From a virus: 34,144 bases of DNA. This document shows, one piece after another, positions 1-34,144 of this stretch. Position 1 is the first letter of the stretch; every line of letters begins with the position of its first letter. Made by a program: the position numbers and the translations under genes. The notes beneath the pieces are model-generated. The model was not told the DNA's origin. It saw only the letters and a program-made list of their open reading frames with translations, and did not search any database. The stretch covers positions 1 to 34,144 of IMG/VR virus record IMGVR_UViG_3300035698_022860, one strand, 5' to 3'.

Positions 1-87
1 AAAAGACGTGAAATGATTAGAGCACCTAAATCTTACAGAATAATAATTTGTACTACTTGTGGAAAAAAGAACTTAGTAAAAGTATAG
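1..87 (+). CDS. 3' end of a small protein with a CxxC knuckle (5' partial)
   Basis: Frame 1 is open from the first base to a TAG at 85-87, followed directly by TAA. The visible 28 residues end in a CTTCGKK knuckle and a short basic tail, like the last strand of a zinc ribbon. An ATG at 13 could start a 24-residue peptide, but no ribosome binding site precedes it, so I read this as the tail of a gene that begins outside the window. Function unknown; one CxxC pair alone does not prove zinc binding. Confidence 0.45.
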   Translation, partial: KRREMIRAPKSYRIIICTTCGKKNLVKV

Positions 88-101
88 TAATTTTCAACTA
101 G

Positions 102-107
102 TATAAT
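102..107 (+). promoter_or_regulatory. Possible -10 element (TATAAT) for a leaderless transcript
   Basis: A perfect TATAAT sits 8 bases upstream of the ATG at 116, in the short gap after the first gene. No convincing -35 hexamer is visible 16-18 bases upstream. If used, the transcript would start about two bases before the ATG, which lacks a Shine-Dalgarno sequence. The same 8-base spacing recurs at 24285-24299. Confidence 0.3.
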
Positions 108-115
108 GCAAATCA

Positions 116-547
116 ATGAATGCTTATGATTTACATAAATATTGGATTGCTAAGTATGAAGATACTTTCAACGAGCAATATCAGTCAGATAAGATTAAGA
201 TAGAACCTTTTCTTTTGAAGAGGCTATTGACAACTTATAATAAATATCTTTTGTTAGAGGCTATAGATATATTCTTTAAAAATATAAAAAAAGAAAAAGC
301 TTCACTTCTATTATTTTCTTCTAATAAATTTTTTCCAGAATATTTTAAAAATTTGATTAAAGAAAAAGATACAATTCAGTATCAAAGAATGCTCCCTTGG
401 TATAGTGAAGAAAATCAAACAAAAATACGTAAATTACTTCAACTATATGGAAATTATCTTTATGCTTTATCCCTCTGTCAGGAAGAAATTGATGAGATGC
501 AGTCTATTCGAGAGAACTTAAAAGATATTCCTATGGAAAATATTTAA
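116..547 (+). CDS. Hypothetical protein upstream of the helicase
   Basis: 143 residues, predominantly helical, with basic and aromatic residues spread throughout and no motif I recognise. It ends 13 bases before the replicative helicase gene, so a helicase-loader or replication-accessory role is possible on position alone. The start at 116 has no Shine-Dalgarno sequence; a TATAAT lies 8 bases upstream, so the message may be leaderless. No signal peptide or membrane segment is visible. Function is not assigned. Confidence 0.6.
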   Translation: MNAYDLHKYWIAKYEDTFNEQYQSDKIKIEPFLLKRLLTTYNKYLLLEAIDIFFKNIKKEKASLLLFSSNKFFPEYFKNLIKEKDTIQYQRMLPWYSEENQTKIRKLLQLYGNYLYALSLCQEEIDEMQSIRENLKDIPMENI

Positions 548-560
548 TGGGAGAATATTA

Positions 561-2204
561 ATGCAACAAGACCTTGAGCAAAGACTTATATCAGGGGTAA
601 CTGATGAATCAGTCTTTAGTAATGTATTAACCAATGGAATAAGTTCAGAGGACTTTATTGTTCATTATGAAGAATTTAGTTTTATGCAAAAATACTTTAC
701 CAAATATAACTCTTTACCTGCTAAAGCTATAATTGAATCTACTTTTCCTGGTTATACTTATTTAGACGATGTAAAAGAACATGAGATTAAATATTTATGT
801 GATGAGTTAATAAAAGCAACTACTAAAAGAAAAGCCATTCAGTATATTAATAGTTCATCTGACCTTTTGTCTATTGATACTTATGGAGCTATAGATTCTC
901 TAATAACTAAATTATCTAATATACGCAAACCATCTGCTAATTCAAGAAGTTTTGCTGATGGAGATGCTATGAAACGTTATGTTGATGTAGTTAAGAGCCG
1001 TGATAAAATTGCGAAAGGTGTTTCTACTGGAATACGAACAGGAATAGGATTTTTTGATGATAAATACTTAGGTTGGCAACCTGGAAATTTAATTGGTATT
1101 GTTGGTAGATTAGGTGTTGGAAAGAGTACAGTCGCTCAATATATAGCTTGCCAAGCATATAAAGCAGGTAAGCGAATATTATTCATATCTCCAGAAATGT
1201 CTACTGACGAAATCAATTTAAAGTTTGATACATTTATGGGTAAGATGAATGGATATAGTTTCTTAAATGATCAATTACAGACTGGTGAAATAAACTTAAA
1301 AGAATATAAGAAATGGCTTGAAGAAGTATCTATTAGAAAAGATTGGTTGACATTAGACAGTGCTAATGGAAAGAAATTTAATGTTGGGAATATTACCGGT
1401 TTTGTGCAGGAGTTTTCTCCTGATTTAGTTGTTGTTGATGGTGTTGCATTAATAGATTCTTCAGGGACTGAAAGCTGGCAGAAGACTATGGATGTAAGTT
1501 ATGGTCTTAAGTCAATGGCACAGAATAATAAAATTGTTACAATAGCAACTTCACAGGCGAATAGAGATGTTAAAGATAAAATGCCAAGACCTGATCAAGT
1601 TTCATTTGGTGATGCCTTTATGCAAGCTTGTTTAGTTCCTGGGGCACCAATTAGAAGAGCATCAAACAAACAGGGATATTTTCCAATAGAAGAAATAAAG
1701 AAAGATGATTTAGTTTTTACTCATAATGGCAGGGCAAGAAAGGTTATAAAGACTCTTAAAAGAAATATTAATGAAGAAATTTTTAAGCTTTATTTAAGTA
1801 ATTATGAAATTATTAGAATAACTGGTGAGCATAAGTTATATACTACTAATGGTTGGGTTGAAGCTAAAAACTTAAATATAAATCACATTTTGTATAAATT
1901 ATCTGATGTTAGTAAAACAGTATTTTTTAAAGATAAATTATTAATTAGTAATGGAACAAAAATCTTAAAGATAGAAAAGGAATTTTATTCTGGACCAGTA
2001 TATAATTTAGAAGTTGAGGAGGATAACTCATATTGTGGTAAAGGAATTATATACCATAATTGCGATGCAGGAATTTTTATCCAGCAAGATATAAATAAAC
2101 CATTAATGAGATATATGACAATTCCAAAGAGACGTACCGGAAGAGCAATTAATACTCCGATAGAGATTAAGTTTGATATAAATCAAGGTTTAATATCAAT
2201 GTAA
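561..2204 (+). CDS. DnaB/gp41-type replicative DNA helicase containing a mini-intein
   Basis: 547-residue precursor. The RecA-like motor has Walker A GRLGVGKST at residues 182-190 and a Walker B-type LVVVDG at 289-294; an N-terminal helical domain occupies about residues 1-125. After removal of an intein at residues 357-500 the mature helicase would be 403 residues, a normal size for phage DnaB-like enzymes. It unwinds DNA ahead of the fork and should act with the primase encoded 0.4 kb downstream. The start is supported by GGGAG at 548-552. The extein junction reads MQA-CDAGIF, restoring the conserved C-terminal motor segment. The family assignment is firm; a choice between DnaB and T4 gp41 type is not possible by eye. 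Confidence 0.9.
   Translation: MQQDLEQRLISGVTDESVFSNVLTNGISSEDFIVHYEEFSFMQKYFTKYNSLPAKAIIESTFPGYTYLDDVKEHEIKYLCDELIKATTKRKAIQYINSSSDLLSIDTYGAIDSLITKLSNIRKPSANSRSFADGDAMKRYVDVVKSRDKIAKGVSTGIRTGIGFFDDKYLGWQPGNLIGIVGRLGVGKSTVAQYIACQAYKAGKRILFISPEMSTDEINLKFDTFMGKMNGYSFLNDQLQTGEINLKEYKKWLEEVSIRKDWLTLDSANGKKFNVGNITGFVQEFSPDLVVVDGVALIDSSGTESWQKTMDVSYGLKSMAQNNKIVTIATSQANRDVKDKMPRPDQVSFGDAFMQACLVPGAPIRRASNKQGYFPIEEIKKDDLVFTHNGRARKVIKTLKRNINEEIFKLYLSNYEIIRITGEHKLYTTNGWVEAKNLNINHILYKLSDVSKTVFFKDKLLISNGTKILKIEKEFYSGPVYNLEVEEDNSYCGKGIIYHNCDAGIFIQQDINKPLMRYMTIPKRRTGRAINTPIEIKFDINQGLISM
1629..2060 (+). other. Helicase mini-intein (144 aa, no endonuclease)
   Basis: Begins at Cys357 (CLVPGAPI) and ends in YHN at residue 500 of the helicase precursor, followed by Cys as the +1 nucleophile. 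A block B-like TGEHKLY with its histidine and a block F-like YNLEVEEDNSY are visible. At 144 residues it has no room for a homing endonuclease, so it is a splicing-only element. The insertion lies in the C-terminal part of the RecA-like core between FGDAFMQA and CDAGIF. Splicing by the class 1 route is inferred from the Cys...His-Asn/Cys residues. Confidence 0.9.
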
Positions 2205-2253
2205 GGAAAGTCATAAAGGAGTATCCAGAAAGTCATCAGAAAGGAATCAGATA

Positions 2254-2640
2254 ATGAGAAAATATAGTTATGGTACAAATGGTTATTATAAAACAGCTTC
2301 TATTTTTATAGAGGATGCTCCTTGGTATATTTTTGCTTTAGATACTTTAATAGAAAGAATTTGTACATTAATTCCATCAATTCCACTTCCTCCAATTAAA
2401 ATGAAACTCAGTGAAGAAGATGCTAAATTTTCTGGAAATGAGTATAGTACTTGGAATGAATGGTATGGAGATACTTCTGCTTGGTTTTGTGCAATGGTTC
2501 ATACTCCTATAATGGCTTTTTGTAATAGATATATAAATTTTAGAAGTGTGGATATAGACTATAATAAATTGAAAGAAGCTACTATTAAATATGATGAACA
2601 GCAATGGCCAGAATATGACGACGATGACGATGAAGAATAG
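2254..2640 (+). CDS. Hypothetical acidic-tailed protein
   Basis: 128 residues, rich in Trp and Tyr, ending in a run of acidic residues (YDDDDDEE). I do not recognise the family. It lies between helicase and primase genes, its 3' end overlaps the primase start, and it has an AAAGGA ribosome binding site in the 49-base spacer. The spacer carries GAAAGTCAT twice with no other visible structure. The acidic tail could contact a replication protein, as SSB tails do, but that is a guess from position. The stop is TAG followed directly by TAA. Confidence 0.6.
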   Translation: MRKYSYGTNGYYKTASIFIEDAPWYIFALDTLIERICTLIPSIPLPPIKMKLSEEDAKFSGNEYSTWNEWYGDTSAWFCAMVHTPIMAFCNRYINFRSVDIDYNKLKEATIKYDEQQWPEYDDDDDEE

Positions 2641-3484
2641 TAAAGAATTTCTTATTAAAAAAATAGAAGAACTTGGAATAGAAATTGTTAATTTCTCTGG
2701 ACAAGAAGCATGTTGCAAATGCCCAATGCATGAAGATACAAATCCAAGCTTCTTCTTTAACCTTGAGACTGAGTATTTTCAATGCTTCGCAGGTTGTATA
2801 AAGGGTAGAGGAATACATCAATTAATATACAAAATTACAGGTATTAGTCAAGCTGGAAAAGTTGTAATAGAGCCTGAAGTAAAAAAAATTGGACATAGAA
2901 TTGAAGATCGTAAAATTATTCCAACTATTCCATATTTACCATCTGCTTTTGACAGTCGTGGTGAAACATATTTAGTATCACGTGGATTTGAGAAAGATAT
3001 AATTTCAAAATGGAATATTAAATATTGGCCTGAAGAAGATGCTATTGTAATTCCATTAGAAGATAAAGGTTACATAATGCGGTTTTTAGAAGACTGTGAA
3101 GGCAGAGGAAAATATAAATTTATTATTGGAACTAAAATTACAGATACTTTATTTGGATTAAGTCAAATAGCTAGAACTTCAACTAGTATAATATTAGTCG
3201 AAGGTAGTTTAGATTGTATTCATTTACATCAATTAGGTTTTACGAATGTGTTATCATTATTACATGCTGACATATCAAGAGAACAAATAAGAATTTTAGG
3301 AGGAATAACTGACTATGTATACTTAATGTTAGATGGGGATACAGCTGGGAGAAATGGAGCACAAAAAGTAAAAAATTCATTAGGAAATAGATTTCTTAAA
3401 AGGGTATGTAGTCTCCCTGATGGTAAAGACCCAGCTGACCTATCAAAAGAAGAAGTAAAAGAAATTTTAAAAGAAGCAAAATAA
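2630..3484 (+). CDS. DnaG-type DNA primase (CHC2 zinc finger plus TOPRIM)
   Basis: About 284 residues from the ATG at 2630; in-frame ATGs at 2591, 2615 and 2624 are alternatives and none has a clear ribosome binding site, so translation is probably coupled to the overlapping upstream gene. The zinc finger is visible near residues 28-57 (CCKCPMHEDTNPS ... FQCFAGC). The TOPRIM core follows: the EGS glutamate near residue 191 and LDGDTAG near 234-240. It makes RNA primers for lagging-strand synthesis with the helicase. It is much shorter than E. coli DnaG and lacks the C-terminal helicase-binding domain, so contact with the helicase must differ. Confidence 0.9.
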   Translation: MKNSKEFLIKKIEELGIEIVNFSGQEACCKCPMHEDTNPSFFFNLETEYFQCFAGCIKGRGIHQLIYKITGISQAGKVVIEPEVKKIGHRIEDRKIIPTIPYLPSAFDSRGETYLVSRGFEKDIISKWNIKYWPEEDAIVIPLEDKGYIMRFLEDCEGRGKYKFIIGTKITDTLFGLSQIARTSTSIILVEGSLDCIHLHQLGFTNVLSLLHADISREQIRILGGITDYVYLMLDGDTAGRNGAQKVKNSLGNRFLKRVCSLPDGKDPADLSKEEVKEILKEAK

Positions 3485-3500
3485 CAGGAGAAATTAAAAG

Positions 3501-4241
3501 ATGATTAAAGGACTAAAAGGAATCCAGGAAAAATCCGCTGAAGTAGAAATGTTTTCAAATCAGAACAGAGTTCAATATCTTTATCTTCAAGATGGTGATT
3601 CGGCACTAGTTAGATTTATTGATGACAATGAAATGATGCAGACTAAGATGCATGAATATGAAGAAATGGCTCCCACTGGTAAGCAATATCGTAAAGCGTA
3701 CTGCATTGACAATTTACTCGGTGAAGCTTGTAAATGGTGCGCTTCAGGAAATATTGCAAAGAATGTCTATGTATTCTCTGTCTACGTATATGCAATTATC
3801 CATAAGGCACAAAATCCAAAACTCAATAGTGATCCTGATGCACCAAAATGGGAAGCTGTTACACAAGGGAAACAGATTGTTTACAAAGAAGCAATTGATG
3901 AAATGCGAATCTTGCGAACTAAATGGGGCAAAGATGGTTACATAAAGAATATGATTATCGGCTTTGTTGATGAGTATGGCACTTTATGTGATAGGGATTA
4001 TAAGTTTTCAAGGAATGGAGGGGGAATTAAAACGTTGTACTCCTTCCTTCCTAAGGATCATTCTGATGAATCTGCCGAAGTTGCTAGGGCTAAGGTTGAT
4101 GCTATTTCTATTGAAGAAATACTTCTTGGGAATAGAGCTAAAACTGCTGCTGCACCAGAGGTAGCTGCTGAAGCTCCTGCAGCTAAAACTGCTTTAGATT
4201 CGTTAGATGTTGCAGACGAAGAACTTGAAGACTTGTTTTAA
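3501..4241 (+). CDS. Single-stranded DNA-binding protein, gp32-like
   Basis: 246 residues. The N-terminal two thirds look like a gp32-type OB-fold protein with a possible metal knuckle: His51, Cys68, Cys77 and Cys80 (GEACKWC). An Ala/Pro/Glu linker then leads to a strongly acidic C-terminus ending DEELEDLF, the usual protein-interaction tail of SSBs. It would coat single-stranded DNA at the fork and during recombination. AGGAG precedes the ATG. Position directly after the primase supports the call. Family membership rests on architecture and tail, not on an alignment. Confidence 0.75.
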   Translation: MIKGLKGIQEKSAEVEMFSNQNRVQYLYLQDGDSALVRFIDDNEMMQTKMHEYEEMAPTGKQYRKAYCIDNLLGEACKWCASGNIAKNVYVFSVYVYAIIHKAQNPKLNSDPDAPKWEAVTQGKQIVYKEAIDEMRILRTKWGKDGYIKNMIIGFVDEYGTLCDRDYKFSRNGGGIKTLYSFLPKDHSDESAEVARAKVDAISIEEILLGNRAKTAAAPEVAAEAPAAKTALDSLDVADEELEDLF

Positions 4242-4271
4242 TAGATAAATAAATAAAGTAAGGATGGGAAA

Positions 4272-4592
4272 ATGAAAGTAGAAGGCAAAGTCGGATTTAC
4301 CTTAAAGATTAGAAAAGATTCACAATTCGAATTTATTCGTCCAGAAATGGGTATCTCTGACATTGATGCTGATGGTGATGTGACAGCACAACTTGACTTA
4401 GCAGAAAAGGCTCTAAAAGAAACATGGGAAAAAGTTACTGACATGGCAAGTGAGGAGATTCTAGCTAAGATGGGTGACTTAGACCAAGAGCTTCAAATGC
4501 AGCTACAGAAAAAGTTTAAAAAGGTTGATTTTGCCATTGCAGAATTGAGAAAGCAAATTGAAGATAAAGCAGTAGCAAAGACTACTAAATGA
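4272..4592 (+). CDS. Hypothetical protein, beta-rich start and helical end
   Basis: 106 residues. The N-terminus alternates like beta strands and contains DIDADGD; the C-terminal half is a long charged helix (EELAKMGDL, QLQKKFKKVDF) that could form a coiled coil. Not recognised. AGGA precedes the ATG, and the TGA overlaps the next ATG (ATGA), so it is translationally coupled to the pyrophosphatase gene. Its place after the SSB gene makes a small replication accessory plausible but unproven. Confidence 0.6.
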   Translation: MKVEGKVGFTLKIRKDSQFEFIRPEMGISDIDADGDVTAQLDLAEKALKETWEKVTDMASEEILAKMGDLDQELQMQLQKKFKKVDFAIAELRKQIEDKAVAKTTK

Positions 4593-4933
4593 AAACAATA
4601 ATTGAGAAGCAATTAGAATTAATGAAAATGGTATATCCTGAAGGACTTGATCCTGCAAAGAAAGCAGAAGCTACCAATAACATGGTTTTAGGCATTCAAG
4701 GAGAGTTAGCTGAATTAATGGAAGGCTACAAAGCTCTTCCTTGGAAGCCTGAACGAGAAGAGACAGAATATATACTCGAGGAAATTACTGACTTATTGCA
4801 TTTTGTTCTTGAGCTATATATTATCTGGGGTGTTACAGATTGGGTTGAAGTTGAAGCAAGATATACTACCAAAAATAGAAAGAACCATACACGAGGTAAG
4901 GTTCACATGACACATTCCAATGATTTAGACTAG
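4589..4933 (+). CDS. All-alpha NTP pyrophosphatase (MazG / dimeric dUTPase-dCTPase superfamily)
   Basis: 114 residues. The superfamily metal-site pattern is visible: GELAELMEG supplies the first ExxE helix and EEITDLLHFVLEL the second ExxD helix. Such enzymes cleave dNTPs to dNMP and pyrophosphate; T4 gp56, which removes dCTP and dUTP, belongs to the same superfamily. With a putative dCMP hydroxymethylase, carbamoyltransferase and dCMP deaminase nearby, a role in draining unmodified dCTP is attractive, though dUTP or general house-cleaning is equally compatible with the sequence. It is coupled to the upstream gene by ATGA. Substrate is inferred, not visible. Confidence 0.75.
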   Translation: MKTIIEKQLELMKMVYPEGLDPAKKAEATNNMVLGIQGELAELMEGYKALPWKPEREETEYILEEITDLLHFVLELYIIWGVTDWVEVEARYTTKNRKNHTRGKVHMTHSNDLD

Positions 4934-4948
4934 TGGAAGAAGGAAAAG

Positions 4949-6670
4949 ATGGATTTATTATTAACTTTGGGGCACAACTCGTCAGCTATTGGCATAAGCA
5001 ATGGTAAAATCATAAATGGGTATGAGCAGGAAAGATTGACTAGAACCAAGTCAAGTTCAGCATTTCCAATAGATGCTATTAAAAATATAATTGGTTCTGG
5101 TAGAGCAAATAAAATACTTATTTCCCATTGGTATGATGATTTTGACTTCTATAAGAAAACAGCAGCTAATGAGACTTTTAAAAGACACTATAATAATGAA
5201 TTCATTAAAGGCCTTGGTGGAGAGGTTATAGCATTAGGGAAAGAATTTACCCATCATGATGCTCATGCCTACTCTGCCATTGCCTTCCTTGAAAGCAAGG
5301 CTACAGCTACCCAATTAAAAAGTGGAATGCCATTCCATATTATTGTCTCTGATGGCTTTGGAAATGGGCAAGAAGTTGTCAGCATTTATAAAGGAAATTA
5401 TGGCAATACAATTAACCATCCAAATTTACATTTAGTACGAAGAATTTATGGATATCAAAACTCTTTGGGATTACTCTACCAATATGCTACTTCATTCTGT
5501 GGAATGAAAGAAAATGAGGATGAATATAAATTTTTAGGTTATGAGTCACATATAACAGAATATTGTAACCAGATACAAATTAATTATATACAAAATTCTG
5601 CATATAATTTTGTTTATCAATGGATTGATAATACTAATAAGGATGAGTCTAAGAGCCCAATATTTGATAAGACTTATATTAATATTGATAAACTAAAAGA
5701 AGTTAAAGTAAATTATCATAAAGTTTTTCAAGATATGATAGATAAAATGCCAGGAAAACCAGCTCTCAATAATTTTCAAACTAGAGTAGTTATAGGAAAT
5801 TTTATTCAGACCATTATTGAAAAAATATACGAAGGTATGATAACATCATATGGTATTAAAAACGCAATTGTAGTTGGTGGACTTCATTACAATGTAAAAT
5901 TAAATAATGCAGTTATGAATGCTATTTCTGGTTTCTTTTGTGCAATGCCTTTAGCAGGTGACCAAGGTGCAGCAATTGGAGTTTATAGAAAATTTGTTGG
6001 TAGGATTAATTTAGATTCTTTACTAATAGGGAAAAGATTTCAAAAGATTAACCAAAATCTGCATGATGGAGTTGAATATCCACAAACTGAAGATGAACTA
6101 ATTGAGAAAGTATCTAAATTTATAACAAGTGGTGGAATTGCTGAAGTAGTCAGAGGTAATATGGAATTTGGTCCAAGAGCCTTATGCAATACTAGCACAT
6201 TGGCTATTCCATACCAAAAGAATGTTGACTTCATTAATACTATTAATGGTAGAGACACAGTAATGCCTATGGCACCAGTTATAAAAGAAGATAATATTAA
6301 TGAATTTTTCTGGCCAAGTCAGTACCAAAGGGTTATTGGGTCAGACCGTTATATGATTGTAACTTATGATTATAAAATTGATAATATTGAGTCAATGTAT
6401 GAAGGTGTAATGCATAAATATCCTCTTCAAGATATTTATAGTGGTCGTCCACAAATTATTGATGATAAAGAGTTTTACATTTATAAAGTCATGGATAATG
6501 TTGAAAATGTGAATGGTTGCAAAGCCCTTATTAATACTAGCTATAATGTCCATGGTAATCCAATTGTATATAGTGCTGATGATGCTATTATAGACTTTGA
6601 ATATCAGCTTAGTAGAGTTAAAGAATTAGGGTTAGAGACAGACAAAGTAAGGTTATTCATAGGAAAATAA
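4949..6670 (+). CDS. Carbamoyltransferase of the NodU/TobZ family
   Basis: 573 residues, normal length for the family. The N-terminal Kae1-like ASKHA domain carries the metal-binding HHDAHA at 102-107 and the opening GHNSSAIG. The C-terminal carbamoyltransferase domain carries EFGPRAL around 407-412 and INTSYN at 528-533. These enzymes make carbamoyl-adenylate from carbamoyl phosphate and ATP and move the carbamoyl group to a hydroxyl. In phages a close relative has been tied to 5-carbamoyloxymethyl-cytosine in DNA. The next gene overlaps by one base (TAATG), followed by a kinase/glycosylase-like fusion and two thymidylate-synthase-fold proteins, so a modified pyrimidine is a reasonable target. 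GAAGGA precedes the ATG. Confidence 0.88.
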   Translation: MDLLLTLGHNSSAIGISNGKIINGYEQERLTRTKSSSAFPIDAIKNIIGSGRANKILISHWYDDFDFYKKTAANETFKRHYNNEFIKGLGGEVIALGKEFTHHDAHAYSAIAFLESKATATQLKSGMPFHIIVSDGFGNGQEVVSIYKGNYGNTINHPNLHLVRRIYGYQNSLGLLYQYATSFCGMKENEDEYKFLGYESHITEYCNQIQINYIQNSAYNFVYQWIDNTNKDESKSPIFDKTYINIDKLKEVKVNYHKVFQDMIDKMPGKPALNNFQTRVVIGNFIQTIIEKIYEGMITSYGIKNAIVVGGLHYNVKLNNAVMNAISGFFCAMPLAGDQGAAIGVYRKFVGRINLDSLLIGKRFQKINQNLHDGVEYPQTEDELIEKVSKFITSGGIAEVVRGNMEFGPRALCNTSTLAIPYQKNVDFINTINGRDTVMPMAPVIKEDNINEFFWPSQYQRVIGSDRYMIVTYDYKIDNIESMYEGVMHKYPLQDIYSGRPQIIDDKEFYIYKVMDNVENVNGCKALINTSYNVHGNPIVYSADDAIIDFEYQLSRVKELGLETDKVRLFIGK

Positions 6671-7944
6671 TGAAATCATTTAAGATTGCAATTTCAGGTG
6701 GTTGTCATTCTGGAAAAACTACATTTATTGAAAAACTACAAGAATTAATGCCTGATGATATTATCATTTCAGATGAGGTCATCAGGTCAAAATCTATAGT
6801 CTCCATAGATGATATACGTAATGACCCCCATAAATACTTTGAGTTTGAGATGGATGTCATAAAAGAAAAATGCAAAGTTGATATGGAAAGAAGTAAGGTT
6901 GAGGATAAGATTGTTTTATTTGATAGAAGTATTATAGATTCTTTATTTTATATTACTTTTTATTTGGGGTATGATAGATTACCAAATGCAGACAAACCAA
7001 TATATAAAGAGTTTATTGCTAGATTGAATAGAAGCATTCATAGAGCATTAAATGAACTATATGATAAAATAATGTTCTTTGAAAAGATACCTATAGTCGA
7101 GAAAAGTAAATTTCGACCAGATGATTTATCCACTCTTCAAAAAATAGAATCAATAAACATCAAAGAATTATTAAATGAATTTTTAGAATATGCTCCTGAT
7201 AAGATTGATTTTATGAATCAGCTTGGAGATAATAGTATATCAAGATTTATAGTAAAAGTCCAAGAAAAACAATTAATGAATATTGATTATTTAAAAGATT
7301 ATGCATCTTATAAGAAAAAAGTTGATGATTTAATTCTATTTAATACTATAATGACAAATAATTTTGGGTCAGTAATCTATGATGAGCAGGATATTAAGGT
7401 TATGGTAGGCTCTTCATTATTATACTCAACAAAAAAAGAAGATAGTGATTATATTATTAATTGTATTAAATTACTTGAAACTGACACTGGCTTTATGAAT
7501 TCAAGGTGTTATCCAACTGGCTTATTTGAAGATGGCAATATTATGATAGTCGGTGAGGCTCCTGGTACATATGGTAGAGCAATTAAAGATTATTTGAAAC
7601 CAGCATTTATGTATGCAAAAACATCAATGATTCTTAGAAATTCAATCTTACATACTTTTGATAAAATGCCATATATTACTAATTTAAACAAGTTTGCTTG
7701 GGACAAAAATAAATTTAATCTAGATGATGTCAATAAATGTCGAGATATATTCACAATTGAATTAGACTATATACAACCAAAAGCTATTATTGCACTAGGA
7801 AATAATGTTTATGAGACTTTAAAAACATATGATTTATTTCCACCTGTGATTAAAGTAATGCATCCTACATCTCCATGTTATAGTGGGCAAAGTATAGAAG
7901 ATTATAGAAATAAATTTAAGAAGGATATTAATAATGGATTATAA
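6670..7944 (+). CDS. P-loop kinase fused to a uracil-DNA-glycosylase-like domain
   Basis: 424 residues in two parts. Residues 1-200 are an AAA_28/NadR-like small-molecule kinase: Walker A GGCHSGKTT at 10-18 and FDRSIIDS at 84-91. Residues 215-424 resemble the uracil-DNA-glycosylase superfamily: VGEAPG at 294-299, ITNLNK at 336-341, ALGNNVYETL at 375-384 and MHPTSP at 397-402. P-loop kinases and DNA-glycosylase-fold enzymes are both known from phage base-hypermodification pathways, where they act on hydroxymethylpyrimidines; here they are one chain. The ATG overlaps the carbamoyltransferase stop. Alternatives are a nucleotide kinase joined to a repair glycosylase. Domain calls are by motif; the combined function is inferred. 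Confidence 0.7.
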   Translation: MKSFKIAISGGCHSGKTTFIEKLQELMPDDIIISDEVIRSKSIVSIDDIRNDPHKYFEFEMDVIKEKCKVDMERSKVEDKIVLFDRSIIDSLFYITFYLGYDRLPNADKPIYKEFIARLNRSIHRALNELYDKIMFFEKIPIVEKSKFRPDDLSTLQKIESINIKELLNEFLEYAPDKIDFMNQLGDNSISRFIVKVQEKQLMNIDYLKDYASYKKKVDDLILFNTIMTNNFGSVIYDEQDIKVMVGSSLLYSTKKEDSDYIINCIKLLETDTGFMNSRCYPTGLFEDGNIMIVGEAPGTYGRAIKDYLKPAFMYAKTSMILRNSILHTFDKMPYITNLNKFAWDKNKFNLDDVNKCRDIFTIELDYIQPKAIIALGNNVYETLKTYDLFPPVIKVMHPTSPCYSGQSIEDYRNKFKKDINNGL

Positions 7945-8563
7945 AATTACAAAAATGCCACAATTTATTAATGATGATTGTTTGGTGAAATTCAACCATT
8001 ATAATCTTAATCTGGAGAAATTCTTGTTATTAATAGAAAATGATAAATATCTTGCATTAAAAGTTAAAAAGTTTGCTCAACATGATATTTCACCAGACGG
8101 ATTTGAAGATTTTCCTGATAGAGCATCATTGAGAAATTTAGATAGTCATCAGCCAATTACTAGGACAATATATACCGCTGCAGTTGAATTAGCTCAAGGC
8201 ATGAGTTATGAAACATGCCTTGATACTATTAAATATAATCTTGATAGATTGTTAAATAATAGACGTTTGGTTCTTAATTTTACAAATACTCTAGGAGAAT
8301 ATCTATATACAAATGATGTCAGTTGTTTAGCATATATTCAGTATGTAAAATTTCTTAATAATTTAAATGTTAAAATTGTATATCGAGCTTCAGATATAAA
8401 AGATGAGCTTTTCTATGATTTTATGACATTATATTATTTCTTTATTATGCCATTAGCAGATAAGAAATCAGTCAATATTTCATTTTATTCTACTACATGC
8501 CAAAATATTGGAATTGATGAATTAAATACTACATGCAACAAAATAATGAGTTTAGGAGAATAA
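7934..8563 (+). CDS. Divergent thymidylate-synthase-fold protein
   Basis: 209 residues; not obvious as a whole, but residues 128-165 keep the spacing of the thymidylate synthase core. Cys131 (nucleophile position), Gln136 at +5, Arg151 at +20, Asp154 at +23 and Asp162 at +31 match E. coli Cys146, Gln151, Arg166, Asp169 and Asn177. The last is Asp here, as in dCMP hydroxymethylases. A Tyr185 in FYSTTCQ may match Tyr209, while the His207 equivalent is replaced. The protein is shorter than ThyA by about 55 residues. It sits directly before a full-length family member, suggesting a second hydroxymethylase-like or substrate-binding paralogue. It overlaps the kinase gene end. Activity is unproven. 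Confidence 0.55.
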   Translation: MDYKITKMPQFINDDCLVKFNHYNLNLEKFLLLIENDKYLALKVKKFAQHDISPDGFEDFPDRASLRNLDSHQPITRTIYTAAVELAQGMSYETCLDTIKYNLDRLLNNRRLVLNFTNTLGEYLYTNDVSCLAYIQYVKFLNNLNVKIVYRASDIKDELFYDFMTLYYFFIMPLADKKSVNISFYSTTCQNIGIDELNTTCNKIMSLGE

Positions 8564-8564
8564 A

Positions 8565-9425
8565 ATGATAGTCGGAAACAACATAGATGCTCTTTATAAA
8601 AATACTCTTACAAAGGTTTTATCTGAAGGTGAATTTGTCACAGCAAGAGGTTTGAATTTTAAAGAGTTAAGGTTTCAACATTTAATGCTTGAAAATCCTA
8701 GAGCTAGAATGATACAAAATCCAGTGAGGAAACTTTCCAAGAAATTTTGTGTTGCTGAATTTATTTGGATGATGACAAGTCAAAGTACTCTTGAAATGAT
8801 TGGCCATTATAATAAAAGAATGGCAGAATTTTCTGATGATGGTTATTCATTACATGGAGCCTATGGACCTAGACTTCGCCATTGGAATCATAATTTTAAA
8901 GATGTTGACCAATTGAGAAATTGTATGGATAGACTGAAAGCTGATATTTATACACGGCAAGCAGTAATAGTTATCTTAGACCCATCGATTGATTTTACTG
9001 TTAAAACTAAAGATGTTCCATGTAATGATTTACTTCAGTTTCTCTATAGAGATGGAAAACTTCATTTAATGACATATGTTCGCTCTAATGATTTATTATT
9101 GGGTTTTCCATATGATGCATTCCATTGGACAATGTTACAAGAAATTTTTGCTCGTGAGTTAGGTGTTGAGGTTGGGGAATATCATCACATTGTTGGAAGT
9201 TTACATATTTATGACCACGATGAACCAAAAGTTTTAGATATTATTCAGAATAAATTTGATGAACATGTACCAATGGAAAAAATGCCTATTGGTACAACAA
9301 TTGGTATTTTTGATATATTGAAATTACATGAAAATTATATACGTAATAATAAGGATATGGATGATTTACCATTGCTTAATGATTATTGGATTAAACTACT
9401 GAAGAATTTGGAAGGAATTAAATAG
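8565..9425 (+). CDS. Thymidylate synthase family; probable dCMP hydroxymethylase
   Basis: 286 residues, full length for ThyA-type enzymes. Cys153 in VPCND is the catalytic nucleophile; Gln158, Arg173 (VRSND) and HIYDHD (214-219) follow at family spacing. Asp184 in FPYDAF is exactly 31 residues after the cysteine, where thymidylate synthases have Asn (E. coli Asn177) and T4 dCMP hydroxymethylase has Asp179. That change is known to favour dCMP over dUMP. His147 of ThyA is Asn154 here. The expected reaction is transfer of a one-carbon unit from methylene-tetrahydrofolate to C5, giving hydroxymethyl-dCMP. GGAG precedes the ATG. If the Asp is misleading, it is a thymidylate synthase or dUMP hydroxymethylase. 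Confidence 0.8.
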   Translation: MIVGNNIDALYKNTLTKVLSEGEFVTARGLNFKELRFQHLMLENPRARMIQNPVRKLSKKFCVAEFIWMMTSQSTLEMIGHYNKRMAEFSDDGYSLHGAYGPRLRHWNHNFKDVDQLRNCMDRLKADIYTRQAVIVILDPSIDFTVKTKDVPCNDLLQFLYRDGKLHLMTYVRSNDLLLGFPYDAFHWTMLQEIFARELGVEVGEYHHIVGSLHIYDHDEPKVLDIIQNKFDEHVPMEKMPIGTTIGIFDILKLHENYIRNNKDMDDLPLLNDYWIKLLKNLEGIK

Positions 9426-9428
9426 AAA

Positions 9429-12071
9429 TTGATTGATTTACATAGACATGATGAGTTTAGTAATTTTGATGGTTTTGGCAAAGCGATAAAGCTTGCAAAA
9501 ATTGCTAAAGATAAAGGATATACAGCTTTAGGTTTATCTAATCACGGTAATGTTAATGGATTAGTTGAGCATTACAATGCTTGCAATGAGAATGGAATTA
9601 AACCAGTAATGGGTTCTGAGGTTTATTTCCAGCCAACTTTTGATAAAGAGAAACCAAAATATCATTTATGCTTGTTTATAAAAAATATTAAAGGATATGA
9701 AAATCTAAATAGAATATTAACTGAGGCAAATCAAAATAATTTCTATTATAAACCAGTGGTTACATATGCTTTATTAGAAAAATATCATGATGGACTGATT
9801 TGTTCTTCTGCATGTCTTGCTGGTATAATCTCAAAATTAATCATAAGTAATGATGTTAGTTTACAGGATGAAATTAATCATTTCTCATCAATTTTTGGGG
9901 AAGATTATTACTTTGAAATTATGCCATATAAAGCCAGCGATAGTAAATTGCAAGAGAATGTTAATCAAAAGTTAATTAGTTTAGCAAAGGTAAATAATAT
10001 TAAATTAATTCTAACTTCAGACAGTCATTATGGTTTAAAAGAAGATTTTCCAACATACTTAAAAATGCATCAAATCTCAGGATTTGGGGATATTGATCAT
10101 GTTAAAGAAACTTATAAAGAAAGGTATATGCCAACTGCAGATGAGCTTTATGAACGTTTTGTTATTATGCATCCTAGCCATAAAAGTTTACTAAATGAGA
10201 TTATTGCAAATATGCAAGGTCTTGTTGACAAAATTGAAGACAAAATATTTGATAATTTAAAGTTAGTAATTCCAAAGTTTGACAAAAATAAAGATGGTAA
10301 AAAAATATTACATGATAATTTAATTGAAGGCTTAAAGAAAATAAATAAATATAATAGAGAATATCTCACAAGAATAAAAACTGAATATGATATTATTGTT
10401 AAACATGGATTTGAAGATTATTTTCTGATTGTGCAAGATTATGTTCTATTTGCAATGGAAAAGGGTATTGGAATTGGTTATGGTCGTGGTTCTGTATGTA
10501 ATTCATTAGTGGCATATGTTTTAGGCATCACCCAGACTGATCCCATCTTCTTCAATTTGGACTTTAATAGATTCTTACGTATGGATAAAAAGAAACTGCC
10601 AGATATTGATTTAGATTTTGAGGTTAATAGACGTGATGAGGTTATTAACTACATTACTGAGAAATATGCTAGTAAGTCAGTTCAGATTTGTAGTTATGGA
10701 TTATATAAAGTAGATAATTTAATTAATGATTTATGTAAGGTCTCTAATGTTGACTTTCCTAATAAATTAGCTATAAAAAGGTTTGTTAATGAGTATGTCA
10801 TAGAAGATAATTTAAATATGGACATTATGCAGGATAGTAATTATAATTACTATAATAAACAATATGATGATATTATTGTGCACTTTTTGAAAATGTACAG
10901 ACAACTTAAATTCATTGGAACTCATGCTGCTGGAGTTGCTATTGTAGGAAGTGATATAGCAAAATATACTGCTATTCAAAAGAGTAAGAAGAAATTTGTT
11001 TCAGCTTATGATTTGACTAATCTTGAGAGTATAAATGTAATTAAATTTGATATACTTGGACTAAAGACAATGTCAGAGATAGTGGAACTAGAAGGGTTAA
11101 CTAATAAGAATTTTGATTATTCCATTCTTGAAGATAAAAAAATTATAGATGAATTTAATCGTGGCAATACTGATGGCATTTTCCAATTTGAAAGGAAGGC
11201 AGCTAAAAATATACTTGTCAATATGTCAGCAGATTGTCCTAATGATATTATCGCAGCTAGTGCTTTAAATAGACCAGGGCCTTTATCCCTTAATATGCCA
11301 GAAAAATATGCTAAAAATAAAATGAATTCTAAGTCTATGGAAGATAGTAAGTTTTGGGAATATACAAAAGAAACTTATGGAACTATTGTCTACCAAGAAC
11401 AAATTATGGCTGTGTGTTATAACATAGGAGAAATGTCTTCAGAAGATACTGATAAAGTCATGAAGTTTTTGAAGGGTGGCTCAGCTAGTGAAGCAACATC
11501 AAAAAGACGTGGAAATAATGAAAAAGATTTACGCACAAAATTCAAGAAGGGTGCATTAAATCATGGGTATACTGAGGCGGAGGCTGATGAATTATTTGAT
11601 AATCTAATTGTTTATTCATTTAATAAAGGACATGCAACAGGTTACACTCTTATCAGTATTTATCAAATGTATTTTAAAGTCTATCATCCACAACTTTTTT
11701 GGTTTGTTAAAATAAAATATGCTGATGAATCTAATCTATATACTTACAAACAAAATGCAGTATATGATGGAGTTTACTTTTTGACTCCTCATGTTAATTT
11801 CTCAGTTGACTATGACTTTAAGAAAACTAAAGATAAAAATATAATTATTGAAGGGTTAACGAGTCTTAAAAATATTGGGGAAAAGGCAGCATTAGCTATT
11901 GAAGCTGAGCGTATAAAAAATGGGAAATATAAATCATATGAAGATTTTATAAAACGTGTCCCAAAACGGCAAGTTAATAAAAAAATTATTGATGCTCTGA
12001 TGGCTAATAATGCTTTGGAGTTTAATAAAGAAATCTACTTTAATTCAGTTAGACAATATAATGGAGTATAG
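9429..12071 (+). CDS. DNA polymerase III alpha subunit (DnaE-type replicase)
   Basis: 880 residues. An N-terminal PHP domain is visible (IDLHRHDEFSNFDG at 2-15, SNHGNVNG near 37-44, SDSHYG). The catalytic aspartates are Asp392 and Asp394 in PDIDLDF and Asp541 in IKFDILGL, matching E. coli Asp401, Asp403 and Asp555. GYGRGSVCNSL and HAAGVAI are also present. It is shorter than bacterial DnaE (about 1160) and seems to lack the C-terminal OB and tau-binding parts. The start is TTG at 9429, because the conserved PHP motif begins at once and no ATG is available; GGAAGGA lies at 9410-9416. No separate proofreading exonuclease was seen in the window. Confidence 0.93.
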   Translation: MIDLHRHDEFSNFDGFGKAIKLAKIAKDKGYTALGLSNHGNVNGLVEHYNACNENGIKPVMGSEVYFQPTFDKEKPKYHLCLFIKNIKGYENLNRILTEANQNNFYYKPVVTYALLEKYHDGLICSSACLAGIISKLIISNDVSLQDEINHFSSIFGEDYYFEIMPYKASDSKLQENVNQKLISLAKVNNIKLILTSDSHYGLKEDFPTYLKMHQISGFGDIDHVKETYKERYMPTADELYERFVIMHPSHKSLLNEIIANMQGLVDKIEDKIFDNLKLVIPKFDKNKDGKKILHDNLIEGLKKINKYNREYLTRIKTEYDIIVKHGFEDYFLIVQDYVLFAMEKGIGIGYGRGSVCNSLVAYVLGITQTDPIFFNLDFNRFLRMDKKKLPDIDLDFEVNRRDEVINYITEKYASKSVQICSYGLYKVDNLINDLCKVSNVDFPNKLAIKRFVNEYVIEDNLNMDIMQDSNYNYYNKQYDDIIVHFLKMYRQLKFIGTHAAGVAIVGSDIAKYTAIQKSKKKFVSAYDLTNLESINVIKFDILGLKTMSEIVELEGLTNKNFDYSILEDKKIIDEFNRGNTDGIFQFERKAAKNILVNMSADCPNDIIAASALNRPGPLSLNMPEKYAKNKMNSKSMEDSKFWEYTKETYGTIVYQEQIMAVCYNIGEMSSEDTDKVMKFLKGGSASEATSKRRGNNEKDLRTKFKKGALNHGYTEAEADELFDNLIVYSFNKGHATGYTLISIYQMYFKVYHPQLFWFVKIKYADESNLYTYKQNAVYDGVYFLTPHVNFSVDYDFKKTKDKNIIIEGLTSLKNIGEKAALAIEAERIKNGKYKSYEDFIKRVPKRQVNKKIIDALMANNALEFNKEIYFNSVRQYNGV

Positions 12072-12073
12072 AT

Positions 12074-12607
12074 ATGAATTGGGATAATTATTTTTATAAT
12101 ATTTGTGAGGCAGTTTCCTCAAATTCAAAGTGCCTGTCAAGGAAATTAGGTGCTGTAATAACTAATGAAAAATATATTGTATCAACTGGATATAATGGAC
12201 CTCCTAGAGGATGTCCCCATTGTAACGAGGAGGCATACCGGAGCTACATTTTCGGGGTTGCTAGTAATGACATTAGTAATCTACATAGTGTAGAAGATAC
12301 AAACTCTAAAACTTGCCCCAGAAAAGTTATGGGTTTTATATCAGGAAATGGTTTACAATACTGTCCAGCATCACATGCTGAGAGAAATGCAATATATACT
12401 GCAGCAAGATTAGGGACTTCTATTGAAGGTTGTATTTTATACTTGAATTGGATAACACCATGTGTTGAATGTTGCAAAGCTATTATTAATTCTGGAATTA
12501 AAGAAGTTGTAGTTACAAGTTTAGATAACTATGAACATAGTGGAATTAAAGGAATAGATTTATTAAAATACGCGGGAATAAAAATTAGAGCATATAATTT
12601 TGATTAG
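12074..12607 (+). CDS. dCMP deaminase (zinc cytidine-deaminase fold)
   Basis: 177 residues. The zinc site is clear: HAERNA at 101-106 (His101 ligand, Glu103 acid-base) and PCVECC at 129-134 (Cys130 and Cys133). An N-terminal Cys/His stretch (GCPHC near 46-50) is typical of the second zinc site in dCMP deaminases. The enzyme turns dCMP into dUMP for thymidylate synthesis. In a phage that may replace cytosine it would also help empty the normal dCMP pool. It follows the polymerase stop by two bases with GGAG upstream. Confidence 0.9.
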   Translation: MNWDNYFYNICEAVSSNSKCLSRKLGAVITNEKYIVSTGYNGPPRGCPHCNEEAYRSYIFGVASNDISNLHSVEDTNSKTCPRKVMGFISGNGLQYCPASHAERNAIYTAARLGTSIEGCILYLNWITPCVECCKAIINSGIKEVVVTSLDNYEHSGIKGIDLLKYAGIKIRAYNFD

Positions 12608-12640
12608 AACTTTATCTAGTATAGTTAAACGGAGGTGAAG

Positions 12641-13111
12641 ATGATAAATACATACTATAGTTTAATTCGGTTCATAAAGGATATTCCATGGAAATTAAGA
12701 CAAATAAAATTTTTCTACCAACGAGGTAAAAGAGGTTGGGCAGATTGTGACTGCTGGGCAATAGATAGTTATCTAATCTCTATAATTCTTCCTATGTTAA
12801 AAGAACTAAAGAAAAATCATCAAGGACATCCTGGAGATGTTACAGATGAAGAATGGACAAATATTTTAAGTGAAATGATTGCAGGTTTTGAAGCTGCTGA
12901 TAGAGTTCTTGAAGATGACTATTTAGATACTATACAACCAGGTTGGTTTGAAGAAATGGAAAAAATTCCTGATTTAAATAATAAATTAAGCTCTAAAGTA
13001 ATAACTAAAAAAACTATGAGAATACACGCATCGATGTATAAAAAAGATATTAAACTTTTTAAGTCTAAAATGCCATTGTTCACTAAATACTTTTTTGGTC
13101 TTTGGGATTAA
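12641..13111 (+). CDS. Hypothetical phage protein (RGxxGWADCDCW type)
   Basis: 156 residues from the ATG at 12641; an upstream GTG at 12635 overlaps the GGAGG at 12631-12635 and is therefore rejected as start. The sequence has RGKRGWADCDCWAIDSY near the N-terminus, then HPGDVTDEEW and a helical segment (LSEMIAGFEAADRVL). Proteins of this layout recur in phage replication regions, but I know of no function. No membrane segment is visible. Confidence 0.65.
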   Translation: MINTYYSLIRFIKDIPWKLRQIKFFYQRGKRGWADCDCWAIDSYLISIILPMLKELKKNHQGHPGDVTDEEWTNILSEMIAGFEAADRVLEDDYLDTIQPGWFEEMEKIPDLNNKLSSKVITKKTMRIHASMYKKDIKLFKSKMPLFTKYFFGLWD

Positions 13112-13113
13112 TT

Positions 13114-13299
13114 ATGGATGATAATGCTAGAATAACTAAAGGAAACTGGAAACGATTTATTTGTATGTTTATAGGGCATAAGAAGATACGTTCTTTTGCA
13201 TATCCTGCAATACATTGGTCTTGTTCTAGATGTGGTCATGATTATTTTAAGCAAGATGGTATGTACAATATGTATAATATGTATAGGAGTAAAGAATAA
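13114..13299 (+). CDS. Small protein with a CxxC zinc knuckle
   Basis: 61 residues from the ATG at 13114; a TTG at 13102 would overlap the previous gene and is less likely. A basic N-terminus (NWKRF) is followed by WSCSRCGHDYF, one half of a zinc-ribbon pattern, and a Met/Tyr-rich end. Only two cysteines belong to the knuckle, with a third at FICMF, so metal binding is uncertain. Function unknown. It is one of many such proteins in this window. Confidence 0.55.
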   Translation: MDDNARITKGNWKRFICMFIGHKKIRSFAYPAIHWSCSRCGHDYFKQDGMYNMYNMYRSKE

Positions 13300-13300
13300 T

Positions 13301-13606
13301 ATGAAATCTAATTGGGAAGAAGCATGTCAGAAAGTTGCTGATAATTTAGTTACAGTACTAATATCAAAGCAAAGGGATTATGGAAAAAATAATATTCTTG
13401 ATTTTGGTGAATATGGTATTTTAGTTAGGATTAATGACAAAGTTTCTAGGCTAAAGAATCTTGCTAAGAATCAAACAGAGCCAAAAAATGAATCAATAGA
13501 TGACACTTGGACAGATGTAGCTGGTTATGCTGTATTAGCAAAGATGGTTCGTGAAGGTTCTTTTGAACTTCCTTTTGAGGAAGATGTAGATAATGATGAT
13601 GACTAA
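13301..13606 (+). CDS. Nucleotide modification associated domain 1 (Nmad1/DUF1599) protein
   Basis: 101 residues from the ATG at 13301, preceded by AGGAG at 13286-13290. The pattern QRDYGKNNI, GILVRINDKVSRLKNL and DDTWTDVAGYA fits the DUF1599 family, which Pfam names nucleotide modification associated domain 1. The helical layout with acidic pairs recalls all-alpha NTP pyrophosphatases. Its presence supports a modified-nucleotide pathway in this phage, but the biochemical role of the family is unsettled. It has an acidic tail (DVDNDDD) and overlaps the recombinase start. Confidence 0.7.
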   Translation: MKSNWEEACQKVADNLVTVLISKQRDYGKNNILDFGEYGILVRINDKVSRLKNLAKNQTEPKNESIDDTWTDVAGYAVLAKMVREGSFELPFEEDVDNDDD

Positions 13607-14609
13607 GAAAACTGATAAACCTGAAGAGTTAGAAACTGCAAATGTAAAAGTAAATAATGATGTTGCAAAACTACTAGAAGCAGCAAACAAATCATTTCCA
13701 TGTTTTAATGGACTTGGAAATAATCCGAATGCAAAATTGAGTAGAATAAAAACTGGTATTGATGTATTTGATAAGTCAATTGGTGGAGGTTTAGTCAGGG
13801 GTAGACTTCACCTTTTCTCTGGTAGTTTTGCTAGTGGGAAAACATATGTATCACAGAAAGCAATAGAAAGTGCACAAAAAGATGGTGGTGTATGTGTCTA
13901 TATTGACGCTGAGAAAAGATTTGATCCAGAATGGTTTAAATTAACTGGTTGTGATATAGACAATTTAATTGTTTCAAGGCCATTATATGGTGAACAAGCA
14001 CTTGATTTAACTATCTTTTATTTAAAACAAAAAGTTGATTTAATTGTACTTGACTCTTTAGCCGCATTAGTTCCTATGCAAGAAGACAATGATTCAATGG
14101 AACAGCAATCAATTGGTTTACAAGCAAGAATGTTAAATAAAGCATTTAGAAAAATTATTGGTGTTAATAATAATACAGTCTTAATAGCTATTAATCAACA
14201 AAGACAAGAAATTGGCAATGTGTATAATAGAGGTATTCAGAAAAAGATGCCAGGTGGGGAAGGCCAGTATTATTATGCTAGCCTCATTGTTGATGTTAGA
14301 CGTGGTGAGTGGATTAAACAAGATAAAAAGAATGTTGGGCATGAAATTAATTGTGTTGCAACAAAATGTAATTTTTCCCCTCCATTTGGAAAGAGCATTA
14401 TTCCACTTAGATATGATACTGGACAGATTGATAATACAACTATGGTAGTTAATCTAGCTCTTGACTTTGGAATAATCAAAAAGAAGGGAGCATGGTATTA
14501 TATAACAGACCAAGATAAACCTTCCCAAGGTGTAGATGAAGTAATTCAATTCTATCGTACTCATAATGAAGAATTTGAAGTTCTAAGAGATACGGTTTTT
14601 GCTCAATGA
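13593..14609 (+). CDS. RecA/UvsX-type recombinase
   Basis: 338 residues. Walker A GSFASGKT lies at 77-84, YIDAEKRF at 103-110 and Walker B LIVLDSLAALVP at 150-161; INQQR and a PGGEGQYYYAS segment match the RecA loop regions. It would form filaments on single-stranded DNA for strand exchange, recombination-dependent replication and repair. GAGGAAG at 13577-13583 supports the first of three consecutive ATGs, which overlaps the upstream gene by 14 bases. Its stop overlaps the next ATG (ATGA), placing it in one unit with two nucleases and a resolvase. Confidence 0.9.
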   Translation: MMMTKKTDKPEELETANVKVNNDVAKLLEAANKSFPCFNGLGNNPNAKLSRIKTGIDVFDKSIGGGLVRGRLHLFSGSFASGKTYVSQKAIESAQKDGGVCVYIDAEKRFDPEWFKLTGCDIDNLIVSRPLYGEQALDLTIFYLKQKVDLIVLDSLAALVPMQEDNDSMEQQSIGLQARMLNKAFRKIIGVNNNTVLIAINQQRQEIGNVYNRGIQKKMPGGEGQYYYASLIVDVRRGEWIKQDKKNVGHEINCVATKCNFSPPFGKSIIPLRYDTGQIDNTTMVVNLALDFGIIKKKGAWYYITDQDKPSQGVDEVIQFYRTHNEEFEVLRDTVFAQ

Positions 14610-14935
14610 GCATAACTTACTTTACTAAAGTCCAAAATGAAGTTGAAAAATGGCTAGTAGATTTAGGTTTTAGGGTTAAATCTGAGGTAGATGTTGAGCA
14701 ATATAGAGTTGATTTAGCTGTTTCAGAATTAGACATGGTTGTTGAAATTGATGGACCTTCACATAGGAAATTAAAAGCAGAAGGAAATTTAATTACTAGT
14801 GAATCACCTCAGATGAGTAAACGAGATAAATTAGTATTGGAATATTACCCGAATGGTGTGTTTCATATTCCAGTAAATATAGATGAAGAAACATTTAAAA
14901 CAGTATTTATGGATATTATAAAGGATTTTGACTAA
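14606..14935 (+). CDS. Small Vsr/DUF559-like endonuclease-fold protein
   Basis: 109 residues. The middle reads VDLAVSELDMVVEIDGPSH (residues 35-53), with Asp36, Glu47 and Asp49, then KRDKLVLEYY; this is the restriction-endonuclease-like core seen in DUF559 and Vsr-type proteins. The coupled position between the recombinase and a RecB-like nuclease suggests a role in DNA ends or junctions. Free-standing homing nuclease origin is also possible since Vsr-like endonucleases occur elsewhere in this window. The start overlaps the recombinase TGA. Confidence 0.6.
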   Translation: MSITYFTKVQNEVEKWLVDLGFRVKSEVDVEQYRVDLAVSELDMVVEIDGPSHRKLKAEGNLITSESPQMSKRDKLVLEYYPNGVFHIPVNIDEETFKTVFMDIIKDFD

Positions 14936-15612
14936 TGCAAAAAGGATTAACAGCAATACTTGATCAGTTAGATACCAGAGATTGGCTTCAGAAAGCTTTA
15001 TTTGAAATTTCTGAAGTGAATAAAAGACCAACAAAACCACTTGATTACTTTTATGCTTCTTGGGCAGGTGATTGTCCTAGAGGAATACAGTATATAATGA
15101 ATGGACTAATGCCATTTGATATTGATGCTAAAGGCAGACGGATAATGGATAATGGTAATTATATGCACACTAGATATGGTGACTATTTTAAGTCCATCAA
15201 AAGACTGATTGGGGAAGAGCCAGCATTTAGAAAAGATATGGATGGAGTTTTTATATCAGGCAGAGGGGATTTAATTGTTTTAGACGAGCTTGAAAAACCA
15301 CAATTAATAGAATTAAAATCTATTAATGACCGAAGGTATAAACTGATACTTAATGCTCCGGATGAAGGTGATTATTTACAATGGAATTTATGTGCCAAAG
15401 CACTTGGATTTACAACAGGTGCAGTTTTCTATGAGAATAAAAATACACAAGCTGTAAAATATCACTATGTTACTTATGATGAGAAAAGGTATAAAATAGT
15501 ACTAGATGACTTTCTAATGGTTAAGAAATATAATGACCTTGGTAAATTAGTACCAAAGCCTGAAGTTTGCCCAAATCCAAAATGGTGCGCAATGAGAAAG
15601 AGCTGCAAGTAG
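14935..15612 (+). CDS. Cas4/RecB-like PD-(D/E)XK nuclease with Fe-S cysteines
   Basis: 225 residues. The nuclease motifs are SGRGDLIV (Asp112), IELKS (Glu126, Lys128) and YLQWNLCAKALG (Gln149), in RecB order. Cys47 (GDCPRG) plus Cys212, Cys218 and Cys224 near the C-terminus form the one-plus-three cysteine set of Cas4/AddB-type 4Fe-4S nucleases. It should resect DNA ends, feeding the recombinase encoded just upstream. The ATG overlaps the previous stop (TAATG). No CRISPR array is present in this window, so it is a recombination nuclease by context. Confidence 0.82.
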   Translation: MQKGLTAILDQLDTRDWLQKALFEISEVNKRPTKPLDYFYASWAGDCPRGIQYIMNGLMPFDIDAKGRRIMDNGNYMHTRYGDYFKSIKRLIGEEPAFRKDMDGVFISGRGDLIVLDELEKPQLIELKSINDRRYKLILNAPDEGDYLQWNLCAKALGFTTGAVFYENKNTQAVKYHYVTYDEKRYKIVLDDFLMVKKYNDLGKLVPKPEVCPNPKWCAMRKSCK

Positions 15613-15621
15613 AGGCAAGAA

Positions 15622-16098
15622 ATGATAAAACAACTTAAAGATGATTTAGCAAAATATTCTCTACCATTAAGACCAAAAACTTTTGGAGCTGACTATCAAT
15701 TTCCTGAAGATTCTGATAAATTAGCATCAGCTGATTTAGGCACTTGGATGTTTAAGTTAGCAGCTTGGAAAGGATATGCTTTAAGAATGTTAGCTGATGT
15801 AGAAATTGAAAAGTCTTGGCTTAAAAACCAACATGATAATAAAATATCGCAAAAGATAGCTTTAGACAGTGGCAAATATAAAGTAACTAAAGATTTTGCC
15901 TTAGGTAGTTTAATTCTAAATGATGAAAGCTTTAAAAAGATTAGAACAAATTTAACTATTAAAGAAACGGAGCTTAATGGATTAAGACAAGTAATTGATA
16001 TTTATACAATGCAGATTGAAGTGGTTTCACGAGAGATTTCACGGAGGTCATTAGACCTCAAGCTAATGCAACGTGGTATCCCTAATGATGGAGAATAA
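15622..16098 (+). CDS. Hypothetical helical protein in the recombination unit
   Basis: 158 residues. The N-terminus contains PLRPKTFGADYQFPED; the rest is helical and ends in a probable coiled coil (ETELNGLRQVIDIY, SREISRRSLDLKLMQ). Not recognised. It lies between the RecB-like nuclease and the RuvC-like resolvase and shares their spacing, so a recombination accessory role is likely by position. It is in frame with the nuclease gene, separated by TAG and three codons. Confidence 0.6.
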   Translation: MIKQLKDDLAKYSLPLRPKTFGADYQFPEDSDKLASADLGTWMFKLAAWKGYALRMLADVEIEKSWLKNQHDNKISQKIALDSGKYKVTKDFALGSLILNDESFKKIRTNLTIKETELNGLRQVIDIYTMQIEVVSREISRRSLDLKLMQRGIPNDGE

Positions 16099-16104
16099 TT
16101 AAAT

Positions 16105-16560
16105 ATGAAAGTAATGGGATGTGATTGTAGTACTAAGTCAGTAGCAATTTTTACAATACAAAATAAAAAAGCTATTGTAACAGAAATTAAATCTTCTGAG
16201 AAAGATGCAGCATCAAGAATTGATGATATGTTTCTACAATTGTTTGACTTTTTCAAAAAGAATAAACCTGATATGGTTTATATAGAGAATTCTCCTTATC
16301 TACAGAATATTAAAGTAACTCTTCAAATACACTCAGTTGTGGATGCAGTAAGATTCTCTTGTGTATTTAATAATCTACCATACCAAACTGTAGAAGTTAC
16401 TAGTTGGAAAAAGAGTGTTCTTGGAAATGGCAGAGCAGATAAACCAGCTATAATGCAATTTGCTAACGCAAAATGGGGAGCTAAATTAATTACTAATCAA
16501 GATGTGGCGGATAGTGCATGTATTTGTCTATATGGCTATATGAGAATGGCAAATAATTAA
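16105..16560 (+). CDS. RuvC-like Holliday junction resolvase
   Basis: 151 residues with the RNase H fold residues of RuvC-like resolvases: Asp7 in GCDCSTKSVAIF, Glu61 in VYIEN, and Asp133 and Asp136 in NQDVADSACICLYG. LGNGRADKPAIMQFA matches the conserved segment before the last acidic pair. It would resolve branched DNA formed during recombination and before packaging. GGAG lies 11-14 bases upstream of the ATG. It ends in two tandem TAA codons. Confidence 0.85.
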   Translation: MKVMGCDCSTKSVAIFTIQNKKAIVTEIKSSEKDAASRIDDMFLQLFDFFKKNKPDMVYIENSPYLQNIKVTLQIHSVVDAVRFSCVFNNLPYQTVEVTSWKKSVLGNGRADKPAIMQFANAKWGAKLITNQDVADSACICLYGYMRMANN

Positions 16561-16601
16561 TAACCTATGGAATATTGAGAATAACCAAATAGGAGATAAA
16601 A

Positions 16602-16895
16602 ATGGTTAGGAAAACCAAAGACTCGTTAACTGAAGCTCAGAAAAATAGAATTTTAACTCCATATGAAAAAGAAACTATTATTACCTTTAATAAAGAAGAA
16701 AAACATGCAGTCATTTTTACTTATGAAAAGACATGGCAAAAGCATTTAGAAATTAGATTTAATCTTACCCCAGTAATTGATAATGGTTATGGTGGAAAAG
16801 AGTATCATCTTCCTAAGAATAGAATAAAGATGCCTAGAGTATTATCACCCAGAAAAAAGAAACCTAATAACAGTTTAACAGCCAAAAATAAATAA
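16602..16895 (+). CDS. Hypothetical basic protein following the resolvase
   Basis: 97 residues with a basic C-terminus (PRKKKPNNSLTAKNK). The core KTWQKHLEIRFNLTP and DNGYGGKEYHLPKNRIKMP is of a type I associate with phage genomes, but I know of no function. A nucleic-acid-binding role is plausible from charge. AGGAG precedes the ATG. It stands directly before the reductase. Confidence 0.6.
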   Translation: MVRKTKDSLTEAQKNRILTPYEKETIITFNKEEKHAVIFTYEKTWQKHLEIRFNLTPVIDNGYGGKEYHLPKNRIKMPRVLSPRKKKPNNSLTAKNK

Positions 16896-16910
16896 TAGCA
16901 GGAGGTTTGT

Positions 16911-18260
16911 ATGGCACAATGGTCAGACAACGCAAAGATAATACTTGAAAAAAGGTATTTATTAAAAGATAAAAAAGGTAATTTAACTGAGACACCTGAT
17001 GAACTTTTAGTTAGAGTGGCACGACATATTTCTTCATCAGAAAAAGAGGAAGATAGAGAAAAATGGTTCACTCAATTTATGTCAATTTTAGATACTTTAG
17101 AATTTCTGCCAAATAGTCCAACCTTAATGAACTCTGGCAAACCAAATGGACAGCTTGCAGCATGTCTTTCAGGTGATACTATAGTTAGGACTTTGGAAGG
17201 AGATTTCACAATCAAAGATTTGTCTGAAAAATATAAAGACAAACAGAATGAAAGATTTGACGTTTATTCAGCATCAGGAGTAAATTCTTTGGAGATTGGC
17301 AAGGCATTCGCTCCTAGAAAAACTAGATCAAATGCAGATGTTTTTAAAGTTACTTTTGATGACGGTAGTTTTGTAAAATCTACAGAAGAACATCTTTTCA
17401 TGACTAGAAATGCGCAATATAAACGGTTAGATGAATTAAAAATTGGTGATTCAATGATGCCTTTTAATTATGATTATAACCATGGGTATCGAGTAGTATT
17501 TTCTAGCATCAGTGGAATGCCTATGACTGCACATAAATTCGTGTATGGTAAAAATACTGGCCAATATAAAATGTACTCAAATGTACTACACCATATAGAT
17601 TTCAACAAAAATAATAACAATTTTACTAATTTAAAGTTGATGGATAAACTTGAGCACTTTTTGTATCATTCACAAAATTTCAGTGGTGACAACAATCCTA
17701 TGAGAAGATTTCCTGAATTGTGTGAAATGCCCAGAAAAGAAAGAATCTTTAACCACAAAGTAGTTTCTGTAGAGTATTTTGGGAAAGAAGATGTGTATGA
17801 TTTGTCAGTGGAAAAATACCATAATTTTGCAGCTAATAATGTTTTTGTTCATAATTGTTTTGTTTTAGATATTCAAGATGATTTAGCAAATATATTTGAA
17901 ATTGTGAAGCAATGTGCTCTTATACATAAAAGCGGAGGTGGTTGTTTTAAAGATGGAACTGAAGTTATAACTAAAAGTGGAGTTAAAAACATAAAAGAAT
18001 GTTTTACAAAAGAATCTGTCTTGTGTTATAATACAAATGAGAATAAATTTGAATGGGGTTTTGTTACGGAAGTTTTTAAAACTGATGTAATTAAGAAAAA
18101 GAAAGTGGAAATAGAATTTGAAAATGGGGAGAAAATAATTTGTACAGAAGATCACCCATTTTTAGTAAATTTTAATGGAATAGAAAAATGGGTCAATGCT
18201 TCAAAATTAACCTCAGAAATGGACATTGTAAATTATGAAAGTTTTAAACAATCAAAGTAA
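16911..18260 (+). CDS. Class II ribonucleotide reductase, fragment 1 (with intein 1 and N-half of split intein 2)
   Basis: 449-residue precursor. Extein residues 1-84 and 316-344 are the N-terminal part of an adenosylcobalamin-type reductase (LEFLPNSPTLMNSG, QLAA-CFVLDIQDD, IHKSGGG). The first redox cysteine, equivalent to E. coli Cys225, is the +1 residue of intein 1. The chain ends inside an intein that has only its N-terminal 105 residues, so this fragment is expected to join fragment 2 by protein trans-splicing. AGGAGG precedes the ATG at 16911. It has no ATP-cone. The reductase makes dNTP precursors from ribonucleotides. The gene stops at 18260 in TAA. Confidence 0.92.
   Translation: MAQWSDNAKIILEKRYLLKDKKGNLTETPDELLVRVARHISSSEKEEDREKWFTQFMSILDTLEFLPNSPTLMNSGKPNGQLAACLSGDTIVRTLEGDFTIKDLSEKYKDKQNERFDVYSASGVNSLEIGKAFAPRKTRSNADVFKVTFDDGSFVKSTEEHLFMTRNAQYKRLDELKIGDSMMPFNYDYNHGYRVVFSSISGMPMTAHKFVYGKNTGQYKMYSNVLHHIDFNKNNNNFTNLKLMDKLEHFLYHSQNFSGDNNPMRRFPELCEMPRKERIFNHKVVSVEYFGKEDVYDLSVEKYHNFAANNVFVHNCFVLDIQDDLANIFEIVKQCALIHKSGGGCFKDGTEVITKSGVKNIKECFTKESVLCYNTNENKFEWGFVTEVFKTDVIKKKKVEIEFENGEKIICTEDHPFLVNFNGIEKWVNASKLTSEMDIVNYESFKQSK
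17163..17855 (+). other. RNR intein 1 (231 aa, HNH insert)
   Basis: Residues 85-315 of fragment 1, starting CLSGDTIV and ending VFVHN before Cys. Block B is STEEHLFM. An HNH-type homing endonuclease core is embedded (VLHHIDFNKNNNNFTNL), followed by DNNPMRRFPE, a short module also found in intein 3. The intein interrupts QLAA/CFVL, so its +1 cysteine is the redox cysteine of the enzyme. Boundaries follow from clean rejoining of the extein. Confidence 0.9.
17943..18260 (+). other. Split intein 2, N-terminal half (105 aa)
   Basis: Begins CFKDGTEVIT right after IHKSGGG and ends at the TAA. Block A, a block B (TEDHPFL with its histidine) and the end of the N-terminal splicing domain are present; blocks F and G are missing and appear 1.1 kb downstream. 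The length is close to known naturally split N-inteins. The last 26 bases overlap a homing endonuclease gene. Confidence 0.9.
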
Positions 18261-19356
18261 ATATACCTGTAAAATATGCGGAAATATTTATTCAAATAAT
18301 ATTTTTACTAAACATTTAAAAAAATACCATAATATTCCATCAATGATAGAATATGCTTTTTATCATGATAAGAATTTAATTAATGCAAAAATTTGTAAAA
18401 TTTGTGGTAAAAAAAGAGATTTAAAAAGTTTATTAGACCATCCTAATTCATCTACATGTAGCAAAGAATGTGATTACAAAAATAAAATATTGATAACTAA
18501 AAAAAATAATGGTGAAGATTTTTTAAGAAAAAGAGCTTTAAAAGCCTCTTCCTCTAGAGATCCTAAAGCTTGTTCTAAAGCCCAAATAAATTATTGGATA
18601 AAAAAAGGATTTTCTAATGAAGAAGCAATCAATAAAGTATCTGAATTTAATAGAAAAGCTTCAAAAAGATGCATAGAATACTATTTTGGTAAAGGATATA
18701 ATGAAATAGAAGCTAAAAATGAAGTACTTAAATACCAAAAAGAATCAAGCCCTAGATGCAAAGAATATTGGGTAAAAAGAAATTGTACAGAAAAAGAAGC
18801 TTTAGAAAATATTAGTAATTTTGCTTCAGTGTGTAAAATAGAAAATTTTATTTCTAAATATGGTTTATTAGAAGGTGTTCTTAGATATAACAAATATATA
18901 GTTTCAATTAAAGATTCTAATTGTTTTACTATTAATGGTTGGACTAAAAAAGGATATACAATTGAACAAGCAATAGATAAAGTTAAATCAATAGAAAAGA
19001 AAGCTCATTCTAATATAAGAAAACTAAGAATATTTGAAAGAAGTTTAATCCCAGTATTATCTAGTTTAAATATAAAATATGAATCAAGCAAAATAATAAA
19101 AATCAATAAACAATATAAGGGAGCCAATAAATACTATTTATGTTTAGATTATTTTATATCAAAATATAATTTGAATATTGAGATGGATGGGTATTTTTGG
19201 CATAAGGATAATGGAGAAGAAGACAAATACAGAGATGATTATTTAAAATTATTGGGCTATACTATAATTAGAATTAAAGAAAATGAATGGATTAATTTAA
19301 CTGAAGATGAAAAGAAATCTATTATCAGGAGAAAAATATGCGAATTAAGTCAGTAA
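18235..19356 (+). CDS. Free-standing Vsr-like homing endonuclease inside split intein 2
   Basis: 373 residues. The N-terminus has a C2H2-like finger (CKICG ... HLKKYH) and a second CKICG knuckle. Four tandem repeats of about 30 residues follow, with the pattern KKGFSNEEAINKVSEF, GKGYNEIEAKNEV, KRNCTEKEALENI and KKGYTIEQAIDKV, probably DNA-reading modules. The C-terminus has the EDxHD-type Vsr-like nuclease core LNIEMDGYFWHKD, then LLGYTIIRIKENEW, as in I-Bth0305I. Its ends overlap the N-half (26 bases) and C-half (19 bases) of the intein, so it fills the break exactly. No good ribosome binding site is visible; coupling to the upstream stop is likely. Confidence 0.85.
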   Translation: MKVLNNQSKYTCKICGNIYSNNIFTKHLKKYHNIPSMIEYAFYHDKNLINAKICKICGKKRDLKSLLDHPNSSTCSKECDYKNKILITKKNNGEDFLRKRALKASSSRDPKACSKAQINYWIKKGFSNEEAINKVSEFNRKASKRCIEYYFGKGYNEIEAKNEVLKYQKESSPRCKEYWVKRNCTEKEALENISNFASVCKIENFISKYGLLEGVLRYNKYIVSIKDSNCFTINGWTKKGYTIEQAIDKVKSIEKKAHSNIRKLRIFERSLIPVLSSLNIKYESSKIIKINKQYKGANKYYLCLDYFISKYNLNIEMDGYFWHKDNGEEDKYRDDYLKLLGYTIIRIKENEWINLTEDEKKSIIRRKICELSQ

Positions 19357-19448
19357 ATCCTATTGAAGTTGAAGATAAATATTTTTATGATTTAAATGTT
19401 TACCCTAATAATAATTATGTTTTAAATAATGGAAATGTAGTGCATAAT
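19338..19448 (+). other. Split intein 2, C-terminal half (37 aa)
   Basis: From the ATG to VVHN at residue 37, followed by Thr as +1 residue. Block F (YFYDLNVYPNNNYVL) and block G (GNVVHN) are present. With the N-half at 17943-18260 it completes a Hint domain, and ligation would give HKSGGG-TGIIFSK, the expected reductase sequence. Confidence 0.9.
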
Positions 19449-21047
19449 ACTGGAATTATATTTTCTAAGATTAGGCCTACTGATAGCATTGTTGAAAGTA
19501 CTTGTGGAGTTTCCAGCGGTCCTGTATCATTTATGAGGTTATTTGATGTTGCAACAGATGTTGTTAAACAAGGCGGGACTCGTAGAGGTGCTAATTTAGG
19601 ACTTTTACATGTTTCACATCCGGATATATATGAATTTATTAGATGTAAAAATGATTTAACTAGATTTAATAACTTTAACATTTCTGTTGGAATAACAGAT
19701 AATTTCATGAAAGCAGTTAAGCAAGGAAATAGCTATCCTTTAAGACATCGAAAATCAACTGAAAAAAGATATATCAAAGCAAATGATTTATTTAATGAAA
19801 TATGCCATCAAGCTTGGGTAACAGGAGATCCTGGTTTAATATTTTTAGATACTATTGAGGACAGAAATCCAACCCCCTGGTTAGGTAAACTTGAAGGGGT
19901 AAATCCATGTGTTACAGGAGATACTTTGATAGCTGTAGCAGATGGTAGAAATGCAGTTTCTATTAAACAATTGACAGAAGAAGGAAAAGATGTTCCTGTA
20001 TATTCTAGAAAAGATAATGGAAAAATAACAGTTAGAAATATGAGAAATCCTAGAATTTCTGGATATCATCTTCCAATATATGCAATAGAAATAGAAAATG
20101 GAGAAATATTAAAAACTACCGGAAATCATAAATTTGTTTTATCTGATGGAATAGAAAAGGAAGCTAAAGATTTGATTAGTGGAGATTCTCTTTCTATAAT
20201 GAAGAAAACTAAAGCTAGATTTGATGAAGTGTTAAGTCATTCAAATAGTAAATCCCAAGAATATTATTGGGTAGAAGGAACTAACCAGCAAAAGATACTT
20301 GACCATCGTCTTATTGCTAACTTTAATTTTGGACCCATTGGTTATAAAAAAGTAGTTCATCATAAAGATAGAAATGGACTGAATAATTTTCCAACAAATC
20401 TAGAAGTTATGTTAAAAAAAGAACATGACATTCTTCATTCCAAAGATATGCTCGGTGAAAAAAATCCTATGAATAGATTTCCTGAGAAGAATTGGAGAAA
20501 TAATCCAGACTTACAACAAAAAATGAGAGAAAAGAATCATATTGGGGCAAAAAGAAGCCAAGAAACTTGTGAAAATATTTCTTTATCTTTAAGAGGAAGA
20601 ACTTTAAAGGAAAGAGGGCACAAAGAGAATTGCACTTGTTCATTTTGTAAACCTAATTTTGATGTTTTTATTAGAAATAGAGCTAATAATAAACTCCTTG
20701 AATGTCAATCTAAAACTGATTTATTTTGCTTTTTAGATAATAATACAGTTATGGTAAAGAAAATTTGTGAAGGTTGTGGTAAAGAATTTGTAAGAAAATG
20801 GTCCAAGAGAGAAGTTTCATATTGTAGTATATCATGCTGGGATAGAGTTTTAGCCAGTAAAAGAAAAGGAATTCCAAAGAAACAATTTATATATACTAAC
20901 CATAAAGTTATATCTGCAAAAGTTGATGGTTATGAAGATGTGTATAATGGAACTGTTGATGATTTTCATAATTATTTTATTGGAGGATTTGAAGAAGATA
21001 AGTCTACTGTTTTTGTGAATACTTTACAGTGTGGGGAAACACCTTAG
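19338..21047 (+). CDS. Class II ribonucleotide reductase, fragment 2 (C-half of split intein 2, intein 3)
   Basis: 569-residue precursor. Residues 1-37 are the C-terminal intein half; extein resumes at TGIIFSKIRPTDS (residue 38) and runs through GPVSFMRLFD and KQGGTRRGANLG to LEGVNP at 190. Intein 3 fills 191-564, then CGETP is followed by an in-frame TAG at 21045-21047. Rejoined, the active-site motif is NPCGE, which holds the thiyl-radical cysteine and its Asn and Glu partners. The open reading frame would otherwise continue unbroken into fragment 3, so the stop falls inside a conserved block. AGGAG lies about ten bases before the ATG. Confidence 0.9.
   Translation: MRIKSVNPIEVEDKYFYDLNVYPNNNYVLNNGNVVHNTGIIFSKIRPTDSIVESTCGVSSGPVSFMRLFDVATDVVKQGGTRRGANLGLLHVSHPDIYEFIRCKNDLTRFNNFNISVGITDNFMKAVKQGNSYPLRHRKSTEKRYIKANDLFNEICHQAWVTGDPGLIFLDTIEDRNPTPWLGKLEGVNPCVTGDTLIAVADGRNAVSIKQLTEEGKDVPVYSRKDNGKITVRNMRNPRISGYHLPIYAIEIENGEILKTTGNHKFVLSDGIEKEAKDLISGDSLSIMKKTKARFDEVLSHSNSKSQEYYWVEGTNQQKILDHRLIANFNFGPIGYKKVVHHKDRNGLNNFPTNLEVMLKKEHDILHSKDMLGEKNPMNRFPEKNWRNNPDLQQKMREKNHIGAKRSQETCENISLSLRGRTLKERGHKENCTCSFCKPNFDVFIRNRANNKLLECQSKTDLFCFLDNNTVMVKKICEGCGKEFVRKWSKREVSYCSISCWDRVLASKRKGIPKKQFIYTNHKVISAKVDGYEDVYNGTVDDFHNYFIGGFEEDKSTVFVNTLQCGETP
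19908..21029 (+). other. RNR intein 3 (374 aa, HNH insert, C-terminal Gln)
   Basis: Starts CVTGDTLIAV after NP and ends FVNTLQ before CGE. The block B-like TTGNHKFV is visible. The insert has an HNH core (VVHHKDRNGLNNFPTNLEVM), the EKNPMNRFPE module shared with intein 1, and two zinc knuckle pairs (CTCSFC; CEGCG ... CSISC). The last residue is Gln rather than Asn and the penultimate His is absent. Terminal Gln is documented for a few inteins, including the iridovirus RIR1 intein, and can still splice. Its +1 residue is the radical cysteine. Confidence 0.85.
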
Positions 21048-21092
21048 ATTCCAGGGGAATCTTGTAATTTAGGCTCAATTGATATTTCAAGA
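21045..21092 (+). other. In-frame TAG and untranslated-looking extein stretch with stem-loop
   Basis: TAG replaces the residue usually Leu in CGEQPL-type motifs. The next 15 codons, still in frame, encode IPGESCNLGSIDISR, which contains the second redox cysteine (E. coli Cys462 equivalent). A perfect 6-bp stem with a 3-base loop (GATTCC-AGG-GGAATC, 21047-21061) begins on the G of the TAG. The arrangement could mark readthrough, a recent nonsense mutation or a sequencing error; the sequence cannot decide. Confidence 0.8.
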
Positions 21093-21785
21093 ATGGTTCA
21101 AGCTAATGGTAAATTTAATTGGGATAGACTTGACGACGTAGTTTCTATCGCAGTTAGATTTTTAGATGACCTGATTGATGTTAACCATTTCCCAAATGTT
21201 AAAATTAAGAGAATTACTGAGAGAACTAGAAAGCTAGGTCTTGGAGTAATGGGTTTTGCTGATGCTTTAATTTTAATGGGTATTAAATATAATAGTGAAC
21301 AAGCCCAGAAATTTGCTAAGAGATTAATTATGAATATTAGAGAAAATGCTCATATAGTATCTCGTGACTTAGGTAAAGAAAAGGGTTTTGGTGAATTAAA
21401 ATCAATTAAACGACGTAATGCCACATTAACTGTGGTGGCTCCCACAGGATGCCAAACAAAAAATAATGTTATACAAACAAATTTGGGGAATAAGAGTATT
21501 GAACAAATATTGATTGAAAGTAATATTTATTATAAGGAAACAGAAAAAATAGGAAATAAGAAATGGTTTTCCATTCCTGATATAAAAGTAAAAACAAAAG
21601 ATGGAGAAGGTATTTCAAATAAGATATACTATAATGGACTTGCTTCTGTTAAGGAAATAACTTTTGAAGACGGAAATATATATGAATTTACTTATAATCA
21701 TCCATTACTTGTTAATAGGGATAATTCACAATTATGGGTTCCTGTTTCAGATTTAAAAATTGGAGATGATATTGTTAAATTTTAA
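21093..21785 (+). CDS. Class II ribonucleotide reductase, fragment 3 (with N-half of split intein 4)
   Basis: 230 residues if started at the ATG at 21093, which has no ribosome binding site; homology clearly begins earlier, at 21048, directly after the TAG. Extein residues 1-119 include RTRKLGLGVMGFADAL and NATLTVVAPTG. Residues 120-230 are the N-half of a second split intein. Starting at 21093 would remove the SCNLGS redox cysteine, so a working enzyme needs the TAG to be read through or an unusual ATT start at 21048. The fragment ends in TAA at 21785. Confidence 0.85.
   Translation: MVQANGKFNWDRLDDVVSIAVRFLDDLIDVNHFPNVKIKRITERTRKLGLGVMGFADALILMGIKYNSEQAQKFAKRLIMNIRENAHIVSRDLGKEKGFGELKSIKRRNATLTVVAPTGCQTKNNVIQTNLGNKSIEQILIESNIYYKETEKIGNKKWFSIPDIKVKTKDGEGISNKIYYNGLASVKEITFEDGNIYEFTYNHPLLVNRDNSQLWVPVSDLKIGDDIVKF
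21450..21785 (+). other. Split intein 4, N-terminal half (111 aa)
   Basis: Starts CQTKNNVIQT right after VVAPTG and ends at KIGDDIVKF. Block B is FTYNHPLLV with its histidine. Blocks F and G are absent here and are found at 22991. The extein has Gly at -1 and the partner half has Thr at +1, the same pair as in split intein 2. Confidence 0.9.
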
Positions 21786-21809
21786 ATTTATATAAAAATG
21801 TTATATAAT
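21781..21809 (+). promoter_or_regulatory. Promoter for the second homing endonuclease (TTTAAA-N17-TATAAT)
   Basis: TTTAAA at 21781-21786 and a perfect TATAAT at 21804-21809 are separated by 17 bases. The expected transcript starts near 21816, and GGAGG at 21835-21839 stands ten bases before the ATG at 21850. The promoter overlaps the end of the intein N-half, so the endonuclease can be expressed apart from the reductase. Confidence 0.55.
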
Positions 21810-21849
21810 TACTATACAAGTAATAGCAGTAAAAGGAGGAATTATTTGT

Positions 21850-23004
21850 ATGGTAGTTTGCAATGAATGTGGAAAGCAATATAAATTTTTAGTACGTCAT
21901 CTTAAAAGAGAACATAATTTATCATTGGAAGATTATGCAGAAAGATACAAGGAAGAATTATTTAATGAATTTGAAAATAAATATTATGATTATTTTTATT
22001 GTAAAATATGTGGAGCTAGATTCATGTTAGCTATGAAATATAATAAAATATCTTTAGAAAGATGTTCTAAATGTAAGGCAAATGGTACTAAGTCAAGATG
22101 GCAATCGATTTATGGAGAAGTTTTAGGAAATCAAAAATATTTAGCTTTTATTAAAGATACTAGATTTTCTAAGGCCAAAGCTATTGAAAAATATGGTTTA
22201 GAAAAAGGTACAATAAAAATAAATAATTGGCTTAGTAAAACTAATCAAAGTAAAGAAGGTTTTATACAAAGGTATGGAGTTGATAAAGGTGAAGAGTGTT
22301 ATAATTTATTTGTTGAAAAATCAAAACAAACATTAGAAAAATTTATTAAAAGGTATGGTTCTGATGGGAATGCTTTATATAAAGCATATTGTGATAATAA
22401 AACTAAAAAATTTAAAAGTAAATTAAATTATTACAAGTTATTTGGATTTTCTGAAGATGAAGCTATTAGTTTACGTTCCAAATACCAAAAATGGGTTTGT
22501 AGCAAAGAGAGATATATTTTAGAATATGGAGAGAAAAAAGGGATAGAGCTTTACAATATTTTAAGACAAAAACAGTTAGAAAATTATAATGGAAGCTCCT
22601 CAATTGAGAAAGATTGTTTTTTAGAATTAAAAGATATATTAAATTTAGATAATATAACAGTTTTCTTTGGAGATAAGCAATATTTTTGTTCTATAAAAGA
22701 TAATTTTTATTTTCTTGACTTTTATGATAAATGTTTTAATATTGCAATTGAATTTTATGGTGATTATTGGCACGCTAATCCAAGAATTTATAATGATTAT
22801 GATAAATTCCAAAGAGATGGTAACAAAGTGTTAGCTAAAGAAATTTGGGAAAAAGATAAAATAAGAGAAAGGAATATAATTGATAATTTGAAATGTAATT
22901 TTTTTATTATCTGGGAACGAGATTGGAGATATAATAAAGTATCAGTAATAAATAAGATAAAAGAAATTTATTTAAACAGAGGAGAATTAAATGAAAATAA
23001 CTAA
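21850..23004 (+). CDS. Free-standing Vsr-like homing endonuclease inside split intein 4
   Basis: 384 residues. The N-terminus has a C2H2-like finger (CNECG ... HLKREH) and two more cysteine pairs (CKICG, CSKC). The middle holds repeated blocks of the form RYGVDKGEECYNLF, RYGSDGNALYKAY and EYGEKKGIELYNIL, likely DNA-binding modules. The C-terminal nuclease core is FLDFYDKCFNIAIEFYGDYWHANP, cited here by its key residues Glu, Asp and His, followed by NFFIIWERDW; this is the EDxHD Vsr-like fold. It is a relative of the endonuclease at 18235 but with different repeats. GGAGG precedes the ATG, and its end overlaps the intein C-half by 14 bases. Confidence 0.87.
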   Translation: MVVCNECGKQYKFLVRHLKREHNLSLEDYAERYKEELFNEFENKYYDYFYCKICGARFMLAMKYNKISLERCSKCKANGTKSRWQSIYGEVLGNQKYLAFIKDTRFSKAKAIEKYGLEKGTIKINNWLSKTNQSKEGFIQRYGVDKGEECYNLFVEKSKQTLEKFIKRYGSDGNALYKAYCDNKTKKFKSKLNYYKLFGFSEDEAISLRSKYQKWVCSKERYILEYGEKKGIELYNILRQKQLENYNGSSSIEKDCFLELKDILNLDNITVFFGDKQYFCSIKDNFYFLDFYDKCFNIAIEFYGDYWHANPRIYNDYDKFQRDGNKVLAKEIWEKDKIRERNIIDNLKCNFFIIWERDWRYNKVSVINKIKEIYLNRGELNENN

Positions 23005-23095
23005 AATAAGAGATATGGGTGAAAAACAAACTTGGGATATAGAAGTATTACCTCAACATCATTATTTATTGTCTAATGGATGTGTATCACATAAT
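22991..23095 (+). other. Split intein 4, C-terminal half (35 aa)
   Basis: From the ATG to CVSHN at residue 35, followed by Thr. Block F (TWDIEVLPQHHYLL) and block G (SNGCVSHN) are clear. It pairs with the N-half at 21450-21785, with the endonuclease gene between them. Confidence 0.9.
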
Positions 23096-23500
23096 ACTTT
23101 ATCAATGTTAGCTGATTGTTCATCAGGCATAGAACCACTCTTTGCCAAGAAGTTTACTAAGACAGTTCTTGATGGAACCTTATTTGATTTGTCTAAGAAG
23201 TATGAAGATAGTAATGATGACTTATTGGTTACTGCTCATGACATATCAGTTTTTGACCATATTAAGATTCAGGCTGCCTTCCAGACATATACCGACGGAG
23301 CTGTATCAAAAACTATTAATTTGCCACATGATGCAACTGAGAATGAAGTACGTGATGCTTATATGTTTGCTTGGGAAACTGGATGTAAAGGAATTACAGT
23401 TTATAGAGATGGTTGCAGAGCAGGTGGCCCATTAGATGTTTCTAACATTATTGAGAATGGTGTTACAGAATGTTCAAATGGTCGATGTTCAGTATTATAG
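22991..23500 (+). CDS. Class II ribonucleotide reductase, fragment 4 (C-terminal part with C-half of split intein 4)
   Basis: 169 residues: 35 of intein, then 134 of reductase starting TLSMLADCSSGIEPLFA. ETGCKGITVYRDGCR is the C-terminal signature of class II enzymes, and the end CSNGRCSVL carries a C-x4-C pair expected to exchange electrons with the active site. Ligation to fragment 3 gives VVAPTG-TLSMLAD. GGAG at 22981-22984 supports the ATG. Together the exteins add up to about 540 residues, counting the TAG position. Confidence 0.92.
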   Translation: MKITKIRDMGEKQTWDIEVLPQHHYLLSNGCVSHNTLSMLADCSSGIEPLFAKKFTKTVLDGTLFDLSKKYEDSNDDLLVTAHDISVFDHIKIQAAFQTYTDGAVSKTINLPHDATENEVRDAYMFAWETGCKGITVYRDGCRAGGPLDVSNIIENGVTECSNGRCSVL

Positions 23501-23523
23501 AAAGTTAAGAAAGGTAGGATATT

Positions 23524-23856
23524 ATGGAAGAAATACTATGGGTAAAAACATATAATGAAAATCATAGAGTAGAAATAAATCAGTATGGTTGTGAAACTGA
23601 AAAAGATATGGACAATCTTGCTAATGAATTAAATGATTTTTTTAAAGAGCATAGAGATTGGGATCGTACTAATGCTGAAGTAAATTATGATGAAGTAAAA
23701 AGATGTATTCTTTGTGGAGAGGTTTATGAAACTATGTATGATCATAAACGAAAAGCATATGTTTGTGCAAATTGTGGAAAAGGGAAATTAGAATATTCAA
23801 TTAAAATATTAGCAGAAGCTGAAGAAAAACAAAAGAAGGAGAATAGACTTAGATGA
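23524..23856 (+). CDS. Hypothetical protein with a zinc ribbon
   Basis: 110 residues. Two knuckles, RCILCGEVYE and YVCANCGKG, are about 20 residues apart, a complete four-cysteine zinc ribbon, followed by a charged helix ending in EEKQKKENRLR. The N-terminal half is acidic and helical. Function unknown. The stop overlaps the next ATG (ATGA). Confidence 0.65.
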   Translation: MEEILWVKTYNENHRVEINQYGCETEKDMDNLANELNDFFKEHRDWDRTNAEVNYDEVKRCILCGEVYETMYDHKRKAYVCANCGKGKLEYSIKILAEAEEKQKKENRLR

Positions 23857-24260
23857 TAATTTATTGTTGTAATTATGAATGTGAGCACAATGAAAAGTTA
23901 AACAAACCAATTAATTTTGAGTTTAACTTAGGTTACAGATCAATGTGGAACAATGAAAATCCTTGTGAAGGTAAGTGTACTAAAAATTTCTGTGGATTTA
24001 CTTATGCTGAGCTTAAAGGAAATTCTGTAAAGCATAAAGCTTCTATTTGCTCACTTGGATCAATTGAAAAATGTGAAGCTGAAAATTGTTTATGGAATAA
24101 TAAGGGAAAATGTACACGAAAAGAACTTTTAGTGGATAAAATGATGATAAACGTTGGTTCTGATACAGAAGATATTTGGGTTTGTAAATGTAGAAGTGAC
24201 AAAAAGATTTCAGGTCATATGGATTGGAGTCGTCTTGCAGATAAAAAATATTTTTATTAA
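23853..24260 (+). CDS. Cysteine-rich protein with DUF1540-like motif
   Basis: 135 residues with many cysteines. An N-terminal CCNYECEHN set, a middle CEGKCTKNFCGF and a C-terminal CEAENCLWNNKGKCTRKEL are visible; the last resembles the DUF1540 pattern (Cys-rich, probable metal site). No signal peptide is seen, so it should be cytoplasmic. Function unknown. It is coupled to the previous zinc-ribbon gene. Confidence 0.6.
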   Translation: MIIYCCNYECEHNEKLNKPINFEFNLGYRSMWNNENPCEGKCTKNFCGFTYAELKGNSVKHKASICSLGSIEKCEAENCLWNNKGKCTRKELLVDKMMINVGSDTEDIWVCKCRSDKKISGHMDWSRLADKKYFY

Positions 24261-24261
24261 G

Positions 24262-24290
24262 TTTACTTTTATTCACCAATAGTATATAAT
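24262..24290 (+). promoter_or_regulatory. Promoter TTTACT-N17-TATAAT
   Basis: TTTACT at 24262-24267 and TATAAT at 24285-24290 are 17 bases apart, right after the TAA of the previous gene. The expected start near 24297 lies two bases before the ATG of the 51-residue gene at 24299, so that message would be leaderless. Confidence 0.5.
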
Positions 24291-24298
24291 AATAGTAT

Positions 24299-24454
24299 AT
24301 GAATATTAATAAAATTGGTAAAGTTAAATTAAATGGATATCGATGTAGATGTGGTCATGAGTGGTTATCTAGAAATAATTTAGTACCAAAAGTTTGTCCT
24401 AAATGTAAAAGCCCAAATTATGATAAACTATATGATTTAAGGTACAAAAAGTAA
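24299..24454 (+). CDS. 51-residue zinc-ribbon protein
   Basis: Sequence features are NGYRCRCGHEWLSRN and PKVCPKCKSPNYD: a compact four-cysteine zinc ribbon (CxC and CxxC) of a type common in phages and archaea, ending in a short basic tail. The ATG has no Shine-Dalgarno sequence and lies 8 bases after a TATAAT, suggesting a leaderless transcript. The next gene begins four bases after its stop. Such ribbons bind nucleic acid or protein; no specific role can be given. Confidence 0.65.
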   Translation: MNINKIGKVKLNGYRCRCGHEWLSRNNLVPKVCPKCKSPNYDKLYDLRYKK

Positions 24455-24458
24455 ATTT

Positions 24459-25229
24459 ATGATAAATGTTTGTAAATGTGGTTGTGGTTTAGAAGTTAAA
24501 AGTGGTAATTTGTATATTAACGGACATAATAAAAGAAAAGAAAATTCTACAATTAAAAAACAGTGTATTATATGTGGAAATACTTTTAAGAGTTATAAGC
24601 ACAAAAAACAAAATACTTGTTCAAAAAGTTGTGGATTAATGTCAATGGCATTAACAAATACAGGAAGAAAAAATACTGCAGAATCTTGCAAAAAGATTAG
24701 TAATTCATTGTTAGGAAATACAAATTTTTTGGGTCATACTCATTCAGAAGAAACTAAAAATAAAATACGATTAAAATCTAAAGAACAATGGAATAATAGT
24801 TTAACTCGAAGTAAATTACTATTTGGAATTACGAAATCTATATTATCTGGTAAATATACACCTCAAAATAATTCTTTTATTGGAAGAGGATATAAAGAAG
24901 ATTTAGGTCACTTTGTTAGAAGTACATGGGAAGCAAATATTGCCAGGGTATTAAATTATTTAAAAATAAATTATGAGTATGAATCAAAAAAATGTAGATT
25001 TGAAACTGATTATGGAATTATAATATTTGATTTTTATATTCCATCTAAAGATATTTATTTAGAGCCTAAAGGGTACATATCCAATAAACAAAAAATAAAA
25101 TATTTAAATTTTGTAGATAAATATCCAAAAATAGCTAAAAAAGTTTATATAATTGATGGTGAAGTTTATAATAAAATAAGTGAAAAGTTTAATGAATTGT
25201 TACCTATATGGGAAAGAAGAAATAAATAA
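24459..25229 (+). CDS. Free-standing homing endonuclease (NUMOD3 plus PD-(D/E)XK)
   Basis: 256 residues. The N-terminus has cysteine knuckles (CKCGCGLEV; CIICGNTF ... CSKSCG). Two NUMOD3-type helices follow (NTGRKNTAESCKKIS and HTHSEETKNKIRLKS), a DNA-binding motif of homing endonucleases. The C-terminal nuclease domain has RSTWEANIARVLNYL, IIFDFYIPSK and YLEPKGY, giving the Glu, Asp and Glu-x-Lys of a PD-(D/E)XK core. It differs from the two Vsr-like endonucleases in the reductase. It is not inside an intein or an obvious intron, and no ribosome binding site is visible. Likely target: a neighbouring gene in related phages. Confidence 0.75.
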   Translation: MINVCKCGCGLEVKSGNLYINGHNKRKENSTIKKQCIICGNTFKSYKHKKQNTCSKSCGLMSMALTNTGRKNTAESCKKISNSLLGNTNFLGHTHSEETKNKIRLKSKEQWNNSLTRSKLLFGITKSILSGKYTPQNNSFIGRGYKEDLGHFVRSTWEANIARVLNYLKINYEYESKKCRFETDYGIIIFDFYIPSKDIYLEPKGYISNKQKIKYLNFVDKYPKIAKKVYIIDGEVYNKISEKFNELLPIWERRNK

Positions 25230-25271
25230 TGTTTTTTGGTCTAGACTTGGAAGACAGAAAGACATGTTTTG

Positions 25272-25823
25272 ATGTCTATTGAAAGATTTACAGAAGAATT
25301 GATAGAGATTAAGACCCCTAGTATTAAAAGACTAGTTTTGAAATGTTTAGAAGCTGCTCCTTCTTACTTCTGGGAATGTACTTCATCTAATACAGGAAAA
25401 TATCATCCTAAAGATGAGTTTGTTGAAGGTGGTTTAGTTTTACATTCAAAAAGGGTCACTAAAGTTGCTAATTATTTATGCCAATGCTTAGAAATTAAAG
25501 GTATTGAAAGAGATTGTGTATTGGCAGCTTGCATAATGCATGATTTGTGTAAGAATGGATTTCCTAACAATACTGGAAATACAGTTGATGGGCATGGGTA
25601 CCTATGGTCTGAATTAGCAAGAACAGTTTTTACTAAAAATGAAATGAGAGATAATATTAATTATGGGACTATATCAAGATTAATATTACTGCACATGGGT
25701 TCATATGATATGCCATACATTTTGGATTGGTCGGATGAGTTAGCAACGATTGTTCATATTTCTGATGTTATTGCATCTAGAGAGGATATTATTGTGGGGA
25801 TTACTGATAATGAAAATCTATAG
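25272..25823 (+). CDS. HD-domain phosphohydrolase
   Basis: 183 residues. HD-family residues are visible: His58 in VLHSKRV, His90-Asp91 in CIMHDLCKNG, HGYLWSEL near 108, LHMGSYD and VHISDVIASRE for the last aspartate. Such proteins usually hydrolyse phosphate esters, often nucleotides, so a nucleotide-pool role fits this phage. The ATG at 25272 is preferred over an adjoining TTG at 25269. A 6-bp hairpin (AGACAT-GTTTTG-ATGTCT, 25260-25277) covers the start codon, and GGAAG is 18 bases upstream, so translation may be controlled. The 42-base spacer before it holds nothing else I recognise. Confidence 0.75.
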   Translation: MSIERFTEELIEIKTPSIKRLVLKCLEAAPSYFWECTSSNTGKYHPKDEFVEGGLVLHSKRVTKVANYLCQCLEIKGIERDCVLAACIMHDLCKNGFPNNTGNTVDGHGYLWSELARTVFTKNEMRDNINYGTISRLILLHMGSYDMPYILDWSDELATIVHISDVIASREDIIVGITDNENL

Positions 25824-26061
25824 AAATAAAACTACAAAAACTATTACACTAGATGATATTAGATGTGATATGTGTGGTAAAAGTTGTTATGCTAAAGATG
25901 GAATTGATTTTGAGTGCAGTAACTTATCTTCTTCTTGGGGTTATAATTCTAAAAAAGATGGAGACGTTTGGAATTCAGATTATTGTGAAGAATGTAGTGA
26001 TAAGATCAAACAGTTTATAATAGATAATGGTGGTGTAGTTAGGAGTAATAATGGCAGATAA
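25810..26061 (+). CDS. Small protein with paired CxxC motifs
   Basis: 83 residues from the ATG at 25810, preceded by GTGGGGA and overlapping the HD gene end. CDMCGKSC and YCEECSDKI form a four-cysteine metal site about 45 residues apart, with a Ser/Tyr/Trp-rich loop between. Not recognised beyond the zinc-site pattern. Its last bases overlap the next gene. Confidence 0.55.
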   Translation: MKIYRNKTTKTITLDDIRCDMCGKSCYAKDGIDFECSNLSSSWGYNSKKDGDVWNSDYCEECSDKIKQFIIDNGGVVRSNNGR

Positions 26062-26287
26062 CTATCCAGGTGCTTATGACTTACAAGATGGATTAATTTC
26101 ATTAATTGGTGCAATGTTAAAATTAGCTGCTCAAGATTTTAAGAGAGGCAAAGGTAAAAAGGATGATGTTATTGAATTTCTAGAATCTGAATGGTTCCTT
26201 GAAATATGTGATTGTTTAGATATAAATGCCCGAGAAGTAAAAAAGAGAATTAGTAATGAGGAACAAATATGGCCAGAAAAAGATTAA
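26051..26287 (+). CDS. Small helical protein before the terminase
   Basis: 78 residues with LIGAMLKLAAQDFKRG and EFLESEWFLEICDCLDIN. Small proteins of this layout occur near phage terminase genes. AGGAG precedes the ATG, and the end overlaps the terminase small subunit start. Function unknown; a DNA-binding or packaging regulator is possible from position. Confidence 0.6.
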   Translation: MADNYPGAYDLQDGLISLIGAMLKLAAQDFKRGKGKKDDVIEFLESEWFLEICDCLDINAREVKKRISNEEQIWPEKD

Positions 26288-26823
26288 GTGAACCAAGGCA
26301 ATATACTGAACAAGATTTTGCCTTCAAAAAAGCTGAAGCAAAAGCTCAATTTTTAGCTGGTAAAAATCCAGATGAGACTGACAAAATATTAAAGTTAGGT
26401 AGTGGTAGAACAAGGCAATGGGCTCTTCGAGGTAAATGGGCAGAGGAACGTGATGCAGTATTGGCAAATACTACACAAACAAGATTGCAAGAATTGTTAA
26501 CTACCCAGGATGAATTTATAAAAGAGCTGAATGTAATACGTCAGAAAGCTTATGATCCCATATATAATGATGAAGTTGTCCCAAAGAAATTTTCTGAAGC
26601 TTCTGCCTCTTATATTAATGCTATAGAGACTTTAAGAAAATTACGAACTGATTCTATACATGAAAGTTTTATGAATGATTTAATTGAAGCTTGTAGAGAA
26701 TTAATTACTGATAATGACTTATTATTTGCAATTGGTGAAAGATTCAGAGAAATTTATAATGGTCACCAGAGCAAAGCTTTATCATCTGGTGAAAAGCTTA
26801 TAGAAATTGAAGGCAAAAAATAA
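26269..26823 (+). CDS. Terminase small subunit
   Basis: 184 residues. The N-terminal part looks like a helix-turn-helix DNA-binding region (AKAQFLAGKNPDETDKIL, GRTRQWALRGKWAEER), followed by helices typical of oligomerising small terminases and a charged C-terminus. It would recognise the packaging site and hand DNA to the motor. GAGGAA precedes the ATG; its stop overlaps the large subunit ATG (TAATG). The call rests on this pattern and on position directly before the large subunit. Confidence 0.72.
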   Translation: MARKRLSEPRQYTEQDFAFKKAEAKAQFLAGKNPDETDKILKLGSGRTRQWALRGKWAEERDAVLANTTQTRLQELLTTQDEFIKELNVIRQKAYDPIYNDEVVPKKFSEASASYINAIETLRKLRTDSIHESFMNDLIEACRELITDNDLLFAIGERFREIYNGHQSKALSSGEKLIEIEGKK

Positions 26824-27770
26824 TGGCTAAAAATGAAAATTCATATTCTGCAGATAATGCAGCTGATGAATTCTTTTCTAGACTAACTGCTTCAGATATG
26901 CCAATACAACTTACTAATTTTGATGATTTTGTTCAAGATATTTTTGCCTTAAGTTATCCTGATTATGATTTTAACACATGGCACATACACCATCTTGCTA
27001 ATACTTTTCAGAAGGTTATTGATAGCCCTAAAGATAAATATTTATTAGCAGTAATGCCTCGATATCATTTAAAATCAACTATTCTTGGTTATGCGTCTAG
27101 TATTTATAGAATGCTTACATCTTCAGGAGAGGGCTTATTTACTAGTTATAAAGAAGAATTAGCTGGGATTCATTTATATCATATTAAAGAGGCTGTTAGA
27201 AATAATCCTATATTATCAAAATTTATGAAGGATTTAACTCCTCAATCTGACCAAACTATTAATTATATGGTTGGCAAAAATAGAAGTAAAATTTATCCTG
27301 CAGGAATTATGGGAGTCAAAAGAGGTTTACATACCCAAACAATATGTGTGAATGATGATCTAATGGGAGACCTTCATAATCCTATGACTTTCACTGAAAT
27401 AGAAAAAACTATTAGATTATTTGAAGCTGAAATTTTAAACATTCCAAATAAAGAATGTCCTATGATTGTTTTTGGTACTGTTATTAGTGATAATGACCTT
27501 TTATTTAGATTAAAAGGAAGAGAACAATTTAGCAAAAATATGATTTGGATGCCTGCATTATATCCTGATGGGGAACATGATGTTCTTTGGGAAAAAATGT
27601 ATGACCGTGAATGGCTAGAACAAAGAAAAATTGATGGTGGCTGGAAAGCTTTTAGTACTGAATTTTTATTGATTCCAGTATTATCCACTGAGGCTTTCTT
27701 TAGTAGAGACCAATTAGATCAAGTTATCGATACACAACTAAAAAACTACGTAGTTCCTGGGTTTGGTTAA
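26823..27770 (+). CDS. Terminase large subunit, ATPase part
   Basis: 315 residues with the packaging ATPase. A Walker A-like PRYHLKST lies at 79-86 (the PRGHGKST type), Walker B with catalytic acid is ICVNDDL near 174-180, and the coupling motif VFGTVISDNDLLF follows. The chain ends in VVPGFG at a TAA, right before where the nuclease domain normally begins. The next ATG is in the same frame six bases later. It translocates DNA into the prohead together with the portal. Confidence 0.88.
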   Translation: MAKNENSYSADNAADEFFSRLTASDMPIQLTNFDDFVQDIFALSYPDYDFNTWHIHHLANTFQKVIDSPKDKYLLAVMPRYHLKSTILGYASSIYRMLTSSGEGLFTSYKEELAGIHLYHIKEAVRNNPILSKFMKDLTPQSDQTINYMVGKNRSKIYPAGIMGVKRGLHTQTICVNDDLMGDLHNPMTFTEIEKTIRLFEAEILNIPNKECPMIVFGTVISDNDLLFRLKGREQFSKNMIWMPALYPDGEHDVLWEKMYDREWLEQRKIDGGWKAFSTEFLLIPVLSTEAFFSRDQLDQVIDTQLKNYVVPGFG

Positions 27771-27776
27771 AACATT
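27768..27776 (+). other. In-frame TAA separating terminase ATPase and nuclease
   Basis: The frame reads FG, TAA, AAC, ATT, ATG without any shift, so a single stop codon and two codons separate the domains. No strong ribosome binding site precedes the ATG at 27777 (CTGGGTTTGGTTAAAACATT), so stop-and-restart would be the simplest way to make the nuclease part. Either a natural two-chain terminase or a nonsense mutation fits. Confidence 0.8.
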
Positions 27777-28586
27777 ATGGAAACAAAATTATTAGATGCA
27801 GTTGCAAAATTAAAAGGTGAAGATTACTGGTGGAGAAGTGCCATTACATTTGCTGGCTTTGATGTAGGTAAAAGAGGCAATCCTAGTCATTGCTCAGTAT
27901 TTGCAATCTTAGATAGTAATTCAGCAGGTTTAGCATTAGAACAAGATGAAAAACCTCCAGATGATATTATAGTTATGATTCATCAGAAATTCTTAGATAA
28001 TTGGGACTATATAAAACAGGTAAATTATCTTACTGCTTTGACAGAATATTTTAATATTCAAAAGTTATATTATGATAATACTCGTGGTGAAATGGAGGAA
28101 AGGTCATTACCAAGAGCTTGCATTCCTATAATTTTATCAAATCGTACAGGACCAAGAGCTAAAGGCAAAATTGAAATGGCTACTAATTTTGCAAAGTTAG
28201 TTGAACAAAAAAGAATGATTTTGCTTGATGATGATAGATTTGTATCACAAATTACTTGTGTAACAGGTGATCTTCAAGCTCCAAACACTCCAAGAGGTCA
28301 TGGTGATAGTTTTATTAGTATTATGTTAGCTGTTGCTGTTTATTATGATTATTATGCAAGTGATAGACTTTTTGGAACTTCTACAATTGGAAATATTCAA
28401 GATTTAGTTGATTCTTCAGAAAAAACTTCATCTAGTACAATAACAACACAGGACGGACAATCAGTACCTCAAATTAAGAAAGATAATCTTAAATGTAAAA
28501 TATGTGGAAATACAAGTTTTGATGTATCTCCTAATGGCAAAACAAAGGTTTGCCAAAAATGCTTTACAATGTGGAATATAGAATGA
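27777..28586 (+). CDS. Terminase large subunit, nuclease part
   Basis: 269 residues with the RNase H-like terminase nuclease: Asp29 in FAGFDVGKRGNPSH, the acid in LYYDNTRGE and the last in RGHGDSFISIM. A four-cysteine zinc ribbon ends the protein (CKICGNTSF ... KVCQKCFTMW), an unusual addition. It cuts the concatemer to start and end packaging. Sequence and position are complementary to the upstream ATPase chain, and together they match one normal large terminase. Confidence 0.88.
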   Translation: METKLLDAVAKLKGEDYWWRSAITFAGFDVGKRGNPSHCSVFAILDSNSAGLALEQDEKPPDDIIVMIHQKFLDNWDYIKQVNYLTALTEYFNIQKLYYDNTRGEMEERSLPRACIPIILSNRTGPRAKGKIEMATNFAKLVEQKRMILLDDDRFVSQITCVTGDLQAPNTPRGHGDSFISIMLAVAVYYDYYASDRLFGTSTIGNIQDLVDSSEKTSSSTITTQDGQSVPQIKKDNLKCKICGNTSFDVSPNGKTKVCQKCFTMWNIE

Positions 28587-28945
28587 AATTAGTAAATGAA
28601 ATTATAATGATTCCTAACATAGATAAAATAGATGATATACTTCAAGATTACGATGGAAAAGAATTTAGTAAAAAGTCTATTTTATTGACTTATGAAGAAC
28701 TTAACAGACTTCAAAGTATACTTACAAATCAAATCAAACATATGTGTTATGCTGATGAAGTTGGTTGGCCTTATAGTGATAGATGCCAAATGACGTATAA
28801 AGGATTCCCTATAATTACAGCAGAAATTACTGATTCCAAATATTGTGATGTATGTGCAGAAAGAAAAAGTAATTCTTCATATAGAATTAATTTGTGTAAA
28901 CATCATTATAAGGTTATGCAAGCATTAAGTAAAATGGATAGATAG
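28583..28945 (+). CDS. Hypothetical protein with a C-terminal Cys/His motif
   Basis: 120 residues from the ATG at 28583 (ATGA overlap with the terminase stop). The N-terminal half is helical (LTYEELNRLQSILTNQIKH); the C-terminal part has KYCDVCAERKS and NLCKHHYKVM, which could bind zinc. Not recognised. The stop is TAG directly followed by TAA. The 66-base gap after it holds a TATAAT and a ribosome binding site for the next gene. Confidence 0.55.
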   Translation: MKLVNEIIMIPNIDKIDDILQDYDGKEFSKKSILLTYEELNRLQSILTNQIKHMCYADEVGWPYSDRCQMTYKGFPIITAEITDSKYCDVCAERKSNSSYRINLCKHHYKVMQALSKMDR

Positions 28946-28986
28946 TAAATTATAAAGTTTTATATTTTATCTTATTAGGTTTATTA

Positions 28987-28992
28987 TATAAT
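28987..28992 (+). promoter_or_regulatory. Possible -10 element (TATAAT)
   Basis: A perfect TATAAT in an AT-rich gap of 66 bases, about 20 bases upstream of the ATG at 29012 and just before AGGAAGGAG. No good -35 hexamer is visible at 16-18 bases, so the promoter is tentative. Confidence 0.35.
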
Positions 28993-29011
28993 AGAGGAAG
29001 GAGAGTTAGAA

Positions 29012-29185
29012 ATGGTGGATATTAATGATAAATGCATTTACCCAAATTGTAAAGGAAATGTTAAAAATGGTAAATCAATGTACAACTTATGTGTTAAACA
29101 TACAGAATTACTTAAATTTTTTCTCTGGGCTTTGAATAATGTTACATTAAACAACAAAGATGATGCTAGCAAGGAGGTAGAATAG
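29012..29185 (+). CDS. 57-residue Cys/His zinc-finger-like protein
   Basis: CIYPNCKGN and LCVKHTELLKFFLWAL are the notable parts: a C-x4-C and C-x2-H site followed by an aromatic helix. AGGAAGGAG precedes the ATG. The final TAG overlaps the GTG of the next gene (TAGTG). Small proteins of this shape are frequent in phages; function unknown. Confidence 0.6.
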   Translation: MVDINDKCIYPNCKGNVKNGKSMYNLCVKHTELLKFFLWALNNVTLNNKDDASKEVE

Positions 29186-29391
29186 TGTTTTTACCAGTAA
29201 GAAAAAATTTTAAGGATTTACATATTGCTATTAGCAGATGGTATATGAAATCATGTCCTAAATGTGGTGGGGCATTACATTCATATTTTGGTGAAGATTT
29301 TACTTGTTTACAATGTGGTTATATAGATTATGATAAGAAAATTACAGGAGGAACCAATGGTAGGAAAGAGAACTTCAAAAAAAGTTATTAA
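29185..29391 (+). CDS. Small zinc-ribbon protein with GTG start
   Basis: 68 residues. CPKCGGALHSYF and TCLQCGYIDY make a textbook four-cysteine zinc ribbon near the middle, after a basic N-terminus. The GTG start overlaps the previous stop, with AAGGAGG at 29171-29177. The end overlaps the next gene by 35 bases. A transcription- or nucleic-acid-related role is the usual guess for such ribbons. Confidence 0.6.
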   Translation: MFLPVRKNFKDLHIAISRWYMKSCPKCGGALHSYFGEDFTCLQCGYIDYDKKITGGTNGRKENFKKSY

Positions 29392-30019
29392 GAAAACAGC
29401 AAAGGAAATAAAACCTATAGAAGAAACTAAAGAATCTGTAGATGCTCCTATAGAGGAGGGCTTAGGTTGGAAAATAATAAAGTCGGATGTGGATAGTGCT
29501 ACACTTTACGCTGATACTTTAGAGGAGGAAACTCTTGAAACTGAAGCAATTGAAACAATTATTATTAATGAAGATAAAACTGAATCTTTAGAAGATGAGA
29601 CTCTTGCAGTAGAAACTATGCTTGTAGATGAGGAGACTAAAAATGAAACAAGCAAAGGACCAGAAACCAAAGTCGAAGTTGAACTTGAAGCAGAAGCGAC
29701 AATTGAAGAAGAACCCCCCAAAGAAGAAGTAATTAAACCAACTCAAGAAGCACTTTATCCAGGTGTTACTTCACAAGATCAAATGTTTTTTAATCTTGAA
29801 GAAGGAAGAATTCATTTAGATGAAGAACAAAAGGCTAAAGATGCTGAGAAAAACAAAATAACAGCAGAACGTGAAGCACAGGAAAAACTTGATAATGCCA
29901 GTAAACCAAGATTAATATGCCCATTTTGTGCAAACATTCAATATACATTAAATAGTAAAGATCCAACGACTGCTTGGTGTGATAAATGTGGTAGAGCATT
30001 TATGGTCGATTGGAAATAA
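29357..30019 (+). CDS. Glu-rich protein with C-terminal zinc ribbon
   Basis: 220 residues from the ATG at 29357, preceded by AGGAGG. A short Lys-rich start (VGKRTSKKVIKKTAK) is followed by about 110 residues dominated by Glu and Thr, probably disordered, and then PRLICPFCANIQYTL and AWCDKCGRAFMVDWK, a four-cysteine ribbon. Not recognised. It lies between terminase and portal, so a structural or assembly role is possible. Confidence 0.6.
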   Translation: MVGKRTSKKVIKKTAKEIKPIEETKESVDAPIEEGLGWKIIKSDVDSATLYADTLEEETLETEAIETIIINEDKTESLEDETLAVETMLVDEETKNETSKGPETKVEVELEAEATIEEEPPKEEVIKPTQEALYPGVTSQDQMFFNLEEGRIHLDEEQKAKDAEKNKITAEREAQEKLDNASKPRLICPFCANIQYTLNSKDPTTAWCDKCGRAFMVDWK

Positions 30020-30028
30020 GGAAATAGA

Positions 30029-30433
30029 ATGAATTTAGAAGAGCTAGTTCCAGAAAGATATAGAGTCTACTTTAATAAAGAAAATAATGCATTTAGAATT
30101 TTAGATACTTGGCATGCAACAATTAAAAATCTAAATCTTGAAGAAAATCCTGAGTTATCTGATGATTCTCCAGCATTAAAAACTCTTAGCTCAGAAGAAA
30201 TAAATGCTGTCGTTGGAGAATTAATTAAAATAGGTTGGTTAGACAAAATTATCAATTCTAAGACAGGACATGAAATTGTAGATGCTACTTCACACAAGAC
30301 ACAATCTACAACAGACCACATCATAGACAAGATAGCTGAGGTGACGTTAGATGATGGACAACATGAAGAACCACACAGTTCAGTAACTAAAGATGCTATT
30401 TCAGCGCTGAAAGAGATTGCTTCAAAATTATAA
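30029..30433 (+). CDS. Hypothetical protein between terminase and portal
   Basis: 134 residues, hydrophilic, with SSEEINAVVGELIKIGWLDKI in the middle and an acidic, His-containing C-terminal part. No motif recognised. AAGGAA precedes the ATG. Confidence 0.55.
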   Translation: MNLEELVPERYRVYFNKENNAFRILDTWHATIKNLNLEENPELSDDSPALKTLSSEEINAVVGELIKIGWLDKIINSKTGHEIVDATSHKTQSTTDHIIDKIAEVTLDDGQHEEPHSSVTKDAISALKEIASKL

Positions 30434-30452
30434 AGTAGGATAAAATTAGTCT

Positions 30453-31115
30453 ATGAAAGAATCTAACAACTTTTTGGGTAAAGGAAGATTTTTAAAACAA
30501 TATTTTATTGATTTTCCAGGAGGGGACAAACTTCATGCTTGGATATTCATGAACGAGAGGAATAAATTAATTTATGGGCATAAAATGAAGTTTAAGAACG
30601 GCAAAAAGGATTTCTATAATACATCTAATGAATTAGATTTCTTTGAATTACCTGCTTTAGAACAAAAAGTAACATTGTCATTAACTATGGTTACATTTCA
30701 AGCGCAGGCTAAAATGAAAGTTTTAGAGTTTGTACCTGGTTTTGATTTTAATTCTCAAATAAATGCTATGCAAGAAAATAATCTTGATGGTGCATTGGAT
30801 TTTATTGAAATGCAGAAAAGAAATTTTGAAATAAATAAATTAGATAAATTATGGGATATTAATGAAGAAGTGAAAGAAGATAATAGTTCAGCAGATTGGC
30901 TCTTAAAAAAGATTCATGAGTGGGAAGAAGCAAATAAAAACAATGGTAAAACAGTTGAATTTTTTGGTGCATTTTTTAGTTTTGACTCAAAAGAAAGTTC
31001 TGACGATGTAGACAGCAAAATATTTGCATTTGGTTTAAAAAAATCTATTTCCTACACTTTAAAAGAAATAGGAAAAGAAGTAAAAAAAAGCAAGGATAAA
31101 TTTATTAATTGGTAA
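30453..31115 (+). CDS. Hypothetical protein upstream of the portal
   Basis: 220 residues. The N-terminal half alternates like beta strands (KQYFIDFPGGDKLHAWIFM) and the C-terminal half is helical and charged, with ADWLLKKIHEWEEANK. No known motif. AGGA is 12 bases before the ATG. Position suggests a head or packaging gene. The 43-base gap downstream contains a 12-codon ORF (31127-31165) that overlaps the portal start. Confidence 0.55.
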   Translation: MKESNNFLGKGRFLKQYFIDFPGGDKLHAWIFMNERNKLIYGHKMKFKNGKKDFYNTSNELDFFELPALEQKVTLSLTMVTFQAQAKMKVLEFVPGFDFNSQINAMQENNLDGALDFIEMQKRNFEINKLDKLWDINEEVKEDNSSADWLLKKIHEWEEANKNNGKTVEFFGAFFSFDSKESSDDVDSKIFAFGLKKSISYTLKEIGKEVKKSKDKFINW

Positions 31116-31158
31116 GCTATAAGAAAATGGGTCTTTTGAAGATTCTGGGAGTGGTCAA

Positions 31159-33996
31159 ATGGTAAGGATAGGTGATTTTGTACCTGATATCATTAACAAA
31201 GATACTAAGTTAACTGAAGGTAATCAGTGGCTTAATAAAATATATGATAAGGGTTTCTCAGGCTTCATGAAGTCTCAATATGGTTCTGAGACTAATTCTC
31301 AGTCAGCTGCTCAGTATTATGGTATTGAACAACTTTACTTTGATTGGCTACGTCAAGCATATGCTTATCGAAGAATGTTTATACAAGATTTATATTTATT
31401 AGCATTTGATAGCTCTGAAATTAGGTCTCCATTATTACATCTTAAAAAAGAAATTTTTAGAAAAGGTTTTGATGATTTCCACCCAAAATTTCTCTGGAGA
31501 TGTGATGAATGTGATATGGATTTTCAGAGCATAGAAGATGCTAAAAAACACAAGAAGAAAAAAGGTTGTAAAGACCATAAATTAAGAAAACCTGATGACA
31601 GCCAAATTAAAGACTTTGATAAGAAATGGCGTTATAATTGTAATATATTTGGACAGGACTTAGAAAGTGTATTAAATTCTATAGAAGATGATTTAAATAT
31701 TGTGGATGATGCTTACATTCACTTAAATAAACAGTATAGAAAAGTAGGTAATAAATTACATGGTCAACTTCTTGAAGTTAGACGAATTCATCCTGCTTTA
31801 ATTGAATTTGATTTAGACAAAGCAGGTCTTCCTAAAAATAGTCATTGGATATGTCCTTTTCATCGTGATGATGTTAGAGCAGAAGATGGAACATGTGAAA
31901 CATGTCATGCAAAATTACTTCCAGCTATGTATGTGTATAACCATAGAGGTGGAAGAGTATACATGCTAGAAGATGAGCTTATTCATGTTTCTAAATTTAG
32001 TCCTCATGAGACCTACGGGTATTCTCCAATTCTAACGTTAATGCAAAAAGTTTTAACTGTATCAGGTATGGATAGATTTTTATACCGTTACTTCTTCGAA
32101 AGAAAAACTCCTACTCAAATGATTTTAACTAATACTGATGATCCACAGTCTCTTGAAGTTGAAAGAGCTAGAATGGAATCCAAGATGTTAGAAGATCCAA
32201 CCTATACACCATGGATTGCTGTAAGTAATAGAACTGGCCGTGGGAAGACTGATGTTGTAAAATTGTTTCATACTCTTCAGGAAATGGATTACTTAAATGT
32301 AAGAAATGAAATTAGGGACAGAATAGCTGGAATCTATGGCGTTCCTCAGATGTTCTACAATGTAATGGAGGGAACTGGTGGAATATCCGGCCAATCAGTT
32401 TCAGGCGATACTCCAATTTGGATTAGAAGAGATAAGAAATTTCTTGATTTAATTCCAATTGAATCTTTACACAAAGGAACTGCAAATGAATATAATTTAA
32501 TTCCACAAAACACGGAAGTATATTCACAAGATGGTTGGACTAAAATTAATCATGTTTGGAGACATGTGACTAAAGAAAATGAAACTTTAGCTATAGAAAC
32601 TAATGGTGGTTTTGTTGAAACAACAATGGATCACTCTGTCATGAAAAATAAGATGGCTATTAAATCATCTGACTTAAAAGAAAATGATTTAATAGATATA
32701 AAACAAATTGATATTGAAAATAATTTTGATTCAATTACCCCTGATTTAGCATGGTTCTTAGGTTTTTATGCAGCTGAGGGGCACCTAGAAAGATGTCGAT
32801 TTAGTGTATGCAATACCAATATAGAATTAATAAATAAAGCTTCAAATATTCTCGAATCAACATTCAATAAGGAAATTTATAAATATGAGAGAGAACCAAG
32901 AGAACGGAATAAAACATTAGCTTATGTCACATCTATTTGTGGTAAATTAGAAGCAGAATATATTAAGTCTTTATGTTATGAATCTTATAATATTAAAGAC
33001 TTAAATAAGACAAAAAATAAAAAGATTAAGAAAGTTCCTATCCAAATATTAAACGGGTCCAAAAAAATAAAAGAAGCATATCTTGAAGGATATATTGATG
33101 GAGATGGAACAAAATTTGATAATGGGTTTAGATGTACTTCAACATCATTGGTGTTAACTGCAGGCATAGAATACTTAGCTAAATGTCTTGATTATTCAAT
33201 GAATGTTGAATTTAGAAATGATAATAATTTAAACAGGAATTGGAGCAATAATTGGAGATTAACATCTAGAAAGAAAGAAAAAGAAATAGGAAGAATAAAA
33301 AGGATTAGGCGAATTAAGGCACCAAGATTTGTTTATGACATAGAGACAGAAAGTCATACCTTTGTTGGTGGTATTGGAAATATTGTTCTTCATAATACCC
33401 AGCAACTTAAAATGATGAGTAATGTTGTTGCATCTGACCAAAGATTATTCAATGAAAAAATAATTCCAGCAATATTAAAAGCAATAGGTATTACTGATTG
33501 GGAAATTTTCTTAAGAACTCCAGAAGAGAAAATTGAAGGAGAAGTTTTACAATTAGCACAGCAAAAAGTAGCTATAGCAACTTCGATGAGACAATTAGGT
33601 TTTGACATTAAATTAAAACCAGGTGTTTGGGACATAGATACACTTGATTTCTCATTTGGTGGTAAGGCTTTAAGTCTTGAAGAGCAGCAACAGCAGCAAA
33701 TGGAGATGATGAGTGGTGGAATGGGTGGTAGTATGGCAGAAGGTCAAGGAGGTGCTGTACCTGTTGATGAAAATGGTATGCCAATGCAGGAAGGCCAAGA
33801 AGGGGCAGGTGGAATACCTGTAGATACTCCTACAGAAGATGGAAAACGACCTTTAGCCTTGGAAGAAGGAGCAGAAATTGATAGAGAAGCAGTTCCTAAA
33901 AAGCATAGATTAGAAGAAGTTGAATATGATGTACCTACCCCTGAAGAGGAGGATGAAGAAGAAGAGGATAATAATGAAAATAAGGTTTGGAATTAA
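31159..33996 (+). CDS. Portal protein containing a LAGLIDADG intein and zinc knuckles
   Basis: 945-residue precursor; 613 after removal of the intein at 415-746. The extein has the portal pattern LTVSGMDRFLYRYFFERKTP, QEMDYLNVRNEIRDRI and YGVPQMFYNVMEGTGG, then QRLFNEKIIPAIL and ITDWEIFL. Two metal-binding-type inserts occur before it: CDECDM ... CKDH at about 115-140 and CPFHRDD ... CETCH at 232-250. The tail is Gln/Met/Gly-rich and then acidic. The portal forms the DNA entry ring at one head vertex and is the terminase partner. GGGAG precedes the ATG. Confidence 0.86.
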   Translation: MVRIGDFVPDIINKDTKLTEGNQWLNKIYDKGFSGFMKSQYGSETNSQSAAQYYGIEQLYFDWLRQAYAYRRMFIQDLYLLAFDSSEIRSPLLHLKKEIFRKGFDDFHPKFLWRCDECDMDFQSIEDAKKHKKKKGCKDHKLRKPDDSQIKDFDKKWRYNCNIFGQDLESVLNSIEDDLNIVDDAYIHLNKQYRKVGNKLHGQLLEVRRIHPALIEFDLDKAGLPKNSHWICPFHRDDVRAEDGTCETCHAKLLPAMYVYNHRGGRVYMLEDELIHVSKFSPHETYGYSPILTLMQKVLTVSGMDRFLYRYFFERKTPTQMILTNTDDPQSLEVERARMESKMLEDPTYTPWIAVSNRTGRGKTDVVKLFHTLQEMDYLNVRNEIRDRIAGIYGVPQMFYNVMEGTGGISGQSVSGDTPIWIRRDKKFLDLIPIESLHKGTANEYNLIPQNTEVYSQDGWTKINHVWRHVTKENETLAIETNGGFVETTMDHSVMKNKMAIKSSDLKENDLIDIKQIDIENNFDSITPDLAWFLGFYAAEGHLERCRFSVCNTNIELINKASNILESTFNKEIYKYEREPRERNKTLAYVTSICGKLEAEYIKSLCYESYNIKDLNKTKNKKIKKVPIQILNGSKKIKEAYLEGYIDGDGTKFDNGFRCTSTSLVLTAGIEYLAKCLDYSMNVEFRNDNNLNRNWSNNWRLTSRKKEKEIGRIKRIRRIKAPRFVYDIETESHTFVGGIGNIVLHNTQQLKMMSNVVASDQRLFNEKIIPAILKAIGITDWEIFLRTPEEKIEGEVLQLAQQKVAIATSMRQLGFDIKLKPGVWDIDTLDFSFGGKALSLEEQQQQQMEMMSGGMGGSMAEGQGGAVPVDENGMPMQEGQEGAGGIPVDTPTEDGKRPLALEEGAEIDREAVPKKHRLEEVEYDVPTPEEEDEEEEDNNENKVWN
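32401..33396 (+). other. Portal intein (332 aa, LAGLIDADG)
   Basis: Starts SGDTPIWI after GQSV and ends VLHN before Thr. The first nucleophile is Ser. TTMDHSVM is block B. Two LAGLIDADG motifs are visible: AWFLGFYAAEGHLE at 531-544 and AYLEGYIDGDGTKF at 640-653, so the endonuclease looks intact. Block F/G is VYDIETESHTFVGGIGNIVLHN in part (key residues Asp, His, Asn). Ligation restores GQSV-TQQLKMM in the portal. Confidence 0.92.
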
Positions 33997-34128
33997 ATGA
34001 TAATTTATCAAACTTGTCCTTCATGTGGTTATCATTCACATATCTCTGTGTTTGGTAGAAGTAATAATGGTGGTCAAACTATGTTAATTTGCCCAGAATG
34101 TGGAAAGAAATTCATTGTTAATTTATAA
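33997..34128 (+). CDS. 43-residue zinc-ribbon protein
   Basis: Starts at the ATG right after the portal TAA. CPSCGYHSHI and ICPECGKKFIVNL form a four-cysteine ribbon with almost nothing else. AGGAG at 34128-34132 then precedes a TTG at 34139 that may start the next gene, beyond the window. Function unknown. Confidence 0.6.
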   Translation: MIIYQTCPSCGYHSHISVFGRSNNGGQTMLICPECGKKFIVNL

Positions 34129-34144
34129 GGAGTAAATTTTGAGT

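What the first reader, a model, noticed from the sequence alone, without database searches (positions are those of the whole stretch)
16911..23500. One reductase gene broken by two split inteins, each holding a homing endonuclease gene
The class II reductase is spread over four open reading frames. At two places the intein is cut: an N-half ends at a stop, a separate Vsr-like endonuclease gene follows, then the C-half opens the next fragment (105+37 and 111+35 residues). Single fractured genes of this kind were described from environmental phage sequences (Dassa and co-workers, 2009); two in one gene, plus two cis-inteins, is far more complex. A working enzyme needs two correct trans-splicing events and two cis-splicing events.
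Basis: partly seen in the sequence, partly recalled or inferred. Interest (0 to 1): 0.93.

Follow-up and report, generated by a model that had tools for sequence, protein, structure and literature searches.

The report
Phage reductase gene in trans-splicing pieces
An uncultured phage carries a DNA-building-block enzyme gene invaded by four inteins, two of them cut in half by endonuclease genes, so the enzyme would have to be assembled from separately made pieces; a stop codon in the middle leaves open whether this copy still works.

Summary
The class II ribonucleotide reductase (nrdJ) at 16911-23500 carries two contiguous inteins and two split inteins (105+37, 111+35 residues), each split by an endonuclease gene. 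The joined exteins align end to end with an uninterrupted syntenic orthologue (433 of 536 positions identical). Each insertion site holds an intein in some other locus; at site 4 a relative has the same intein in one piece, with a five-residue linker where this virus has its endonuclease gene. Endonuclease 2 has a Vsr/I-Bth0305I-like catalytic domain (model).

Three corrections. (1) Two splits give three fragments; the fourth ORF comes from an in-frame TAG at 21045-21047, where 158 of 161 viral and 80 of 80 cellular relatives have leucine. TAG is a normal stop here, so this record encodes no full-length enzyme unless the TAG is suppressed or is an error. (2) Multiple fracture is not unique: a doubly and a triply fractured class II reductase, a doubly fractured class I reductase and a DnaB-like helicase occur in other viral contigs. 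(3) Fractured genes are common: 45 of 61 distinct relatives of endonuclease 2 lie between free intein halves. No splicing was tested.

The parts
16911..17162 (+). NrdJ extein 1 (84 aa)
   Evidence: Ribonuc_red_lgN E 8.5e-21
17163..17855 (+). contiguous intein 1 (231 aa), HNH-like insert, site AA|C, ends VHN|C
   Evidence: 19 aa at 89% identity just before the same junction at the start of contig L086; an intein at the same site in L164
17856..17942 (+). NrdJ extein 2 (29 aa)
17943..18260 (+). split intein 2, N-half (105 aa, then TAA), site SGGG|T
   Evidence: block B TEDH; Pfam Hint 26.1 bits, below its cut-off 29.7; the same site holds a contiguous LAGLIDADG intein in L327
18235..19356 (+). 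free-standing endonuclease gene 1 (373 aa; start overlaps the N-half by 26 bases, no clear ribosome site)
   Evidence: DUF559 28.1 bits (cut-off 20.6), MTES_1575 33.3 bits (cut-off 38.2), RAP 27.2 (cut-off 24.2); zinc-finger-like N-terminus read; no relatives; a weak 75-aa match in L081/L135
19338..19448 (+). split intein 2, C-half (37 aa), own ATG with AGGAG upstream, ends VVHN|T
19449..19907 (+). NrdJ extein 3 (153 aa)
19908..21029 (+). contiguous intein 3 (374 aa), HNH_3 insert, site NP|C, ends VNTLQ|C
   Evidence: homologue at the same site ending INTMQ|C in L086, about 60% identity
21030..21044 (+). NrdJ extein 4a (CGETP)
21045..21047 (+). in-frame TAG stop inside the reductase; leucine in 158 of 161 viral loci and 80 of 80 genome loci with a residue there, no stop in any
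21048..21449 (+). NrdJ extein 4b (134 aa), 88% identical to L002
21450..21785 (+). split intein 4, N-half (111 aa, then TAA), site APTG|T
   Evidence: 56% identical to the N-part of the contiguous intein at the same site in L079/L080
21850..23004 (+). free-standing Vsr-like endonuclease gene 2 (384 aa), AAAGGAGG upstream
   Evidence: C-terminal domain of the model: Vsr 1cw0 Z 10.7, I-Bth0305I 3r3p Z 10.1
22991..23095 (+). split intein 4, C-half (35 aa), own ATG with AGAGGAG upstream, ends VSHN|T
   Evidence: (76% over 34 aa to L080)
23096..23500 (+). NrdJ extein 5 (134 aa), ends in TAG as in L002

Best explanation
A phage class II ribonucleotide reductase gene that has collected inteins at four insertion sites used elsewhere too. 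At two of them the intein was later broken by a free-standing endonuclease gene, which gave the N-half a stop codon and the C-half its own ribosome site and ATG. The enzyme would be made as three polypeptides (but for the TAG), joined by two trans-splicing reactions (split inteins 2 and 4) and trimmed by two cis-splicing reactions (inteins 1 and 3). The endonucleases would spread intein plus endonuclease into empty alleles by homing. In this record a TAG after intein 3 interrupts the middle polypeptide; I read it as a recent nonsense change or a sequence error, not part of the design. Shown: anatomy, site occupancy, relatives in several states, a modelled fold for endonuclease 2. Inferred: splicing, homing, activity, nature of the TAG.
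For: Anatomy and retained splice residues. Uninterrupted syntenic orthologue L002, joined exteins identical at 433 of 536 positions; 15 of 15 other L002 proteins match the window once each and in order, 3 of them over only 54-74% of their length. The contiguous form of intein 4 at the same site in L079/L080 (identical over the 11,991 bases compared) has a 5-residue linker (NEVFE) where the window has stop + endonuclease + ATG. All four sites hold inteins elsewhere: site 1 L086, L164; site 2 L327; site 3 many; site 4 contiguous in L079/L080, split in L174, L204 and, by motif, L219. Relatives of endonuclease 2 lie between free halves in 45 of 61 distinct loci; control 0 of 455 ORFs in 164 NrdJ loci. 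The same arrangement around DNA polymerase in Vibrio phage VPALA, Tenacibaculum phage PTm1, Lak-C1 and Campylobacter phage CP21, and in CP21 nrdA. Extein changes per site are fewer at codon positions 1+2 than at 3 in all five pieces, the two after the TAG included.
Against: The in-frame TAG: as read, no full-length reductase. No splicing data. Intein 3 ends in Leu-Gln, not His-Asn; L086 has the same Gln end, so it is probably a working variant, not shown. No relative of split intein 2 is close enough to show its unsplit form (L327's intein is distant). 12 of 61 endonuclease loci show only a C-half and 4 neither. In 117 distinct viral NrdJ clusters no other fracture was seen, so the state is rare among close NrdJ relatives.
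Confidence: 0.78

Rival explanations
1. The gene is dying: inteins and endonucleases have broken it and the TAG marks loss of function; the phage relies on the host reductase and only the endonucleases are kept.
For: In-frame TAG between NPCGE and the next conserved Cys block, in a column that is leucine in 158 of 161 viral relatives; PMC3653736 (passages seen) suspects degeneration of intein-laden nrdA in Campylobacter phages.
Against: No other stop or frameshift in the reductase, intein or endonuclease pieces; the pieces after the TAG are as conserved (88% and 82% aa) as those before it (75-90%); ribosome sites kept at both C-halves.
Confidence: 0.2
2. The pieces work by non-covalent association, without trans-splicing, like the reductase that an endonuclease split into two still functional peptides.
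For: That precedent (Friedrich 2007) is named in a passage of PMC10448857 and in a reference list; the paper itself was not read.
Against: Here both breaks carry complete intein halves with catalytic residues; unspliced halves would sit inside the barrel domain (inference).
Confidence: 0.05
3. TAG is read as an amino acid (code 15 or host suppression), so the TAG is no break.
For: A phage with a related endonuclease and fractured polymerase, Lak-C1, reads in code 15.
Against: TAG ends nrdJ in both window and L002; TAG ends the 14935-15612 and 25269-25823 genes where the L002 orthologues end in TAA at the same place; ARAGORN finds no tRNA in the window, which may be incomplete. Host suppression cannot be tested.
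Confidence: 0.05
4. Assembly artefact: endonuclease genes or the TAG placed here by misassembly or base error.
For: Single metagenomic record, no reads; L176 differs from L174 by a missing base inside a reductase piece, so such errors or variants occur.
Against: The split at the same site with the same endonuclease family recurs in other contigs, L174/L175 and L204. For the TAG alone there is no counter-evidence.
Confidence: 0.04

Closest known systems
Fractured genes with split inteins and Vsr-like endonucleases (Dassa et al. 2009, NAR 37:2560; paper not held, recalled; cited in papers seen)
   Same: Enzyme gene broken by a split intein with a free-standing endonuclease gene between the halves, in phage; Vsr-like family for endonuclease 2.
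   Different: As I recall its abstract, genes are broken in two; here one gene is broken twice by split inteins, keeps two contiguous inteins as well, and has a TAG.
NrdJ-1 natural split intein (its use seen in PMC7090010 passages)
   Same: Split intein from an NrdJ.
   Different: From memory NrdJ-1 sits at NPC|S; the split inteins here sit at SGGG|T and APTG|T.
L174/L175 and L204 multiply fractured class II reductases (IMG/VR, found here)
   Same: Two and three split inteins in one reductase; split at the site of intein 4 with an endonuclease of the same family.
   Different: Other second and third sites; no contiguous intein or stop seen in the pieces read.
Tenacibaculum phage PTm1 DNA polymerase (annotated 'intein-containing split DNA polymerase precursor' + 'VSR endonuclease')
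   Same: Relative of endonuclease 2 between IntN and IntC.
   Different: Polymerase; its other break has an endonuclease-like ORF but no intein half that I could see.
Campylobacter phage CP21 DNA polymerase and nrdA
   Same: Each is cut between a free N-half and a free C-half, the polymerase with a relative of endonuclease 2 in between.
   Different: One split-intein break per gene by the profile scan; not annotated as inteins.
vB_PaeM_MIJ3 split DNA polymerase (PMC6892783, passages)
   Same: Split intein with an endonuclease between polymerase ORFs.
   Different: One split; HNH family by that paper.
Campylobacter phage IBB_35 nrdA with two inteins (PMC3322345 and PMC3653736, passages)
   Same: Phage reductase gene said to be interrupted by two inteins; that abstract speaks of split genes with inteins.
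   Different: Not described as two split inteins; its sequence was not examined here. In its relative CP21 I see one split intein in nrdA.
Trichodesmium reductase with four inteins (recalled; only a listing seen)
   Same: Four inteins in one reductase gene.
   Different: Cyanobacterial, with group II introns (recalled); not checked here.

Membership tests
Fractured gene (Dassa type) | Conserved enzyme gene broken inside an intein, halves on separate ORFs | tested here: met
   contiguous counterpart of intein 4 in L080, which matches solved inteins such as Pho RadA E 1.2e-5
Fractured gene (Dassa type) | Free-standing endonuclease gene between the halves | tested here: met
   endonuclease 2; endonuclease 1: DUF559 above cut-off, fold not modelled
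Fractured gene (Dassa type) | Halves trans-splice | not testable with these tools
   only residues checked
Vsr-like homing endonuclease family (I-Bth0305I type), endonuclease 2 | Vsr/I-Bth0305I catalytic fold | tested here: met
   Z 10.7 (1cw0), 10.5 (1vsr), 10.1 (3r3p), next row 8.7 (a mitoribosomal protein); block pLDDT 76-92 at residues 291-380 but 41-79 at 251-290, 62.5 overall. Foldseek alone: 3r3p E 0.28, Vsr 0.43, none under 0.001, an unrelated row first. Sequence profile: Vsr E 0.017, 3r3p 0.36
Vsr-like homing endonuclease family, endonuclease 1 (18235-19356) | Vsr-like catalytic fold | tested here: inconclusive
   Pfam only; not modelled
Class II ribonucleotide reductase NrdJ | Full-length homology to class II enzymes | tested here: met
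   1xje best, E 5e-111, four stretches; 81% to intact L002, which scores 608 bits for NrdJ_Z, cut-off 400
Class II ribonucleotide reductase NrdJ | Open coding sequence for the whole enzyme after splicing | tested here: not met
   in-frame TAG 21045-21047
Class 1 intein (inteins 1, 2, 4) | Cys1, TxxH, His-Asn before Cys/Ser/Thr | tested here: met
   read; motif definition recalled
Class 1 intein (intein 3) | His-Asn end | tested here: not met
   ends Leu-Gln|Cys; L086 homologue ends Met-Gln|Cys
Genetic code 15 (TAG=Gln) | TAG not used as a stop | tested here: not met

The most novel reading that the evidence does not exclude
The phage really builds one reductase from three separately translated polypeptides by two mutually selective trans-splicing reactions plus two cis-splicing reactions, with amber read-through as a fifth gate; multiply fractured genes are a stable, recurrent state that grows by repeated endonuclease invasion of intein sites.
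Probability: 0.3. Interest if true: 0.85.

Novelty: new variant of a known kind. Interest (0 to 1): 0.62.

Why it matters
It sets reductase genes side by side in successive states: no intein (L002), contiguous inteins (L086, L079/L080), doubly split (this window) and, in other reductases, doubly and triply split (L174, L204). That makes the origin of split inteins directly testable. Two natural split inteins in one gene must also avoid cross-pairing (N-halves 31%, C-halves 37% identical), which makes them candidate orthogonal tools. The limit: function is unproven and this copy has a stop codon.

Tried and rejected
TAG as glutamine (code 15): rejected, TAG ends conserved genes here. A first look at the TAG column in five relatives used a pattern that demanded Leu or Tyr there, so it was biased; I replaced it (158 Leu, 2 Ser, 1 Met of 161 viral loci with a residue, 3 of 164 without; by cluster 112, 1, 1 and 3 without; 80 of 80 genome loci Leu). 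Relatives of endonuclease 1: none. Relatives of split intein 2 N-half in phages: none. Structure of the contiguous intein 4 (L080): pLDDT 50, not used. Promoter brought in with endonuclease 2: a TTTAAA-17-TATAAT match at 21781-21809, but 59 matches against 49 +/- 6.8 expected, so no claim. Rfam: no hit at gathering scores. Selection from L174 against L176: one base apart in 5.7 kb besides an edge gap, too few to use. Two-intein nrdA precedent: a class I reductase query listed 60 of 4850 records, none of them Campylobacter, so I read CP21 directly; one split intein in nrdA, one in the polymerase.

Literature: (all ten searches) listed no paper that I recognised as describing a natural gene with two split inteins. 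Lists were capped (20 of 41; 15 of 17; 15 of 63; 15 of 31; 12 of 22). Four papers hold the phrase 'two split inteins'; by title they are engineered uses, and I did not open them. Only listings, starts of abstracts and the passages named were seen. Dassa 2009 is not held.

Full report
What is there. The window is a 34,144-base virus record, 30% GC, with helicase, primase, thymidylate synthase, DNA polymerase, UvsX-like, RuvC-like, terminase and portal genes on the + strand. The reductase runs from 16911 to 23500 as five extein pieces with four inteins between them. Inteins 1 (231 aa) and 3 (374 aa) are contiguous and hold HNH-type sequence. Inteins 2 (105+37 aa) and 4 (111+35 aa) are split: the N-half ends at TAA, an endonuclease gene follows, and the C-half opens the next ORF with its own ATG and AGGAG-type ribosome site. 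Endonuclease gene 1 overlaps the N-half by 26 bases and has no clear ribosome site.

Is the reductase complete? Yes, apart from one codon. The joined exteins (540 positions, X at the stop) match T. maritima class II reductase at E 5e-111. Contig L002 carries the same gene uninterrupted in the same neighbourhood; 433 of 536 aligned positions are identical and there is no gap at any intein junction. The 15 other L002 proteins that I compared each match the window once, in the same order, 3 of them over only 54-74% of their length. L002 scores above the cut-off of the NrdJ_Z (class II) model.

The extra break. The first and second reductase ORFs are divided by intein 2 and the third and fourth by intein 4, but the second and third are divided by an in-frame TAG at 21045-21047, after five codons of extein beyond intein 3. 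In the alignment column of that codon, 158 of 161 viral NrdJ loci have leucine (2 Ser, 1 Met; 3 of 164 loci have no residue there) and 80 of 80 genome loci have leucine; none has a stop. TAG works as a stop in this virus: it ends nrdJ in both window and L002, and two other genes at the place where the L002 orthologues end with TAA. The first in-frame start after it is at 21093, without a ribosome site and beyond a conserved Cys block. So this record does not encode a working enzyme unless the TAG is suppressed or is an error. The pieces after the TAG are not decayed: 88% and 82% aa identity to L002, with changes per site higher at codon position 3. The TAG lies at the foot of a perfect 7-bp inverted repeat (21046-21062), one of 4 terminator-like sites where 2.0 +/- 1.6 are expected; such repeats are a known context for template-switch errors (general knowledge), but nothing ties this one to the TAG.

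Where the inteins come from. Site 1 (AA|C): the last 19 residues of an 89% identical intein at the start of contig L086, and an intein in L164. Site 2 (SGGG|T): a contiguous LAGLIDADG intein in a Bacillota genome contig, L327. Site 3 (NP|C): the usual site; the L086 homologue is about 60% identical and also ends in Gln. Site 4 (APTG|T): L079/L080, identical over the 11,991 bases compared, carry the same intein in one piece inside a 948-aa ORF; 56% identity over the N-half and 76% over 34 residues of the C-half; the five residues NEVFE stand where the window has stop, endonuclease gene and ATG. The one-piece intein matches solved inteins (Pho RadA E 1.2e-5, gp41-1 E 0.0023), though a designed protein without a passing stretch heads that list. 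Among 164 viral NrdJ loci (117 clusters at 95% DNA identity) 12 clusters show insertions of 250 bases or more, all contiguous, none fractured. That method missed the site 1 intein of L164, and some loci are cut by contig ends, so 12 is a lower bound. In 80 genome loci, 7 show such insertions, all contiguous: six at site 3, one at site 2.

The endonucleases. A profile of both window endonucleases and two relatives (L005, L006) finds Vsr structures first (E 0.017-0.021) and I-Bth0305I at E 0.36. In the model of endonuclease 2 (mean pLDDT 62.5; 76-92 at residues 291-380, 41-79 at 251-290) the C-terminal domain matches Vsr at Z 10.7 and 10.5 and the I-Bth0305I catalytic domain at Z 10.1, the next row at 8.7; Foldseek alone gave no E under 0.001. 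Endonuclease 1 has DUF559 and RAP above and MTES_1575 below their Pfam cut-offs, no relatives in two scans and a weak 75-aa match in L081/L135. Both proteins begin with a zinc-finger-like CxxC...H motif (read; ROS_MUCR for endonuclease 2).

How common is this? I built profiles of free intein halves from the window and relatives. In 61 clusters (90% DNA identity), 45 have a free N-half before and a free C-half after the endonuclease, 12 only the C-half, 4 neither. As a control, 0 of 455 ORFs of 250-460 aa in 164 NrdJ loci met the same flank rule, applied to ORF ends instead of match ends. Named phages show the same thing around DNA polymerase: Vibrio phage VPALA, Tenacibaculum phage PTm1 (annotated as such) and Prevotella phage Lak-C1 (these three helped to build the profiles), and Campylobacter phage CP21, found by the profiles, in its polymerase and in its nrdA.

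Multiple fracture is not unique. Middle fragments with a C-half at the start and an N-half at the end occur in 4 other virus clusters. L174/L175: class II reductase split at NP|C and at APTG|T. L204: class II reductase split at three places, one of them the intein 4 site (APAG|S). L238: class I-type reductase, split twice. L208: DnaB-like helicase, whose first fragment lies off the contig. Reductase classes rest on the best NCBIfam model of the fragments, which as fragments stay below whole-protein cut-offs. In L219 an adenosylcobalamin-dependent triphosphate reductase has one contiguous intein and one split at KPSG|T, the intein 4 motif. The window itself is not flagged by the rule because the TAG divides its middle fragment; but for that stop the architecture is the same, with two contiguous inteins added. 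L176 is the L174 locus with one base missing in the middle fragment.

Mechanism. Shown: anatomy, retained splice residues, intein sites used elsewhere, related genes in empty, contiguous and split states, a modelled endonuclease 2 fold. Inferred: the endonuclease gene entered an existing intein, the halves still associate and splice in trans, and the endonuclease drives homing into empty alleles. The N-halves of inteins 2 and 4 are 31% and the C-halves 37% identical; whether they cross-pair is untested.

Verdict. The anatomy is real and the interpretation largely right, but it is a rich example of a class that is known (fractured genes) and, by this survey, common; multiple fracture appears in four other genes here. 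I found no publication of a natural gene with two split inteins in the ten searches listed under Tried and rejected, which cover only open-licence papers, gave partly capped lists, and of which I saw only listings and passages. The TAG keeps function open.

Noticed in passing
window 31159-33996: The portal ORF (945 aa) holds a 334-aa contiguous intein at 32395-33396 (SGQ|SVSGDT...VLHN|T) with a LAGLIDADG match; the L086 portal reads through at that site.
   Followed up: partly
window 561-2204: The DnaB-like helicase ORF holds a 144-aa mini-intein at 1629-2060, so this 34-kb record carries six inteins, counting the four in nrdJ.
   Followed up: partly
window 24459-25229: A further endonuclease-like gene (NUMOD3) stands between genes that are adjacent in L002.
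   Followed up: partly
window 21046-21062: Perfect 7-bp inverted repeat that begins inside the TAG codon; the L002 sequence there does not form it (read).
   Followed up: partly
L005 3235-6309: A UvsW-like helicase broken by a split intein whose endonuclease gene lies on the opposite strand (name from reading the sequence).
   Followed up: no
L006 3698-6492: An RNA-ligase-like gene broken by a split intein with a relative of endonuclease 2 in between (name from reading the sequence).
   Followed up: no
L219, L226: Loci with two different fractured genes each: DnaB-like and reductase in L219, RecA-like and UvsW-like in L226 (the DnaB, RecA and UvsW names are from reading the sequence).
   Followed up: no
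L238 9298-10059: A GIY-YIG-like endonuclease gene between halves of a split intein in a class I-type reductase, so the endonuclease family in such breaks varies (family name from reading the sequence).
   Followed up: no
HE815464.1 (Campylobacter phage CP21) 33878-36740: PhoH-like pieces with two TnsA-like ORFs between them and an N-half-like match at 35341-35487: perhaps another fractured gene with another nuclease type.
   Followed up: no
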